64,000 nt of DNA from Asticcacaulis machinosus (GTDB lineage Bacteria > Pseudomonadota > Alphaproteobacteria > Caulobacterales > Caulobacteraceae): NCBI RefSeq assembly GCF_028550435.1, contig NZ_JAQQKV010000001.1, positions 496,001 through 560,000 of the forward strand, in the 5' to 3' direction. Every line of letters starts with the position of its first letter. Positions within the stretch are counted from its first letter, which is position 1. Below the pieces are notes generated by a model. The model did no database searches and was not told where the DNA came from. It saw nothing but the letters and a program-made list of their open reading frames with translations. The position numbers and the translations under genes were made by a program. Shown here piece after piece: positions 1 through 64,000 of the stretch.

Positions 1-203
1 TCGCAAAGTCAGCCCTGAGAGGCAATACCGCCCCCCGCTCAAAACCGCTTAGTGCCGAACAGGAATTGATCCTTCAAAACAGTCTGCGTGACGTGACGGA
101 TGAGCGCTTGAAACGAACCCTGTTGAAACTTGGCCGCGCCGTCATTGCCAAAGATAACGCCACGACCTCCGAAAACACAAAGCCCCCCTTGCCGAGGTCA
201 TAA
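1..203 (+). CDS. C-terminal end of a DUF721/DciA-like protein (partial)
   Basis: An open frame beginning with the codon at base 3 runs off the left edge and ends at TAA 201-203, giving about 66 C-terminal residues. The segment with LKRTLLKLGRAVIAK resembles the C-terminal helix of DUF721 proteins, some of which (DciA) help load the replicative helicase DnaB. In Caulobacterales a DUF721 gene commonly precedes a DsbA-like gene and smc, as here; that is remembered synteny, not a search. The tail after the helix is low in conserved features. Family assignment is moderate because only the end is visible. Confidence 0.55.
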   Translation, partial: AKSALRGNTAPRSKPLSAEQELILQNSLRDVTDERLKRTLLKLGRAVIAKDNATTSENTKPPLPRS

Positions 204-312
204 TCTCGCCTTACACAGGCTTAAGAAGTAAGGCTGCATGCGGAATCAGCTATTGATCCCAAGCGGCTATAATACCCATCCCCGATTTCCGTTGCTACAC
301 GTGGTGTCATAT

Positions 313-933
313 ATGTCTATGAACTTTGGAAAATTCCTGACCGTGGCCACCCTTGGTCTGGGCCTGATGGTGTCTGCCTGCTCAAAAGGCGGGGATGCAG
401 TTAAGTCAGATGACATGGTGCTGGGGTCCGAAACGGCACCGATCACCCTGGTCGAATATGCGTCCGTGACCTGCAGCCACTGTGCGCAGTTTAATGAAAC
501 CGTATTTCCGGACATCAAGAAAAACTATATTGATACGGGCAAGGTTAAATATATCTTCCGTGAGTTCCTGACGCCGCCCAATGATGTCTCGGCCGCAGGG
601 GTTTTGCTGGCCCGATGCGCTGGTAAGGACAAATATTTTCAGGTGATCGACTCCGTTATGCGGTCACAGCGGGAAATTTTTGAGACCGGAGATGCCAAAG
701 GTGTGCTTTTGCGCGTGGCCAAAACGGCTGGCCTGTCGGATGACGATTTCAACAAGTGCGTCACCGACCCCGAAGGCCTGAAGCGTATTAACGCGAACAT
801 GGAAGCCGCTATCAAAGAACACAATATCACCGGCACCCCCACCTTCCTGATCAACGGCAAGAAGTACGATTATAAAGGCGGCGACATCAAAGAATTCGAC
901 GCAGCCTTTGCCGCAGCATCGCCTGCTAAATAG
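313..933 (+). CDS. DsbA-family thiol:disulfide oxidoreductase, lipoprotein
   Basis: Predicted 206-residue envelope thioredoxin-fold protein (DsbA/BdbD-like, Thioredoxin_4 type) that would form or shuffle disulfides in exported proteins. The N-terminus has a charged start, a hydrophobic stretch and a lipobox VSAC, which points to a lipid-anchored protein. The active site is CSHC in YASVTCSHCAQF, and the cis-proline region GTPTFLING is near the C-terminus. The frame stays open back to an ATG at 238, but the 25 extra residues would sit in front of a complete signal peptide, so the ATG at 313 is preferred; 319 is also possible. A TATAAT at 268-273 inside that upstream stretch would fit a promoter for the shorter form, though no clear -35 is seen. 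It lies next to a second DsbA-like gene. Confidence 0.8.
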   Translation: MSMNFGKFLTVATLGLGLMVSACSKGGDAVKSDDMVLGSETAPITLVEYASVTCSHCAQFNETVFPDIKKNYIDTGKVKYIFREFLTPPNDVSAAGVLLARCAGKDKYFQVIDSVMRSQREIFETGDAKGVLLRVAKTAGLSDDDFNKCVTDPEGLKRINANMEAAIKEHNITGTPTFLINGKKYDYKGGDIKEFDAAFAAASPAK

Positions 934-950
934 ATCGTTCAATAGCTTCG

Positions 951-1661
951 ATGATGAAACTGCCGCACATAGACATACTCAAGGCGCGTAATCTCAGAGG
1001 GCTGGTGCTTCGCTGCGCCCTTGGGCTTACGGCAGGGTTTGCGGTAGTGGCGCCCATATCATTGTACGCGCAAAACAAGGCCGCCTCTCAGGCCGAACTC
1101 CCTGAGATGTTCAAAGGCAACCCCAAGGCCCCTGTCGAAGTCATTCAATACGCGTCCGCCACCTGCTCGCACTGCGCGCATTGGCATACATCGGTCTGGC
1201 CAGAGTTTGAAAAAAAGTACGTCAAAACCGGCAAGGTCAAGTTCACGTTCCGGGAAGTGGCGACGCAACCGGCTAATGTAGCCTTTGGGGTCTACATGGT
1301 CGGGCGGTGCGCCGCCGCCAAACCACCCGCCAAAATGACGGCGTCTACAGCTTATTTCACGGTTGTCGACGGCTTCCTGAAAGATCAGGCTAAGGTCGCC
1401 CAGAGCGGCGACGCCCTGACTGAGATTAAAACTCTGGCCGCGCGTGTCGGTATGGATGATGCGGCGCTGGACACCTGCCTTAAGGACGAGGCGCTGTTTC
1501 AAAAGGTTCGTGATCGCATGGAGAAAACCATGCAGGCCAATAAGGTCGAAGGCACACCAACCTTCTTCGTAAATGGTGTGCGCCTTGACGGTGAAACAGA
1601 CCTGAAAGATTTTGACGCCGCCATTGCCGCCGCGCAAAAACCGAAAAAGAAATCATCTTAA
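951..1661 (+). CDS. DsbA-family thiol:disulfide oxidoreductase, periplasmic
   Basis: A 236-residue relative of the preceding gene. It has a long n-region, then a hydrophobic signal segment ending at SLYA-Q, so it is probably a soluble periplasmic protein rather than a lipoprotein. The redox motif is CSHC in YASATCSHCAHW, and the cis-Pro region is GTPTFFVNG. Extra cysteines at GRCAA and DTCLKD occur in both paralogues. The C-terminus is lysine-rich. The gene starts 17 bases after the previous stop and ends 3 bases before smc, so the three are probably co-transcribed. The start may be 951 or the adjacent ATG at 954. Confidence 0.82.
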   Translation: MMKLPHIDILKARNLRGLVLRCALGLTAGFAVVAPISLYAQNKAASQAELPEMFKGNPKAPVEVIQYASATCSHCAHWHTSVWPEFEKKYVKTGKVKFTFREVATQPANVAFGVYMVGRCAAAKPPAKMTASTAYFTVVDGFLKDQAKVAQSGDALTEIKTLAARVGMDDAALDTCLKDEALFQKVRDRMEKTMQANKVEGTPTFFVNGVRLDGETDLKDFDAAIAAAQKPKKKSS

Positions 1662-1664
1662 GAC

Positions 1665-4600
1665 GTGCAGTTTCAGCGGCTTAAACTTTCCGGATTCAAG
1701 TCTTTCGTCGATGCGTCTGAATTTCGCATCGACCCAGGCCTTACGGGCATAGTGGGCCCCAATGGTTGCGGAAAATCCAATCTGCTGGAGGCCTTGCGTT
1801 GGGTCATGGGCGCCACCTCTGCCAAGGCCATGCGTGGCGCCGGCATGGATGATGTCATTTTTGCCGGATCCGACAAACGTCCGTCGCGTAACTGGGCCGA
1901 AGTTACCCTTACCATTGATAATACCGATCGTCTGGCACCGCAGCCCTTTACCGATCAACCTGTTTTGGACGTGGCACGCCGTATCGACCGTGGCGCAGGA
2001 TCGACTTACAAGGTCAACGGCAAGGAAGTCCGCGCCCGCGACGTGCAGTTGCTGTTTGCAGACGCCTCAACCGGCGCCAACTCTCCGGCCCTTGTCCGTC
2101 AGGGGCAGATATCAGAACTGATCGCCGCCAAGCCTCAAAACCGTCGGCGCGTTCTGGAAGAGGCCGGGGGCGTGTCCGGCCTGCATACACGCCGACATGA
2201 AGCTGAACTACGTTTGCGGGCCGCCGAAACCAACCTGTCGCGCCTGGATGATATTTCGCGCGAACTGGATCAGGCTTTGTCACGCCTGAAGCGCGAGGCG
2301 CGTCAGGCTGATAAATACAAGAAAATTTCGGCTGAAATCCGCGCTCTGCAAAAAGCGATCCTGCATGCCAAATGGCTTGAGGCCCTCTCCGCTTTTCAGT
2401 CGGCCACAGGCGAGATGCAGACCTTAAGCCGCCATGTAGAGGATACGACCCGTGCGGCGGCAGTGGCCCAGACGGAGGCTTTGAAGGCGGCAGGGATTAT
2501 TCCGCCTCTGCGCGAAGAAGAGGCCGTGGCCGCAACGGTCATGCACCGCCTTAATATCGAAAAAGAACGCCTTGATCTGGAAGAGAAACAGGTCAACAAC
2601 GAGATTGAGCGACTTAAAGCCGATTTGCAGAGGCAGCAATCCGACCACGCCCGTGAACTTGACCTGTCCGGTGATGGCCACAGCCAGATTGAACGTCTGA
2701 CAGCGGCGCTTGAAAAGGTCAGGCAGGAGATTGCCGACGCGCCTTCGCGTGAGCCTGAACTGGAGGCCGCAGCCGCAGCCGCCGAAACGGCACGCCAAAC
2801 CGCGGACCATACGATTGAACGTCTGGCGTCAGAACTCGCGGCCCTCACTGAGCGTCAGAGACTTGAGACGGCACGCCTGCGTGACGCTGAGACTCGTTTT
2901 GAACGCGCACAGACGCAGGTAAAGGCCGCGCAGTCTGAAAAAGCAGCCTTGGGCATATTTGACCACGGTGCGATCGACATAATTGAACAGGCTGTAACCG
3001 CATCACAACTCAGTCTTGATGAGGCCCGAAAAGCCAGCGAAACCCTTGACGCCGAGCGTATTCCCCTTGTCGAAGCCGAAGCCGAGGCGCGCAAGGCTGT
3101 TCGCGAAACCGAGGACAAGCTGGGGCGTCTGACCGCCGAGGCGCGCGGGTTATCGCAAATTCTTCTGGGCAGTAATTCCAAGGAAAAAGCGCCTGTTCTG
3201 GATGCCGTACGGGCTGACAAAGGATACGAACTGGCGCTGGCGGCCGCCCTGGGCGAAGACCTTAACCTACGGCTGTCAGCGCGTAACAGTACCGATGCGC
3301 TCGCCTTTTGGGTTGAAGACTTCGCCACTGACAACAGCCTTAATTGGCCTGCGGGCGTTTCGCCTCTCAGTCAGTTCGTTAAAGCCCCCGCCGCCCTGAC
3401 CGCCCGTCTGAATGCGATTGGGGTTGTCGTTCAATCTGACGGCGATCGTTTGCAGGCTCAATTGCCAATGGGCGCGCGCCTTGTATCCATTGAGGGCGAT
3501 CTGTGGCGCTGGGACGGCGTCATAGTTCGCGCCAAAGCACCAAAACCAGCGGCCGTCAGGCTTTCACAGCGAACGCGGTTAGACGATCTGGAAACCGAAA
3601 TCGACAAGCTAAAACCGGAGCTTGTCAGCGCCCAAACCCTTCTGGCAGCCGCCACGCAAGCCCAGAAGAGTCACGAAGATAATGTACGCAGTGCACGGCT
3701 AAAAATTCCTGATCTTGAGCGCGCCTTACGCGGACAACAAATTAAACTGGATGAATTGCAAAAAGCTCAAGCCCGTTTTGAAGCGCGCAGTCTGGCTCTG
3801 GTTGAAACCCTGGCTCGCCTTGAAGAGAGCATGATAGAATCTGCGGAAGCGCTCGAGGCCGTGCGCGCTATGCAGTCGGCATCTGGCAATCATGAAAACC
3901 TCACTCAAACGCTCAACAATGCGCGTAAAGATGCTGAAATTAAACGCCAGTCTGTAACCGCAACACGGTCAGCTCTTGACGACGAAAAACGTAATCGCGC
4001 CGCCCGCGAGGGTCGGGAACGTAATATCAGCCGGGATCTGAGTGAATGGACGCGACGCAACCTCGACTCAAAAGCTCGCATTGAACGGCTGCAAAAAGAG
4101 CAGAAACTCACTGCCGAAGCGCTTGATAAAGCTAAAGAGGCACCACGCACGTTTGAGGACAAGCGCCTTACCCTGCTTGATTCTCTTGAAACGGCGGAAA
4201 AACGTCTGACCGAAGCCCGTGACAAGTTGCAGGCGGCGGAAAATAACCGTCGTGAAGCGGACTTAACTGAGCGGGCACGTGAACAGGAAGCTGCTGCCGC
4301 ACGCGAACAACGCGCAGGTGCCGGTGCGCGCCTTGAAGCGGCACAAATGCGCAAAGACGAAATTGCGGCCCAAATCCTGAACGATACTGGCGCTGACCCG
4401 GAGGCACTGGGACGCCGCCTTAAAGAAGAAGCCATTGCCACCCCGGCCGATGCCGCAGGTGCCGAATCCCTTTTGTCGGGCTTAGAGCGTGAACGCGATC
4501 AATTGGGAGCGGTAAACCTGCGGGCCGAAGAAGAAGCCGGTGAATATCAGGATCGCCTGGAAACCTTAAGCCGGGAGCGCCTTGACCTCACAACGGCAAT

Positions 4601-5126
4601 TGCCAAGCTTCGTGACGGCATAGATGAACTGAATGCCGAAGGTCGTGAACGGCTTCTGGCAGCGTTTGAAATTATCAATGAGCATTTCAAAGCCCTTTTT
4701 GTGGCCCTCTTCGGTGGCGGCTCGGCTGAGTTACGTCTGGTCGAATCGGAGGATCCACTTGAGGCCGGACTGGAGATTTTCGCCTGTCCGCCGGGCAAAC
4801 GTTTATCGACCATGAGCCTGATGTCGGGCGGGGAGCAAGCCCTGACCGCAACCGCCTTGATTTTTGGAGTATTTCTGGCCAATCCGGCACCGGTGTGCGT
4901 TCTGGACGAAGTTGATGCACCACTCGATGACGCCAATGTCGACAGATACTGTAAATTGCTGGATGAAATGCGCAACCGCACCAATACACGCTTTATCGCC
5001 ATCACCCACAATCCTGTGACAATGGCCCGTATGGACCGCCTGTTCGGGGTCACTATGGCCGAGCGCGGCGTATCGCAACTGGTGAGCGTCGATCTTCATC
5101 AGGCCGAAGCTCTGGTGGCCGATTAA
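1665..5126 (+). CDS. smc: Chromosome segregation protein SMC
   Basis: The 1153-residue condensin ATPase compacts and segregates the chromosome with ScpA and ScpB. The Walker A motif GPNGCGKSN is at residues 31-39. Two long coiled-coil arms rich in Ala, Glu, Arg and Leu flank a globular hinge at roughly residues 505-630. The C-terminal head has the ABC signature LMSGGEQ near residue 1052 and Walker B VCVLDEVDAP near 1078. Length is normal for bacterial SMC. The start codon is GTG, only 3 bases after the dsbA-like stop and without an obvious ribosome binding site of its own, which suggests read-through translation from the upstream gene. Confidence 0.97.
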   Translation: MQFQRLKLSGFKSFVDASEFRIDPGLTGIVGPNGCGKSNLLEALRWVMGATSAKAMRGAGMDDVIFAGSDKRPSRNWAEVTLTIDNTDRLAPQPFTDQPVLDVARRIDRGAGSTYKVNGKEVRARDVQLLFADASTGANSPALVRQGQISELIAAKPQNRRRVLEEAGGVSGLHTRRHEAELRLRAAETNLSRLDDISRELDQALSRLKREARQADKYKKISAEIRALQKAILHAKWLEALSAFQSATGEMQTLSRHVEDTTRAAAVAQTEALKAAGIIPPLREEEAVAATVMHRLNIEKERLDLEEKQVNNEIERLKADLQRQQSDHARELDLSGDGHSQIERLTAALEKVRQEIADAPSREPELEAAAAAAETARQTADHTIERLASELAALTERQRLETARLRDAETRFERAQTQVKAAQSEKAALGIFDHGAIDIIEQAVTASQLSLDEARKASETLDAERIPLVEAEAEARKAVRETEDKLGRLTAEARGLSQILLGSNSKEKAPVLDAVRADKGYELALAAALGEDLNLRLSARNSTDALAFWVEDFATDNSLNWPAGVSPLSQFVKAPAALTARLNAIGVVVQSDGDRLQAQLPMGARLVSIEGDLWRWDGVIVRAKAPKPAAVRLSQRTRLDDLETEIDKLKPELVSAQTLLAAATQAQKSHEDNVRSARLKIPDLERALRGQQIKLDELQKAQARFEARSLALVETLARLEESMIESAEALEAVRAMQSASGNHENLTQTLNNARKDAEIKRQSVTATRSALDDEKRNRAAREGRERNISRDLSEWTRRNLDSKARIERLQKEQKLTAEALDKAKEAPRTFEDKRLTLLDSLETAEKRLTEARDKLQAAENNRREADLTERAREQEAAAAREQRAGAGARLEAAQMRKDEIAAQILNDTGADPEALGRRLKEEAIATPADAAGAESLLSGLERERDQLGAVNLRAEEEAGEYQDRLETLSRERLDLTTAIAKLRDGIDELNAEGRERLLAAFEIINEHFKALFVALFGGGSAELRLVESEDPLEAGLEIFACPPGKRLSTMSLMSGGEQALTATALIFGVFLANPAPVCVLDEVDAPLDDANVDRYCKLLDEMRNRTNTRFIAITHNPVTMARMDRLFGVTMAERGVSQLVSVDLHQAEALVAD

Positions 5127-5142
5127 ACCGGAAACCGCCCTC

Positions 5143-5167
5143 TTCCGATGCGAAAAGGCCTTCGGAA
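5143..5167 (+). terminator. Weak hairpin after smc
   Basis: TTCCGA and TCGGAA arms are separated by 13 bases, just downstream of the smc stop. There is no proper T-run, so termination strength is doubtful. It lies ahead of the atp promoter. Confidence 0.3.
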
Positions 5168-5264
5168 CAGCGCTGTCATTTCATTTGAATGCACAATATA
5201 GTCAAAAAATTTCAACGCTTAGAGATAAATATACATATAACTACACTTTAGCGTCCGCCATTGC

Positions 5265-5292
5265 TTGACCTTTGATCGCCTTGCGATTAGGT
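5265..5292 (+). promoter_or_regulatory. Candidate housekeeping promoter of the atp F0 operon
   Basis: TTGACCT is followed after 13 bases by GATTAGGT, a good fit to the Caulobacter sigma-73 pattern TTGACgs, 10-14 bases, GCTANAWC. It lies about 60 bases upstream of atpI in the smc-atpI gap. A strong GGAGG near 5326 sits about 25 bases before the atpI ATG, farther than usual, and no in-frame start codon lies nearer to it. Confidence 0.5.
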
Positions 5293-5353
5293 TCCGCGCC
5301 GTTCGAAGCAGGGTTATCTCTTTGGAGGTAATCCGTCTGCCTAAGTTTTAAAC

Positions 5354-5683
5354 ATGACAGATGAACCCGAAAAAGAGTCTTCGCCTGATCGCAAGCTCGA
5401 TGAACTTGAACAACGCCTTAACGCTATTGAAGCGAAAAAGCGTAAGTCGTCGAAAAAAGATCACGCCGAAGCGGGCGCCAGCGCGGGCTATCAGGCCCTG
5501 GGCGAACTGATTGGGGGTATTTTCGTCGGTTTAGGACTGGGGTGGCTGTCTGATACATATCTTGGCACCAAGCCGTGGGGTATGATTGTGGGTGTTCTAA
5601 TCGGTCTGGCGGGCAGTGTTTACCTGATCGCCAAATCAGCGAATAAATCCACCTTAGACAGTGATGCGTCGAAAAAAGATTAG
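5354..5683 (+). CDS. atpI: ATP synthase protein I (AtpI/AtpZ family)
   Basis: A 109-residue accessory protein of the F0 sector, thought to assist c-ring assembly or divalent cation handling. A charged coiled N-terminal half of about 45 residues is followed by two membrane segments with GELIGGIFVGLGLGWLSD and a Gly-rich second helix. This is the usual AtpI layout. It is first in the F0 operon, 57 bases before atpB. An in-frame stop at 5342 rules out a longer N-terminus. Confidence 0.88.
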   Translation: MTDEPEKESSPDRKLDELEQRLNAIEAKKRKSSKKDHAEAGASAGYQALGELIGGIFVGLGLGWLSDTYLGTKPWGMIVGVLIGLAGSVYLIAKSANKSTLDSDASKKD

Positions 5684-5740
5684 GATGATTAAGGCGGAGC
5701 CATCCGCTTTTGATATTGATGATTTAAAGAGGTAGGGCGT

Positions 5741-6502
5741 ATGGCCGATCCGTTACACCAGTTTCAGATCCAAAAGATCGTTGAGCTTCCCACGGTAGAA
5801 GTAGCTGGTATCCCCATCGACCTGTCGATCACCAATTCGGTTCTGGCTATGATGATCGGTACCGGGGCTGTGCTGTTGTTTTTCCTGTTCGCCACGGCCC
5901 GCACCGCGATTATTCCTGGCCGCATGCAGGTTATGGCTGAGGGCCTGTTTGGTCTGATCGATGATCTGGCCGAATCCATTATTGGTGATGAAGGTCGTCA
6001 CTTCTTCCCCTTTATCTTCACCCTGTTCCTGTTTATCCTGAGCCTTAATCTAGTGGGGATGACGACCTATTTCACCGCCACATCACAGTTGGCCGTTACC
6101 GCCGCCTTGGCCGTCCTGACGATCGGTACCGTGATTGTCGTCGGTTTTGCGCGCAATGGGCTGGGCTTTTTTAAGCTGTTCGTGCCGTCGGGCGTGCCGT
6201 GGTGGATTCTGCCGCTGATCGTCGTCATCGAAATCGTATCTTTCCTGATGCGCCCTATCACATTGTCCTTGCGTTTGTTCGGCAACATGGTCGGTGGTCA
6301 CATCGTGATGAAAGTGTTTGCCGGTTTTGTGGTCGCTCTGGCAGGCCTTGGCATCGGCGGCGTCATTGGCGCTGTTCTTCCGCTTCTCTCTGTTGTGGCT
6401 CTGACCGCACTGGAGTTCCTGGTGGCCTATCTGCAAGCGTTCGTGTTTGCGGTTCTCACCTGTGTTTATCTGAATGACGTGGTGAATTTAGGCCACCACT
6501 AA
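5741..6502 (+). CDS. atpB: ATP synthase F0 subunit a
   Basis: The 253-residue integral membrane subunit forms the two proton half-channels against the c-ring. The hallmark SLRLFGNMVGGH carries the essential arginine, and the C-terminal ALEFLVAYLQAFVFAVLTCVYL is typical of the last helix pair. Five to six membrane segments are apparent. Length is normal for alphaproteobacteria. The ribosome binding site AAAGAGG is well placed before the ATG. Confidence 0.96.
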   Translation: MADPLHQFQIQKIVELPTVEVAGIPIDLSITNSVLAMMIGTGAVLLFFLFATARTAIIPGRMQVMAEGLFGLIDDLAESIIGDEGRHFFPFIFTLFLFILSLNLVGMTTYFTATSQLAVTAALAVLTIGTVIVVGFARNGLGFFKLFVPSGVPWWILPLIVVIEIVSFLMRPITLSLRLFGNMVGGHIVMKVFAGFVVALAGLGIGGVIGAVLPLLSVVALTALEFLVAYLQAFVFAVLTCVYLNDVVNLGHH

Positions 6503-6549
6503 TCGGTTTCTTCTTCCTCTAAATAATCTCTATCAGGAGTCTTAAGTCT

Positions 6550-6774
6550 ATGGACGCTTCAGCTTACAAATACCTCGGCGCTGGTCTGGCTATGCTTGGT
6601 ATGATCGGTGCCGGTATCGGCCTCGGCGTACTGTTCGGCAACTTCTTCCAGGCCGCTCTGCGCAACCCTTCGGCTGCTAAGTCGCAACAGACCAACCTGT
6701 TCATCGGCATGGCGCTGACCGAAGCTCTGGGCATTCTGGCCTTCGTTATCGCCATCATGATCCTGAACGGCTAA
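6550..6774 (+). CDS. atpE: ATP synthase F0 subunit c
   Basis: A 74-residue hairpin proteolipid of the rotor ring. The first helix is glycine-rich (GAGLAMLGMIGAGIGLGVLFG), the polar loop is RNPSA, and the second helix carries the proton-binding glutamate in GMALTEALGI. An AGGAGT ribosome binding site precedes the ATG. A strong hairpin follows the gene, which may help produce more c subunit than b or a. Confidence 0.96.
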   Translation: MDASAYKYLGAGLAMLGMIGAGIGLGVLFGNFFQAALRNPSAAKSQQTNLFIGMALTEALGILAFVIAIMILNG

Positions 6775-6797
6775 TTCGCCTAAACAAGCATATATTT

Positions 6798-6840
6798 CCG
6801 CGGATCAGGAGCCTAACCGTTTCTGATCCGCGGGTTTGTT
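6798..6840 (+). terminator. Intercistronic hairpin between atpE and atpF'
   Basis: Perfect 11-bp arms CCGCGGATCAG (6798-6808) and CTGATCCGCGG (6823-6833) with a 14-base loop are followed by GTTTGTTT. The structure sits inside the F0 operon, so it should act either as a partial terminator or as a 3' stabiliser of the atpI-B-E message rather than a full stop. Confidence 0.65.
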
Positions 6841-6891
6841 TACAGATAGTCCCGTTTACGGCCTGAAATTTTCGGGCTTTTAAAGGAATTC

Positions 6892-7542
6892 ATGATGAGC
6901 GCCGCAAACGACACCCTGGCTATGTCGCCGGCTGCGGAGCCTTCCGATACGGCGCCCGTTACGACGGTAGCCACCCTGGACCCCGTAGCCACTGCCCCGG
7001 CAGATGCTCATGCAGATACGCATGAAAGCACTGAACATGCCGGTGGTGAAGCCCATGCCAAGGGCCTGCCTCAGTTTCAAACCGAACACTGGGCGGGACA
7101 AATCGTGTGGCTGGTGATCATATTCACCATCCTCTACATCGCAATCGCCAAGATGTTCGCGCCCAAACTGCGCGGCGTTATCTCAACGCGCGGTTCGACC
7201 ATTTCTGAAGATCTGGCCAACGCCCGCGCCATTCGTGACGAGGCTGAGGCTCAGGCTAAAATGTCGGCCGAAGAAACCGCAGCCGCCCATGCCGCAGCCC
7301 GTAAGCTGGCCTCTGACGCTAAGACCAAGGCTGCCGCTGAAAGCGCCAAGGTTCAGGCTGAAGAAGACGCCAAGCTTAACGCTCTGATCGAAGACGCTGA
7401 AACCAGCATCCGTGCCTCACGCGACAAGGCTATGGCCTACGTCGAAGATATTGCCACGGAAACGGCCAGTGTTCTGGTGGAAAAACTAACCGGCAAAGCC
7501 GCCACCAAAACGGCCCTTAAAGCCGCTTTGAGCAAGGCATAG
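6892..7542 (+). CDS. atpF': ATP synthase F0 subunit b' (AtpF'/AtpX)
   Basis: A 216-residue peripheral stalk subunit. An N-terminal extension of about 60 residues is rich in Ala, Thr and His (HADTHESTEHAGGEAHAKG). It is followed by one membrane helix (IVWLVIIFTILYIAIAKMF) and a long Ala/Glu/Lys coiled coil that would bind delta. Photosynthetic and alphaproteobacteria use separate b and b' subunits; this longer copy precedes the canonical b gene. AAGGA lies 6 bases upstream of tandem ATG codons at 6892 and 6895. Confidence 0.88.
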   Translation: MMSAANDTLAMSPAAEPSDTAPVTTVATLDPVATAPADAHADTHESTEHAGGEAHAKGLPQFQTEHWAGQIVWLVIIFTILYIAIAKMFAPKLRGVISTRGSTISEDLANARAIRDEAEAQAKMSAEETAAAHAAARKLASDAKTKAAAESAKVQAEEDAKLNALIEDAETSIRASRDKAMAYVEDIATETASVLVEKLTGKAATKTALKAALSKA

Positions 7543-7552
7543 GAGCACAGAT

Positions 7553-8041
7553 ATGGATTTTTCTAATCCCGAAGTTTGGGTACAGATCGGCCTTCTGTTG
7601 TTCTTTGCCCTGCTGGTGGTCATGAAAGTGCCCGCTAATCTGTGGAAGTCGTTAGGCGACACAGGTGATGCCGTTCGCGCCGAATTGGATGAAGCTGTGC
7701 GCATTCGTCAGGAAGCGCAGGTTTTGCTCAATCAAATCAAGGCCGAGCGTCTTGAGGCTGAGCAAAAGGCCAAAGAACTGGTCGCATTTGCCGAATCCGA
7801 AGCCGTGCGTCTGGCCGAAGAAGCCAAAGAAAAGCTGGCGGAAACGATTGCCCGCCGCCAGGCCTTAGCCGAGCGCAAAATTGCTCAGGCCGAAGCTAAA
7901 GCGGAGGCCGACGTTAAGGCTGCCGCCGCTGATCTGGCGACGAAGCTGACAGAGACGATTTTGATCGAGCGCGCTGCCGGTCTCAAAAGCGATCCCTTGG
8001 TTGATAAAGCCATTGGTCAAATCGGTCAGCGTTTATCCTGA
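7553..8041 (+). CDS. atpF: ATP synthase F0 subunit b
   Basis: A 162-residue stalk subunit with an N-terminal membrane helix (VWVQIGLLLFFALLVVMKV) and a long charged coiled coil. It pairs with b' to hold the stator to the F1 head. AGGAG is ideally spaced before the ATG, 10 bases after b'. It is the last gene of the F0 operon; the F1 genes are not in this window. Confidence 0.93.
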   Translation: MDFSNPEVWVQIGLLLFFALLVVMKVPANLWKSLGDTGDAVRAELDEAVRIRQEAQVLLNQIKAERLEAEQKAKELVAFAESEAVRLAEEAKEKLAETIARRQALAERKIAQAEAKAEADVKAAAADLATKLTETILIERAAGLKSDPLVDKAIGQIGQRLS

Positions 8042-8061
8042 TTTGTTTAGACTAAACTCAA

Positions 8062-8098
8062 ATAAAAAAACCCGCCGGATTAACCGGCGGGTTTTTTT
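8062..8098. terminator. Bidirectional intrinsic terminator after atpF
   Basis: CCCGCCGG (8071-8078) pairs with CCGGCGGG (8084-8091) over a short loop, with seven T after it and seven A before it. It can end transcription of the atp operon and of the convergent gene at 8097. Confidence 0.88.
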
Positions 8099-8669
8099 AA
8101 TGATGTCTGTGTTTTCTAAGAAATCTGCGCCGGAAGGCCGACAGCATCTTACCTTCTTTTTTAAGAAGCAGCCGTTCTGTGCGCAGGATTTGCTGCCAAA
8201 AAATCGAAAATATGGGCGGGTTTTTCCGCAATAATTTTCGCAGCGGCATAATCCAGTTGGGGTGTGAGCGCTTGAGTTCCATAAACTTGCGCTTCGTCCA
8301 GTAGGAGTTGCGCATCATGATGATCAAGCCCGCAATCGATAGCGGCATGCCCATAGGCCCTGGTAGCGGCGCAATCAAAATCCCCAGCAACACCAAAGAA
8401 GCGCCCGCAGCAATCAGGACAGGTTTCAATATCCGACTTAAGAGACTGCGGGGTTTAATATTGAGACGGGCTTTAGCCGCCTTTTCAATTTCGCGTAAAA
8501 CCCGCTTGGAAAATTTAGGCTTGCGCGTTTTGAAAGTATCCTGAAAAAACGACCGCTTCGCTTTAGGCTGTTGGCGCGCACGTTCCCTCATCCGCCCTTT
8601 CGGTACGGCAACGGGCAGGATACCCGTAGGAGAGCTGTCGTTCGGCGCGGTCATCAACATATCCGACAA
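8097..8669 (-). CDS. PGPGW-like small membrane protein
   Basis: A 190-residue protein of unknown function. A basic N-terminal half of about 85 residues precedes a hydrophobic region with IAPLPGPMGMPLSIAGLIIMMR, which resembles the PGPGW transmembrane family. After the membrane part comes a strongly basic tail ending in RKHRHH. The abundance of Lys and Arg on both sides suggests cytoplasmic termini, possibly binding an acidic partner or membrane lipids, but this is only inference. The 3' end overlaps the T-run of the shared terminator. Confidence 0.6.
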   Translation of the reverse strand: MSDMLMTAPNDSSPTGILPVAVPKGRMRERARQQPKAKRSFFQDTFKTRKPKFSKRVLREIEKAAKARLNIKPRSLLSRILKPVLIAAGASLVLLGILIAPLPGPMGMPLSIAGLIIMMRNSYWTKRKFMELKRSHPNWIMPLRKLLRKNPPIFSIFWQQILRTERLLLKKEGKMLSAFRRRFLRKHRHH

Positions 8670-8784
8670 ATCAGGTTATGGGGTCATACGCCCCATATGG
8701 GCGCATAGGCCATTAGAGTAAAGGCAGTGAAGCGGCGTTTTCATGTCTTTCATGATCAACTTAGGTAAGAAATTGATACTGTGA

Positions 8785-8816
8785 TAAAAAAGACCCCGGC
8801 ACATCATACCGAGGTC
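8785..8816 (-). terminator. Intrinsic terminator of the gcv operon
   Basis: Read on the minus strand: GACCTCGG, a 9-base loop, CCGGGGTC, then TTTTTT. It lies about 55 bases beyond the gcvPB stop, at the correct end of the operon. Confidence 0.8.
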
Positions 8817-8870
8817 TAAGTTTATAGCATAACGCTCTAAAAATTAATTGTTACAAACAGTTAAGGCTAC

Positions 8871-10430
8871 TTAACCATAGGTCAACTTTGGCTGGCGCGC
8901 CGCCTTGGTTTCATCCAGGCGTCGTGTGGGTGCCAGATGAGGCGCGTTTTTAAAGCGAGCGACTTCATCCGCATTGTTCTTGGTGGCTAAGGCTGTCGCC
9001 GCCAGTGCCCGAAGCGTGTCTATGAAACGATCAAGCTCGGCTTTTGATTCGGTTTCGGTCGGCTCAATAAGCATGGCACCATGCACAACCAGCGGGAAAT
9101 ACATGGTCATGGGGTGGAAACCCTCATCGATCATCGCCTTGGCGAAGTCGAGCGTGGTCACCTGCGTGCCCTCCAGCCATTTATCGTCAAACAGGGCTTC
9201 GTGCATACAGGGCCCGTCCGGGAACGGCACGCTCATGATGTCCTGCAACGACGCCTTGATGTAATTGGCGTTAAGCACCGCATCTTCCGCCACTTGACGC
9301 AGACCATCTGATCCGTGGCTCAGCATATAGGTCAGAGCGCGGACATACATGCCCATCTGACCGTGGAAAGCACACATGCGGCCAAAATTAGCAGCCGAAG
9401 CCTCTTCGCCAAATTCCTCCAGCGCATAGCCATTGCCGGTGCTCACCACCCACGGCGTCGGCGCATAGGCCGCCAGAGCCTCAGACAACACCACAGGGCC
9501 CGCCCCTGGCCCGCCACCGCCATGTGGCGTCGAGAAGGTCTTATGCAGGTTGATGTGCATGGCATCGACGCCCAGATCACCTGGACGCACCCGGCCAACA
9601 ATGGCGTTAAAATTGGCGCCGTCGCAGTAGAAATAGGCCCCTGCGTCATGGATCAGTTTGGCGATGTCCACAATATCACGCTCAAACAACCCGCAGGTAT
9701 TGGGGTTGGTCAGCATGATGGCGGCGACATCATCCGTGATTTTGGACTTCAGATCCGCCAGATCAACGCGCCCATCGGCGGTTTGGGCGATTTCGCGCAC
9801 ACTGTAGCCCACAAAGGCGGCTGTGGCCGGATTAGTGCCGTGCGCCGACGATGGCACCAGCACCGTACGACGATGCCCCTGCCCCTTGGCTTCGTGCGCA
9901 GCCTTGATGGCCAGCAAACCGCACAACTCACCATGCGCGCCTGCCTTGGGCGACAAAGCGACCGCCGGCATACCCGTCAGGGTCTTAAGCCAGTGCGCCA
10001 GCGTGTCCATTAGCTCCAGCGCGCCCTGAACGGTCGAGGCCGGTTGCAGCGGATGGATGTCGCCAATACCTTCCAGACGCGCCATCTTTTCGTTCAGGCG
10101 CGGGTTATGCTTCATGGTGCACGACCCAAGCGGATAGAGCGCCAGATCGATGGCGTGGTTCTTCTGGCTCAGGCGGACATAGTGACGCATGGCCTCCGGC
10201 TCAGCCAGGCCCGGTAAGCCCAGATCATCACCGCGCACAAGGTCACCGAGATCCGAGGGCATAATGTCTATATCCGCGAAATCAACGCCCGTGCGGGTGT
10301 AATCCTTCTTCTCGAATATCAGGCGTTCATATTGCAAAAGGCCTTTGCCGCCGGTCAGCGACTTAAACTCAACCGAGGTTTCAGCGACATCTTCAGGGCG
10401 TGTCGGACGGCCAACAGCATTCATGGACAT
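8871..10430 (-). CDS. gcvPB: Glycine dehydrogenase (decarboxylating) subunit 2
   Basis: A 519-residue C-terminal half of the P-protein of the glycine cleavage system. It carries the PLP-binding lysine in INLHKTFSTPHGGGGPGAGP and the PLP-side residues around SSAHGTNPATAAFVGY. In this lineage the P-protein is split into two subunits that form an alpha2-beta2 enzyme; E. coli has a single chain. It follows gcvPA by one base and is the last gene before the terminator. Confidence 0.96.
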   Translation of the reverse strand: MSMNAVGRPTRPEDVAETSVEFKSLTGGKGLLQYERLIFEKKDYTRTGVDFADIDIMPSDLGDLVRGDDLGLPGLAEPEAMRHYVRLSQKNHAIDLALYPLGSCTMKHNPRLNEKMARLEGIGDIHPLQPASTVQGALELMDTLAHWLKTLTGMPAVALSPKAGAHGELCGLLAIKAAHEAKGQGHRRTVLVPSSAHGTNPATAAFVGYSVREIAQTADGRVDLADLKSKITDDVAAIMLTNPNTCGLFERDIVDIAKLIHDAGAYFYCDGANFNAIVGRVRPGDLGVDAMHINLHKTFSTPHGGGGPGAGPVVLSEALAAYAPTPWVVSTGNGYALEEFGEEASAANFGRMCAFHGQMGMYVRALTYMLSHGSDGLRQVAEDAVLNANYIKASLQDIMSVPFPDGPCMHEALFDDKWLEGTQVTTLDFAKAMIDEGFHPMTMYFPLVVHGAMLIEPTETESKAELDRFIDTLRALAATALATKNNADEVARFKNAPHLAPTRRLDETKAARQPKLTYG

Positions 10431-10431
10431 C

Positions 10432-11772
10432 TTAGAGCACCTCTTTCAGAGCGGCAACAAACGCGCTCATGTCAGTATCGGAAACGGTTTCAGTCACGGC
10501 GATAATCAGGTGATTATCAAACGCCTCATCCTTGTGCAGACGTGTAAATGGCACCCCGCCCAAAATACCCTTTGATGCCAAGGCTTCGACGACCTCTGCG
10601 GCTGACTTCGGGAGCTTTACCGTGAACTCGTTGAAGAAACGCGGCGTCAGAACGTCCACACCGGCTATCACCGCCAGTTGATCTTTTAGAGCATGAGCTT
10701 TGGCATAGTTGATCTTGGCAACCCGCTTAAGCCCTTCCTGGCCCAACAGGCTCATGTGAATACTAAAGGCCAGCGCACAAAGACCTGAATTGGTGCAGAT
10801 ATTGGAAGTCGCCTTATCGCGCCGGATGTGCTGCTCACGCGTCGACAGCGTCAACACAAAGCCACGCTCACCATCGGCATCGACGGTTTCACCGCAGAGG
10901 CGGCCCGGCATCTGGCGTAGATATTTTTCCTTGGCCGCAAACAGGCCGACATAGGGCCCGCCAAACGATAAAGGCACGCCGATGGACTGGCCTTCGACGG
11001 CGACAATATCCGCGCCCATCTCACCGGGCGATTTCAGAAGCCCCAATGACATAACCTCGGTGACCACCACGATCAGCAGCGCCCCCGCGGCTTGCGCGGC
11101 TGCGGCAATCTTCGTCAGGTCAGTCGCCGTACCAAACACGTTCGGCGTCTGCACGACCACGCAGGCCGTGTCTTTGTCGATGTGCTTGAGCACCTCTGCT
11201 TCGGCATCAACCGCCGGGGTCAAGGCCTCAGTCTCCATGCCCACGGCATGGGCCAGAGTCTCAACCGTATGGGTATAATGCGGGTGCAGACCACCGGACA
11301 TGACCGCCTTATTGCGCTTGGTGATGCGCTGCGCCATCAGCACGCCTTCGGCGGCCGCGGTTGAACCATCATAGAGCGAGGCGTTGGCCACAGGCATACC
11401 GGTAAGGCGCGCGACCTGCGTCTGGAACTCAAACAGAACCTGCAAGGTACCCTGCGCGATTTCAGGCTGGTACGGTGTATAGCTGGTCAGGAACTCAGAC
11501 CGTTGAATGATATGATCAACCGTTGATGGGACGTGGTGGCGGTAAGCCCCAGCCCCGACAAAAAACGGTACGCGCGATGGGCTAAGATTCTTAGCGGCCA
11601 TTGCCCTGATCTGCGCCTCAACTTCCATCTCACCGGCATAGCGCGGCAGATTAACCGGCGCTGTCAGACGCGCCGAGGCCGGCACATCGACAAACAGATC
11701 ATCAACGGATTTGACGCCGATCGTGGCCAGCATTTGGGCCCGATCGGCCCCATTCAACGGTAAATATCTCAT
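10432..11772 (-). CDS. gcvPA: Glycine dehydrogenase (decarboxylating) subunit 1
   Basis: A 446-residue N-terminal half of the split P-protein. Typical features include [18 protein letters not shown] near residue 70, [12 protein letters not shown] and [25 protein letters not shown]. Together with gcvPB it decarboxylates glycine and passes the aminomethyl group to lipoyl-GcvH. It lies 7 bases after gcvH. Length is normal for the subunit. Confidence 0.96.
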
Positions 11773-11779
11773 AATACCC

Positions 11780-12145
11780 TTACAGCGTAGACAGGAAGGC
11801 TTCGTAAGCGTCGCGATCCATCAGAGCCTCGACCTGAGCCGCGTCCAACAGCTTGATCTTCGCCAGCCAGCCCGTACCTTCGGGAGCCGCATTAATGATT
11901 TCGGGACTGCCGGACAGTTCATCATTGGCAGCGATGACTTCGCCCGATATGGGCGCATAGACGTCGGATGCCGCCTTGACGCTTTCGACGACCGCGAAGC
12001 TGTCGCCCTGATTTACGGTTTTGCCAACTTCCGGCAGTTCAACGAAGACAACGTCGCCCAAGGCATCGGCGGCGTATGCCGAAATACCCACCAGAGCTGT
12101 ATCGCCTTCGACCAGTACCCATTCGTGATCTTTGGTAAAGCGCAT
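11780..12145 (-). CDS. gcvH: Glycine cleavage system H protein
   Basis: The 121-residue lipoyl carrier shuttles the methylamine group between P, T and L proteins. The lipoylated lysine is in [19 protein letters not shown]. The N-terminal FTKDHEWV and the C-terminal aspect of the fold are standard. It sits between gcvT and gcvPA in the operon. Confidence 0.97.
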
Positions 12146-12171
12146 TAGGAAACCCCTATAAGAATTTGAAA

Positions 12172-13299
12172 TTAAGCTGATTTTTTACGGTGATAGCCAT
12201 TTTTGACAAACGGCAAGGTAACTATGGTGCATGGATAGGCCTTACCGCGCACATCCCACGTCAATTTTGTCCCTACCTCTGAAAAAGCTGGTGGCACATA
12301 GCCCAGGGCGATCAGCCCCCCCGCTGAAGGTGACGGCCCTCCAGAGGTAATATAGCCAATCTCTTCGCCAGCCTCATTGAGGATTTTGGCACCTTCACGG
12401 GCGGGCGGGCCCGCCTCCCCTTTCAGGGCGACACGCACGCGCGTCAAACCACCGTCAAGCTCAGGTTTCAGGCGGTCAAAGCCCAAAATATCTCCGGCCT
12501 CCAAGCGTGATTTTGACATGGCAAAACCGAGATTGGCCTCGGCCAGACTATAGCCAGTATCCATCTCGTGGCCATAGAGCGGCATTCCGGCCTCTAAGCG
12601 CAGGCTGTCGCGCGCCCCAAGCCCAATGGGCTTCACAACCGGATCAGACAGCAAAGCATCCCACAATTCCGCGACCTGATTTTCATGGACTGAAATTTCA
12701 AAACCATCTTCGCCGGTGTAGCCGGAGCGGGAAATATAGACCGTATGCCCCTGCCAGATGAACGTACCGCAATCCATGAAGTACATGTCGCAAGCTGCCG
12801 GAATGATGTTGGCCATCACATCCTTGGCCTTTGGGCCTTGCAGGGCCAGCAGGGCACGGTCGCTTAAGATCTCCAGCGAGGTGTCGCCCTTAAGGTTCCG
12901 ACCGATATAGGCGAAATCCTGATCTTTGCAGCCGGCATTGACCACCAGAAACAAGCCGTCAGCTTCCGGACGTGACACCATCAGGTCGTCAAGTATGCCG
13001 GAATTATCATTGAGTAGCAGCGAATATTTTTGGCGGCCCGCTTTTAAAACCTTGAAATCCGTCGGTGTCAGCGCCTCAAGCGTGGCAATCGCGTCCTTGC
13101 CCTTCAAACGCGCCTGCCCCATGTGCGACACATCGAACAGGCCACATTCGGCGCGTGTCCATTTGTGCTCCCCCAGCACGCCGTCATACTGCACCGGCAT
13201 GGCATAACCGGCAAACGGCACCATGCGCGCACCCAGATCAACGTGGCGCTGATAAAGACGGGTATATTTCAGTGTCTCAGTATTTGGGGCGTCAGCCAT
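12172..13299 (-). CDS. gcvT: Aminomethyltransferase (T protein)
   Basis: A 375-residue folate-dependent enzyme that releases ammonia and makes methylene-THF from aminomethyl-GcvH. Family landmarks are [36 protein letters not shown] and [13 protein letters not shown]. The frame is open further upstream to 13389, but that extension lies in the riboswitch. The ATG at 13299 has GAGG 7 bases upstream, so it is taken as the start. It is the first gene of gcvT-H-PA-PB and is expected to be switched by glycine. Confidence 0.95.
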
Positions 13300-13366
13300 G
13301 AGCAAACCTCGGTCAACAGGCGCGAATGCGGGATCACAGAACAATGCGTAGTTCTGCCCCCGCTGT

Positions 13367-13592
13367 CCATTGAACCTGAGAGATTTCAACCCCTGTTAGC
13401 GGCAGGGGTCTTGCTCCTTCGGCGGATCATCAAAGCGTATTTTTGAGCGAAAAACCGGTATCCACTTTTTCGCAAAATGCTCAGACGATCACTTTCCAGC
13501 GTTTAGCATATCGTGCGGTCCGTGGTGCCTGAGCGTTTCCGGGGCGGTTGCGCCTTCGGCGTTGCGAGTCATGCCCGCAATCTCTCCCGCAT
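13367..13592 (-). promoter_or_regulatory. Tandem glycine riboswitch upstream of gcvT
   Basis: On the minus strand, aptamer I runs from about 13592 to 13501: GCGGGAGAGA, a hairpin, ACGCCGAAGGCGCAA and CTCAGGCACCACGGACCGC. Aptamer II runs from 13500 to about 13367: GCTGGAAAG, CGCCGAAGGAGCAAGACCCC, TCTCTCAGGTTCAATGGACAGC. These match the conserved core of glycine riboswitches, and the terminal GCTG/CAGC forms P1 of aptamer II. Position ahead of the glycine cleavage operon fits an ON switch. Aptamer II carries an inserted repeat between GATC at 13490-13487 and GATC at 13428-13425. Confidence 0.92.
13435..13484. repeat. Palindromic repeat (GAAAAGTG/GGTTTTC type) inside the riboswitch
   Basis: The core has GCGAAAAA and TTTTTCGC arms around GTGGATACCGG (minus strand). 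It belongs to the same family as the element at 54319-54361 and, with a wider centre, the one at 13689-13750. Similar elements are common between genes in alphaproteobacteria (recalled knowledge). Confidence 0.65.
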
Positions 13593-13635
13593 GATATATC
13601 TCGCTTGTGCGATATACACCGTAAAGAGTCAAGCG

Positions 13636-13676
13636 CTAGAGCCAATTTCATCTTATTGAAACGAAATCTGGCTCTA
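13636..13676. repeat. Palindromic repeat with TAGAGCCA ends
   Basis: Arms TAGAGCCAATTTC (13637-13649) and GAAATCTGGCTCTA (13663-13676) are complementary except for one extra base. It lies between the riboswitch and the NYN gene, beside a second palindrome that also ends in CTCTAG, so the two may form one composite repeat. Confidence 0.65.
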
Positions 13677-13688
13677 AGTTTTTTTGGC

Positions 13689-13750
13689 GCAACGTTTTTT
13701 GCAGAAAACCCCAAAGACCGAATTTGGCACTTTTCTGCACGTTGCTCTAG
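13689..13750. repeat. Palindromic repeat ending in the NYN gene stop codon
   Basis: Nested arms GCAACGT/ACGTTGC and GCAGAAAA/TTTTCTGC enclose CCAAA/TTTGG. On the minus strand it reads GCAGAAAAGTG ... GGTTTTCTGC, like the other GAAAAGTG/GGTTTTC elements in the window. Its outer end CTAGAGC contains the TAG that stops the NYN-domain gene at 13747-13749. Confidence 0.6.
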
Positions 13751-14520
13751 CCATTGTTAACGATCATTTTAAGGTGACCCTTTTCGCGCAGTTCAGGCGG
13801 GTCATAAGCTTCTGGTCGTTCAATCACCTTGGGCGGCGCTAAAAGCTTCTTTTTATGACGTACAGCCTGCGGCAGTAATGAGGCTTCCAGATGCTCCCGC
13901 TCAATTTCGATGTGAGCATCAGCATATAATAATATGTGTTTATTCGGAAAACGTCCCGGAGGCGACACAAGCACCAGCTTCTTTTTAGGAAAGCGCTCCT
14001 TGAGGTAACGCGCTGTCGCCGCATGATCACCATCGGCGGTCACCAGATAACAGACATCAAACAGATTATCCTCGGCATCAGCGGCAATCGACAGTGCCAG
14101 ATTAACATCCCCTTGCTTCTCAATCGACAGGTGCCAGGTGTGCCCGCACGAATTACAACCGTCCAGCGCCGACACAAAATGCCCCATACGGGCCACGACG
14201 CCACGCGCTTTCAGGGCCTGCATGTAATCATCATGCCGCTTCATTTTGGCTTTGGATTGCGGCCGAAAGGCTGAACACCATACGACGCGTTTAACAACTT
14301 CATCCGCAGGCGCCAATGCCCGCGCCAAAGCTTTAAGATCCAGCCATTTCAGATAGGGGCGTTTGTAGGCATCAACCGCGTGATACAGATTGAAACCATC
14401 ATAATAGATGGCCGCGCGTTTACGGAAAAATGGTAGTGACCAACCTTTTTCAGTCTCAAGGCTTTTGTCCAGCCGTCTGTTTTTATTGTGATTGGACATA
14501 CTCGGACTTAACCACCCCAT
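13747..14520 (-). CDS. NYN/PIN-like domain protein, putative ribonuclease
   Basis: A 257-residue protein of the NYN (LabA/DUF88) family, whose members are PIN-like nucleases. Acidic residues likely to bind metal appear in IYYDGFNLYH (residue ~36), EKQGDVNLALSIAADA and LVTADGDHAATARYLK, which match the family pattern. A CNSCGHTW insert could bind zinc or be structural. The C-terminal ~60 residues are charged and end in VNNG just where a palindromic repeat begins. The start could also be the internal ATG after MGWLSPS. No partner gene is evident. Confidence 0.72.
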   Translation of the reverse strand: MGWLSPSMSNHNKNRRLDKSLETEKGWSLPFFRKRAAIYYDGFNLYHAVDAYKRPYLKWLDLKALARALAPADEVVKRVVWCSAFRPQSKAKMKRHDDYMQALKARGVVARMGHFVSALDGCNSCGHTWHLSIEKQGDVNLALSIAADAEDNLFDVCYLVTADGDHAATARYLKERFPKKKLVLVSPPGRFPNKHILLYADAHIEIEREHLEASLLPQAVRHKKKLLAPPKVIERPEAYDPPELREKGHLKMIVNNG

Positions 14521-14589
14521 TAACCCGTGATTAAGTATTGCCCGATGTTTACGCCCTTGTCAGCAGCTTTCGTGTAACACCGTGCATAT

Positions 14590-15480
14590 TTAGCTAAGCG
14601 TGCAGGCCCTGACCCAGCTTTGCGGATATTTTACGCTCAGCCGCTGGGCTAAGTTTTGCGCATCTTTAAGCGTGTCACACAGGGCAAAACAAGTCGCTCC
14701 GGAACCGGACAGTCTGGCCAGACGGGCTTCAGGCTCGTCACCTAAACTCGTCAAAAGATCGCCTATCTGCGGATGCAGGTGAATGGCGGCCATTTCCAGA
14801 TCATTGCGGGTTTCGGATAGCGCGTGAATCAGATTATCAATATTGATACCGGATCGAAACGGCGCGCTGGCCTCAATAGGTGCAAATTGACCAAGCCTGT
14901 CATACTGACCATAAACTTCCGGGGTTGAACAGGTTATACCCGGATTGATCAATACGGCGGGAACGGCGGGTAAAGACAGGTTCGTCAGGCGCTCTCCGTA
15001 CCCCTCGGCCAAGGCGGGTTGAGCCCACAGGCACATGGCACCGTCAGCGCCCGTCGTGGCCGCTATGGCTTCGAGTGTTTCACCTGCCATGTCTGGCGCA
15101 TAATGGATGCGCAAAAGTTGCAGAACCGCACCGGCATCCGCTGAGCCGCCGCCAAGCCCTGAGGCTATCGGCAAATTCTTGGTCAGATGAACATCATGCC
15201 GGTCAATATTGACACCTGATACCATCTCAAATCGGCGCAATGCCTTTAGGATGAGATTTCCGCCATCGGTCGGCACCCCGTCTGCGAAGGGGCCATAACA
15301 GGTCAGCCTTGGCCCTTCGCCCACGTTTTTAGGACGCAAAACAACTTCATCCCCGACATCAGCAAACATGACAAGGCTTTGTAGCGGATGATAGTTTCTA
15401 GCATCAGGTGCCGCCACATGCAGGTACAGATTGACCTTGGCGCGCGCCAACATCGTCAGAGAAGGTGATATATCAATCAT
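14590..15480 (-). CDS. ispE: 4-diphosphocytidyl-2-C-methyl-D-erythritol kinase
   Basis: A 296-residue GHMP kinase of the MEP isoprenoid pathway, phosphorylating CDP-methylerythritol. The N-terminal ARAKVNLYLHV is typical. The ATP-binding loop is LPIASGLGGGSADAGAVL, and a C-terminal LSGSGATCFAL glycine loop completes the fold. The start ATG overlaps the stop of the upstream TPR gene as TAATG, indicating coupled translation. Confidence 0.95.
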   Translation of the reverse strand: MIDISPSLTMLARAKVNLYLHVAAPDARNYHPLQSLVMFADVGDEVVLRPKNVGEGPRLTCYGPFADGVPTDGGNLILKALRRFEMVSGVNIDRHDVHLTKNLPIASGLGGGSADAGAVLQLLRIHYAPDMAGETLEAIAATTGADGAMCLWAQPALAEGYGERLTNLSLPAVPAVLINPGITCSTPEVYGQYDRLGQFAPIEASAPFRSGINIDNLIHALSETRNDLEMAAIHLHPQIGDLLTSLGDEPEARLARLSGSGATCFALCDTLKDAQNLAQRLSVKYPQSWVRACTLS

Positions 15481-17258
15481 TAGGGCTTCGGGGTGACGGC
15501 CTTGGCGGGTGACGGCGCATCGACCGAAGCCACCGTATTTTTTGCCTTAACTTCGGTATCACCGAGTTTTTGTTTGACCGAGGCCAGTTGCTTTTCACTG
15601 GCGCCCTCAAGCGTCAATACACGCAGCCACTGATACCGCGCCTCATCGCCACGCCCCAGAGCACGGTAAACATCACCCAGATGCTCATTCACTTCAGGGT
15701 CAGACGGTTCCAGCAGAATGGCCTGCTCGATCCAGTCCAGCGCCTGATCATATTCACCAAGGCGATAATACCCCCACCCCAATGAGTCCATCATCGCCCC
15801 TGATTTCGGATCGGCCTCCAGGGCTTTTCGCACCAATTCCATGCCGTCCTTGACGTGCATGTTGCGTTCAATCCAGCCATAGCCCAGAAAATTTAGGACT
15901 TCAGGTCGGTCTGGCGCGAGCGTCTTGGCCTTTTTGACGGCACTTTCGGCCATGTCCCACTGCCCTAGCTGGTCGTAGAGTACGGCCTGCATGAACCAGG
16001 CCTGCCAGGTAAAATCACTGTCACCGTAGAGCTTCACACGGTCACGGATCAGATCGAGACCCGATTGATATTTGCTCTGGGCGCGCAAAATATCTGCCAT
16101 CTGAACCGTCAGATCAAGATTTTGCGGATCCGCCTTGGAAAGATTAGCTAAAATCTCAAACGCACGATCCTTTTGATCATGATCATTCAGGCTCCACGCC
16201 AGACGCATCTGCGCTTCACGATAGAATGGAGAATTAGGTTCTATCTCAGCCCACACCTTTTGCGCGGAATTAAAATCACGCATCTTACCGTGGACCTGCC
16301 CCAGCAGAATTTTGGCGCGATCCTGATCCGGATTGAGGTAAAGCGATAATCGAAGCGACGTCAGGGCCATCTCAACCTGCTGTTCAGTCAGGTAAAGCGT
16401 GGCCGACATCAGCAGCGTATCAGCAATGCCTTGCCTTACACTCGGCAACGGTGGCTTAACATAGTTTTCAGCCCCGATACGCGCAATGGATTGGTCAGTA
16501 AGCACATCCGGCGAAATGGCAGCTATATCATGATAGATTTTCAGCGCCTCATCTTTACGCCCACGCCGTTCAAGAAACGCGGCGTAGTTGGGTCCAAAAA
16601 ACACACCAACGGCACCCGGCTGATAAAGCTCTTTGTAAAGCGCTTCGGCTTCGGTATTTTTGCCCCGCATTTCAGACAAAATCGCCTGATCAAGCGCCCC
16701 GAACAACGACAACAAACGATCGCGACTCTGAGGCGCCCCCGACAGAGCCTGATCCCACTTGCCATCAAGCGCATAAACCCACGGCCGTAACAGAGCGCCC
16801 GTGCGATTTTGCGATTGCAGCGCCAGCATCTTATCCAAAGCCTCGCCGGCTTTTTGCGGTTTATTGGCCTTGATGTAATCAACGGCTACCACCAGATCGC
16901 CAAGGGCCTGAATATAGCGCGGGCTCTCAGAATGGGTTGGGCGAGCGGAAACCGCATAGTCAATATCACCACTCAGAAGAGCGGCGATAAAGGCTTTCTC
17001 TCTAAGGCTTTCGTTTAAAGGATCGGCTTTGGCGGCCGAAATCAGCGACTCCGCAGCCACCATGGTATCACCGCGCGACACGGCATATTTTCCGACCAGA
17101 TATTCGCCGTAAGCGCTGTTGGGTGTAGCCTTCGCGAACTTCACCCGTCCTTCACCCGCAGGTGCCGCCAATACCGGATTTGCGCTCAGGATACCCGCCA
17201 TTAATAACAGGCCTGCCACCAACGAATTGCGTGAATAGCGCGGCAGTATCTGATCCAT
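15480..17258 (-). CDS. Exported tetratricopeptide-repeat protein
   Basis: A 592-residue protein with a signal peptide ending near NPVLA-AP. It contains many TPR-like helical repeats, clearest at residues 340-540 (for example LNFLGYGWIERN, MMDSLGWGYYRLGEYDQALDWIEQAILLEPSDPEVNEHLGDVYRALGR, given here in part). Such proteins scaffold envelope complexes, but no specific role can be read. The C-terminal ~40 residues are Ala, Val, Lys and Pro-rich. It is coupled to ispE by a one-base overlap and is transcribed after the ETF-QO gene. Confidence 0.72.
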   Translation of the reverse strand: MDQILPRYSRNSLVAGLLLMAGILSANPVLAAPAGEGRVKFAKATPNSAYGEYLVGKYAVSRGDTMVAAESLISAAKADPLNESLREKAFIAALLSGDIDYAVSARPTHSESPRYIQALGDLVVAVDYIKANKPQKAGEALDKMLALQSQNRTGALLRPWVYALDGKWDQALSGAPQSRDRLLSLFGALDQAILSEMRGKNTEAEALYKELYQPGAVGVFFGPNYAAFLERRGRKDEALKIYHDIAAISPDVLTDQSIARIGAENYVKPPLPSVRQGIADTLLMSATLYLTEQQVEMALTSLRLSLYLNPDQDRAKILLGQVHGKMRDFNSAQKVWAEIEPNSPFYREAQMRLAWSLNDHDQKDRAFEILANLSKADPQNLDLTVQMADILRAQSKYQSGLDLIRDRVKLYGDSDFTWQAWFMQAVLYDQLGQWDMAESAVKKAKTLAPDRPEVLNFLGYGWIERNMHVKDGMELVRKALEADPKSGAMMDSLGWGYYRLGEYDQALDWIEQAILLEPSDPEVNEHLGDVYRALGRGDEARYQWLRVLTLEGASEKQLASVKQKLGDTEVKAKNTVASVDAPSPAKAVTPKP

Positions 17259-17300
17259 CAGGTAAAACTTTCAACGACGGGTGTGCAACTGCGCTCACCA

Positions 17301-18980
17301 TTACATATTTGGATAGTTCGGGCCACCCCCGCCTTCAGGCGTCACCCAAACAATATTTTGTGTCGGATCTTTGATGTCGCACGTCTTACAATGAACGCAA
17401 TTCTGGGCGTTGATCTGCAAGCGTGGTTTATTATCTTCCAATCCAACAATTTCATAAACCCCTGCCGGACAATAGCGTTGCGCAGGCTCCGCATACTTTG
17501 CCAGGTTGATGTCGATCGGCACGCGCTCATCTTTTAAGGTCAGATGAACCGGCTGATCTTCTTCGTGGTTTGTATTGGAAATGAAAACAGACGACAGTTT
17601 ATCAAAGCTTAAAACGCCGTCGGGCTTAGGATAAACTATCGGCTTGAACTCAGCCGCAGGCTTGAGCGACTGAGCGTCGGATTTTCCGTGTTTCAGGGTT
17701 CCCAGAACCGACATCCCGCCCAAAAATTTGGTGACGTGCATTTCCATACCGCCCAGCACCGTCCCCAAACCGGTGCCAAAGCGCGTCAAAATCGGCTTTA
17801 CATTACGCACCAGCTTGAGTTCTTTGGCGACGTCCGATTTGTCATAGGCAATTTGATAGGCCTCAAGGCTGCGATTGGCAGGCGCATTTGCCTCATCGGT
17901 CAGGGCCTTGAATGCAGCATCCGCGGCCAGAATGCCGGTTTTGATAGCGTTATGGCTGCCTTTGATGCGCGGCACATTAACAAAGCCCGCCCCATCTCCG
18001 ATAAGCAAGCCGCCCGGAAAATTCAGCTTTGGAACCGACTGAAAACCGCCTTCGGAGATGGCACGCGCGCCGTAAGAAATGCGCGTCCCACCTTCTAGGT
18101 GTTCACGTATAACCGGATGCTGTTTGAAGCGCTGAAACTCATCAAACGGCGACAGGTAAGGGTTCTGATAGTTCAAATGGACCACAAAGCCGATTGAGAC
18201 ATATTCCTCACCAAAGTGATACATGAACGATCCGCCGCCGGTCTTATCATCCAGCGGCCAACCCAAAGTATGCTGAACGTATCCGGGCTTATGCTTTGAT
18301 TTCGGAATCTTCCATAATTCCTTGAGCCCAATACCATATTTCTGAAAATCAGCACCTTTATCAAGTTCGTACTTTTTGATTAGCTGCTGCGACAGCGATC
18401 CCCGCACACCTTCGGCAAAGAAAGTATATTTCGCCCGTAATTCAAGGCCGGGCTGGAAATCCGGCTTGGGCTCGCCTTTGCGATCCAGACCAAAGACACC
18501 GGCGACCACACCGGCGACCGCGCCATCATCGTCGTAAAGCACTTCCGAGCACGCCATGCCGGGGTATATCTCAACGCCCAGCCCTTCGGCCTGTTCTGCC
18601 ATCCAGCGCGTCAGATTACCGAGAGACCCGATGAAACATCCGTGATTTTTCATGTAGCCTGGCATCGGCAGCCACGAAATATCCAGCGCCCCCTGCGGCC
18701 CCAGATAGATGAACCTATCCTCAGTCACCGCCGTTTCAAGCGGCGCGCCCATTGCCTTCCAGTCAGGGAAAAGCCTTTCCAGTCCCGCCGGATCCATAAC
18801 GGCGCCAGACAGAATATGCGCCCCGATTTCAGACCCCTTCTCCAGCAGAGCTACGCTGATCTCCGCCCCCGCTTTTTCTGCCTGCTGTTTAAGCCGGATT
18901 GCAGCCGAAAGGCCGGCCGGACCGCCACCTACGATCACGACATCATATTCCATGCTTTCGCGCTCTATCGTCTCAGCCAT
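17301..18980 (-). CDS. Electron transfer flavoprotein-ubiquinone oxidoreductase
   Basis: A 559-residue membrane-associated enzyme that passes electrons from ETF to ubiquinone. It has an N-terminal FAD motif VIVGGGPAGLSAAIRL and HILSGAVMDP. The C-terminal ferredoxin-like part has the four cysteines in CPAGVYE and NCVHCKTCDIKDPTQNI that ligate the 4Fe-4S cluster. The final GGGGPNYPNM is typical of the family. An alternative start is at MEYDVV (18953). It is usually linked to fatty acid and amino acid oxidation. Confidence 0.95.
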   Translation of the reverse strand: MAETIERESMEYDVVIVGGGPAGLSAAIRLKQQAEKAGAEISVALLEKGSEIGAHILSGAVMDPAGLERLFPDWKAMGAPLETAVTEDRFIYLGPQGALDISWLPMPGYMKNHGCFIGSLGNLTRWMAEQAEGLGVEIYPGMACSEVLYDDDGAVAGVVAGVFGLDRKGEPKPDFQPGLELRAKYTFFAEGVRGSLSQQLIKKYELDKGADFQKYGIGLKELWKIPKSKHKPGYVQHTLGWPLDDKTGGGSFMYHFGEEYVSIGFVVHLNYQNPYLSPFDEFQRFKQHPVIREHLEGGTRISYGARAISEGGFQSVPKLNFPGGLLIGDGAGFVNVPRIKGSHNAIKTGILAADAAFKALTDEANAPANRSLEAYQIAYDKSDVAKELKLVRNVKPILTRFGTGLGTVLGGMEMHVTKFLGGMSVLGTLKHGKSDAQSLKPAAEFKPIVYPKPDGVLSFDKLSSVFISNTNHEEDQPVHLTLKDERVPIDINLAKYAEPAQRYCPAGVYEIVGLEDNKPRLQINAQNCVHCKTCDIKDPTQNIVWVTPEGGGGPNYPNM

Positions 18981-19084
18981 ACCTTATTCGCCTCTTGCCA
19001 CACGCACTTAAGTTTTGATTCCCACATCAATTGCCACTAATGATGGGCACCGTCGAAACGCCTCATTCCCTATAGGGTTATTCT

Positions 19085-19954
19085 TTGTCCCTGTCTGCAC
19101 CCCCTCCTCATGCTTTTCATGACGCCATAAAGGCGCTGGAAAGCTATCTTGGCTTTTGGTCAGAACACGACATTGAAGAAACCTATGAAATCCAGCCTGT
19201 TAACAGAACACTCAACGAAAATAAATCAGGTTCGGCGTCCAGAGGCGCACCTAAAAAAGTTGCCGCGAACGTCAACAATCAGGTAACGCAAACTTCGCAT
19301 AACGTCAATCTGAATGCGCTGGTGCCGGAGAATCTGCGCCACTATGATCCTGACATTGCCCTCAATCAGGCACGACATCTGGCCAGTACAGCAACCTCCA
19401 CAGATGAACTCTACACCCATCTAGAAAAGTTTGAGGCGTTGCCACTACGTTATGAGGGTGGCAAAAGTCTGGTTAAAGGTCGCGGCAATCCAAATGCCCG
19501 CTTACTGATTATTGGCGATACACCTGATGCCGACGAAGATGATAGTGGCACGGCCTTTAGCGGCAAATCAGGAAAAATGCTCGATCAGATGGTGTCGCTG
19601 GCCGGATTAAGCGATCATTTTTATGCCCTGCCGGCTGTGTTCTGGCGACCAGCGGGTAATCGCCCCCTGACGGATTCGGACGCAGCCCTGATGTCGCCGT
19701 TTTTACATGGCTTCATCTCAATCATGAAACCGGATGTTGTTTGGCTCATGGGCCCGGCCGCCGTTAAGGTCGTGCTTGATCTGAACGACGGCATTCAGAA
19801 ATTGCGCGGAAAAGATCTTAGTTTCACGCCGCTTATCGGTGATCACAGCCCGATTTTACGTGCCAGTTTTCATCCATCCCTGTTGCTGAAACAGCCGATG
19901 GCCAAGGCATTGGTATGGCGTGATCTGCTGGAATTGTCCCAAAGACTTGCTTAA
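19085..19954 (+). CDS. Family-4-like uracil-DNA glycosylase lacking all cysteines
   Basis: A 289-residue protein with a poorly conserved N-terminal ~130 residues and a C-terminal UDG fold. Motif 1 is GDTPDADEDDSGTAFSGKSG, corresponding to GEAPGxxEDxxGxPFVGxAG in family 4. The region AVFWRPAGNRPLT matches the RPPgNR element, and motif 2 is SFHPSLLLK. Family-4 enzymes hold a 4Fe-4S cluster with four cysteines, yet this protein has none, so it must be cluster-free. The start is TTG at 19085, since a stop at 19073 blocks extension and no ATG is available. It may excise uracil or serve another role. A DinB or ImuB partner is not seen. Confidence 0.72.
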   Translation: MSLSAPPPHAFHDAIKALESYLGFWSEHDIEETYEIQPVNRTLNENKSGSASRGAPKKVAANVNNQVTQTSHNVNLNALVPENLRHYDPDIALNQARHLASTATSTDELYTHLEKFEALPLRYEGGKSLVKGRGNPNARLLIIGDTPDADEDDSGTAFSGKSGKMLDQMVSLAGLSDHFYALPAVFWRPAGNRPLTDSDAALMSPFLHGFISIMKPDVVWLMGPAAVKVVLDLNDGIQKLRGKDLSFTPLIGDHSPILRASFHPSLLLKQPMAKALVWRDLLELSQRLA

Positions 19955-20040
19955 CGCTTATTAATTCGGTACTTTAACGGCTTAGTTCTTTATGTAGCGC
20001 TGTGGCGCGAATTTCGGATACACCCTGACGGAGGGACATC

Positions 20041-21846
20041 TTGAGACTTGATCACAGCCCTGTTTATGTAAACACATTTGGGCGCAACCTTCGCAAATCC
20101 TTGTGGGCATCTGCATTTAGCCTGCTCACAACCTTATCGATTTGCACCATAGCGACAGCCGCCGAAACCCGCGATAAATCAGAACCCGTCGTTGCCACCC
20201 CTACGCAGCCTGTACCTTATCAGGCCATCTCAACCGCCCCGGCAAACGTTCCTAAATTGATTACCAAAGGCCAACCCGCTACCAGCAATATGACGCCGTG
20301 GGATGCTGATCTTTATGATCAGGCTTTCACCATGATTTCCCAAGGGGATTTTGAGGGGGCGCAGGGCAAAAGTTCGCAGATTGCCGACAAAACGCTTCAG
20401 GGGTATCTGGAATTTTACAAGCTTTTCAATGGTAATTACACATCATCCTATGGCGAACTGACAGCCTGGCTTGAGCGCTATTCCGACCTGCCCATGTCGA
20501 TGCGGGTCTGGTCTCTGGCCAAGCGCAAAAAGCCGGAAGGTGAAGTTGATCCGCCCTTACCCCTTCTGGCGAAAGCTTCAGGTAAAGCCGAGCCAGACTC
20601 GCTTCGCCTGGCCAGCCTAAATCCGGTAGCCGGCCTGAACGCCATGACGGCGATGTTTGATCGCCCCGCCCAAGAGGCAACTAAAACCAGCGGCAGTGTA
20701 AATCCAGACTCAAGCCTGACCCCCAAATCCGCCCGCTCGGCCTATAATAATAACCAACTCGAGCAGGCCGTAAAACTGGGTGTGCAGGTCGGGGATCGCT
20801 GGGTGGCCGGTTTGGCGTCCTATCGCCTGAAACGCTATGCCGAGGCTGAAAAACACTTCGATTTTGTCATCAACGACCCCAGCCAAAACGCCTGGAGCCA
20901 GTCGGGCGCCGCTTATTGGGCAGCACGTTCCGCCCTCATGCTTAATAAAAAAGACAATGCTGACGGTTATTTCCGTATAGCGGCGTCGTTCCCGTTCACA
21001 TTCTACGGTCTCGTAGCGGAGCAACGTCTGGGCATTGAACCGGCGGTGGTTCTAGCTAAAAAGGGGCTCCCCCCGGCGCTTAGTAACGATTCTCGCACTC
21101 TGGCGCTGACCCTGTCCGACGATTTTGAATGGACCAAAACGAACCCGCAAGCCAAACGCGTAACGACGCTCATGCAGATCGGCCGCACCAGCGATGCCCG
21201 TACGGAATTACAGGACGCCATTCAACGCGCTTCTGATGATACTATGCGTAATCACTGGCTGGCATTGGCCGCCTATCACAAGCTGTCGGTTTCAAAGCTT
21301 AAAAGCTCGGACCGCTTGTTTGATTCTTCGTCTTACCTTCAACCCGATTTCAAACCCAAAGGCGGCTTTGAGATTGATAAGGCGCTGGTCTTTGCCATCG
21401 CCCGCAAGGAGAGCAAGTTCAACCCTAAGGCTCAGAGCTATGCAGGGGCTTACGGCTTAATGCAATTGATGCCTGCAACAGCCGCTTTGGTTACCGGGGA
21501 TAAAAAGCTACTCACCAAACCTGCTGACCTACTTGATCCGGAAACTAATCTGACCATAGGTCAGCAATATATTCAGCGTCTTCTGGCCGCCAAACCTATT
21601 GGCGGCGACATTTTGCGCGCGGTTGCCGCCTATAATGCCGGCCCCCGTCCGGTTCAGGATGCCGTCAATGCGCTGGGCCCGGATGCCGACGCCCTGCTCA
21701 TTATGGAATCGATACCAGTTGCTCAGACCCGGCAATATGTCGAAGAGGTCGTAGCCGCGTACTGGATCTATAGCCACCTGATGGGCGAAACACCCGCCAG
21801 CCTTAAACACGCCGCCAAGGACGCCCGCGCCATAAGCCTGAACTAG
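20041..21846 (+). CDS. Soluble lytic murein transglycosylase (SLT family)
   Basis: A 601-residue exported murein-cleaving enzyme. A signal peptide (SLWASAFSLLTTLSICTIATAA) is followed by a superhelical region of about 380 residues. The C-terminal SLT domain has the catalytic glutamate in ARKESKFNP, then GAYGLMQLMPATA and AAYNAGP. It would cleave the MurNAc-GlcNAc bond to form anhydromuropeptides in the periplasm. The start is TTG with GGAGGG about 6 bases upstream. The last 4 bases overlap the convergent glycosyltransferase gene. Confidence 0.92.
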   Translation: MRLDHSPVYVNTFGRNLRKSLWASAFSLLTTLSICTIATAAETRDKSEPVVATPTQPVPYQAISTAPANVPKLITKGQPATSNMTPWDADLYDQAFTMISQGDFEGAQGKSSQIADKTLQGYLEFYKLFNGNYTSSYGELTAWLERYSDLPMSMRVWSLAKRKKPEGEVDPPLPLLAKASGKAEPDSLRLASLNPVAGLNAMTAMFDRPAQEATKTSGSVNPDSSLTPKSARSAYNNNQLEQAVKLGVQVGDRWVAGLASYRLKRYAEAEKHFDFVINDPSQNAWSQSGAAYWAARSALMLNKKDNADGYFRIAASFPFTFYGLVAEQRLGIEPAVVLAKKGLPPALSNDSRTLALTLSDDFEWTKTNPQAKRVTTLMQIGRTSDARTELQDAIQRASDDTMRNHWLALAAYHKLSVSKLKSSDRLFDSSSYLQPDFKPKGGFEIDKALVFAIARKESKFNPKAQSYAGAYGLMQLMPATAALVTGDKKLLTKPADLLDPETNLTIGQQYIQRLLAAKPIGGDILRAVAAYNAGPRPVQDAVNALGPDADALLIMESIPVAQTRQYVEEVVAAYWIYSHLMGETPASLKHAAKDARAISLN

Positions 21847-22511
21847 GCTTTTTTGGGTGGCTTTGGCGGAAACCCCAGCAGATAGGCTATAAAGCTTAAT
21901 CCCTTGCCGATCTGGGAAAATGCCCAACCTTTGCGCTTAAAGCGCTCACCACTGGTGATTAGCGGCGTCGATATGGCTCTAAGCCGCGCCCGTCCCAGAG
22001 ACAGATCCATACTCAGAGCTTCGTAAGCCGCCTGATCCTTGTAGCCACCGACCGCATCATAGAGCGCGCGTGACATAAACAGTCCGTGATCACCGGAGGG
22101 TGCCCCAAACCAGCGCGCCCGAAACGCCAGCGCCTCGGCCCAGAATGCCGCCAGCCAGGACGGATCATCAAAGGTCAGCCGAAAATAGCCCGCCCTCTGC
22201 GGGTACTGGCGCATGTGCAGGTGTATCTGATCCATCCACCCTTCACCCAATTGCGAATCCGAGTGCAGGATCAACAGCCAGTCTCCCCGCGCCTCCCGGC
22301 AGCCCTGCCACAGTTGCAGGCCCCGGCTGGCATCGGCATGAACGATGCGGCAGCCGGTAGAATCGGCAATCTCCAAGGTCGCATCGGTCGAGCCGCCATC
22401 GACCACAATAACTTCTTTGATCAGCCCCTCAACGACCCCCGGCACCAGCGCACTTAAAGTGCGCACCAGCGAATCTTCGGCATCGATCGTGGGGATAATG
22501 ACCGATATCAT
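21843..22511 (-). CDS. Family 2 glycosyltransferase
   Basis: A 222-residue GT-A enzyme resembling the TIGR04283 family. It begins SVIIPTIDAEDSL, has VIVVDGGSTDAT for nucleotide-sugar binding and LILHSDSQLGEGW in place of the usual LHADT. The acceptor is unknown. ATG at 22511 overlaps the TGA of the upstream methyltransferase as ATGA, which favours this start over the longer frame to 22550. The C-terminus has a hydrophobic stretch ending in PPKPPKKA. Confidence 0.8.
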   Translation of the reverse strand: MISVIIPTIDAEDSLVRTLSALVPGVVEGLIKEVIVVDGGSTDATLEIADSTGCRIVHADASRGLQLWQGCREARGDWLLILHSDSQLGEGWMDQIHLHMRQYPQRAGYFRLTFDDPSWLAAFWAEALAFRARWFGAPSGDHGLFMSRALYDAVGGYKDQAAYEALSMDLSLGRARLRAISTPLITSGERFKRKGWAFSQIGKGLSFIAYLLGFPPKPPKKA

Positions 22512-23761
22512 CGTGACAATACTCCGATCACCTCGACATGACCCGACCATAGAAACTGATCAATCGGCGTAACGCTATCAAGCGTAAACCCAGCATCGCG
22601 AAGTATGCGGACATCGCGAATAAAGGTCTGCGGGTTACAACTGACCGCCACGACCCGTTTGACGGATGACAGGGCAATCTCACGGGCCTGCTCTTCGGCC
22701 CCTGCGCGCGGCGGATCAAAGACAATAGCGTCAAACCCGTTCATTTCGACTGCCAGCATCGGCCGCCGATAGAGATCACGCACCTCAGCCGTTATGGTCT
22801 TAAGACCATTCACCCGCCCCATAGCCGACTTTAGCGCCCCCACGGCACCGGCGGCCCCGTCAGCCGCATAGACCACCGCCTGCTCGGCCAGCGGAAAAGT
22901 AAAGGTACCCGACCCGCAAAACAGATCAGCCACCTTCTTTGCGCCCGCCACAGCCTGCGTGACCAGACGCACCATGTCGGCTTCTGACTTTGGACTGGCC
23001 TGAAGGAATGGCCCAAACGGCAGATCGACCATCGCCCGCCCAAAGCGCACCTGCGGTGATCTGGCCATATATTGAATTTCATCGGACAGGGTAACGCGCG
23101 CAAAATCAGCCGCCGATGCCGTCATAGCAATCTGCATCCGCCCGTCCGCGCTCAAACCACCGCTTTTGCTGCGCTCTACGCCGCGAATGTCGATATCGAG
23201 CCCCGTCTCAGAGACCGTTACATTCAAAATGGGGGCTGACTTGGGATGCTCGAACAGCGCCTGCGCCAGTTCGGTCAGATGCGGAAGTGCGGCCACAATA
23301 CGCGGATCAGCCACCGGGCATTCTTCGATACGCACCTGATCCCAGGACTTGCGCATCTTAAAACCCAGTTCGACACGAAACGTACCTTTGGGCCCGTTGA
23401 TGCGTTTGGCATGAAGTCCTACGCGTCTGCGGGTATGGGCCGGCGTAGTCAGTATGGGCTCTACCTGGGTTTCCAGACCAGCCTTCGTTAGCATGGATGC
23501 CACCAGATCATGCTTCCACGCACTGTAGGCCGCCATATCCCAGTGCTGAAGCGCGCAGCCCCCGCAACGGCTGAAATGGCGGCAAGGGGGCGCCACACGG
23601 TCGGGACTGGGGGTGAGCACCTCGATCAGATCGGCGCGGTCCTTGTGGATGTCAGCCCGCACTTCTTCGCCCGGAAGAGTGAGCGGCACAAACACCCCAT
23701 CGGCGGTGATGCCGTCGCCCTGAAACCCTATATGGGCAATCGATAAGGTGTGTTGCGCCAT
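22508..23761 (-). CDS. TrmA/RlmD-family RNA (uracil-5)-methyltransferase
   Basis: A 417-residue SAM-dependent enzyme that methylates C5 of a uridine, probably in 23S rRNA as in RlmC/RlmD. An N-terminal TRAM-like barrel (HIGFQGDGITADGVFVPLTLPGEEV) precedes the iron-sulfur cysteines CRHFSRCGGCALQHW. The SAM site is VADLFCGSGTFTFPL, and the catalytic cysteine is in VVAVSCNPQTFIRD. The frame is open to 23836, but ATG 23761 gives the usual N-terminus. The exact target base cannot be assigned. Confidence 0.88.
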   Translation of the reverse strand: MAQHTLSIAHIGFQGDGITADGVFVPLTLPGEEVRADIHKDRADLIEVLTPSPDRVAPPCRHFSRCGGCALQHWDMAAYSAWKHDLVASMLTKAGLETQVEPILTTPAHTRRRVGLHAKRINGPKGTFRVELGFKMRKSWDQVRIEECPVADPRIVAALPHLTELAQALFEHPKSAPILNVTVSETGLDIDIRGVERSKSGGLSADGRMQIAMTASAADFARVTLSDEIQYMARSPQVRFGRAMVDLPFGPFLQASPKSEADMVRLVTQAVAGAKKVADLFCGSGTFTFPLAEQAVVYAADGAAGAVGALKSAMGRVNGLKTITAEVRDLYRRPMLAVEMNGFDAIVFDPPRAGAEEQAREIALSSVKRVVAVSCNPQTFIRDVRILRDAGFTLDSVTPIDQFLWSGHVEVIGVLSR

Positions 23762-24075
23762 AGGCTTTGAACTCAAACTGACGTGAAGGAGGCTCCTCAT
23801 AGGGCCTAAGCGAGGATTTGAGAAGGGCTGGCGCAATTTAGGCCGGGTTTAGTCGCGAAATATCTGCATTAATTTTACCGGCCACCAAATGCGCTTCACT
23901 CAAAAACCACATAAACATATGATTTTATGAAATAATTCTAAGATTATATATTTTGAATGTGAACGAAAATGAACAAACCTCTCAAATCCCGTTCATGTTG
24001 GCAGGCTTATAAAGGTTCTCAACAACGGTGATGAAGTTTTTCACCACCGGTTTTCAAAGGTTAAAGGAGCAAACC
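23762..24075. other. Divergent intergenic region with 5' UTR hairpin
   Basis: This 314-base AT-rich gap separates the methyltransferase from the glycine-zipper gene. Visible features are the inverted repeat ATGAAC ... GTTCAT (16-base spacer) near 23970-23997, a TATAAAG at about 24009, and a hairpin at 24026-24049 with CGGTG/CACCG and TGAA/TTCA pairs. The gene's AAAGGAG ribosome binding site follows. No other coding frame is convincing. Confidence 0.5.
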
Positions 24076-24528
24076 ATGTTGAAGATGAGCAAAACCAATA
24101 AGATCGCTTTGTCGGCTCTGGCCGCCGCCGCCATGATCACCACCGTCGCCGCCCCTGTGAGCGCTTCGGCCCGCGACCGTTACAACACCTGCTCGGTCGA
24201 CCGCTCAAACGGTAAGGCCAATGGCGCCATTATCGGTGCGGTTGCTGGTGCGGCTCTGGGTAACGGCGTGTCTGCCCGTAACGCCAAGACCGAAGGTACG
24301 ATTTTGGGCGCCGTCCTTGGTGCCGCCGTCGGTTCGCAGGTCGGTAAAAACAGCGCCGATTGTGATCCGCGCTACACCAATGCCTACCAAAACAATGGCT
24401 ATGGCCGCCCACGTTATGAATACCGCCAAACCGGCTATGGTCACGATCGCTACGACCGCAATGACCGTTACGATGATCGCCGTGATCATCATGACGACCG
24501 CTACGACCGCCGCAGCGACCGCTGGTAA
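24076..24528 (+). CDS. Glycine-zipper 2TM-like exported protein with charged tail
   Basis: A 150-residue protein with a signal peptide ending near VSASA-RD. Two glycine-zipper segments follow: ANGAIIGAVAGAALGNG and EGTILGAVLGAAVGSQVG. The C-terminal ~40 residues are dominated by Asp, Arg, His and Tyr in repeated DRYDR-like units. Such proteins are envelope components, often stress-induced. AAAGGAG precedes the ATG at 24076; this choice starts the signal peptide correctly, and the upstream ATGs lack that. The partner is unknown. Confidence 0.72.
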   Translation: MLKMSKTNKIALSALAAAAMITTVAAPVSASARDRYNTCSVDRSNGKANGAIIGAVAGAALGNGVSARNAKTEGTILGAVLGAAVGSQVGKNSADCDPRYTNAYQNNGYGRPRYEYRQTGYGHDRYDRNDRYDDRRDHHDDRYDRRSDRW

Positions 24529-24595
24529 TGGATAAGGTTCGGGGATCGGCGTCCCGCTCCTCCCCTTATCCCCTCCGGTTTCCGGGCCTTACCCC

Positions 24596-24630
24596 CACCC
24601 TCTGCGCATTCGTGCAGAGGGTGATTTTTT
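24596..24630 (+). terminator. Intrinsic terminator after the glycine-zipper gene
   Basis: Perfect 10-bp arms CACCCTCTGC (24596-24605) and GCAGAGGGTG (24614-24623) are followed by ATTTTTT. The T-run overlaps the stop codon of the convergent glycosyltransferase. Confidence 0.88.
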
Positions 24631-25792
24631 AGACGCCCTTCTTGCGATTCCAGGCGAACGCCTTGGCACCCCAATAGTTCCAAACACCACTTAAAAGTGC
24701 AGCACTGACGCCTGCGGCGAACCAGTGAACACCCAGGTAATCCTTCAGCAGAATAGCGACCCCAAGGCTCAACAACGCTCCTATGCTGCATGCAAAATAG
24801 AACCCGATCAAGCCAGTGATCATGGGCCATCCGCTCAGTCGTTTATCGCGGAAGGTAATGATATTATTGATATAAAAATTCCAGGTCATGGACAACCATA
24901 TGGCCAGACCATAATTAATAATGTCGTCGAACCGAACCTGATAACGATAAAGAGACATTCCGCCTTCCACGCGCGTTATGGCATGGCTTAAGGCCAGCAT
25001 CAAAGCATAGACGAATACGCCCGAAACACCGACCACACCGAACAACACAAATCGCGCGGATAGGAATCCGTTAGTCGCCTTTTCTATCAGGAGGGCCGCG
25101 AGATCCAGAACAACCCGCAGATCAAGCTTAGATTCACCGCCCTGTCGTTGACGAAGGGAAGCCTTAACCTCGCCAAATTTCGGACGGATAGAGGTCGACG
25201 CCACCAGATCAACAAGGATTTTAAATCCAACCCCCGTCAGCTTGGGGCGCGCATTGAGGTACCACTCACGCGTCATGATGAAGCAACCGCTTAACGGATC
25301 AGTCAAAGGTGCCTTCAGTACCAATCCTGAGACAGCCGTTGCAGCCTTTGACCCCAGATCACGGAACCAGCTCAACCCGGTATCAGCATCGCCCAGATAA
25401 CGCGAAACACACATCAGGTCTTTTTTCTCAGACATAATCTTGTCGGCCATTTCACGGATAGCCTTTGGGTCATGCTGACCATCGCCGTCCATCACCCCAA
25501 GATAGCGCCCGCGGGCATGGTCCCAGCCCATAATCGCTGCTGATGACAAACCACGCTCATTGTAGCGAACATGCAGATGAACACGCGGGTTCGTCTTGGC
25601 CAGATCGAGAACTTCGGATTGGGTCTGATCCTTAGAGTCATCGTCAAGGACGATTATCTCGTAATCGATGCCGGCCAGAGCGTCACAAATCTCCGTGACA
25701 ACACTGCGTATAGCGGCCCCTTCGTTAAGGGTGCAGATAATCATGCTGAGATCAGGTGCGCCGGGCCCTGCCTTGGTATCAACGTCCGACAA
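24629..25792 (-). CDS. DPM1-like glycosyltransferase fused to GtrA
   Basis: A 387-residue fusion. The N-terminal ~240 residues form a family-2 glycosyltransferase of the polyprenyl-phosphate mannose/glucose synthase type: MIICTLNEGAAI, IIVLDDDSKDQT, NERGLSSAAIMGW and VMDGDGQHDP. The C-terminal ~140 residues are a four-helix GtrA domain (RFVLFGVVGVSGVFVYAL, then helices ending WNYWGAKAF). GtrA-like domains help flip or position lipid-linked sugars. The predicted product is a polyprenyl-phosphate sugar. Divergent neighbours at 25877-29719 look like GT-C enzymes that use such donors. Confidence 0.85.
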   Translation of the reverse strand: MSDVDTKAGPGAPDLSMIICTLNEGAAIRSVVTEICDALAGIDYEIIVLDDDSKDQTQSEVLDLAKTNPRVHLHVRYNERGLSSAAIMGWDHARGRYLGVMDGDGQHDPKAIREMADKIMSEKKDLMCVSRYLGDADTGLSWFRDLGSKAATAVSGLVLKAPLTDPLSGCFIMTREWYLNARPKLTGVGFKILVDLVASTSIRPKFGEVKASLRQRQGGESKLDLRVVLDLAALLIEKATNGFLSARFVLFGVVGVSGVFVYALMLALSHAITRVEGGMSLYRYQVRFDDIINYGLAIWLSMTWNFYINNIITFRDKRLSGWPMITGLIGFYFACSIGALLSLGVAILLKDYLGVHWFAAGVSAALLSGVWNYWGAKAFAWNRKKGV

Positions 25793-25876
25793 AAAAAACT
25801 CCTGATTTAGCTAATTCTTCGTAAAAATGCCTATGGCCTGCTATAGCGGCAAGATAATGTCCCGCCAATAGGGGTC

Positions 25877-27112
25877 ATGAGGTCAATTGTTTCGATGAAG
25901 TCACTTTTAACGCCGAAGGTGAAATATGTCGCCACGGTTTTCATTTTCAGTCTGCCCCTTTTATCCGGCCTGATTGGCAAGATCGGCAAGTCCAAAGCGT
26001 GGTTTGGGGATTATCAGGCCATTGCCTGCGCTGGGCAAAAGATCATCGAGGGGCAGCCGATATATGACCTTCAACTGGCGTGCGAGGGTATGCGCCCGGC
26101 GGTTTTTGTCTATCTGCCGGTTATTGCGGATATTGCCGCCGCACTTGCCCGTATTTTAGGTCAGCCCGGCCTGCAAACGGCGTATGCCATAGTCTATGTC
26201 TTTAGCCTGCTGGCATTGATCTGGTTGATTTATCTGCGCAAAGAAACACCCGCTCAACTGATCCAGAAAATACCTTTTGCCGCATTTCTGACCGGCAGTG
26301 CCGTGGTGTGGGGTAATATCGCCGTTCTATGCCATGCCGCCGTCGGTTTTAGTGCCTTACTGGTCACCACCAGCTTTTGGTGGGGGCCTTGGCTGTTTGT
26401 GGCGATTGTCGCCCTCTGCGGGATCGTAAAGCCCGTGTTCCTGACCTATTTGGCGGTCGTACTGTTTATAGACGCGCCGATCGTTAAGCGCTTAGGACTC
26501 TTTATAACCGGAGCTATCCTTGGACTATTGCCGACGGTTCTGTTCGCCACCGATGGATCGGCCCTGTCAGCTATCTGGCGCGAAACCCTCTCTCATTTTG
26601 TATATCAGGTCACACCCGGTGAAAGCTATTATGGGTGGCTGGCTTTATTCGGCCTTAGCGGCAACGGAACCTTGGCGGGCTTAGGGTTTATCCTGTTTGC
26701 CGGTCTTATGACATTGGCTGGTTTTGCGATTGCTGAGGCGCTTAAGTTATCAGCAATCAACCGGGCATGGCTGGGCTTGAGCCTCGGTGTGCTGATGATC
26801 CCGCGCCTGATGTCACAGGATGTATTCCTGATCGGTGTGGGTCTGGTAGTCATTGCCTTGAACAGTCGAAGCCTTAGCCCATCACATAAGCTCGCAATCT
26901 GGATCAAGGACAAAGGTCTTACGATCCTGACATCAATCTGTGCCTTTGTCCTCATCGGTAATGCGGTGGAACTGGGCGATTATACCACACGTATAGCGAC
27001 CCTGGCCTTAAGTCTTTATGTGCTGACGGCAGGTTATCTTAGCTTCAAAAGCGATCCACAGGCGGTGATGGCCCCCATAAAACGGCTTATGCCTGCACGG
27101 AAGTCTGCCTGA
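25877..27112 (+). CDS. GT87/DUF2029-like polytopic membrane protein 1
   Basis: A 411-residue protein with about ten hydrophobic segments. It resembles GT87-type GT-C mannosyltransferases: WFGDYQAIACAGQKIIEGQPIYD near residue 50 has the acidic and Tyr-Asp pattern expected in the first luminal loop. The segment GIVKPVFLTYLAVVL and the PRLMSQDVF motif recur in the next two genes. Predicted to transfer a sugar from a polyprenyl-phosphate donor outside the membrane; the acceptor is unknown. GGGG lies upstream of ATG 25877; an in-frame ATG at 25895 is an alternative. The last base of its TGA is shared with the next ATG. Confidence 0.65.
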   Translation: MRSIVSMKSLLTPKVKYVATVFIFSLPLLSGLIGKIGKSKAWFGDYQAIACAGQKIIEGQPIYDLQLACEGMRPAVFVYLPVIADIAAALARILGQPGLQTAYAIVYVFSLLALIWLIYLRKETPAQLIQKIPFAAFLTGSAVVWGNIAVLCHAAVGFSALLVTTSFWWGPWLFVAIVALCGIVKPVFLTYLAVVLFIDAPIVKRLGLFITGAILGLLPTVLFATDGSALSAIWRETLSHFVYQVTPGESYYGWLALFGLSGNGTLAGLGFILFAGLMTLAGFAIAEALKLSAINRAWLGLSLGVLMIPRLMSQDVFLIGVGLVVIALNSRSLSPSHKLAIWIKDKGLTILTSICAFVLIGNAVELGDYTTRIATLALSLYVLTAGYLSFKSDPQAVMAPIKRLMPARKSA

Positions 27113-28299
27113 TGTCGGCTCTGGAGTGGCTAAACCGCAAAACGCAGTCAAAATGGTCAATGGGACTGCTGATCTTTTTTTTCACCCTGCCGGTGACGTC
27201 AAGCCTTTTGGGGCGCCTTACCAAGGGCAAGTGGTGGTTCAATGATTTCGACGCCCTGATTTGTGGTGCGGATCATATCCGGCGTGGACTGTCGCCCTAC
27301 GACCTAGCCCCCGTATGCGAAGGACTAAAACCCGCCGCCTATGTCTATGCGCCTCAGGTGGGTAAAACGCTCATCCCGTTCATAGACGCGGTCGGTCTGG
27401 ACGGGGCAAGGCTATTATATGCGTGCCTGCTGATCCCTCTGCTGCTGCTGACCGCATGGTACAGCCTGCGCAAACCCTTTGATCATATCCCGCTGAATGT
27501 GCGGGCCTTAGGCTTTGGGCTGCTGACCGGGTCATCCATCGCCAGCGGCAATATTGGTCTTTTCCTGCACGGCCTGATCCTTCTGGTGGCACTGGGAATC
27601 CATAAAACCCGCTGGCCGTTTTTGCTGGCCGTTGTGTTTGCCGCCCTGATCAAACCGACTCTACTGACCTATCTGGTTGTCTTTCTGTATCAGGATAAAC
27701 CTGTTCTCAGCCGTATCGGGTTTGCAGGCCTTGGGGCAGTGCTGGGCCTCACCGCCGTTGCTTCTGTTTTTGCGACCGCAGGCCCATTTTTTGATATCTG
27801 GCAAGCGCGCATCGATCAGATTGTCGTTTCAGAACAGTCTGGCATGAGCTTCTTTGCCTGGGCCGCTGCGTTGGGACTTGGTGCCTCATCCCCCATTACC
27901 CTCTCAGTATACTTATTATTTGCAGGCATCATGGTTCTGGCCGGATGGTTCATAGCCGAATTCTCAAACGCCACCCGTGATGAACGTATTTTACTAGGCC
28001 TTGGCATGGCCCTCATGCTCAATCCACGTCTTATGGATTATGATCTGCTGATCGTGCCGGCATTCATAGCGCTTATCGTCATGCTAAGCCGATCTTTGGG
28101 TGAGACATATTTCAATCGGATCGTCATTGGCTTCTCGGCTCTATCAGTCATGACGCTCATTTTGCGCATGGCAGATATCGAAGGCATGTCCCCCGACGCC
28201 TTAACGGTATTTATGTATGCTGTCCTGATTATTTTTTCGGGCGCCAGCATGGCAATGGTTCACCGCCATGACATAAAAGCGAAGTTATGGGCCGGGTAA
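27112..28299 (+). CDS. GT87/DUF2029-like polytopic membrane protein 2
   Basis: A 395-residue paralogue of its neighbours. The same layout is visible: WWFNDFDALICGADHIRRGLSPYD near residue 40, KPTLLTYLVVFLYQD, and NPRLMDYDLLIVPAFIAL. It starts at an ATG overlapping the previous TGA (TGATG), so translation is coupled. These signatures suggest a GT-C enzyme with its catalytic loop in the periplasm. No function is known. Confidence 0.65.
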   Translation: MSALEWLNRKTQSKWSMGLLIFFFTLPVTSSLLGRLTKGKWWFNDFDALICGADHIRRGLSPYDLAPVCEGLKPAAYVYAPQVGKTLIPFIDAVGLDGARLLYACLLIPLLLLTAWYSLRKPFDHIPLNVRALGFGLLTGSSIASGNIGLFLHGLILLVALGIHKTRWPFLLAVVFAALIKPTLLTYLVVFLYQDKPVLSRIGFAGLGAVLGLTAVASVFATAGPFFDIWQARIDQIVVSEQSGMSFFAWAAALGLGASSPITLSVYLLFAGIMVLAGWFIAEFSNATRDERILLGLGMALMLNPRLMDYDLLIVPAFIALIVMLSRSLGETYFNRIVIGFSALSVMTLILRMADIEGMSPDALTVFMYAVLIIFSGASMAMVHRHDIKAKLWAG

Positions 28300-28468
28300 G
28301 CTTATATTAAGAGGCATTTTCACCACACTTGCGCAAAGCCTTACAAACTTAAGACTTTTCGTCTCATTTGACACAAATATGGCCGGTTTCGGAGCCTATT
28401 TAGCCTCAATTCACGCTCAGTTGGATGAAAAGCTAAAAAACAACCCATCCAGCCTTTAGTGAACCTCC

Positions 28469-29719
28469 ATGTTAGTAAACCTCCCGCCGCTTACGGTCGA
28501 TGCCGCCTCATGGCTATCGGCACGATTACGCACACCCAAGGCCATAGGCTGGTATATTTTTGCCTTCACCCTGCCTTTGAGTGGTGGATTGATCGGCCGG
28601 ATTATAAAAGACCGGCCCTGGCTGGTTGATTTCGATGCTCTGGCCTGCGCAGGCGATCATATGACGCGCGGCCTTTCGCCCTATGATATCACCCCGTTTT
28701 GCCAGGGCATGAAGGCCACACCTTACGTCTATGCACCGCAAATAGCAGGCATATTCGGGCATATGATTGAGGCCTTGAGTTACAATGCCCTCAAAGCCCT
28801 CTATCTGCTGGCTTTGAGTGTTGCCTTGGTGTTTATCGGCTGGGTAGGCATGGTCAGAGCCCTGCCTAACGCGCCCAATGCTTTGCGTATTCCGGTTTAT
28901 GCCATCCTCACCGGCGGCAGCGTGGCCTCAGGCAATATAGGCATATTACTGCACGCTATTATCCTTTTGTGCGCGTTAAACCTGCATAAACACCGCTGGC
29001 CATTCATAGTCGCGGTGATCTTTGGCGCCTTTTTCAAGCCCACATTGATGACCTATTTCATCGTCCTGCTGTATCAGGATCGACCGCTAAAATCGCGTCT
29101 AGGCTTTGGGATATTGGCGGGTGTGGCGGGCATTGCCGCCTATATGTCGCTCATCCTGTTCGCCGGCCCGCTGGCGGTCGACTGGAAACACAGCCTTGAT
29201 CAGATCGTCATGACCGAACAGCCCGGCATAGGCTTTTTCTCATGGATGCCGTGGATTGGCCTTGAGCCCGGATCACATCTGTCGCTGGCCCTTGCGGGCC
29301 TGTTTATGCTGACTATCGCGGGGATTGGCTTTGCCATGACCCATTGGGGGCAAATTACCGCCCATGAACGCATCATGCTGGGCTTAGGCATAGCGCAGCT
29401 ACTCAATCCGCGCCTGATGGACTATGACATTCTCTACATAGCCCCGGCGGTAGCTCTTATGGCCACCATGAGCCGCCATTTAGGTGTCACTCAGTACCGC
29501 GTTGTAACATGGGGCTTGTTCGGTATGTGCACGGCCGTTTTGTTGATCAACAACTGGGACGCCAACGCCCTGCCGATCATTCCGATGTCAGGGCTGGCGG
29601 TCACCATTCTGATGCTGTGGGTCGGCGGGCAAATCATCTGGATGAACCGCGATAAACTTACCCGCCCGCTAAAAGGCTGGCGCAAACCGCGGCTACAGGG
29701 CGGCCTTGAGCCGCTCTAG
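28469..29719 (+). CDS. GT87/DUF2029-like polytopic membrane protein 3
   Basis: A 416-residue third member of the tandem family. Motifs are WLVDFDALACAGDHMTRGLSPYD, KPTLMTYFIVLLYQDRP and NPRLMDYDILYIAPAVAL, closest to the second copy. It stands 169 bases after the second copy, so it may have its own promoter (TTGACA at about 28370). The 3' end overlaps convergent valS by 27 bases. Function is inferred as for the other copies. Confidence 0.63.
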   Translation: MLVNLPPLTVDAASWLSARLRTPKAIGWYIFAFTLPLSGGLIGRIIKDRPWLVDFDALACAGDHMTRGLSPYDITPFCQGMKATPYVYAPQIAGIFGHMIEALSYNALKALYLLALSVALVFIGWVGMVRALPNAPNALRIPVYAILTGGSVASGNIGILLHAIILLCALNLHKHRWPFIVAVIFGAFFKPTLMTYFIVLLYQDRPLKSRLGFGILAGVAGIAAYMSLILFAGPLAVDWKHSLDQIVMTEQPGIGFFSWMPWIGLEPGSHLSLALAGLFMLTIAGIGFAMTHWGQITAHERIMLGLGIAQLLNPRLMDYDILYIAPAVALMATMSRHLGVTQYRVVTWGLFGMCTAVLLINNWDANALPIIPMSGLAVTILMLWVGGQIIWMNRDKLTRPLKGWRKPRLQGGLEPL

Positions 29720-32416
29720 GGCCGCGGCCAGCTTAGCCTTGCCACCTTCGGCCTCGGCCAGACGTTCGCGATTTTCCTCGATCACCTCTTCCGGGGCTTT
29801 TTTGACGAATTCAGGATTATCGAGCTTTCGGCGCGTGCCGTCGATCGATTTGTCAAAGGCGGCGATGTCTTTCAGCAAACGCGCTTCTTCGGCCTTAAGG
29901 TCAATGAACTCGGCGATCGCCAGATGCCCCGTAGCATCACCTGCTATAAATGGAACGGAGCCAGTTATGGAAGGATCACTTTCCTTATCTGTAAAACTCC
30001 ATTCTCCTTTAAGGCGTCCAAGCGAATTGATTGTTTGAATGTGCCGATCCAAATATTCAGATGTTTTTCCTACAACCCCAGTAAATGCTAAGCTAGGACG
30101 CGCTGATCCGGGTACATTCATTTCTGAGCGTATGGAACGCACCTCGGAAATCAGGTCGATCAGCCAGTTGATTTCGTCGTCAGCCGACGCATCGATCCAA
30201 TCGGCCTTAAACTCAGGCCATGACTGAACAATCAGGGGGTTAGAATGTACTCCGTTGGCGGTCTTGTCCCACAGTTCTTCGGTGATGAACGGCATGACCG
30301 GATGCAGGAGAATCAGGCACTGATCCAGCACCCACGCCGTTGTGGCGCGGATTTCGGCCTTGGCCACTTCATCATCGCCGTTCAGGATCGGCTTGGCCAG
30401 TTCCAGATACCAGTCACAGACCACGTTCCAGACGAATTTATAGAGCGCCGACGCGGCATCATCAAAAGCACAGGCTTCCAACGCCGTTGTCACCGCCTGC
30501 ACCGTCTTTTGAACTTCGCCGCGTATCCAGCGGCTGAGGGTCAATTCCACGTTCGCCGGATCAAAGCCTTCGGCATGGGCACATTCGTTCATCTGGGCAA
30601 AGCGAGCCGCATTCCACAGCTTGGTGCCAAAATTGCGGTAGCCCTCAATGCGTTGTTTGGCCAGCTTGATATCGCGGCCTTGGCCCGACATGGCGGTCAT
30701 GGTGAAGCGTAACGCATCAGCGCCAAATTCATCGATCAGCACCAGCGGATCCATGACGTTGCCTTTGGACTTGGACATCTTCTGGCCCTTGTCGTCACGG
30801 ACCAGCGCGTTGATAAACACGCGCTCAAACGGGGCCTTACCGGTAAAATGCAGGCCCATCATCATCATCCGGGCAACCCAGAAGAAGATGATGTCAAAGC
30901 CGGTAATCAGGGTATGGGTCGGGTAAAAGCGCTCTAAGTCTTTGGTCTGCTCCGGCCATCCCATTGTCGAAAACGGCCACAGCGCCGATGAGAACCACGT
31001 ATCGAGAACGTCTTCGTCTTGCGTCAGTTCAACGTCTTTACCGTAATGGGCTTTAGCAACGGCAAAAGCCTGACTTTCAGTTTCTTCGACGAAGATTGCA
31101 CCATCAGGCCCAAACCAGGCGGGAATGCGGTGCCCCCACCAAAGCTGACGGGAGACACACCACGGCTCGATATTTCGCAGCCATTCAAAGTAAGTCTTTT
31201 CCCAGTTTTTCGGTTCAAAAACCGTGCGGCCATCTTCAACAGCCGCCAGCGCGTCTTTGGCCAGTTCACCGGCATTAACGTACCACTGATCGGTCAGATA
31301 AGGTTCAATGACCACGCCGGAACGGTCACCATGCGGCACCATATGTCGGGTCTTTTCAATCTCTTTGAGCAGACCCAGATTTTCAATCTCAGCGATGATA
31401 GCTTTGCGTGCCGCGAAACGATCCTGCCCGCGATAGGCTTCCGGCACGGTGTCATTCAACCGCGCCTGACCATCCAGAATATTGATAGACTCCAAACCCT
31501 GCCGCTTACCGACCTGAAAGTCGTTAAAGTCATGGGCGGGCGTAATCTTGACGGCACCAGACCCCTTGGCCGGATCAGCATAGTCATCAGCTACAATCGG
31601 GATACGACGACCAACGATCGGCAAAATCACCTCTTTGCCGACTAAGCCTTTATAGCGCTCATCATCGGGATGCACCGCCACAGCCGTGTCGCCCAGCATG
31701 GTTTCAGGCCGCGTGGTCGCCACCACAATGTAGTCGCGCGTCTCAAAGGTTTCATTGCCCTCTTCATCCTTGATGGGATGCTGATAGGTCAGCCCATCTG
31801 CTAAGGGATAGGCGAAATGATAATAGGCGCCGTCGACTTCTTTTTGCTCGACCTCAAGGTCGGAAATCGCCGTCTGAAAATACGGGTCCCAGTTGACCAG
31901 ACGCTTATCGCGGTAGATCAGGCCCTCTTTATGCAATTGCACAAACACCTTGCGCACGGCGGCAGACAAGCCTTCATCCAGCGTAAAGCGCTCCCGCGAC
32001 CAGTCGCATGACGCCCCCAGACGGCGCAATTGCCCGACAATCGTGCCGCCCGATTCAGCCTTCCAGTCCCAGACCTTTTGCACAAAGGCCTCACGGCCCA
32101 TGTCCCGGCGCGATTGCTGACCGGCGGCGGCCAGTTGGCGTTCAACCACCATCTGGGTCGCGATACCGGCGTGATCCGTCCCCGGCAGCCACAAGGCCGC
32201 CTTACCGCGCATCCGCTCAAAGCGGATCAGCACGTCCTGAAGTGTATTGTTGAGCGCATGGCCAATATGCAGCGATCCCGTCACATTGGGTGGCGGTATC
32301 ACAATCGAAAAGCTCTCAGCCCCCTCTTTGTCCGTCGGCTTAAAAGCACCGGACGTTTCCCACATCTCATAAAGGCGCGGCTCAACGGATTTCGGATCGA
32401 AAGTCTTATTCAACAT
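29693..32416 (-). CDS. valS: Valine--tRNA ligase
   Basis: The 907-residue class I synthetase charges tRNA-Val. The HIGH-type motif is in PPNVTGSLHIGHALN, and KMSKS is in KGQKMSKSKGNVMDPL. The editing domain and a C-terminal coiled coil are present. The frame opens to 32596, but the natural N-terminus is MLNKTFDPKSVE at 32416; the extra 60 codons cover a terminator. The 3' end overlaps the GT87-like gene. Confidence 0.96.
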   Translation of the reverse strand: MLNKTFDPKSVEPRLYEMWETSGAFKPTDKEGAESFSIVIPPPNVTGSLHIGHALNNTLQDVLIRFERMRGKAALWLPGTDHAGIATQMVVERQLAAAGQQSRRDMGREAFVQKVWDWKAESGGTIVGQLRRLGASCDWSRERFTLDEGLSAAVRKVFVQLHKEGLIYRDKRLVNWDPYFQTAISDLEVEQKEVDGAYYHFAYPLADGLTYQHPIKDEEGNETFETRDYIVVATTRPETMLGDTAVAVHPDDERYKGLVGKEVILPIVGRRIPIVADDYADPAKGSGAVKITPAHDFNDFQVGKRQGLESINILDGQARLNDTVPEAYRGQDRFAARKAIIAEIENLGLLKEIEKTRHMVPHGDRSGVVIEPYLTDQWYVNAGELAKDALAAVEDGRTVFEPKNWEKTYFEWLRNIEPWCVSRQLWWGHRIPAWFGPDGAIFVEETESQAFAVAKAHYGKDVELTQDEDVLDTWFSSALWPFSTMGWPEQTKDLERFYPTHTLITGFDIIFFWVARMMMMGLHFTGKAPFERVFINALVRDDKGQKMSKSKGNVMDPLVLIDEFGADALRFTMTAMSGQGRDIKLAKQRIEGYRNFGTKLWNAARFAQMNECAHAEGFDPANVELTLSRWIRGEVQKTVQAVTTALEACAFDDAASALYKFVWNVVCDWYLELAKPILNGDDEVAKAEIRATTAWVLDQCLILLHPVMPFITEELWDKTANGVHSNPLIVQSWPEFKADWIDASADDEINWLIDLISEVRSIRSEMNVPGSARPSLAFTGVVGKTSEYLDRHIQTINSLGRLKGEWSFTDKESDPSITGSVPFIAGDATGHLAIAEFIDLKAEEARLLKDIAAFDKSIDGTRRKLDNPEFVKKAPEEVIEENRERLAEAEGGKAKLAAALERLKAAL

Positions 32417-32449
32417 GCTCAGGCTTTGACAATAAAAACAGGAAGGGGA

Positions 32450-32480
32450 AACAAAAACGGCGCCCGCAGTGGACGCCGTT
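32450..32480 (-). terminator. Terminator between popZ and valS
   Basis: On the minus strand AACGGCG (32480-32474) pairs with CGCCGTT (32462-32456), followed by TTTGTTT. It would separate popZ transcription from valS, which lies downstream on the same strand. Confidence 0.72.
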
Positions 32481-32540
32481 CTCTCTATAACCATTTGCGG
32501 CGAAACGAAAGTCTTTAGCCGCCTCAGATAGCGTCTATGA

Positions 32541-33107
32541 TTAGCGCCGGGCCTGACGGGCGATACGCTCGACCTCAAGGCGGACCTGCTCTTCAACGAT
32601 GGCGGCCAGATTCTTATCCAGCCAGTCCTGAAGCATAGGGCGCATCAATTCCTTAAGTACGTCCTCCAAGGTGCGGCCATCTTTGGGCACCAGCAGAGCA
32701 TTGGTCAGGGCACCAAAGGCATTCGCCGCCGTGCTCTCCGTCCGGTCACTGACCAGACGCGACGCGCCAAAATCAGTCTCCGGTGCCGAATAGACGGGCT
32801 TAGGTTCCGGCTTAGGCGCAGGCGGTGCCACAGCCGCAACCGGCTCATACGCATCCAGATCACCAATAGAGGCTACCGGTGCGGCCACATAAGGCTCGGT
32901 CAATTCCAGCACGTCATCCTCCGGCTCGTCCTCTTCAAACGCGACCACAGGTTCCGGCTCCGGTTCAGGCGCAGGTTCCGGTTCTGCCACCGCCACTTCA
33001 GCCGGGGCCTCAGCCGCCTCTTCAGGCGCGTCATCTTCGGAGATAATGCGGCGAATGGAGGCAAGGATTTCCTCCATAGTCGGCTCGTGTGCGGATTGGT
33101 CTGACAT
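32541..33107 (-). CDS. popZ: Polar organizing protein PopZ
   Basis: A 188-residue DUF2497 protein. The N-terminal SDQSAHEPTMEEILASIRR, then IISEDDAP, is nearly the Caulobacter PopZ sequence. A long Pro, Glu and Ala linker of about 90 residues follows. The C-terminal oligomerisation helices contain ALLVPKDGRTLEDVLKELMR and WLDKNLAAIVEEQV. In Caulobacter PopZ makes a polar matrix that anchors ParB-bound origins and signalling proteins. The frame is open to 33170, but ATG 33107 fits. The neighbouring TolC-family gene is the same as in Caulobacter. A GAATC (CcrM-type GANTC) site is at 33125. Confidence 0.93.
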   Translation of the reverse strand: MSDQSAHEPTMEEILASIRRIISEDDAPEEAAEAPAEVAVAEPEPAPEPEPEPVVAFEEDEPEDDVLELTEPYVAAPVASIGDLDAYEPVAAVAPPAPKPEPKPVYSAPETDFGASRLVSDRTESTAANAFGALTNALLVPKDGRTLEDVLKELMRPMLQDWLDKNLAAIVEEQVRLEVERIARQARR

Positions 33108-33265
33108 GGTAATATCGCCGTTGAATCGGAAAACTGTGCTATAAAGACACGGCTTAAGGGATTTTGGCAACTCTTAAGCTTATAAGCCGCCCATTAATTC
33201 GCGAAACGGGCTAATTTTCCTGTTACTCATTGAAAAATCAGCCGGTTTTGTAATGGCGAAAATGA

Positions 33266-34684
33266 CTATTTTTCAGTCATACCGTCGGTCACGCCCGCGC
33301 CAAGACCGTCAATTGCGCGAATCACCGGCTCAATGGTCATGCCTTTATTCTTGACACGATCAAAGTTCTTGGCGGGATCATAGACCTCAGCCTGGGGCAC
33401 CAGTTCACGCGCATTGAGGCTGCCCATGACCGCCAAAAGCTGGGATGAGGCCACATATTCGTCACGCTGGGCATTAATCAGCGCCAGTTGCGCCGACCGG
33501 TATTCCTGTTCGGCATTCAGCACCTCGATATTGGTACGCAAGCCGACCTGAAACTCCATCTTGACACCTTCGGCTGCCAGACGCGTCGCGCGCACCTGCT
33601 CCTGATTGGCTGCCGTTGCCGACTTGGCCGCAACCATTTGCGCCCAAGATGACGAGGTATCCTGAATGACGCCGCGGCGGTTTTCTTCGACCGTCATCTT
33701 TTGAGCCGTGTGACCTTCGGCGGCCTGACGAATGCGTGAGGAGTTAAAGCCGGCTGAAAACAACGGGATCGACAAACGCAACGTTGCCGAAGCTGCATCG
33801 CGGTTATCGAGATTATTGAAATCATTGGTCGGCGCAAAGGCGCCATAGCTGGCCGACAATCCGATCGTTGGCCCCAGGTTTGACCGGGCGGCTTTCACAC
33901 GGGCCCGCGCGGCGGCTTCGGCAAACAACGCCGAGTTCAGATCAGGGTTATATTTTTCAGCCGCATTCAGTGCCACATCAAAATCGGTAGGGATATTGGG
34001 CAGGGCCGTCTCCGGCTCCAGACTGGTCGGGGCCTGGCCGACGATCGCAATATATGACGCACGGCTGGTGTCCAGTTGCGCTTTGGCCTGAGCCAGAGAC
34101 GCCTGCGAGGCCGCCAAACGGGCTTCGGATTGCGCCACATCGGTTCGGGTATTGTCGCCCACCGAAAAGCGCGCATTGGCTTCATCCAGTTGGCGCTTCA
34201 AAACCTCGTAATTTTCCTGACGGATACGCAGGGCTTCCTGATCACGGCGCACGGCGGTGTAGACCGAAATCACATTCAACAGAACCGATTGTTCGACCGA
34301 ACGAAGGCCCTCCTGCCCGGCCAGAACATCAGCCCTGGCGGCATCAAGTGTCGATACCAGCGCGCCCGACGCAAAAATCGGTTGGCTGGCCGACAGCGTC
34401 AAAGATGTGGTTGAGCGATTGCCCGACAAGTCAGGCAGATCATTATACCCGACATCCGCCCCGGCATTCAGCGATGGTCCAAGGCTGGAGCGCGCCTGTA
34501 CATAGGTTTCGTCCTGCGCGCGCTGAAGGGCCCGTTGTCTCTGGATAGTGGGATTACTGGCATAGGCCATAGCAATCGCATCGTTAAGCGTCTCCGCAGA
34601 TGCCATCCCGGCACCGCCGATACCCGCCATTAGCGCCAGAACACTTAAACCGACACGTAACTGAACAGACTTCGCACCCGTCAT
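33266..34684 (-). CDS. TolC-family outer membrane efflux/secretion protein
   Basis: A 472-residue channel protein with a signal peptide ending GMASA-ET. The two tandem coiled repeats of the TolC fold are evident, e.g. LNDAIAMAYASNPTIQRQRA and the related VALNAAEKYNPDLNSALFA. TolC proteins form trimeric tunnels for drug efflux or type I secretion. In Caulobacter the gene next to popZ is an RsaF-type TolC; orthology is likely but unproven. ATG 34684 is chosen because it starts the signal peptide. No inner-membrane partner is adjacent. Confidence 0.88.
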   Translation of the reverse strand: MTGAKSVQLRVGLSVLALMAGIGGAGMASAETLNDAIAMAYASNPTIQRQRALQRAQDETYVQARSSLGPSLNAGADVGYNDLPDLSGNRSTTSLTLSASQPIFASGALVSTLDAARADVLAGQEGLRSVEQSVLLNVISVYTAVRRDQEALRIRQENYEVLKRQLDEANARFSVGDNTRTDVAQSEARLAASQASLAQAKAQLDTSRASYIAIVGQAPTSLEPETALPNIPTDFDVALNAAEKYNPDLNSALFAEAAARARVKAARSNLGPTIGLSASYGAFAPTNDFNNLDNRDAASATLRLSIPLFSAGFNSSRIRQAAEGHTAQKMTVEENRRGVIQDTSSSWAQMVAAKSATAANQEQVRATRLAAEGVKMEFQVGLRTNIEVLNAEQEYRSAQLALINAQRDEYVASSQLLAVMGSLNARELVPQAEVYDPAKNFDRVKNKGMTIEPVIRAIDGLGAGVTDGMTEK

Positions 34685-34813
34685 AAACGACTTCCCTAAA
34701 AAGATTAATGACGCCCCTACGCGCCATGCCCCAGCACCGTTGGCGCAAAGAACCCTTAGCGCCATCTCTGGCACAAGTTACGGTATTTGGCGAATTAAGC
34801 TTTTTTCACATTT

Positions 34814-34828
34814 GCCCGTTTGACGGGC
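34814..34828. terminator. Hairpin downstream of the Pcm-like gene
   Basis: GCCCGT and ACGGGC arms flank a TTG loop, about 19 bases past the stop of the minus-strand Pcm-like gene. No clear T-run is present on that strand, so its strength is uncertain. Confidence 0.35.
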
Positions 34829-34846
34829 TTTACGCGAGCGCCGATA

Positions 34847-35476
34847 TCAAAATACGAAGCTTTTGGCCGCCTCGAAACCCGGCAGGGTCGACGGCGACGA
34901 ATCAAAAGCCTCACGCGCCGAAACGCCTGAATCCAGTTGAGAATAGACCATGGCCTTACCCACAGCAGAGTTCCGTACAACAACGCCCAGCCGGCCGCCG
35001 GGCTTTAAGGCCTTGAGCCAGGCGTCTGGGACGGCGCTTACCGCACCCTCGACGACGATGATGTCATATTCACCGGCTACCGGCGTTGCAAAAGGCTGAC
35101 CTTGCGTTTTAACGCCCAGGCGCTTCAGGTAAGGCTCAATAATCGCAAACGTGCGCGCGTCCTCTTCCTGTACTGTGACGTTCAGGCCCGCATAAGCCAG
35201 GACAGCCCCGGCATAAGGTGCCGCGATCGCCAAAACACTTTCACCCGCCTTGGGCGACAAAGCGTGCATGAGCTTAGAAATATCACGGGCCTTCATCAGA
35301 TAACGATTGGGCGAAATAAGCGCTTCAACCTCACCGTAAGCCGCAAAGCCCTGAGACGGCGCACACAAACGCTCACGCTCGACATGACGCATGGCTTTTT
35401 GCAAGGCCATGTCGGTGACATCGTTCACCCGCACCTGAGATTCGACCATATTATTGCGAGCGGCGACATAATCCAT
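34847..35476 (-). CDS. Protein-L-isoaspartate methyltransferase-like protein (degenerate SAM motif)
   Basis: A 209-residue relative of Pcm. The N-terminal half (NNMVESQVRVNDVTDMALQKAM) has the family's usual arrangement. The SAM motif I region reads VLAIAAPYAGAVLAYAG instead of a GxGxG loop such as GTGSGY, and the active-site region SPNRYLMKARDISKLMHAL differs too. The fold is probably kept, with catalysis doubtful. It lies upstream of the TolC gene on the same strand, with 162 bases between. A conventional Pcm is encoded at 59139. Confidence 0.72.
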   Translation of the reverse strand: MDYVAARNNMVESQVRVNDVTDMALQKAMRHVERERLCAPSQGFAAYGEVEALISPNRYLMKARDISKLMHALSPKAGESVLAIAAPYAGAVLAYAGLNVTVQEEDARTFAIIEPYLKRLGVKTQGQPFATPVAGEYDIIVVEGAVSAVPDAWLKALKPGGRLGVVVRNSAVGKAMVYSQLDSGVSAREAFDSSPSTLPGFEAAKSFVF

Positions 35477-35667
35477 GTTCAGACCCTTTAAACGCTGGAG
35501 AGATTCCTTCGCTTATAGGCGCTCAAAAGCGTTTCAGCAATTCTCCCACACGCCAAAACAAGCCATAAAAATAAGAGTTTTCCAAACAATTCTGCTGAGA
35601 GCCTCTCAAAACCAATTGCAGGGCGACATGTGATCTGATAGCTGCACTGACCTTACGCTCTTAGATC

Positions 35668-35741
35668 GGCCTGATGGCGGAGCGGTTACGCAGCGGATTG
35701 CAAATCCGTGTAGCCCGGTTCGACTCCGGGTCAGGCCTCCA
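35668..35741 (+). tRNA. tRNA-Cys (GCA)
   Basis: A 74-base cloverleaf: acceptor arms GGCCTGA and TCAGGCC pair perfectly. The anticodon is GCA in GATTGCAAATCC. The T-loop is GGTTCGACTCC, and CCA is encoded at 35739-35741. Discriminator is T (U), as expected for Cys. Confidence 0.96.
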
Positions 35742-35765
35742 AATCCCTTACAACCTAGAGCCAGA

Positions 35766-35783
35766 CTCTCATGAGCTTGAGAG
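35766..35783 (+). terminator. Hairpin after tRNA-Cys
   Basis: CTCTCA and TGAGAG arms with a 6-base loop, followed by CCGTTTTGC, lie about 25 bases past the tRNA. It may end the tRNA transcript, but the T-run is short. Confidence 0.4.
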
Positions 35784-35854
35784 CCGTTTTGCTATGGCTG
35801 GAGTTTTGCTTAGACACGCGCCAGCACTGCGCGTCCATATCAAAACATTACAAT

Positions 35855-35871
35855 TGCACCCATAGGGTGCA
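35855..35871. repeat. Perfect inverted repeat upstream of the SGNH gene
   Basis: TGCACCC, ATA, GGGTGCA, followed by TTTTATAT. It lies about 40 bases before the SGNH hydrolase start, so it may be an operator or a weak terminator. Confidence 0.5.
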
Positions 35872-35912
35872 TTTTATATAATTAAAATCTAAAATACACA
35901 AATCGAGTCACT

Positions 35913-36638
35913 ATGCCCACATCCACACTCCCCACCCCTACAATTCCATTGAAGGCGCTCTCTTATCGTCTGCGTTTAGCATGGCTGCTTCTGCCGGCGT
36001 TTATATCCGCCACCGCGCTGGCCGGCGCAGTAGGATGGAAATTTGGCAAGGACAATGGCTTGGAGAACGCTCAGAAAAACCAGCCTATCGCCCATTTCCC
36101 GCAAAGGCTTAACGCCATAAAATCCCAAGCCGGTCAGATGGAGGCCAAATCCATTGTTTTTGGAGACAGCCTGACTGAGTTTGCAAAACTTGATACTCTC
36201 TGCGGAGCGCCTGTGCTTAACGCAGGCATCAGCGGCGCGACCATTCAGGACACCGCCGGATGGACCGACGATCTGATAGCCTCATCTAAGCGGCCTGAAC
36301 GTCTGATCTTTGCCCTTGGCACCAATAACGCCAAGACTCATTTAATTCAGGTGCAGCCGGTTGAGCAAACGCTTATGGCCTACCGCGCGCTCATTACCCG
36401 CTATCAGGGCTACGACATTGCTATTGCGACCATCCCTAATATCGGTGCCGCGGCCGCAGATCGTTTTGATCAGGCCTATATCGACACTCTGAACGCAGGG
36501 ATTCGCACCCTGGCGCATGAGACCGGTGCGACACTTATTGAACTGGGCCGCCCTATTCCTACGCATGACGGTGTGCACTTACAGCCCAGCGGCTACATTA
36601 CCTGGAACGCGCAAATGGCCAGCGTTTGCAAGGCATAA
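35913..36638 (+). CDS. SGNH/GDSL-family hydrolase, membrane-anchored or exported
   Basis: A 241-residue protein with an N-terminal hydrophobic segment (LAWLLLPAFISATALAGAVG). The SGNH blocks are visible: VFGDSLTEF (nucleophile Ser), NAGISGATI (Gly), FALGTNNAK (Asn) and HDGVHLQPSGY (Asp/His). These enzymes hydrolyse esters on lipids or glycans, often acetyl groups in the envelope. The substrate is unknown. It has only a weak ribosome binding site. Upstream DNA is AT-rich and carries an inverted repeat. Confidence 0.8.
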   Translation: MPTSTLPTPTIPLKALSYRLRLAWLLLPAFISATALAGAVGWKFGKDNGLENAQKNQPIAHFPQRLNAIKSQAGQMEAKSIVFGDSLTEFAKLDTLCGAPVLNAGISGATIQDTAGWTDDLIASSKRPERLIFALGTNNAKTHLIQVQPVEQTLMAYRALITRYQGYDIAIATIPNIGAAAADRFDQAYIDTLNAGIRTLAHETGATLIELGRPIPTHDGVHLQPSGYITWNAQMASVCKA

Positions 36639-36722
36639 CCTGCGCTGGCGGCAACGATTGATTTTAATGATAACGCCGATACGATATTCATATTTGATTA
36701 ACCCAAATCAGTCAGACAGGTA

Positions 36723-36746
36723 GTGTCTTTGCTTTTTTGAAGACAC
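36723..36746. other. Hairpin, possible part of a short RNA
   Basis: GTGTCTT (36723-36729) pairs with AAGACAC (36740-36746) over a T-rich loop. A terminator follows 20 bases later. It could be the 5' hairpin of a short RNA of about 70 nt or simply part of the hydrolase 3' UTR. Confidence 0.3.
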
Positions 36747-36765
36747 CCACCATCACCAAACTTTT

Positions 36766-36794
36766 AAAGCCCGAAGTCTCTTCGGGCTTTTTTT
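36766..36794 (+). terminator. Intrinsic terminator after the SGNH hydrolase
   Basis: AAAGCCCGAA and TTCGGGCTTT arms around a 5-base loop are followed by more T. It sits about 130 bases after the gene stop. Confidence 0.85.
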
Positions 36795-36922
36795 ATGTCT
36801 TGTTCGCAGATCAGATAAGCGCCTAAGTCCCGGAATATTGAAATTCGTGGATAATTTGAAACTTAGGCCTTGCGCGCGGCCCTGACAGCTTGCTATAGGG
36901 CGCTCCTTCGCTGCTGAAACAT

Positions 36923-36998
36923 TCCCCGGTAGCTCAGTTGGTAGAGCAGTCGACTGTTAATCGACTTGTCACAGGTTCGAGTCCTGTCCGGGGAGCCA
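36923..36998 (+). tRNA. tRNA-Asn (GTT)
   Basis: A 76-base cloverleaf with acceptor arms TCCCCGG and CCGGGGA. The anticodon is GTT in GACTGTTAATC, the D-loop is AGCTCAGTTGGTAGAGC, and the T-loop is GGTTCGAGTCC. CCA is encoded at 36996-36998. A TATAG box near 36893 with TTGCGC upstream is a possible promoter. Confidence 0.97.
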
Positions 36999-37041
36999 GC
37001 GTCCAACTTTCAAATATATTTATACGTTATTGGCTTTCGGG

Positions 37042-37887
37042 CTAATAAACAATCGTGGTTTGTGCCCCGCCACCCGGCAGGCTCCAGTCAACGCGCCACG
37101 CATTGCCGGTTTGCAACACTCTGTCAGTCGCGACTTCGGTGCTCACAATATCCACCTGGCGATTGTCGATAGCGCCTTCTGAGCGAGCTTCCAATGTCAC
37201 CGTCTGTCCGACCAGACTTTGACGAAGTGGCAATATGGTGTGATAAAGCCCTGTGTCATCAGCCTTAACGCGCGCAATGTCACTGCCATTTACCGCCAGT
37301 GACACCAAAGAGCCCGCTTTTGCACGCCCTGCCACAGCCACCCCTCCCCGCGAATCATAATCCACAACCGCCAGCAAAGGCGCATGAGGCGACAACGGCA
37401 GACTGGGCGATCCTGAGCGCATAAAAACGGCGCGCTCTGGCTGCGCCGGCGGCACAAACAACCGCCCCTCCGCCTTCATCAGCCGGCCAGATTCTTCCAT
37501 AGACACATCATAGAGGCTACCCTGAGCATTTCCGGGTAAATCCGCCTCAAACTCACCGCGGGTATTGGCGGTGACACCAAAGGCCTGCCCCTGCCCGCTG
37601 ATGAGGCGCACCCGGCCATCAGGCCGCGCTATACCGCTTATCCTGACGATACCGTTCTTACCGATGGCAACCGTCAGTATCTCAGGCGCCCGAACATAGC
37701 CCATATTCGTGGCCAGAAACGGCCCTTCGGCATTCGCCTGATTATCGCGGGGCTGACAGCCTGTTATCAGGCTGCTGACTGTCAGAAGACCTAGACAAAC
37801 AATGTACCGGACGGTCGGTTTCAGGATCGGTTTCAGGGCGGATGACAAGACCATAATATCCAGATCATAAGGCATAGACGTCACCAA
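37042..37887 (-). CDS. Lipoprotein of unknown function, possible Ig-like fold
   Basis: A 281-residue protein not recognised. A lipobox LITGC at about residue 44 follows a hydrophobic stretch, so it is probably anchored in the envelope. The rest is beta-rich with repeats of the kind VRISGIARPDGRVRLISGQG and VAVAGRAKAGSLVSLAVNGSD, each resembling a carboxypeptidase-regulatory or Ig-like module. GTG 37887 has GGAGG about 11 bases upstream; a later ATG (MPYDLDIM or MVLSS) would also be possible. It has no close gene partner. Confidence 0.5.
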   Translation of the reverse strand: MVTSMPYDLDIMVLSSALKPILKPTVRYIVCLGLLTVSSLITGCQPRDNQANAEGPFLATNMGYVRAPEILTVAIGKNGIVRISGIARPDGRVRLISGQGQAFGVTANTRGEFEADLPGNAQGSLYDVSMEESGRLMKAEGRLFVPPAQPERAVFMRSGSPSLPLSPHAPLLAVVDYDSRGGVAVAGRAKAGSLVSLAVNGSDIARVKADDTGLYHTILPLRQSLVGQTVTLEARSEGAIDNRQVDIVSTEVATDRVLQTGNAWRVDWSLPGGGAQTTIVY

Positions 37888-38031
37888 TAAAATAGCCTCC
37901 GACCAGCCTTTGTACGAATTAAGTTCTTTTAATTTTAAGCCTCTCGCCCCTACTATAAAGCATTAAGCTGTACCTGCGCCTTGAGTTTAAGCGGCGCAGT
38001 TTGTAAGGCGATGCGAAAGACAAGGAAAAAC

Positions 38032-38622
38032 ATGACGCATCAGGACATTAAAACCATCTGCCTTTATTGCGGGTCATCCGAGGGTGCAAATCCTCAATAT
38101 ATGCAGGCGGCACGTGAATTTGGGGCCCTTCTGGCCCAGACCAGATTAAAGCTCGTTTATGGCGGCGGCGATGTCGGCCTTATGGGCGCTGCGGCGCGCG
38201 CCGCTTACGACGCCGGGGGCAAGGTCAAGGGCATCATGCCGCGCTTTTTGCGCACCCGTGAGCGCCTGTTCGACGAAGTTGAAACCGTTGTCGTCGATTC
38301 CATGCACGAACGCAAAATGCTGATGTTTGAAGATTCCGATGCGTTCGTTGTATTTCCGGGCGGCGTAGGTACGCTTGAGGAAGTGATCGAATTGCTGTCA
38401 TGGCGGCGGCTGGATCTGCACAAAAAGCCAATCATCTTCTTCAATCAGAACGGCTACTGGGATCCGTTTTTCGACATGATCACCTACACGATCGGTCAGG
38501 GCTTCACCCCCGAAGCGTTCAAACGCACCTATATGAGCGTGGACAAGGTCTCGGATATACTTAAGGCCGTAAGCCATATGTCCACGCAGGATGAGGATAT
38601 CGACACACGCAAAGTGCTGTAA
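38032..38622 (+). CDS. LOG-family protein (TIGR00730), nucleotide phosphoribohydrolase
   Basis: A 196-residue Rossmann-like protein of the Lonely-Guy family, which cleaves the N-glycosidic bond of nucleoside monophosphates (cytokinin-type in plants, AMP or related in bacteria). Motifs are YCGSSEGANPQY, VYGGGDVGLMG and VFPGGVGTLEEV, with the catalytic Glu in the last. AAGGA lies before ATG 38032; an upstream TTG at 37981 would add 17 residues outside the family. Physiological substrate unknown. Confidence 0.85.
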   Translation: MTHQDIKTICLYCGSSEGANPQYMQAAREFGALLAQTRLKLVYGGGDVGLMGAAARAAYDAGGKVKGIMPRFLRTRERLFDEVETVVVDSMHERKMLMFEDSDAFVVFPGGVGTLEEVIELLSWRRLDLHKKPIIFFNQNGYWDPFFDMITYTIGQGFTPEAFKRTYMSVDKVSDILKAVSHMSTQDEDIDTRKVL

Positions 38623-38651
38623 ATAAATTCACTTGCGAAATGAAATTGTTT

Positions 38652-39101
38652 TTATCCGCAAGGCTTATAGGTGAAATCGACACTTCGGGATTGGCCATTA
38701 ACAACGCCCTCAATGCGCGCCGAGAGGCCGTTATCAGCCTTGCGATAAATAACACGCTGGGGAAAATCATGGGAGAGGCTCTCGAAAATCACCTCACCCT
38801 CGGCCTGGGATTTCACCGGAAAGCTGGCCTGAGCCTGTCCTGACGGGATCGCCGTAAAGGTCAGCACACCAGCAATCGCCTCAATGCGCATATGCTCATA
38901 ATTGCGTAATTTTCCGGCACGCAGCGTCTTGCCCGCGCCCATCAGGACACCACCGGATGGTGTGGTCCAATATTCTTCGACCACACGATCACCGTCTGCC
39001 TGAACCCAGCAACCGGTTATCCAGCCTAAGCTAGAGGCGCCTTCAGCATTGGCAGCACCGCCTAAAGCCGCGAAACCAATTGCAATCAGCAAGGCCTTCA
39101 T
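38652..39101 (-). CDS. DUF6265-like exported protein
   Basis: A 149-residue protein with a signal peptide ending NA-EG. The segment GWITGCWVQADGDRVVEEYW resembles DUF6265, a lipocalin-like small beta barrel of unknown function. Later motifs FESLSHDFPQRVIYRK and FTYKPCG also fit. No partner is obvious. Confidence 0.72.
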   Translation of the reverse strand: MKALLIAIGFAALGGAANAEGASSLGWITGCWVQADGDRVVEEYWTTPSGGVLMGAGKTLRAGKLRNYEHMRIEAIAGVLTFTAIPSGQAQASFPVKSQAEGEVIFESLSHDFPQRVIYRKADNGLSARIEGVVNGQSRSVDFTYKPCG

Positions 39102-39163
39102 ATCACCCTCCGTTTCCAGTCAGGGTAACGCCCTTACAGGTCATCTGCCAAGGCATTAAACGC

Positions 39164-40510
39164 TTAGGCCGCGACTCCCAAGCGCTTGGCGATCTTTTCA
39201 CGGCCAATCAGGAACGACAAAGCCCCCATGTCCGGGCCATGCGGCTTACCGGTCAGGGCCAGACGTAGCGGCATGAACAGTGTCTTACCCTTGGCACCGG
39301 TGGCGTCCTTAATGGCTGACGTCCACGCGCTCCAGCTATCACGACCGTAGTCGGTCGGCAACAGCTCCAACGCCTTTGCCGCAAAGCCCTCATCTTCAAT
39401 GACGGTTGCCACATCATCACGGACAATTGCGGCCCATTCAACGGCGTCGGCAAACTTATGCAGGTTCGGCTTTATGGTATCCCAGAACAACTCGCCCAGA
39501 TTGGCGCTAAGCGCTTCCAGACGGGGATTCGCCTCGGCATAGGACATAGCTTGCAAAACACCAGCATTTAGTCGCATCAGGTCATCAAAGTCATAACGCG
39601 CCGGGGCCCGGCCCATCTTGGCGAAATCCTGAGCCTCAGCCAGAACCTCCAGCGACGGCGCAACCTCCAGCGGGTCGGACGTGCCAATCTTGGCCAGATG
39701 CGACGTAATCGCCAAGGGCTCCAAGCCATCTTCACGCATCTGGGAAATCGACATAGACCCCAGACGCTTCGACAGCCCCTCACCATCCGCCCCGACCAAC
39801 AAAGTCATATGGGCAAAGGTCGGTAGAGGTGCCCCCCCGAAAAAGGCCGATAAGGCCTCAAAAATCTCAATCTGCGTACCGGTATTGGCGACATGATCTT
39901 CGCCGCGGATGACATGGGTGATCTTCATGTCGATGTCATCGACCACCGACGGCAAGGTGTAGAGAAACGCACCGTCTTCGCGGATCAGCACCGGATCAGA
40001 CATGGAGGTCGTGTCGACCTCACAATGCCCACGCACCAGATCTTCCCAGGCAACGCGCTTGCCATCCAGCTTAAAGCGCCAGTGCGGCTTACGACCCTCG
40101 GCTTCAAAGGCGGCTTTTTCAGCCTCAGTAAGCTTAAGCGCGGCGCGATCATAGACCGGCGGCAGGCCGCGCGATAGCTGCACCTTGCGGCGGCGATCCA
40201 ATTCATCGGCGGTTTCATAGCAGGCATAAAGACGGCTATCGGCTTTCAGCGCATCGGCGGCCTTTTGATAGATATCAAAGCGCTTGGATTGGTTGTAACG
40301 CTCATCCCAGTTGAGCCCCAGCCATTTGAGGTCGGTCTCGATCAGGTCTTCGTTTTCCTTGGTGGAGCGCTCAAGGTCGGTATCGTCGATCCGCAGCACG
40401 AAAAGGCCCTGCTGCTTCTTCGCGAACAACCAGTTGATCAGGGCGGCGCGAACATTGCCGGCGTGGATACGGCCGGTCGGCGAAGGGGCAAAGCGTACCT
40501 TAACGGTCAT
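39164..40510 (-). CDS. gltX: Glutamate--tRNA ligase
   Basis: A 448-residue class I synthetase. The HIGH-type motif appears as PSPTGRIHAGNVRAALINW and the KMSKS-type motif as GEGLSKRLGSMS. Length and layout match bacterial GluRS; alphaproteobacteria often hold two GluRS genes, and this one may charge tRNA-Glu or also tRNA-Gln. Specificity cannot be judged from the sequence alone. Confidence 0.92.
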   Translation of the reverse strand: MTVKVRFAPSPTGRIHAGNVRAALINWLFAKKQQGLFVLRIDDTDLERSTKENEDLIETDLKWLGLNWDERYNQSKRFDIYQKAADALKADSRLYACYETADELDRRRKVQLSRGLPPVYDRAALKLTEAEKAAFEAEGRKPHWRFKLDGKRVAWEDLVRGHCEVDTTSMSDPVLIREDGAFLYTLPSVVDDIDMKITHVIRGEDHVANTGTQIEIFEALSAFFGGAPLPTFAHMTLLVGADGEGLSKRLGSMSISQMREDGLEPLAITSHLAKIGTSDPLEVAPSLEVLAEAQDFAKMGRAPARYDFDDLMRLNAGVLQAMSYAEANPRLEALSANLGELFWDTIKPNLHKFADAVEWAAIVRDDVATVIEDEGFAAKALELLPTDYGRDSWSAWTSAIKDATGAKGKTLFMPLRLALTGKPHGPDMGALSFLIGREKIAKRLGVAA

Positions 40511-40606
40511 GGGGGATAGTCTCTGGGTTACAGTCCAAAATCAAGGGACTTCCCATACGCTTTAAGGTGGCGATTTTAAAGGCCTAATTGGGATTGTTTT
40601 TAAAAC

Positions 40607-41035
40607 CTAATCGTCACGGTGAACGCGCTCACGGCGCTCATGACGCTCCTGAGCCTCAATGCTGAGGGTCGCGGTCGGGCGGGCTTCAAGTCGGGCCAAA
40701 CCGATCGGCTCACCGGTTTCTTCACAAAAGCCGTAAGACTGATCATCAACGCGACTGATGGCTTCTTCGATTTTGGAAATCAGTTTGCGTTGACGGTCAC
40801 GAGTGCGCAGTTCCAGCGCGCGATCCGATTCCGATGACGCACGGTCAACCAGGTCGGGATGGTTCTCGGTTTCTTTTTGCATGGTGTTGACGGTCTCTTT
40901 CGAGCCGCGCAGGATATCTTCCTTCCATTCCACCAGCTTTTTACGGAAATAGGCCAACTGACGCTCGCTCATATACTCTTCGCCGTCAGACGGTTTGTAC
41001 CCCTCACCCTTAACCTGAATATCGAGTGTACTCAT
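40607..41035 (-). CDS. dksA: DksA-family RNA polymerase-binding regulator
   Basis: A 142-residue protein. A long coiled hairpin (residues 25-100) that would enter the RNA polymerase secondary channel leads to the C-terminal GFCEETGEPIGLARLEARPT. Only one of the four zinc-finger cysteines remains, as in cysteine-lite DksA homologues known from other alphaproteobacteria. Works with ppGpp in the stringent response. The C-terminal tail is strongly charged (QERHERRERVHRDD). A 234-base upstream gap to 41269 holds no clear promoter. Confidence 0.88.
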   Translation of the reverse strand: MSTLDIQVKGEGYKPSDGEEYMSERQLAYFRKKLVEWKEDILRGSKETVNTMQKETENHPDLVDRASSESDRALELRTRDRQRKLISKIEEAISRVDDQSYGFCEETGEPIGLARLEARPTATLSIEAQERHERRERVHRDD

Positions 41036-41269
41036 AAGACCTGCACTCCGAATCTAACTGTTAAGTCCCCAAAGGTCTCAACAGACCCCAAACCATTTAG
41101 CTCCGGCTGCAAACATCACGCCACAAACCGGTCAGCCCTTTTTTAGGCGGCTTATAGACACCGGAGTAAGACGATTCAATGACTTTGCGCAGGATTTTTT
41201 CACATGGGATACAATAGGCCGCCGTGTTGAGGCGTCCGGTATAGCTAACCCATTCATTGCTATGAAAAT

Positions 41270-41707
41270 TTAGCTTAAGCCGCGTTTAGCCAGTTCAACC
41301 AGCGCCCGCGTTTCAATATGATCCAGAACCGCCTGAAGTTTCTCATCTTCGACGCCCTCGCGCCGATCCGAGATCATGGTTTTTAGATTAAGCAAGGTGG
41401 CGTCCGCCAGAGTGCCATCCAGAAGCGAGACCTTAACGTCCTCCAGCACATCCAGAATGTCATTGGCCCGGCGGATCTGACGGCGCCTGCGTCCCGTCAA
41501 TACGTCTTCTTCCGCCTGCAACGCCAAAAGCGCATCAATGCCGCCCACACCAAAAGCCCCGGCGGCGGGCGCTGCACCGGCTGCCGATCCCGCACCTTGG
41601 GTTGAACTGCCTTTCGATAAGGAAAACCCATCACCACCAGCACGCTTGACGCCGCCTGTCGTCGCAGAAGCGCTTAAACCTTGAGAGGGATTGATCCTGA
41701 GCGTCAT
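41270..41707 (-). CDS. fliX: Flagellar assembly regulator FliX
   Basis: A 145-residue protein. A flexible Gly/Ala N-terminal half leads to GVGGIDALLALQ, RRRRQIRRANDILDVLEDVK and the C-terminal IETRALVELAKRGL, a close match to Caulobacter FliX. FliX couples basal-body assembly to the sigma-54 activator FlbD. The frame extends to 41815, but ATG 41707 matches the Caulobacter start. It is divergent from flgI, as in Caulobacter. Confidence 0.88.
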   Translation of the reverse strand: MTLRINPSQGLSASATTGGVKRAGGDGFSLSKGSSTQGAGSAAGAAPAAGAFGVGGIDALLALQAEEDVLTGRRRRQIRRANDILDVLEDVKVSLLDGTLADATLLNLKTMISDRREGVEDEKLQAVLDHIETRALVELAKRGLS

Positions 41708-41848
41708 CGCCAAAAACACCTGTACTATGGATGAAATATGCTCAGGCCTTATGCCTGCTTTCAAAAAGCGTCCGCTTTCGGGGCGCAGGATCATAGTCCT
41801 TATGCCATAGGCCAATATTTCCCTGTGATGGTAACTTTGACGTTAATA

Positions 41849-41868
41849 TCCGGGCAAATTTTTCCCAA
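41849..41868. promoter_or_regulatory. Candidate FlbD (ftr-type) enhancer site
   Basis: The site centred on CCGGGCAAATTTTTCCC is an imperfect inverted repeat that resembles the Caulobacter ftr motif bound by FlbD. It lies about 70-90 bases upstream of the flgI sigma-54 element. Inference from recalled consensus. Confidence 0.4.
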
Positions 41869-41935
41869 CACGGCCACAGCGCGCCAATTAACCAATTTAT
41901 ACGCTGTTTTTATTAAGAAAATTCACATCACCAAT

Positions 41936-41951
41936 TGGCACAAACTTCGCA
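41936..41951 (+). promoter_or_regulatory. Sigma-54 promoter of flgI
   Basis: TTGGCACAAACTTCGCA has GG and GC separated by exactly 10 bases, as required for the -24/-12 elements, and TGGCAC is perfect. Transcription would start near 41962, about 25 bases before the flgI start. Confidence 0.75.
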
Positions 41952-41986
41952 TAGCCCCTTCCAACTAATGTAAGGTTTAGGTGATT

Positions 41987-43102
41987 ATGCGCTTTTTCAC
42001 GTCCATCCTACCTCGATTGCTGCTTTTATCCACGGCGCTTTTGACCTTTGCTGCACCGGGTTTCGCGGCGTCCCGCATCAAGGACATTGTCGATGTCGAA
42101 GGCGTGCGCAAAAATCAGCTTATCGGCTATGGCATCGTCGTCGGCCTGAACGGCACTGGCGACAGTGTGCGAAATGCGCCCTTCACCAAGCAAAGCCTTG
42201 AGGCCATGCTGGAGCGGCTTGGGGTCAATGTCCGTGATGCAAATCTGAACGTTAAAAACGTCGCTGCGGTTATGGTGACGGCGGAACTGCCCGCCTTTTC
42301 GGCATCTGGCTCACGCATGGATGTATCGGTGTCGGCTATGGGTGACGCCAAAAGCCTTTTGGGCGGCACATTATTAGTGACCCCGCTTCTCGGTGCTGAC
42401 GGTGAAGCCTATGCGGTCGCGCAAGGTACCGTTCAGACCGGTTCAATCTCAGCCGGCGGCGCATCGGGCTCCTCCATAACAAAGGGCGTGCCGACGTCCG
42501 GCCGCATCGCTTCGGGCGGGATTGTTGAGCGCGAAATTGCTTTTGACCTCAATGCCATGCCGGTTGTGCGCCTGACGCTTAAAAATCCGGATTTTACGAC
42601 CTCAAAACGCATCGCCTCGGCTATCAATGCCAGCTATCCCGGATCGGCTTTTGCGGATAACCCCACCATCGTGTCGCTGAAAGCGCCGCAGGGCGCCAAT
42701 ATGATGAACTTCATCACCGATATCGAACAGATGAGTGTCAATGTCGATACGCCTGCCAAAGTGGTGATCGATGAAGTCAACGGCGTCATCGTCATGGGCG
42801 AAAACGTCCGCGTCTCCCGTGTCGCCATCGCTCAGGGCAATCTGACGATATCGGTTCAGGAGCAACCGTTCGCCAGCCAACCGGCACCATTTAGCCAGGG
42901 GCAGACCGCGCTCGTCCCCGACTCTCAGGTCTCAATTGATGAGGAAAAGGGCAAGAAGCTTTACGATCTCAAGGCTACAACCTCCCTCAGTGATCTGATC
43001 GAGGGTCTGAATGCGCTGGGCGTGTCACCACGCGACATGATCTCGATCCTGCAAGCCATCAAAACCTCTGGTGCCCTGCAAGCCGATATCGAGGTGATGT
43101 AA
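41987..43102 (+). CDS. flgI: Flagellar P-ring protein
   Basis: A 371-residue protein forming the P-ring in the periplasmic peptidoglycan layer. The signal peptide ends FAAPGFA-AS and is followed by RIKDIVDVEGVRKNQLIGYG. The C-terminal LIEGLNALGVSPRDMISILQAI is typical. ATG 41987 is preferred; a GTG at 41981 would add two residues. The stop TAA overlaps the next gene's ATG (TAATG). Confidence 0.96.
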   Translation: MRFFTSILPRLLLLSTALLTFAAPGFAASRIKDIVDVEGVRKNQLIGYGIVVGLNGTGDSVRNAPFTKQSLEAMLERLGVNVRDANLNVKNVAAVMVTAELPAFSASGSRMDVSVSAMGDAKSLLGGTLLVTPLLGADGEAYAVAQGTVQTGSISAGGASGSSITKGVPTSGRIASGGIVEREIAFDLNAMPVVRLTLKNPDFTTSKRIASAINASYPGSAFADNPTIVSLKAPQGANMMNFITDIEQMSVNVDTPAKVVIDEVNGVIVMGENVRVSRVAIAQGNLTISVQEQPFASQPAPFSQGQTALVPDSQVSIDEEKGKKLYDLKATTSLSDLIEGLNALGVSPRDMISILQAIKTSGALQADIEVM

Positions 43103-43440
43103 TGAATTTAACCAGTAACGCCCTTCTCAGCCTGCAAGGCCAAAATACAGACGCAAAGATTGCGGCCGTTGGGGATCAGGCAAAATCGGCCAATCAGGCG
43201 CGCGCTCAAAAGACCGGGCAAGAGTTTGAAACCATGGTTCTGTCGGCCATGCTACAGTCTATGTTCCAAGGCGTTGGTGATACGGACGGCCTGTTCGGCG
43301 GCGGCGAAGGCGAAGAAGCCTTCAAATCCTTTTACACCGAAGCCATCGCCAAGCAGACCGCCCTTCATGGCGGCATCGGTATTTCTGACGCCATTCAAAA
43401 ACAACTGCTGCAACTTCAGGAGGCCAAGGCCGCGTCATGA
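43102..43440 (+). CDS. flgJ: Rod-binding protein (FlgJ N-terminal type)
   Basis: A 112-residue protein corresponding to the rod-capping half of FlgJ, with no muramidase domain, as usual in alphaproteobacteria. Landmarks are QEFETMVLSAMLQSMFQG and FGGGEGEEAFKSFYTEAIAKQ. Overlaps flgI by one base and the next gene by 4 bases (ATGA), so all three are translationally coupled. Confidence 0.85.
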   Translation: MNLTSNALLSLQGQNTDAKIAAVGDQAKSANQARAQKTGQEFETMVLSAMLQSMFQGVGDTDGLFGGGEGEEAFKSFYTEAIAKQTALHGGIGISDAIQKQLLQLQEAKAAS

Positions 43441-43877
43441 CCCTTTCAGCTAACAACGCCTCTGATCGTGCCCGCCAGATTCTAGGGCTCACTGAACGCC
43501 TTGGGACACGTCTGGCATCAGAGACGGCCGCCCTGGAGGCTCATCGCCCGCAGGATATCCACGCCAGCATCGAAGAAACCCGCCAGTTATCCAACCTGTA
43601 TCGGATGGAAACCGCGCGTCTGAAAGCCGACCCAACCCTGCTGTCAGGCCTGAGCGATGACATGAAATCTCAGTTGCGAACCGCAACCGAAACTTTCATG
43701 GCTATCGCCAAACGTCACTCTATTGCTGTTGAGGCCGCCCGTACCGTCACCGAAGGTATATTGCACACCATCGCCACTGATATTTCCGAACGCAAGGCGC
43801 AAGGGGCAAGCTACGGCCCGGGCGCGCGGCAAGTGTATCGTGACCCGACATCCCTTAACCTGACTCACAGGGCATAA
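43437..43877 (+). CDS. FlgN-like flagellar protein
   Basis: A 146-residue helical protein probably acting with the flagellar export or rod apparatus. The first ~100 residues, rich in Ala, Arg, Leu and Glu, resemble FlgN/FlbY-type proteins. HASIEETRQLSNLYRME and ILHTIATDISERKAQ are the strongest segments. Third gene of the flgI operon; in Caulobacter a small gene of this type sits at the same place, but the name is from memory. Function is inferred from position. Confidence 0.6.
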   Translation: MTLSANNASDRARQILGLTERLGTRLASETAALEAHRPQDIHASIEETRQLSNLYRMETARLKADPTLLSGLSDDMKSQLRTATETFMAIAKRHSIAVEAARTVTEGILHTIATDISERKAQGASYGPGARQVYRDPTSLNLTHRA

Positions 43878-43968
43878 TTGCTATAAAATAGAGTCATGCT
43901 GACACTTTTGGTCAGTGCCAAACCGTCCTATATAGACTTCTTACCGACAAACCGGACTATAGGACTTC

Positions 43969-46842
43969 ATGGCTGATCCTGACTTTATCAAGATACGTGG
44001 TGCGCGCGAACATAACCTCAAAGGGGTCGATGTCGATATCCCCCGCGGCAAGCTGGTGGTGCTCACCGGTCTGTCAGGGTCTGGCAAATCTTCGCTGGCG
44101 TTCGATACCATCTATGCCGAAGGTCAGCGCCGCTATGTCGAGTCACTGTCCGCCTATGCGCGTCAGTTCCTTGAACTGATGTCAAAGCCCGATGTCGATC
44201 TGATTGAGGGGCTTTCGCCGGCAATCTCGATTGAGCAAAAGACAACCTCTAAAAATCCACGCTCAACCGTCGGCACTGTGACGGAAATCCACGACTATAT
44301 GCGTCTGATGTGGGCGCGGGTTGGCATTCCCTACTCACCGGCCACGGGACTGCCGATTGAGTCCCAAACCATATCCCAGATGGTCGATAAGCTGGTATCG
44401 CTGCCCGAAGGGACGCGTATCCTCTTGCTGGCCCCTTTCGTGCGCGGCCGAAAGGGTGAATACAAAAAGGAAATCGCCGATCTCCAGCGTCAGGGCTTTC
44501 AGCGCCTCAAGGTCGATGGCACCTATTACCCAATAGAAGACGCCCCCAAACTTGATAAGAAATATAAGCACGATATCGATGTCGTCATCGACCGCGTGGT
44601 CATCAAAGATGGCCTGATGGCGCGACTGGCCGATAGCCTTGAGACCGCCCTGCGACTAGCTGATGGACTGGCCATTGCCGAATATGCCGATCTGGCCGAA
44701 GGGGAAACTGAACCCAAGCGCATTATCTTTTCGGAAAAATTCGCCTGCCCTGTATCTGGGTTTACGATTGCTGAAATCGAGCCGCGACTATTTTCATTCA
44801 ACAACCCGTTTGGGGCCTGTCCGACCTGCGATGGCCTGGGCGTCAAACTTACTTTCGATCAGCAATTGGTCGTGCCGGATGAGACATTAAGCCTTAAAGA
44901 CGGGGCGGTTGCGCCGTGGTCCAAAGGCACGTCGCCGCTCTATACCCAGACCCTGCAAGCCCTGGCGCTGCATTACGGTTTTGAGATGGACACCAAATGG
45001 CGCGCCCTGACACCTGATGCGCAAGCTGTCATCCTGCATGGTTCGGGTTCCGAAAAAGTCAAGTTCACCTATGCTGACGGCTCGCGCCGTTATGATGTGA
45101 CGAAACCGTTTGAGGGCGTCATCCCCAATATGGAGCGGCGCTGGCGTGAAACCGAATCGGCCTGGGCGCGCGAAGATCTGGCGCGTTATCAGTCCGAAAC
45201 CCCGTGTGAAGCGTGCGGCGGCAAACGTCTCAAACCCGAAGCTCTGGCCGTTAAGATCAAAGCGTTTGATATCGCACAGGTATCAGGCCTCTCGATTCGC
45301 AAGGCTCATGAATGGTTTGCCGATCTGGAAAATCACTTGTCCGAAAAGCAAATGGATATCGCCCGGCGCATCTTAAAGGAAATTCTGGATCGCCTGAAAT
45401 TCCTCAACGATGTCGGGCTGGACTATCTCAATCTCTCGCGAAATTCCGGTACCTTGTCAGGCGGGGAATCCCAGCGTATCCGTCTGGCCTCACAGATTGG
45501 ATCAGGTCTAACCGGCGTGCTTTACGTGCTGGATGAACCGTCGATTGGCCTGCATCAGCGCGATAATGACCGCCTGCTCGAAAGCCTTCAGGGTTTGCGC
45601 GATCTGGGCAACTCTGTGCTGGTGGTGGAACATGACGAAGATGCCATTCTGACCGCCGACTATGTGATCGACATGGGGCCTGCCGCCGGTGTGCATGGCG
45701 GTGAAATCGTGGCGCAAGGCACGCCAGACGATATTAAGGCCAATGCGAACTCTCTAACTGGCCAGTATCTGACAGGTAAGCGCGAAATTCCGGTGCCACT
45801 TGACCGTCGGCCAATCAACAAAAAGAAGATGCTCAAGGTTATCGGCGCGCGCGGCAATAACCTGAAAAACGTCACGGGCGAAATTCCGGTGGGTGTAATG
45901 ACCTGCATTACCGGCGTCTCTGGCGGGGGGAAATCGACATTTACACTTGAAACCCTGCATAAAGCCGCCGCGCGACGCCTCAACAACGCTTCGGCCAATC
46001 CGGCCCTGCATGATAAGATTGAGGGCCTCGAACATTTCGATAAGGTCGTCGAAATCGACCAGTCGCCGATCGGCCGCACTCCACGCTCCAACCCGGCGAC
46101 CTATACCGGTGCGTTTGGCCCGATCCGCGACTGGTATGCCGGTTTGCCCGAAAGTAAAGCCCGTGGTTATGGCCCCGGTCGGTTCTCGTTCAACGTCAAG
46201 GGCGGCCGCTGTGAAGCCTGTTCCGGCGACGGTCTGATCAAGATCGAGATGCACTTCCTGCCCGATGTCTATGTCACCTGCGATGTCTGCAAAGGTAAGC
46301 GTTACAACCGTGAAACGCTCGAAATTTCTTTCAAAGGCAATTCAATAGCGGATGTGCTTGATATGACGGTTGAAGAAGGTGCCGAAGCCTTTAAGGCCGT
46401 GCCGACCATCCGCGATAAGCTGGAAACCCTGAAACGGGTCGGCCTCGGCTACATCAAGATCGGCCAGCAGGCGACCACCCTGTCGGGCGGTGAAGCCCAG
46501 CGCGTCAAGCTGTCCAAGGAACTGTCCAAACGCGCCACGGGCAAGACGCTTTATATCCTAGATGAGCCCACGACCGGCCTGCATTTCGAGGATACCCGCA
46601 AACTGCTCGAAGTCCTGCATGAACTGACCGATAGCGGGAATACCACCATCGTTATCGAACACAATCTCGATGTCATCAAAACGGCCGACTGGATTTTGGA
46701 CTTCGGCCCCGAAGGCGGTGACGGCGGCGGCGAGATTGTGGCCTTTGGCTCCCCCGAAGCCGTGGCGGAAAATTTGAAATCGTGGACCGGACGGTATCTT
46801 AAAGATCTGCTGGCCCGGCATAAGGAGCGCAAACGGGCGTAA
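43969..46842 (+). CDS. uvrA: Excinuclease ABC subunit A
   Basis: The 957-residue damage-recognition ATPase of nucleotide excision repair. Both ATPase modules are present: [17 protein letters not shown] near residue 30 and [18 protein letters not shown] near 645, with signatures [12 protein letters not shown] and [15 protein letters not shown]. The first zinc module reads CPVSGF and CPTC, so one of the four cysteines is a serine. The second, CEACSGDGL ... [12 protein letters not shown], is intact. No SOS box is visible before it. Confidence 0.96.
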
Positions 46843-46912
46843 GACAGGTTACTTAATCTAAATTAACCATTATCGGCGCATGGTAAACCTGATTGAGATT
46901 AAGGATTCTACC

Positions 46913-47767
46913 ATGCGCTCCGCCCAACTTCGTTCGCTAACCTTAGCTGGCCTCATGCTGCTGGCCGTTTCAGGATGCAGCGGCGGCGAAAAATCTGTAA
47001 AATCGGATGAAGCGCATGGCGATAGTCACGGTGACACTCATGGTCAAGCCGACGCTCATGGCGGCACGGGTGGCGCAAAACTTACGCATTGGGCCTATAG
47101 CGGTGATGAAGGTCCGTCACACTGGGCACAATTAGGCGGAGACGCTGCGACCTGCGCCAGTGGTGCCCGCCAGTCTCCGATTGACCTGACCGGCAGCGGC
47201 CGGCCTCAGATGTCCAAAATCACGCTGGACTATCTGTCCTCCAACGCCACCATTCAAAATGACGGCCACAGCATCAAGGTGGTGCCATCTAAGGGTGGCG
47301 GTCTCATCGCCGATGGTACGCAATATGACCTGAAGCAAATCCATTTTCACAGCCCTAGCGAACACACCATTAATGGCCGCCGCGCCGCACTTGAAAGCCA
47401 TTTTGTTCACCAAAATACCAAGGGTGAGTATTTGGTGGTGGCCGTTCTGTCCAATGTCGGGGTCGCCGATCCTATGCTGGCGCCCATATGGACCTATTTA
47501 CCCAGTGATCAGACGACACCGGCCGCCATCCCTGATCTGTTGATTAATGCGCGCGATCTCATGCCTGCGGCTGAGGAGTTTTTTGTCTACTCCGGGTCGC
47601 TAACCGTACCGCCGTGCTCAGAGGGCGTAACCTGGATGGTGTTCTCAGCGCCCTTAAGTGTTTCGCCCGAACAGGTCAGCGCTTATGAAACTCTGCTGGG
47701 GTCGACCGCCCGCCCCATTCAGGCGCGCAAAGACCGTGATGTCCTGACAATTATCAGCGCGGGCTGA
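46913..47767 (+). CDS. Alpha-class carbonic anhydrase, lipoprotein
   Basis: A 284-residue enzyme for reversible CO2 hydration, with a lipobox AVSGC. A short His-rich linker (HGDSHGDTHGQADAHGG) follows. The core is HWAYSGDEGPSHW, QSPIDLTG, QIHFHSPSEHTINGR and LESHFVHQ, containing the three zinc-binding histidines. Length and motif order match bacterial alpha-CA. ATG 46913 with AAGGA 9 bases upstream is preferred over 46880. The last 14 bases overlap a convergent membrane gene. Confidence 0.9.
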   Translation: MRSAQLRSLTLAGLMLLAVSGCSGGEKSVKSDEAHGDSHGDTHGQADAHGGTGGAKLTHWAYSGDEGPSHWAQLGGDAATCASGARQSPIDLTGSGRPQMSKITLDYLSSNATIQNDGHSIKVVPSKGGGLIADGTQYDLKQIHFHSPSEHTINGRRAALESHFVHQNTKGEYLVVAVLSNVGVADPMLAPIWTYLPSDQTTPAAIPDLLINARDLMPAAEEFFVYSGSLTVPPCSEGVTWMVFSAPLSVSPEQVSAYETLLGSTARPIQARKDRDVLTIISAG

Positions 47768-48689
47768 TTGTTTCCGGCACGCGTGACTGAGCCTGCTCAC
47801 GCAAGGTCAGCAAAAGGCGACTCTGGGCTGAGGCCATCATGAGTTCACGTAAAAATGCTGAAATCGCCGTGACCATCAGCATGACCGAAAAAAACGGCAA
47901 GAAGGGCATGAGATCATTTAAGGTTTTAACCTCAAGACCTTGCTTGAATAAACGAAACTGCTCAATGAGGTCCATATTCAAGCCAATGACGGAAATGACA
48001 TGCACCGATGTCATGCAAATCACCAGCAGCACATAGGTGAACAGGTAAACCAGAAATATCGACCAGAACTGGTGCCGGGTCAGCAGAAATGAGCCTATAA
48101 AATCTATCCGTCGTTTACAAAAGCTGTCCATTGAGGCCAGCGACAGACGCAATTTTAACCAAACCACGCCTAAGAACTGTAACAGCCCCACCAGAAGCAC
48201 GATCCCAAATGTGGCGTAGTTGCGGCCGATGTGGATTTCCAAGGCCATATTGGCAACCCAGGCCAAAAGCACCACCACCAGGAACAAGGCTACCGACAAC
48301 ACCATAATCACGACAAACTTGAGACCGTAGAACACTACCTGACGCACTTCATCCGACCCGAATGTAAGTGTAGCCGCTCTCCGGTTATCTACGGCGATCT
48401 GCGCACGATATATAGCGCATTTTACCACCAGATGTGTAAGCCCCACAATAATTCCACATACCGTTGCCGCCATCAGGGTTGTGTAAATTAAGCCTGACAG
48501 AAGTTCCGGTTGCGTGCGCAGCGCCTGCCAGAAAGCCAGCCAATGCTCACCGAACGCCAGCACACTGAAACCATAAGCCAGCCCATAGCCTATGAACATT
48601 ATGGACAGCCATTTGAACGCTGTTAAAGGCCGATCACGCAACAACCTGAGACCGTCAAACGCGATGTCTTCGGATAAAACCCTGTTCAC
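47754..48689 (-). CDS. Polytopic membrane protein, paralogue group member 1
   Basis: A 311-residue protein with about six hydrophobic segments. The start FDGLRLLRDRPLTAFKWLSI matches the FEGFRIIRERPMLIL start of the next gene. KRRIDFIGSFLLTRHQFWSIFLVYLFT corresponds to GRINFTGSFKLTKGHFWQLLSGYTV in that gene. No known domain is recognised. The overlap with the carbonic anhydrase end is convergent. Confidence 0.6.
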   Translation of the reverse strand: MNRVLSEDIAFDGLRLLRDRPLTAFKWLSIMFIGYGLAYGFSVLAFGEHWLAFWQALRTQPELLSGLIYTTLMAATVCGIIVGLTHLVVKCAIYRAQIAVDNRRAATLTFGSDEVRQVVFYGLKFVVIMVLSVALFLVVVLLAWVANMALEIHIGRNYATFGIVLLVGLLQFLGVVWLKLRLSLASMDSFCKRRIDFIGSFLLTRHQFWSIFLVYLFTYVLLVICMTSVHVISVIGLNMDLIEQFRLFKQGLEVKTLNDLMPFLPFFSVMLMVTAISAFLRELMMASAQSRLLLTLREQAQSRVPETISPR

Positions 48690-48880
48690 GCCACACCCCG
48701 TTTACGTCTTCAGGGTAACGCCCCTGCCCCTGAAAGACTTTTTTGTGCAAAAAAGCCAATGGCGACATTTTGCACAGACAGGGTTTAGACTGTCGCCTAC
48801 ATACCCCAAAACCGTGTCATTTTTTTTCGGCGCATCCCAAAAGGAGTGTCATATTTCTAAGTGTCAGTAAATTTTTAAAA

Positions 48881-49789
48881 TCAGATGGTTGCGTGATTAT
48901 TCTTGAGGAGTTTATACGCCGCCGCCTGCGCGCCAATCATGATCGCTGACAGCAATGGCGCCCTTAATGCACTCATCAGCATATAGCCAATAATCGCCGG
49001 ATTATTCAGGTTTTCCAGCTTTGAAAAATCGCGCTGATAGACAACATTCAAGCTGCCCATATCCCCGCCCAAGGCCGACACCGCGACGGCCGCGAAAATA
49101 ATCTCGCACAAGGTTATGACCAGAAAAATCATAATGATCGCGACGGTATAACCGCTCAAAAGTTGCCAGAAATGCCCTTTGGTCAACTTGAAGCTGCCCG
49201 TAAAATTAATCCGTCCCTGATCGAAGCTTTGCACGGGAATGAGGGACAGGCGCACTAACAACCAGATATAAAAGGCGACGGACACCACGCCGGTGACTGA
49301 TGCCACGACGGTATTGGGCACAGACAAGCCACCTATCAGCACGCTGCCCAGAATGAGCAGCGCTATGGTTGAGACAATGGCCAGCAGCACCACAAAGCAC
49401 AGCAACAGCACAGAAACGACAATCTGACGCAGTTCATCTTTTCCGAATTTTAAAAACCCTGCCCGGTCGCCCGTTCCGCCCAAAACCGCCCGATAAACAG
49501 CGCACAGTACAATCGCTGAAAACAACATGGAGACGATAAAAGCAGCCGCCGTTGCCGGGGTTACCTTTTGCATAAGGGACAGCATGGACATAACAGCGTC
49601 AGGATCCGTGGCGCCGTTATTACGTTGCATTTCCATCATGGCCATGAATTCCGGCCCGGCCATGAGAATAAGTATGACCGTTGACATGACCTGAGACAAC
49701 AACAGAACCGGTGCCCAGAAAAGGATCAACATGGGCCGCTCGCGGATAATACGAAAGCCTTCGAATGCAAAATCAAGCGTTAGCGCCAC
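48881..49789 (-). CDS. Polytopic membrane protein, paralogue group member 2
   Basis: A 302-residue protein with about six membrane segments and the shared motifs described for its neighbour (FEGFRIIRERP, RINFTGSFKLTKGHFWQLL). The gap of 191 bases before member 1 holds no obvious feature. Function unknown; similar in layout to YciC-type or GPDP-membrane-domain proteins, but this is uncertain. Confidence 0.6.
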   Translation of the reverse strand: MALTLDFAFEGFRIIRERPMLILFWAPVLLLSQVMSTVILILMAGPEFMAMMEMQRNNGATDPDAVMSMLSLMQKVTPATAAAFIVSMLFSAIVLCAVYRAVLGGTGDRAGFLKFGKDELRQIVVSVLLLCFVVLLAIVSTIALLILGSVLIGGLSVPNTVVASVTGVVSVAFYIWLLVRLSLIPVQSFDQGRINFTGSFKLTKGHFWQLLSGYTVAIIMIFLVITLCEIIFAAVAVSALGGDMGSLNVVYQRDFSKLENLNNPAIIGYMLMSALRAPLLSAIMIGAQAAAYKLLKNNHATI

Positions 49790-49850
49790 TTCAGTCCACC
49801 TAAATCTGCCCCGGCATGGGGCACGCGCACTCTATACACCGGCTCGCACC

Positions 49851-50639
49851 TCAATGCGAAGCCCGCAAATCCGTAATCTGTTTATAGGCCGAAGACAGAA
49901 AACCAACCGTCACCGGCAATACGAACAACACAGCCACGACGGCATTAACCAGTCGAGCCAACCAGTGATTTTCAATCTGTTGCAGCCCATAGGCCAGCAC
50001 CACAACCGGCAAGGTCAGAATAACATAGCCTACAAACAGCTTAATCACCTGCCCTGAAGACAGCGACAGGGCATTGAGCGAAATCATCTGCCGCCCGGCT
50101 ATGGTCGCCGGCTGATACAAACACAATTTGAGAGATAAGATACCCAACACCACGAGCGTCAGAATGATAAATCCAATGACGACATAACCGGCCACGGCAC
50201 CGTGCGTCAGTTCCTGGAACAGGCTATCCAGATTATTGTAGGTTTCGGCCCCCAGACCTGACGCACTCAATATTACCGCCAGAACCAGACTTAAGGTGAT
50301 AAACACCATGATCCAGAACAGTGACACCAGAAGTGTCGCCCCGATCAGGCGCCATTCAGGTTTGGAAAACTGCAATCCCCCCGGCCCCAGGCCTTCGGCG
50401 CGCGCATACTGCTCAAATATTGCGACCCGGTACAAAGCGCCAATGGCCGCAAACTGCAACAGAATCGCGGCAATGAGCAAAATATTACTGGCCTGTTCAG
50501 GCACAATATTAGCCTGAGTGATACCGAAAATGACCAACATCAAACCCAACGACAGCCAAGCCCGGCGGATACCTTTCGGTATAAATCCGAATGCCGCCTT
50601 CACCGCCGTCACCACCGAAAAAGCCGCACCTGCGCTCAT
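49851..50639 (-). CDS. Polytopic membrane protein, paralogue group member 3
   Basis: A 262-residue protein with about five to six membrane segments. The FIPKGIRRAWLSLGLMLVI start and MISLNALSLSSGQVIKLFVGY match the N-terminal and middle motifs of the other two. ATG 50639 is used; an ATG at 50660 would add 7 residues. Divergent from trmFO with about 210 bases between. Confidence 0.55.
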   Translation of the reverse strand: MSAGAAFSVVTAVKAAFGFIPKGIRRAWLSLGLMLVIFGITQANIVPEQASNILLIAAILLQFAAIGALYRVAIFEQYARAEGLGPGGLQFSKPEWRLIGATLLVSLFWIMVFITLSLVLAVILSASGLGAETYNNLDSLFQELTHGAVAGYVVIGFIILTLVVLGILSLKLCLYQPATIAGRQMISLNALSLSSGQVIKLFVGYVILTLPVVVLAYGLQQIENHWLARLVNAVVAVLFVLPVTVGFLSSAYKQITDLRASH

Positions 50640-50850
50640 AATAAACTGCCTGCCCGCCAATACTTTTTTGCCGAAGCCCCCATAGGCTTTGATGCGGCAC
50701 TTTCAAACTATCCGGCTTTTAGTGACAAATACATTCTCTTGAAAAGCATATTTATCAAAGCGGTCGCATTTCCTGAAAACAAGGGCTATAGAGCCACACT
50801 TTAAAGCCCAAACTCAGGGCCGCTATCATCAAAAACCAAGTGCGCATTCC

Positions 50851-52272
50851 ATGACCAACATCAAACCCGTACACGTTATCGGCGGAGGCCTTGCCGGTTC
50901 AGAGGCTTCGTGGCAACTGGCAAATTCAGGCGTGCCGGTCATTCTCCATGAGATGCGAGGCGCGGCGTCTGAAGATGGGGCTGCCATAACCACAGATGCG
51001 CACCAAACTGATGATCTGGCCGAACTGGTATGTTCCAACTCATTTCGTTCAGATGACTGGCAATTCAATGCGGTAGGCCTGCTGCACGAAGAAATGCGGC
51101 GCATGAATAGCCTGATTATGGCCTGCGCGGACAAACATCAGGTGCCCGCCGGCGGGGCACTGGCCGTTGACCGCGAAGGTTTCGCTCAAGCGGTGACGCA
51201 GGCCATTCAGTCGCACCCGCTGATCACAGTCGTGCGCGAAGAGGTCGTAAGCCTGAAAGGTACCGACTGGGACAATATCATCTGCGCCACCGGCCCGCTG
51301 ACGTCGCAGTCTTTGTCAGACGTCATTCTGGAACTCAGCGGCGAAGGCCACCTGAGCTTTTTCGACGCCATAGCCCCGATCGTCCATACTGACAGCATCG
51401 ATATGGGCATAGCCTGGCGCCAGTCACGCTATGACAAGGAAGGCCCCGGCGGTGATGCGGCGGCCTATATCAATTGCCCGATGAATAAGGCCGAGTACGA
51501 GACCTTTATCGACGCACTCCTGGATGGCCCCAAGGCTGATTTCAAGGATTGGGAGCATGTCCCTTATTTTGATGGTTGCCTGCCGATCGAAGTCATGGCC
51601 GAACGCGGCCGTGAAACCCTGCGGCATGGCCCGTTGAAACCGGTCGGTTTGACCAATCCGCGAGACCCACTGGTCAAGGCTCACGCAATTGTTCAATTAC
51701 GTCAAGATAACGCATTGGGCACGCTCTATAATATGGTGGGTTTTCAGACCAAACTTAAGCACGGCGCACAAGCCGATGTCTTTCGTCTGATCCCCGGTTT
51801 GCAAAACGCTCAGTTCGCCCGGCTTGGGGGGCTGCATCGTAACACCTTTATCCAGTCGCCTAAGATTCTGGATCGAAAACTCCGGCTTAAAACGTTGAAT
51901 ACCGAAGGTATATCCCTGCGTTTTGCCGGGCAGATCACCGGCGTCGAAGGCTATGTCGAGTCCTCAGCCATTGGCCTGCTGGCCGGGCGTTTCGCGGCAT
52001 CTGATCGTTTGGGTCGGGACATGGTTGCTCCGCCTGAAACCACAGCGATGGGGGCCCTGATCAATCATATCACCGGCGGGCATCTGGCGGGAGGCTCTTT
52101 TCAGCCCATGAACATTAACTACGGCTTGCTGCCACCGCTCGAAGCGCCAAAAGTTGATGAAAACGGTCAGAAAATCCCGTTGAAAGAGCGTGGACGGGCG
52201 AAAAAACGCCTGATGAGCTTAAGGGCATTAAATGACCTTAATTCGTGGTTAGATGAATCGTTTAAACGATAG
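50851..52272 (+). CDS. trmFO: Methylenetetrahydrofolate--tRNA-(uracil-5-)-methyltransferase
   Basis: A 473-residue FAD-dependent enzyme that methylates U54 in the tRNA T-loop using methylene-THF. N-terminal FAD motif [14 protein letters not shown], then [11 protein letters not shown] and FEGCLPIE-like [15 protein letters not shown], and the C-terminal [13 protein letters not shown] are typical. Length is standard. No ribosome binding site is strong. Confidence 0.94.
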
Positions 52273-52319
52273 CCTGCCAAGGCTGTCTTAGCTTAAGTTT
52301 GTGTGTTTAAAGTCGGGTT

Positions 52320-53042
52320 ATGGGGATGAAGGTTTCACGTATCTGCCTGGGGCTGGCAGGTTTAGCTGTAATGTGGCTGGCAGGGTGTAAGACAATGCCG
52401 GAGCCAATCACTACAACAGTCTATGTCCCTGTGGTCGTGGCTCCGCCCCCGCCGCCCAGTTCCTTAACACCCCAGCCGATCATGCTGTTCAACATGACCA
52501 AGCAGGGCCGCAAACTGTTTGTGCTCAATGACGAGTTTCCCTATTGTGATGCGGTAACCGGAAAAGTCGTGGTCGTGCCTAAGTGGTATGTCACCGACTT
52601 CGCCTCGGTTCCCTGGTATGGTCAGGGCGTGGTCAATCCGCAGGGGCCGACGGCGCGCGCGGCCATCATCCATGACTGGCTCTACACGGTGGGCGAAAAA
52701 GGCAAGCGTCAGGAAGCCGATGATATTTTCTACCGCGCCATGAAAAAATTCGGTGTATCGGATTTCGAAGCCGGCATTGCCTATAATGCGGTGCGGGCGG
52801 GCGGTGAGCGCGGCTATGGTCTGGCTGACGACTGGATGTTTATCGACCCAACTCGCCCACTGGCCAAGCAACCGGCGCCATTTGGAAAGCCGCGTACCGG
52901 TGCGACTAAAATCATGCCTAAGTGCATTGGTTTTGAGACCCTGATTGCTGGCGGCTGGAAAGCTTATCCGGTAGCGCGGGCCTCATACGCCGTGCCGCAG
53001 ATGCCTACAGCCGCGCCCGCAGGAACGCCCAAAAAACCTTAA
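52320..53042 (+). CDS. DUF1353 lipoprotein
   Basis: A 240-residue protein with lipobox WLAGC. The DUF1353 motif is WYVTDFASVPW, with AAIIHDWLYTVG and ADDIFYRAMKKFGVS, an arrangement that suggests a metal site (His, Asp). Function unknown; DUF1353 proteins are often near phage genes, but no phage gene is here. The 3' end overlaps the convergent gene by 38 bases. Confidence 0.78.
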   Translation: MGMKVSRICLGLAGLAVMWLAGCKTMPEPITTTVYVPVVVAPPPPPSSLTPQPIMLFNMTKQGRKLFVLNDEFPYCDAVTGKVVVVPKWYVTDFASVPWYGQGVVNPQGPTARAAIIHDWLYTVGEKGKRQEADDIFYRAMKKFGVSDFEAGIAYNAVRAGGERGYGLADDWMFIDPTRPLAKQPAPFGKPRTGATKIMPKCIGFETLIAGGWKAYPVARASYAVPQMPTAAPAGTPKKP

Positions 53043-53679
53043 GTCGACGCATAAGGGGCCCGTTGTGCTTTTGTGCAGCATAGGTTTCCGCCAAAGCCGT
53101 GTGAGTTATCAGCGGCACCAAAGACGGCGGGATTTTCTGGAATGCGGCCGTAGCCTCTTCCCTCAAGGCCTTAAACAGCGGGGCTGGCGGCGCGATCATC
53201 TGTCCGGCATGAAGCCTTGCCAGCGCATAATAGCGGGCCGGTTCAGCAAGGGTGGCGGCATCGACATTAGGATCAAGCACCTGAGCCGCAATCCGGGCCA
53301 GCAAAACCTCGCTGCGATCCGCAAGCGTCAGGGCGTCTTTGTGGTTTAGGGGCTGCTTATCCAGCAAAACCATCTGGCCTTCGATCAGATCCAGCAGTAT
53401 CTGCCCATCAAGGGGATAACGCCCGAATATGTCCTCAAGCGCAGCACTCAAAGGATGGTAGCGCACGGGCACGCCCGCCATGATTTCCTCAACCGCCTCG
53501 TACCACCAGCGCAGACGAATTTCCCCCATCAGCGGTTGGGTTACGCGCTCAGGCACTTCACGCAACGTGTCAAAAAACGCATATAAAGTACGTATATCCG
53601 CGCGCTTCACCGCATCATCGATAAAGGCCGAAGACAAAAGCAGGTCTTCGTTCTTCACGCTCAGGTCGTCATCAGACAT
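53005..53679 (-). CDS. Squalene/phytoene synthase-family protein
   Basis: A 224-residue all-helical protein with LRTLYAFFDTLREVP, GEIRLRWWYEAVE and LIEGQMVLLDKQPL, the usual helical blocks of the squalene/phytoene synthase fold. The two DxxxD-type metal motifs are not intact: the second reads IEGQMVLLD. The shorter length (~220) and this loss fit NDUFAF6-like accessory proteins rather than terpene synthases. Family is moderate; role unknown. Confidence 0.72.
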   Translation of the reverse strand: MSDDDLSVKNEDLLLSSAFIDDAVKRADIRTLYAFFDTLREVPERVTQPLMGEIRLRWWYEAVEEIMAGVPVRYHPLSAALEDIFGRYPLDGQILLDLIEGQMVLLDKQPLNHKDALTLADRSEVLLARIAAQVLDPNVDAATLAEPARYYALARLHAGQMIAPPAPLFKALREEATAAFQKIPPSLVPLITHTALAETYAAQKHNGPLMRRLKVFWAFLRARL

Positions 53680-53688
53680 AATAACAGA

Positions 53689-54303
53689 CTACCCAAACAG
53701 CGTCTGGTACATCGCCATAACCGCCAGCATCGGCAGCGACAGCAGCACATTTATGCGTGAAAACCGCATGGCTTTTACGGAAGCCGCAGCCTTGGCTTCC
53801 GGCGTCGCCTCACGGATACCCAGCGCAATCCTCTGGGCCGGCCAGATGACATGCCAGACGTTGAAAAACATGATCAAAGCCAGCCACATGCCGATACCGA
53901 TAAAGGCCAGCGGCAGATCGGCTGGGCTGAAACCACCGGCAAACCCGAAACTCAAAGCCTCAGCAATATAGCCCCGCGCCCAGGCCAGCCCCAAACCAGC
54001 GATCACGGTAAACAGGGCCGAATAGCGGAACCAGAACAGGGCTTCGGGGGCAATATACTTCGTCACAGCCGGTTTCATTTCGGCCGGAATTTCGGGCATG
54101 ACCCGCATCTGCACGAAATTGAAATAGTATAGTAAGCCGACCCACATGATGCCGAAAAGCACATGCAGCCAGCGTAAAACTCCGTGCAGAAAGATCAGAT
54201 CAAACCCGCCCGCACTGTGCATGCCAAGGCCTACGATCATGATGATCGCCAGCACCAGACTGAAAATCAGGGTCGCCGTCAGATTATTGAGAATTTTCAG
54301 CAT
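53689..54303 (-). CDS. Urate_ox_N-like membrane protein
   Basis: A 204-residue four-to-five-helix membrane protein. WLHVLFGIMWVGLLYYFNFVQ and FFNVWHVIWPAQR resemble the N-terminal domain of the urate hydroxylase PuuD (Urate_ox_N). The cytochrome part of PuuD is absent here. ATG 54303 is used because the upstream frame would read into a palindromic repeat. Role unknown; lies 9 bases after the preceding minus-strand gene. Confidence 0.65.
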   Translation of the reverse strand: MLKILNNLTATLIFSLVLAIIMIVGLGMHSAGGFDLIFLHGVLRWLHVLFGIMWVGLLYYFNFVQMRVMPEIPAEMKPAVTKYIAPEALFWFRYSALFTVIAGLGLAWARGYIAEALSFGFAGGFSPADLPLAFIGIGMWLALIMFFNVWHVIWPAQRIALGIREATPEAKAAASVKAMRFSRINVLLSLPMLAVMAMYQTLFG

Positions 54304-54318
54304 AGTCCCGCCCCCTAA

Positions 54319-54361
54319 GCGCATCCCGAAAAGTGTAAAGCGGTTTTCGGCCAAGATGCGC
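54319..54361. repeat. Palindromic repeat (GAAAAGTG/GGTTTTC type)
   Basis: GCGCATC (54319-54325) pairs with GATGCGC (54355-54361), enclosing CCGAAAAGTG ... CGGTTTTCGG. Same family as 13435-13484. It lies between secF and the urate-oxidase-like gene. Confidence 0.75.
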
Positions 54362-54372
54362 GTTAAATTTAG

Positions 54373-54421
54373 AAACCTGCGGTCAGCATAAGGTATTTCA
54401 CCCCAAACTGACCACAGGTTT
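54373..54421 (-). terminator. Long hairpin after secF
   Basis: AAACCTGCGGTCAG and CTGACCACAGGTTT pair over 13 of 14 bases with a 21-base loop. On the minus strand it comes just after the secF stop and is followed by TTTCTAAATTTAA, so it is a likely terminator of secDF. Confidence 0.62.
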
Positions 54422-54432
54422 ATGAATAAGGC

Positions 54433-55410
54433 TTAGCGTTTGCCTTTGAAACCACCCATATCAACGATTTCAGCGTCCGCATCGCTGCGGTTCACGCCCC
54501 AGATCAGAATGACGGGGGCAGCCACATAGATCGACGAATAGGTGCCGACAATGATCCCGAAGATCAGGGCAATCGAGAAACCAAACAGCGCCTCGCCGCC
54601 CAGCACCGCCAGGCCGACCAAGGCGCCCACCGCCGTAATGCCGGTCATGATCGTGCGCGACAAGGTTTCATTGAGCGAAAGGTCAATCACATCGGCCAGC
54701 GGCATCTTTTTGTATTTACGTAAATTTTCGCGCAGCCGGTCGCAAACTACGACGGTATCGTTCATCGAATAGCCGATAATCGTCAGGATCGCCGCCACCG
54801 CCGTCAGCGTAAATTCCAGATTAAACAGGGCAAACAAACCGAACGTCAGAATCACGTCGTGCAAAAGGCCCAGAGCCGCCCCCACCCCGAACTGCCATTC
54901 AAAGCGGAACCAAATGTAGACCATCATCAGCAGGATGGCGAAAAACAGCGCCATAACGCCGCCAGTCAGCAGTTCACCGGACACTTTTGGCCCCACGACT
55001 TCGGTCCGGGTAAACTGAGCGCCTTCGAATTTACCGGACAGGTGAGTTTTAATCTCATCAACCTTCTGAGCCGGGTTACCGCCTTCGGGGGTTTCAAAGC
55101 GGATCATCGCCTCGACATTTTTCCCCCCATCGCCCTGAACCTGAACGTCATGCAGCCCTTCGGCATCATTCAAGGTGTCGCGAAGAGCGCCCAGATCGAT
55201 AGGCTGGCCGCCGCGGTTCATATCAAGCACCGTACCGCCCTTGAAGTCGACACCGCAGTTTAGGCCACCACACGGTCCTTCAAACGGGATAAGCACAGAT
55301 GCGATCGAACCGATCACTAAAACGACCGACAGGATCGCAGCGAACTTTGAGAAAGCGACAAAACGAAAATTCGTTTTCGCCGGCAGTAATTTGATAAGTG
55401 GCCAAGCCAT
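54433..55410 (-). CDS. secF: Protein translocase subunit SecF
   Basis: A 325-residue six-helix partner of SecD that uses the proton gradient to help Sec export. N-terminal CGVDFKGGTVLDM, then MNDTVVVCDRLREN and LSRTIMTGITAVGAL are typical. It follows secD by 13 bases. Confidence 0.96.
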   Translation of the reverse strand: MAWPLIKLLPAKTNFRFVAFSKFAAILSVVLVIGSIASVLIPFEGPCGGLNCGVDFKGGTVLDMNRGGQPIDLGALRDTLNDAEGLHDVQVQGDGGKNVEAMIRFETPEGGNPAQKVDEIKTHLSGKFEGAQFTRTEVVGPKVSGELLTGGVMALFFAILLMMVYIWFRFEWQFGVGAALGLLHDVILTFGLFALFNLEFTLTAVAAILTIIGYSMNDTVVVCDRLRENLRKYKKMPLADVIDLSLNETLSRTIMTGITAVGALVGLAVLGGEALFGFSIALIFGIIVGTYSSIYVAAPVILIWGVNRSDADAEIVDMGGFKGKR

Positions 55411-55423
55411 ATTCGTTACGCCT

Positions 55424-57019
55424 TTAAATCGGGAGCGTCTTGGGTTTCGCCGAGCGATACCACCAGACCAGCAGAACCTGAGTGATGAACACAGCCGTAA
55501 ATACCGAGGTGAACACCCCGATCGTCAGCGTCCAGGCAAAGCCGCGAACCGGCCCTGCGCCAAAGGCAAACATGATGAGCGCTGCCCCAAGGGTGGTAAT
55601 GTTAGCATCCAGAATGGTTTCAACCGCCCGTGAGAAGCCCGCATCCAGCGCCCCAATAAGACTACGCGCTTTGATTTCTTCACGCATCCGCTCATAGATC
55701 AGGACGTTCGCGTCGACCGCCACCGCCAAGGTCAGGATAAGACCCGCGATACCGGGCAAGGTCAGGGTCGCCTGCGTCACCGACATGGCGGCGATCAGCA
55801 TGACCAGATTGGCAACGAGAGCCGCCACGGCGATGCCGCCGAAAATAAACCCGTAAGCCAGGATCATGAACACCACCACGAAGATGAAGGCGATCATGGT
55901 GGAGAACTGCCCTTTGGCGACCGCATCGGCACCCAGTTCAGCGCCGACGGTCTTTTGTTCTTCGACCTTAAGCGGTGCAGGCAATGCTCCGCCTTTCAGG
56001 ACATTGACCAACTCAGAAGCTTCCTGAGTCGAGAAGGTGCCGGTAATCTGCCCCGAACCACCCGTGATGGCGGACTGAATGGTCGGCGCTGACACGATTT
56101 TACCGTCCAGAATGATAGCAAAACGCTTACCAATGTTCTGGGCCGTAGCATCACCAAACTTACGCGCGCCCTGACCGTCAAAGCGGAAATCGATAGCTGG
56201 ACGAGTATACTGATCCGTACCCACCGACGCATTGGTCAGGTTATCGCCCGACACCAGAACTCGCTTTTTGACCACCAGATATGGCTCACCCGGATTTTCG
56301 GACGGCAGCAGTTCTGAGCCCGGCGGCACTCGTCCGGCCTGAACCTCGCTAGGCGATATGGTTTCATCAACCATCTGGAAGGTCAGCTTGGCCGTCTGGC
56401 CGATCACGCGCTTAAGCTGCTCCGGATCAGATTCGCCCGGCGCCTGAACCACGATGCGGTTAGCCCCCTGACGCAGGATCGTCGGCTCTTTAGTCCCCAG
56501 ACTGTCGACCCGGCGGCGCACAATCTCGATAGAGGTATCAACGGCTGAGGCCGAATCGGCGCGGCGACCATCGGGCGTAAAGCGCAAACTGATGGTTTGA
56601 TTGTCCCCGCGGACAACATTTATATCCCTTACCGCCGGATTTTTAGGCAGAGGCTGCGGCAATTTCTGCAATTCCGTTAAGGCCGCCTCAAACTGCGCAG
56701 TATCTGTAATGCGCACATTGACCGCTTCGGAGGTTGCCGCAAGCCCGCTGAAATTGATAGACTTTTGGCGCAAGGTAGAGCGCACATCTTCGGTCAGGTT
56801 CGCGGTCTTTTCACGCGCCAGCGCATCTGTATCGACTTCGAGCAGCAGATATGACCCGCCCTGAAGATCGAGCCCCAGATTAAGGGTCTGCGACGGCAGG
56901 TAATAGCGCGCCAAAGTGGTGCGCACATCCTGCGGCAGGAAGTTTGGCAGCGAATAAAGTATGCCGAAGATCGTGGCGGCTATCACCATCCATATCTTCC
57001 AGCGGGAAAATTCCATCAT
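55424..57019 (-). CDS. secD: Protein translocase subunit SecD
   Basis: A 531-residue RND-type export component with a large periplasmic domain. LNLGLDLQGGSYLLLEVD near the start, the P1 head, and AVDANVLIYERMREE in the membrane part are characteristic. The frame opens further upstream, but MMEFSRWK at 57019 (or the next ATG) is the natural start. Located between yajC and secF. Confidence 0.96.
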   Translation of the reverse strand: MMEFSRWKIWMVIAATIFGILYSLPNFLPQDVRTTLARYYLPSQTLNLGLDLQGGSYLLLEVDTDALAREKTANLTEDVRSTLRQKSINFSGLAATSEAVNVRITDTAQFEAALTELQKLPQPLPKNPAVRDINVVRGDNQTISLRFTPDGRRADSASAVDTSIEIVRRRVDSLGTKEPTILRQGANRIVVQAPGESDPEQLKRVIGQTAKLTFQMVDETISPSEVQAGRVPPGSELLPSENPGEPYLVVKKRVLVSGDNLTNASVGTDQYTRPAIDFRFDGQGARKFGDATAQNIGKRFAIILDGKIVSAPTIQSAITGGSGQITGTFSTQEASELVNVLKGGALPAPLKVEEQKTVGAELGADAVAKGQFSTMIAFIFVVVFMILAYGFIFGGIAVAALVANLVMLIAAMSVTQATLTLPGIAGLILTLAVAVDANVLIYERMREEIKARSLIGALDAGFSRAVETILDANITTLGAALIMFAFGAGPVRGFAWTLTIGVFTSVFTAVFITQVLLVWWYRSAKPKTLPI

Positions 57020-57085
57020 AGCGTTTGCGCCCTTTGAAGGCTTTCGGGACAAACCGTGCGGTTCGCCCCTCCTTATTTAATATTC

Positions 57086-57122
57086 ACAAAAAACAAGCCC
57101 CTGCGGGACACGCAAGGGCTTG
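57086..57122 (-). terminator. Hairpin between yajC and secD
   Basis: On the minus strand CAAGCCCTTGCG pairs with CGCAGGGGCTTG, followed by TTTTTTG. It lies in the 118-base gap between yajC and secD, so it may be an attenuator inside the operon or a stop after yajC. Confidence 0.7.
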
Positions 57123-57137
57123 GGAACTCAAAGGCGC

Positions 57138-57497
57138 TTAAGCGGCCTTGGAATCGTTGGCTGGCGCCGGCTCACCCTTAGTACGGATCTCAGTGATGAA
57201 GCCCTTGACCACGCGCACGTTCACGCCTGATGCAATTTCCACCATGACCTCAGCATCTTCGACGCGGGTTACTTTGCCAATCATGCCGTTAGACAGAACC
57301 ACCGTATCGTTACGCTTGATGGCGGCGATCTGAGCCTGGTGCTCCTTGGCGCGCTTTTGTTGCGGGCGCAGGACGAGGAAATACATCAGAGCAAAGATAC
57401 CGATTAGCGGCAGGAAGCTGGTGAAAGCACCGGCCAGACCACCAGATGCGGCGGCAGTATCGGTGGCGGCTTGGGCAAAGGCAGGTGTGGCGAACAC
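57138..57497 (-). CDS. yajC: Preprotein translocase subunit YajC
   Basis: A 119-residue single-helix protein (FTSFLPLIGIFALMYFLVLRPQQKR). GTG at 57497 with AGGAGA 6 bases upstream gives the short N-terminus FATPAFAQ seen in relatives; the frame itself opens to 57563. It binds SecDF. A hairpin separates it from secD. Confidence 0.93.
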   Translation of the reverse strand: MFATPAFAQAATDTAAASGGLAGAFTSFLPLIGIFALMYFLVLRPQQKRAKEHQAQIAAIKRNDTVVLSNGMIGKVTRVEDAEVMVEIASGVNVRVVKGFITEIRTKGEPAPANDSKAA

Positions 57498-57627
57498 AAG
57501 TGTCTCCTGAAAATATGATGCCGAGCCCACTGCAGGCTTAACCGCGTGGATATCAGCGTTCAAGACTACATAAGGCCAAGTTTCAAAAGGTCAATGGGGG
57601 ATGGCGGTTTACAGCGTGCCCTTAACC

Positions 57628-58803
57628 TTACGGCAGAACCAGATTGGGATCGATGGGCTTGGCGATTTCCGTCGACGGCGTATAGCGGATCTCAAAATGC
57701 AGTTGCGGTTTTTCGACCGCGCCGGTCTTACCGACCGTGCCAATGACTTCACCCTTTTGAATCTTTTGGTTAGTTTTTACCCCCAGCTTATCAAGGTGGG
57801 AATAGCCGGTATACCAGCCGCCCGCGTGTTGAACATAGACGGTATTGCCCAGTTCCTTCACGTGACCGCCGACATAGACCACCTCGCCGTCAGCGGCAGC
57901 CCTCACCTCAGCCCCTTCGGAAGCGCCGATATTGATGCCGTCATTGCGAACATTCGGCCCCAGTTGACCATAGGGCACCAGAAGCGGCCCCTTGACGGGC
58001 CACAGAAAACGCCCCTTGCCCATCTGCGCCAGAGCCGATGACGTCGGAAAGGTTCCGGCCCTGGCGACCACAGGCTTTTCCACCGGCTTAGCCACAGGGG
58101 CCGTGGTGGTTATCACAGTCGTTGTCGTGGGTTTGGCGGGCTCAGAGACCGCCACCGCAGTGGTAACCTTGACGTCAGGCTTTGGGGTCTCGGCAGGCTT
58201 GGCAACCGGCTTTGGTTGCGCGACAGCGATGGTTGTCACGACCTTCGCCGGTGCCGGGCCAGTCGCATGGGCAGCTGATCCCGCATCCTTCGCCGCATCC
58301 GGCAGTTTGATTTTCTGGCCAATCGACAGGCCCGCCCCTTCGGCCAGACCATTCTGGCTCATCAGGCTTTTGACCGGCACACCAAAGCGACGGGAGATAC
58401 CGTAAAGCGTATCTTTGGCCTGAACCGTATAGATATGGGTCGTCTTTGTCGTGGCAACCGGCTTTGGAGCGGCGGTTTGGGTTGGCGTCTGAGCTGCCAC
58501 AGGCTTGGGCGCCGCGGCAGGGGACGCCGGTGCCGGTGCCGGCAGGGCCGCTAAAGGCGACGAACTGACCTGACCACTTGGAGCCGCCACAGGAACCGCC
58601 TCGACAGGAGCCGGCGTAGGCTGGACGGGCGCACTCGCCTGCCCCATCGGATGGGGGGCCATCGCGGGCGGACGATCCTGCATATAGATCGGATATTTTG
58701 GCTCAGCATTTTGCATCGACGCACAGGCCGTCAGGGTCATAACCCCCAAGGCCGCAACGGCGGTAGTGTTAACAATCCTAGAGACAGCTTTGAAACGGTG
58801 CAT
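57628..58803 (-). CDS. LysM/LytM lipoprotein, NlpD/DipM-like
   Basis: A 391-residue envelope protein. The lipobox TLTAC is followed by an Ala/Pro/Val-rich linker, one LysM domain at about residues 140-190 (YTVQAKDTLYGISRRFGVPV) and a C-terminal LytM (M23) domain. In this domain the usual metal ligands are missing: NDGINIGASEG replaces HxGxD. It therefore probably activates an amidase rather than cutting murein itself, as NlpD, EnvC and Caulobacter DipM do. Neighbours surE, pcm, serS and tat match the NlpD/DipM locus. ATG 58803 is the preferred start. Confidence 0.82.
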   Translation of the reverse strand: MHRFKAVSRIVNTTAVAALGVMTLTACASMQNAEPKYPIYMQDRPPAMAPHPMGQASAPVQPTPAPVEAVPVAAPSGQVSSSPLAALPAPAPASPAAAPKPVAAQTPTQTAAPKPVATTKTTHIYTVQAKDTLYGISRRFGVPVKSLMSQNGLAEGAGLSIGQKIKLPDAAKDAGSAAHATGPAPAKVVTTIAVAQPKPVAKPAETPKPDVKVTTAVAVSEPAKPTTTTVITTTAPVAKPVEKPVVARAGTFPTSSALAQMGKGRFLWPVKGPLLVPYGQLGPNVRNDGINIGASEGAEVRAAADGEVVYVGGHVKELGNTVYVQHAGGWYTGYSHLDKLGVKTNQKIQKGEVIGTVGKTGAVEKPQLHFEIRYTPSTEIAKPIDPNLVLP

Positions 58804-58960
58804 GATCTTGCCCTCTCCGATCCTGAAAGACACGTAAGTCGCGACATAGTTATCAATCATGGCTAACGAATCGTTACCTTCGCACCATTACCGGTAATAA
58901 ACCGTCAATAAGTTCGCAACGTGCCGGAGCGCTTACATTAAACTTACTTAACTGGCTAAC

Positions 58961-58976
58961 CGGCACAAATGATGCT
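58961..58976 (+). promoter_or_regulatory. Sigma-54-like element in the dipM-pcm gap
   Basis: CGGCACAAATGATGCT keeps GG and GC with 10 bases between and the GGCAC core. It differs from the TGGCACGNNNNTTGCW consensus at three positions. If active it would start near 58987. Confidence 0.35.
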
Positions 58977-58999
58977 AGTGGATATATAACATTGTTATC

Positions 59000-59022
59000 A
59001 AATGTAACCCTGGGTTACATTT
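59000..59022. promoter_or_regulatory. Perfect 11+1+11 palindrome, probable operator
   Basis: Arms AAATGTAACCC and GGGTTACATTT flank a single T. Exact symmetry at this length is unlikely by chance and suggests a dimeric regulator site. It could also form an RNA hairpin with loop CCTGG. Confidence 0.7.
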
Positions 59023-59047
59023 TACAGGTTTGAAGAGGGGGCTTCTT

Positions 59048-59101
59048 ATGGGGGCGTACCGCTTCGAAGATGGAGATCACTCACTCTGGTCTCCGGATTA
59101 A
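59048..59101 (+). CDS. Candidate 17-residue small protein
   Basis: ATG at 59048 opens MGAYRFEDGDHSLWSPD and ends at TAA 59099-59101. GAGGGGG lies at 59035-59041, 6 bases upstream, an ideal distance. The stop is followed after 3 bases by a strong hairpin. No family is recognised. The codon run is too short to test; the case rests on the signals around it. It may be a leader peptide or a structural RNA instead. Confidence 0.4.
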   Translation: MGAYRFEDGDHSLWSPD

Positions 59102-59104
59102 CTT

Positions 59105-59130
59105 ATCCCCCTGTCATCCGGCAGGGGGAT
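59105..59130 (+). terminator. Hairpin after the small frame
   Basis: ATCCCCCTG (59105-59113) pairs with CAGGGGGAT (59122-59130), followed by CTCTTTATT. On the minus strand it has no T-run, so it suits plus-strand transcription better than the pcm transcript. Confidence 0.6.
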
Positions 59131-59138
59131 CTCTTTAT

Positions 59139-59795
59139 TCAGGCGTCTTTCGCGACCCCTTCGAGCAGCGGTACAAAACGCACCTCGCCCAAGTCCTCAA
59201 CCTCATAATGATCATCTTTGGTGCGGGTATAGCGCAATAGCTGCTGCACCGATCCGCGCCCTTGCGGGGCGACCATCACCCCATTGATCTTCAGTTGCGA
59301 TAACAACGGATGCGGCTCATCAGGCAGTGCGGCGGTCACCAGAATACGATCAAATGGCGCCTGCTCCGGCCAACCGTCCCAACCATCGCCGTAGCGATAG
59401 ATGATGTTTTCCAGCATCAGCCGCTTATGGCGTATTTCCGCCTCCAGCATCAGCGACCGGTAGCGCTCAATGGTGTATACATAGCGGCACAGGCGCGACA
59501 GTATAGCGGTCTGATAGCCCGACCCCGTGCCGATTTCCAACACCCGGTGCCGCGCTTCCAGCTTCAGCGATTGCGTCATCAGGGCGACGATATAGGGCTG
59601 GGATATAGTCTGTCCCGCCGCGATCGGAATGGCCGAATCTTCCCAGGACCGGTCAAGAAACAGCTCCGGCACAAACAGATCACGCGGCGTATATTCCATC
59701 GCGTGCAGCAACCGCGGCTCGGAAATCCCCTGCGCTTTCAGGCTGTTCAGCAGGCGGTGCAGCCGCGTTTCGGGAATGTCGCCCTCTTCGCTCAT
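59139..59795 (-). CDS. pcm: Protein-L-isoaspartate O-methyltransferase
   Basis: A 218-residue repair enzyme that methylates isoaspartyl residues. SAM motif [16 protein letters not shown] and the family's RVLEIG and [15 protein letters not shown] segments are intact. Start at 59795 overlaps the surE stop as ATGA, giving coupled expression. In E. coli the surE-pcm-nlpD order is similar. Confidence 0.93.
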
Positions 59796-60583
59796 GACGC
59801 CACCTCGATCTTTTTGGGCGCGGCCCCACCAAGGGTTTTGCGCAAATGATGGAAGGTATCATAATGCGTCAGATCCAGATGCAATGGCGTCACCGAAATC
59901 CGGTTTTCGGCCACGGCCTTAAGGTCAGTGCCATCAACCAGCGTATGTTCCAGATTATGGAAATTCATCCAGTAATAGTCGCGCCCGCGCGGATCAACGC
60001 GTTTAACGGCGTGCATTTCGTGCAGGTCGCGGAACCCTTGCTTGGTCACCTCAACACCGGTCACCGCCTCAGCGTCACAATCGGGGAAGTTGATATTGAT
60101 GACAATATCCTTGGGCCAGCCATGTTCGAGCAGGTTGGAAATCACCGGTGCACCATAGGCCACCGCAGACGACCACTGCGCCTCAACGTCTATATCGAAA
60201 TCCAGACACTGTGACAGGGCAATCGACGGCACCCCCAGCGACATGCCTTGCAATGCGCCGGCGACCGTCCCCGACAGCGTCACATCCTGCGCCAGATTAA
60301 ACCCGCGATTGACGCCTGACAGCACCAGATCCGGCGGCTCAGGCAACAGGTCATTGATCGCAATCTGCACACAGTCGGTCGGCGTGCCACTCACCGCATA
60401 GACCTGATGGTCGATCCGCTTGGCCCGCAGCGGTTCATGCAGGGTGATCCCCCGCCCCTTACCCGACTGTTCCGTCAGCGGGGCACAAATCCAAACATCG
60501 TCGGACAGGGCATGGGCGATATCACGCAGGACCTTAAGGCCATAAGCCTCGATGCCATCGTCATTGGTTAGTAGAATACGCAT
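59792..60583 (-). CDS. surE: 5'/3'-nucleotidase SurE
   Basis: A 263-residue metal-dependent phosphatase. [18 protein letters not shown] at the N-terminus has the acidic metal ligands, and [20 protein letters not shown] matches the family core. ATG 60583 is the family start; the frame extends 15 codons further. Coupled to pcm. Confidence 0.95.
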
Positions 60584-60755
60584 GTGACCATCATGGGGGG
60601 AAACGCCCCCCATGTACCCCCTTTTCATCAGGAGAAAAACACCCTTGGGGCGGCCCTTCGGGGTTTTTCACATTTTGGGTTTAAATAATTCAGGGCTAAA
60701 CCTAGTGTGATTTTAGCTAGCTGCGCAAGGGAGAGCCAAGAATATAGCTCAAGAA

Positions 60756-60815
60756 CTCCCCCTGATGCAGGGGGAGCTGATTTTAAGCGATAGCTTAAAG
60801 TCAGAGGGGGTTAAA
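60756..60815. repeat. Palindromic repeat, G-rich type, downstream of serS
   Basis: CTCCCCCTG and CAGGGGGAG pair over a 3-base loop, then TTTAAGC/GCTTAAA forms a second hairpin, and the block ends TCAGAGGGGGTTAAA. The same last 14 bases (TCAGAGGGGGTTAA with A) recur at 62350-62364. It may also act as the serS terminator. Confidence 0.65.
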
Positions 60816-60830
60816 CGCCACCTCCGCTCT

Positions 60831-62270
60831 TTACCCGATATGCGTCAAACCACCCATATAGGGTTGCAGCACCTCAGGGATCGCAATCCGGCCGCCCTCG
60901 TCCTGATAGTTTTCCATAATGGCCACCAGAGTGCGCCCAACCGCCAGCCCCGACCCGTTGAGCGTATGGGCAAAGCGTGTGCCTTTTTCGCCGGTCTTGC
61001 GGATGCGGGCATCCATGCGTCGGGCCTGAAAATCACCGCAGTTCGAGCAGGATGATATCTCGCGATAGGTATTTTGCGACGGCAGCCATACCTCAAGGTC
61101 ATAGGTTTTGCGCGCTCCAAAACCCATATCGCCGGTACACAGCAACATGGTGCGGAAGCTTAAACCCAGCTTTTTCAGGATGGTTTCGGCACAGTCGGTC
61201 ATGCGGTCATGCTCAGCTGCCGACTGTTCAGGCGTGGTGATCGAAACCAGTTCAACCTTTTGAAACTGATGCTGACGGATCATGCCCTTGGTGTCGCGTC
61301 CCGCCGATCCGGCCTCAGCGCGGAAACAGTTGGTCAGCGCCGTCAACCGCAGCGGCAGCTCTTCTTCGGAGGTGATCGCATCACGGACAAGATTGGTCAG
61401 CGACACTTCCGCGGTGGGTATGAGGTAGCGCTCATCATTCAGGTAATTACCTGAATGATGAAGGCGTGCATATGCTACCCTGGCAACTTCCCATTCTGGT
61501 ACGCTAAGTTTTCCAGCGAGCATATCGTCAAGGTTCATTTTTGAAAGATCATTGGCATAATCAGCATGATTAAATGAGATCGCCTTAAACAAATCTTCTT
61601 CAAACTTAGGCAGTTGCCCTGTGCCAAACAAGGCATGGTCGCGCACCAAAACCGGCGGATTGACCTCCAGATAGCCATGCTCAGCCGTTTGAACGTCCAG
61701 CATCCACTGACCGATGGCGCGTTCCAGTCGCGCCAGTTGGCCTTTCAACACCACAAAGCGTGAGCCGCTGATCTTGGCGGCGGCTTCAAAGTCCATCATC
61801 GACCCAGAAGGGCCTTTCAGCGCTTCGCCCAGATCGGCATGATCCTTGGCCGCAAAGCTGAGAATATTCGGCGCGCCGTGTTTGCGCAGTTCAACATTGC
61901 CGGCTTCGTCTTCGCCTTCCGGCACATCCTCAAACGGCAGATTGGGCAATGACGCCAGCAGGTCTTTCAGCGCCTCACCCTTGGCACGTTCCTGCTCTTG
62001 GGCTTCGGCAATCGCGCCTTTCAGGCTCTCAACCTCGGCCATCAGTTCGGCGGCTTTGGCCTCATCCTTCTGAGCCTTGGCCTTACCGATTTCGCCCGAC
62101 AGTTTTTTCAATTGCGCCTGATTGGTCTCAAACGCGGTCTTGGCGGCGCGCAGATCTTTGTCCAGGGCCAGCAAAGCCTCTACATCAGCCTGCGCGGTCT
62201 CACGCCCGCGGGATGACCAGCCCTTGACAAAAATCTCAGGAGTTTCGCGCAAAGCCTTGATATCGTGCAT
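60831..62270 (-). CDS. serS: Serine--tRNA ligase
   Basis: A 479-residue class II synthetase with an N-terminal two-helix coiled arm (residues 25-110). The motif 2 region [18 protein letters not shown] and motif 3 [19 protein letters not shown] are intact. Charges tRNA-Ser. Flanked on both sides by G-rich palindromic repeats. Confidence 0.96.
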
Positions 62271-62306
62271 GGTCTTAAGTCCTTAGATCAATGCGGGGGC
62301 TAAACC

Positions 62307-62366
62307 ACCCCCTCTGAGATCAAAGCGTGCGCTTTGTCTCAGTGAGAATTCAGAGGGGGTTAAATT
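62307..62366. repeat. Palindromic repeat, G-rich type, between tatC and serS
   Basis: Outer arms ACCCCCTCTGA (62307-62317) and TCAGAGGGGGT (62350-62360) enclose CAAAGCG/CGCTTTG with loop TG and GAGA/TCTC. It forms a nested cruciform between tatC and serS. Confidence 0.75.
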
Positions 62367-63264
62367 AAGCCTCATCCTTGCGGCGCAACTCGATCGCCCG
62401 CACACACCAGATCGAAATCTCGTACAGCAACACAATCGGCACGGCCAGCATAAGCTGCGAAATCGGATCAGGCGGGGTCACCACCGCCGCCACCACCACA
62501 ATCCCCATAATCGCATAACGACGACCCGCGCGCAGCATTTCCGCCGACACCATCCCCGACAGGCCGAGCAAGGTCAGCACCACCGGCAACTGAAAACACA
62601 ATCCAAACGCCAGCATCAGCGTGGTCACCAGCGCCAGATAGTCCGACACCTTAGGCATCAGTTGTACTGAAACCCCGGCATCGCCAATGATTTGCTGGCT
62701 TAAGCTAAACCACAGCACCATCGGCAAAATGATGTAATAGACCAGCGCCATGCCAATAATAAACAGCACTGGTGCGGCAATCAGGAACGGCAGAAACGCC
62801 GCCCGCTCACGCTTATAAAGCCCCGGCGCCACAAAGCGATAAACCTGATAGGCCAATACCGGAAAGCTCAGGATAATCGCACCAAATCCGGCCATCTTCA
62901 TCTTGGTGAAGAAAAACTCCAGCGGCGCGGTATAGATAAGTTCCAGCTTACTATTCCCCATGGGCATGTCCTTGAGGCCCAGCAAAACCGCGACCAGGTC
63001 AAACATACCGGCGGGATGGCCGCCGGATTCTTGTTCGGCCGCCAATAGGCGACCTGCCATTGCAAACGGATGCAGCAGAAGCTTATAGATCGGCGTGGCC
63101 AGCGCAAAACAGACGATAAAGGCCACGGCAAACGCAACCACCATCCAGATCAGGCGGGTGCGCAGTTCAACCAGATGCTCCATCAGCGGCGCACGCGACG
63201 CTTCCATTTCGGCTTCGTCGGGATCAGTGTCCTGAACGACCAGTTGGCTATCGGAATTACTCAC
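62365..63264 (-). CDS. tatC: Twin-arginine translocase subunit TatC
   Basis: A 299-residue six-helix core of the Tat exporter, with LMEHLVELRTRLIWM at the start and the conserved FEIPVV-like FQLPVVLTLLGL segment. It has an acidic ~25-residue N-terminal extension. Overlaps tatB by 8 bases. Confidence 0.96.
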   Translation of the reverse strand: MSNSDSQLVVQDTDPDEAEMEASRAPLMEHLVELRTRLIWMVVAFAVAFIVCFALATPIYKLLLHPFAMAGRLLAAEQESGGHPAGMFDLVAVLLGLKDMPMGNSKLELIYTAPLEFFFTKMKMAGFGAIILSFPVLAYQVYRFVAPGLYKRERAAFLPFLIAAPVLFIIGMALVYYIILPMVLWFSLSQQIIGDAGVSVQLMPKVSDYLALVTTLMLAFGLCFQLPVVLTLLGLSGMVSAEMLRAGRRYAIMGIVVVAAVVTPPDPISQLMLAVPIVLLYEISIWCVRAIELRRKDEA

Positions 63265-63784
63265 TGATCACCTTTTGGGTCACCTTTTTGGCACGGGGCT
63301 TTCTAGGTTTGGGCGCCGCATCGACAGATACGGTTTCCGCCGCGACTTTACGGGTACGGCGCGGCTTGGGCGCCGGATTTTCGGGCACATCCGCAGACGC
63401 AAGCGTCTCGACTTGCTCAGCATCAGCCGCATCGGGCGACGGCACTTCAGCGCCGTAAGTGTCACTGCTATAGGCACGCGACGGGCTATGGATGGTGTTG
63501 TCGATATCCGCCTGAACCGACTTCATCTCTGAATCGATGTCATCGATAATCGGCGACAGAGATTTGCCCGACCGCAAAGCCTCCACCTCCTTGCGCAGAT
63601 CATCCAATTCGGACTGGCGGGCCATGTCCTCAAAACTGGTGCGAAATTCATCCGCCATAGCGCGCATCTTACCGACAAAGCGGCCCAGTTGGCGCAACAT
63701 TTTGGGAAGGTCTTTCGGCCCGACAACGATCAGGGCCACGACGGCAATGACTATGAGCTCAGAGGCCCCAATACCGGGCAGCAT
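63257..63784 (-). CDS. tatB: Sec-independent protein translocase TatB
   Basis: A 175-residue protein with one N-terminal helix (GIGASELIVIAVVALIVVGPKDLP), an amphipathic helix and a Pro, Ala and Lys-rich tail. It recognises substrates with TatC. Overlaps tatC by 8 bases. Confidence 0.93.
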   Translation of the reverse strand: MLPGIGASELIVIAVVALIVVGPKDLPKMLRQLGRFVGKMRAMADEFRTSFEDMARQSELDDLRKEVEALRSGKSLSPIIDDIDSEMKSVQADIDNTIHSPSRAYSSDTYGAEVPSPDAADAEQVETLASADVPENPAPKPRRTRKVAAETVSVDAAPKPRKPRAKKVTQKVISE

Positions 63785-63811
63785 TAATTCAGGCCCTCAT
63801 CATACAGGCGT

Positions 63812-63855
63812 AAAAAACACACAACAGGCCGCCCGCACCTTAAAGCGGGGGCCTG
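63812..63855 (-). terminator. Hairpin between tatA and tatB
   Basis: On the minus strand CAGGCCCCCGC pairs with GCGGGCGGCCTG (one bulge), and a TTTTTT run follows about 8 bases later. It could limit transcription from tatA into tatBC, matching the higher need for TatA. Confidence 0.55.
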
Positions 63856-63877
63856 ACGGCAATACATGAACCAAGGC

Positions 63878-64000
63878 TTAGGCAGCCTTGTTTTCGTCTT
63901 TCTTTTCGGACGCGGCGACCGTGGTGTCCTTTGAGTCCGGCTCATCTTTCAGGCCGTCCTTGAACGCCTTGATGCCCTTGGCAGCGTCACCCATGATGCC
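63878..64000 (-). CDS. tatA: C-terminal end of TatA (partial)
   Basis: The last 40 residues of a frame running off the right edge, stop at 63878-63880. GIMGDAAKGIKAFKDGLKD is the amphipathic helix of TatA, and a charged tail ends in DENKAA. The gene order tatA-tatB-tatC supports this. The membrane helix lies beyond the window. Confidence 0.85.
   Translation of the reverse strand, partial: GIMGDAAKGIKAFKDGLKDEPDSKDTTVAASEKKDENKAA

Follow-up and report, generated by a model that had tools for sequence, protein, structure and literature searches.

The second aptamer of a tandem glycine riboswitch in Asticcacaulis machinosus carries, in its P2 hairpin, one arm of a dispersed palindromic repeat of the CIR type (CcrM-associated intergenic repeat). 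The same insert is found in a single group of five Asticcacaulis genomes, and the predicted pairing of the aptamer core is essentially the same with it as with a short loop in its place. Very probably, a CIR arm landed in the P2 loop in the ancestor of these five species and now forms a self-contained, structurally silent P2 hairpin on a riboswitch that still works as usual.

The tandem riboswitch and the site of the insert

The window, which here means the whole stretch of 64,000 nucleotides that was analysed, holds the riboswitch on its minus strand ahead of the glycine-cleavage operon. Both aptamer cores are present and in the right order in the sequence, as the initial annotation had it. 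The features of the leader and its surroundings are the following:

13506 to 13599, minus strand: glycine riboswitch aptamer I (Rfam RF00504, 64.2 bits, cut-off 32)
13361 to 13501, minus strand: aptamer II from P1 to P1, CGCTG at 13501-13497 with CAGCG at 13365-13361 (MFE folds)
13484 to 13490, minus strand: 5' side of the P2 stem, GATCGTC, pairing with 13425-13431 (probability at least 0.96 for the five outer pairs)
13429 to 13486, minus strand: 58-base insert between both GATC tetramers, mostly CIR A-arm (repeat match and model R2)
13425 to 13431, minus strand: 3' side of the P2 stem, GATGATC (GACGATC in four sister genomes; one G-U pair here)
13414 to 13423, minus strand: 5' strand of P3 of aptamer II, GCCGAAGGAG (comparison with genus relatives)
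13374 to 13382, minus strand: 3' strand of P3 of aptamer II, CTCTCAGGT (comparison with genus relatives)
13328 to 13363, minus strand: probable expression platform, a GCGGG/CCCGC hairpin overlapping the 3' strand of P1 (anti-P1; putative function, MFE folds)
12172 to 13299, minus strand: gcvT, first gene of gcvT-gcvH-gcvPA-gcvPB (Pfam GCV_T, GCV_T_C)
13626 to 13632, minus strand: TTGACTC, probable -35 element overlapping a GANTC (CcrM) site (putative role)

The open reading frames after gcvT match GCV_H, GDC-P and GcvP2_C (Pfam), and the riboswitch thus stands ahead of glycine metabolism genes; the gene before it encodes an NYN domain (Pfam). MFE folds of the 24 genus leaders show the same GCGGG/CCCGC hairpin for the five genomes that carry the insert, and for the remaining 19 a pairing of the G-run whose register varies. 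TTGACTC is kept in 23 of the 24 genus leaders, and through its overlap with GANTC the gcv operon might respond to methylation or to the cell cycle. Elsewhere in the window, a match to the CC0196 sRNA (36734-36791, Rfam, 40.1 bits) is flanked by two tRNA matches.

Read on the minus strand, aptamer II contains GATC (13490-13487), 58 further bases and a second GATC (13428-13425), which together sit between J1/2 (GGAAAG) and CGCCGAAGGAGC. The arms of the insert are GCGAAAAA at 13473-13466 and TTTTTCGC at 13454-13447, and the initial annotation had given the 58-base insert, its arms and the two GATC tetramers exactly, both in letters and in coordinates. Its assignment of the insert to P3 was mistaken. 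In the Rfam layout P3 is the CCGAAGG..CTCAGG helix, and the hairpin between J1/2 and CGCCGAAGG is P2, which rules out P3 as the site of the insert; the TTGCG/CGCAA hairpin of aptamer I, also named P3 there, is likewise P2. The proposed pairing of GATC with GATC does occur, within a closing stem that is longer than proposed and comprises, in the fold, the 7 bp of GATCGTC/GATGATC.

Outside the insert, the core letters of aptamer II follow in order as GGAAAG, CCGAAGGAGC, CTCTCAGG and GGACAGCG, and in the 19 genus relatives whose aptamer II holds no insert the P1 letters are invariant and those of P3 nearly so. Five genus members (L017, L020, L025, L033 and L035) have an aptamer II without the outer P3 hairpin (GGAGCAAATCTCTCAGG).

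The insert also affects how the aptamer is recognised by covariance models. Against RF00504, aptamer II of the window scores 22.3 bits, under the cut-off of 32, with a match that begins within the insert, and no second RF00504 match in the window genome is among the matches listed in the genus-wide searches. The full-score Infernal hit that the initial annotation had looked to is obtained in the four sister genomes, where aptamer II with its insert scores 43.5 bits over 162 bases (by score and length), and not in the window. Despite these 43.5 bits in the RF00504 search, aptamer II of the four sisters is absent from the cmscan output at Rfam cut-offs. The match of R1, a model of the genus, also begins inside the insert in all five inserted genomes (46.5-52.4 bits), because the insert stretch CGCT..AAAAATG resembles CGCTGGAAAGTG. 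Since cmscan at Rfam cut-offs reports one aptamer here and in the four sisters, tandem riboswitches may be miscounted as singlets.

A score under the Rfam cut-off, together with an insert stretch that mimics the 5' strand of P1 and J1/2, could also be taken to mean that the insertion weakened or inactivated aptamer II and that the switch now relies mainly on aptamer I. We regard such damage as very unlikely, given that the letters of P1, J1/2 GGAAAG, P3 and CTCAGG/GGAC are preserved in all five genomes, although the window and its sisters differ at 12-15 other riboswitch bases, that the inserted sisters reach 43.5 bits, and that the true P1 dominates the fold ensembles of the inserted aptamers with pair probabilities of 0.97 or more.

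Identity and mobility of the repeat

Perfect hairpins with 8-bp arms number 44 in the window and 7-24 in ten mononucleotide shuffles, and 8-bp arms alone are weak evidence for a repeat. What stands above chance is a 98% identical 43-base genomic copy together with the match to a CIR model. The copy, found by a genome search with E 1.2e-14 (G000:C1:988586, G000 being the window genome), is part of a complete two-arm element that consists of CTAGAGC, arm A, the linker TCAAAACAAAA, arm B with GATTC, and CTCTAG. The model, R2, was made from 14 full copies of 12 genomes, with no copy from the window among them, and 13 of its 29 predicted pairs show double-sided change. It matches three places in the window:

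13431 to 13485, minus strand: CIR A-arm within aptamer II, B-arm missing (29.1 bits, E 1.1e-5 over the window)
13636 to 13750, minus strand: full two-arm CIR upstream of the riboswitch (56.9 bits, E 6.1e-13)
54314 to 54418: weaker third CIR-like copy (27.4 bits, E 3e-5)

The third of these follows closely on the end of a 325-aa ORF (54433-55410, minus strand) and overlaps the TTG start of a 221-aa ORF (53689-54354, minus strand).

Full copies have two arms, a linker, TA termini and GANTC at the terminal loop of one arm, over about 110 bp. By the R2 match, the insert holds the A-arm only, not two arms and a linker. There is no GANTC in the insert; GANTC lies inside nine of the 30 CIR copies of the window genome that were examined. 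At its left end the insert has CTGAGC, as against CTAGAGC or TAGAGC in most full copies, and its right end is lost, the corresponding bases of the four sisters (CCACTANTTTTGA) having no visible match to CIR. Without such a match on the right and with the B-arm missing, neither the precise limits of the insertion nor a target duplication can be read. Judged by its sequence, the insert is one CIR-type arm, the label being taken from anatomy, host group and GANTC rather than from a published sequence.

A long P2 might instead have grown gradually as a native stem, with the likeness to CIR a matter of coincidence or of shared composition. The length of aptamer II does vary without any CIR, over 69-107 bases in the 19 uninserted relatives, and two members of the same family (G113 and G129; loci L078 and L079) have a longer P2 without CIR letters. 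However, neither growth nor composition can explain 98% identity over 43 bases at E 1.2e-14 alongside the independent R2 match, and we consider the chance of a native origin practically negligible.

The repeat is widely dispersed. In the window genome R2 has at least 47 matches at E 0.001 (150 candidates out of 1587 were scored), and 80 of 119 family genomes contain matches to it; CIR matches by BLAST amount to 215 when summed over the rows of the 25 genus genomes, with none in G009. Thirty of the at least 47 matches were examined, the full copy beside the riboswitch being the thirtieth, and at the 29 other loci no Rfam RNA overlaps a CIR copy, a result that is weak because that Rfam scan also misses the interrupted aptamer II. 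The RNAs that do occur within 1.5 kb of those 29 loci are two tRNAs and one suhB-type sRNA.

Filled and empty sites are consistent with movement of the element. A full CIR occupies one locus common to G000, G005, G013 and G020, and the same locus in G017 is empty. Comparison of the filled site, AAAATCGAT-T-CTAGAGC...GCTCTAG-C-ATCGAT-GGCTA (L044, G000), with the empty one, AAAATCGATGGCTA (L095, G017), makes ATCGAT a candidate 6-base target duplication in this one case. A few other CIR copies have CGAT or TCGA beside the left end. Further, of the five genomes with the insert, the window genome alone has the full CIR at 13636-13750; in the alignment the four sisters lack it. Only 3 bases separate the end of this copy from TTGACT, and the NYN gene upstream (ORF end 13747) takes its TAG stop codon from the CTAG of the copy.

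Distribution and origin of the insert in Asticcacaulis

RF00504 was found in 24 of 25 genomes of the genus. Aptamer II spans 145-150 bases in five of the 24 (G000, G005, G013, G017 and G020), all with the insert, and 69-107 bases in the other 19, none of which has it. Relatives of the same length without palindromic arms, which the initial annotation had named as counter-evidence, are not among the 24; the other four of similar length share the arms. The flanks of the insert, CGCTGGAAAGTGAT and ATCCGCCGA(A/C)GG, match P2 in five of the 19 uninserted relatives (G004, G008, G015, G019 and G021).

The five genomes with the insert make up one side of a branch in a GcvT tree, with a support of 100/100 (24 rows, cut to 330 residues, with a downstream start taken for G016); the tree is midpoint-rooted for drawing only, and the five are a clade only if the root falls elsewhere. 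One ancestral acquisition is the simplest account, because the five carriers group together in this tree. A mobile CIR-type arm would then have entered the P2 loop of aptamer II in the ancestor of the five species, presumably by transposition.

A pattern scan of contigs returned two loci, both in Asticcacaulis and both with the insert (A. endophyticus and Asticcacaulis sp. UBA2476). Among the 44 distinct loci from 299 genomes of the order and 385 of the class, which are overlapping samples, no CIR-bearing aptamer II was found outside the window genome, by scans that required exact TGGARAG and GCCGAMGGRGC, that miss aptamers with ACCGACGG (nine of the 19 uninserted genus members) and that, for the 299 genomes of the order, are blind to the longer spacer of the sisters.

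Predicted folding and the slow change of the insert

The MFE fold contains P1 (CGCUG/CAGCG), the 7-bp closing stem of P2, a single long hairpin formed by the arms, and P3, with fold z-scores of -2.72 for the tandem leader and -2.92 for aptamer II. In the 19 uninserted relatives (18 of them distinct), P2 shows double-sided change at five of five counted pairs, with 98.9% of cells able to pair, and over the whole structure 99.7% pair as against 32.0-46.2% in slid controls.

In the five genomes with the insert, mean pair probabilities are 0.99 for P1, 0.98-0.99 for P2, 0.28 for inner P3 and 0.94 for outer P3. When the insert is replaced by each of three tetraloops, the values are 0.99, 0.96-0.99, 0.28 and 0.92-0.94, such that the means for P1, P2 and P3 differ by at most 0.03 in all five sequences. 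The folding program misses part of the core, since inner P3 reaches only 0.28 with or without the insert. On these predictions, the CIR arm is insulated from the core, and a stable stem-loop with an unaltered core fold is what a variable insertion in a riboswitch is expected to present. The proposal of the initial annotation that a mobile-type palindrome lengthens one hairpin loop in aptamer II and spares the predicted core is borne out to this extent, and 19 of the 24 riboswitches in the genus do without the insert. The uninserted relatives vary widely in the same probabilities (P1 0.26-0.99, P2 0.01-1.0); many of them fold less well than the inserted five, which fold equally well with the insert removed. 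A role of the insert as a folding aid is ruled out on prediction, short loops giving equal probabilities.

The insert has changed slowly. Over the ten pairs of the five genomes, 0-4 of its 58-65 sites carry substitutions, and the window copy additionally has a 7-base deletion; outside the insert the riboswitch has 0-15 substitutions in 174-175 sites, and fourfold sites of gcvT differ by 0.23-0.39 in the same pairs. Such slowness set against the divergence of gcvT could suggest that the CIR arm has been co-opted as a working part and is kept by selection, be it as a hairpin that binds a protein or RNase, as a nucleator of aptamer II folding, or as a pairing site for CIR-bearing transcripts. All five genomes share the first 23 bases of the insert (alignment columns 16-38) without a single difference, and the deletion and substitutions of the window copy preserve the 7-bp closing stem, as co-option would have it. 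However, an orthologous intergenic CIR shared by four genomes is equally slow, with 0-2 differences in 106 bases versus 15-38 in each 300-base flank; moreover, the insert brings no gain in predicted core pairing and 19 of 24 relatives manage without it. We therefore hold co-option to be unlikely.

Because an intergenic CIR changes slowly too, the conservation of the insert is no proof of a role in the riboswitch, and purifying selection as such a proof is ruled out. Selection, repair or conversion may underlie the slow change of CIR, which is not attributable to the riboswitch. A second control, the A-only copy of G013 and G005 (0 of 62), has flanks that are nearly identical too and is hence uninformative.

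For the preferred reading, that of a structurally silent arm in P2, the following course of events can be proposed. The RNA would gain a long, self-contained P2 hairpin because the arm folds on itself, and this hairpin would lie outside the aptamer-aptamer contacts (P1 and P3). Glycine, if its binding is retained, would stabilise P1 of aptamer II, which would compete with the downstream GCGGG/CCCGC hairpin before gcvT. Where P1 is favoured, the start region should be freed and the glycine-cleavage operon turned on, as the anatomy of the leader suggests, with the CIR arm carried on P2 and having no role.

A second, trans-acting input to the riboswitch through the CIR arm is conceivable, because the palindromic arm nearly repeats in other genomic copies, and we rate it as highly improbable. 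If true, CIR-bearing transcripts, or a protein or RNase that recognises the arms, could bind the P2 hairpin, and expression of the glycine operon would be tied to a genome-wide set of CIR-bearing RNAs.

Relation to known systems

Tolerated hairpin insertions in riboswitches, a variable P2 and CIR elements are already known; an identified mobile source of a hairpin inside a structured RNA is new. In our judgement, the origin of stem-loop inserts in riboswitches can seldom be traced. The case of these five related genomes points to a plausible source: a small mobile palindrome, which supplies a ready hairpin without altering the predicted core. In the titles and opening lines of abstracts listed by literature searches, two of the lists covering the best 20 of 261 and 20 of 514 results, and subscription journals falling largely outside, no report of a riboswitch containing a CIR or another mobile repeat was found, and the available part of PMC6944388 contains nothing on insertions in glycine aptamers.

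Like the tandem glycine riboswitches of gcv operons in RF00504, the present one has two aptamers with conserved P1 and P3 cores ahead of gcvT. It differs in that P2 of aptamer II bears a CIR arm, with 145-150 bases instead of 69-107. A preprint on the Vibrio cholerae riboswitch describes, in its accessible text, inter-aptamer contacts in P1 and P3 and variable P2 and P4 (PMC12060979).

Barrick and Breaker (2007), as far as the available text goes, describe riboswitches that carry long stem-loops at tolerant sites with the core undisturbed, and note that some such matches score low in covariance searches (PMC2258182). The present case resembles these variable insertions in its long stem-loop at a tolerant site and its low covariance scores. 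While the accessible account gives no origin for them (PMC2258182), here the stem-loop derives from a dispersed repeat with traceable copies in the same genome.

Moreover, the BOX and SPRITE repeats of Streptococcus pneumoniae are mobile and have been discussed as possible RNA regulators, and the repeat itself is said, in the part of the source at hand, to hold T-box-like or terminator-like motifs (PMC10969869), whereas here a CIR is lodged in an existing riboswitch.

Finally, the CIR of Chen and Shapiro, as summarised by Delihas, is a multicopy element of about 110 bp with two arms, a linker, TA termini and GANTC in a terminal loop (PMC2229807), and the full copies described here share this anatomy with the CIR of Caulobacter and Brucella (PMC2229807). 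Its hosts are Caulobacter, Brucella and other alphaproteobacteria (PMC2229807, PMC10969869). In the accessible portions of these sources, CIR elements are called strictly intergenic (PMC10969869) and are said not to be found intragenically (PMC2229807). In contrast to the intergenic copies described there, the present copy, of a kind called strictly intergenic, lies inside a structured cis-regulatory RNA, as one arm and without GANTC.
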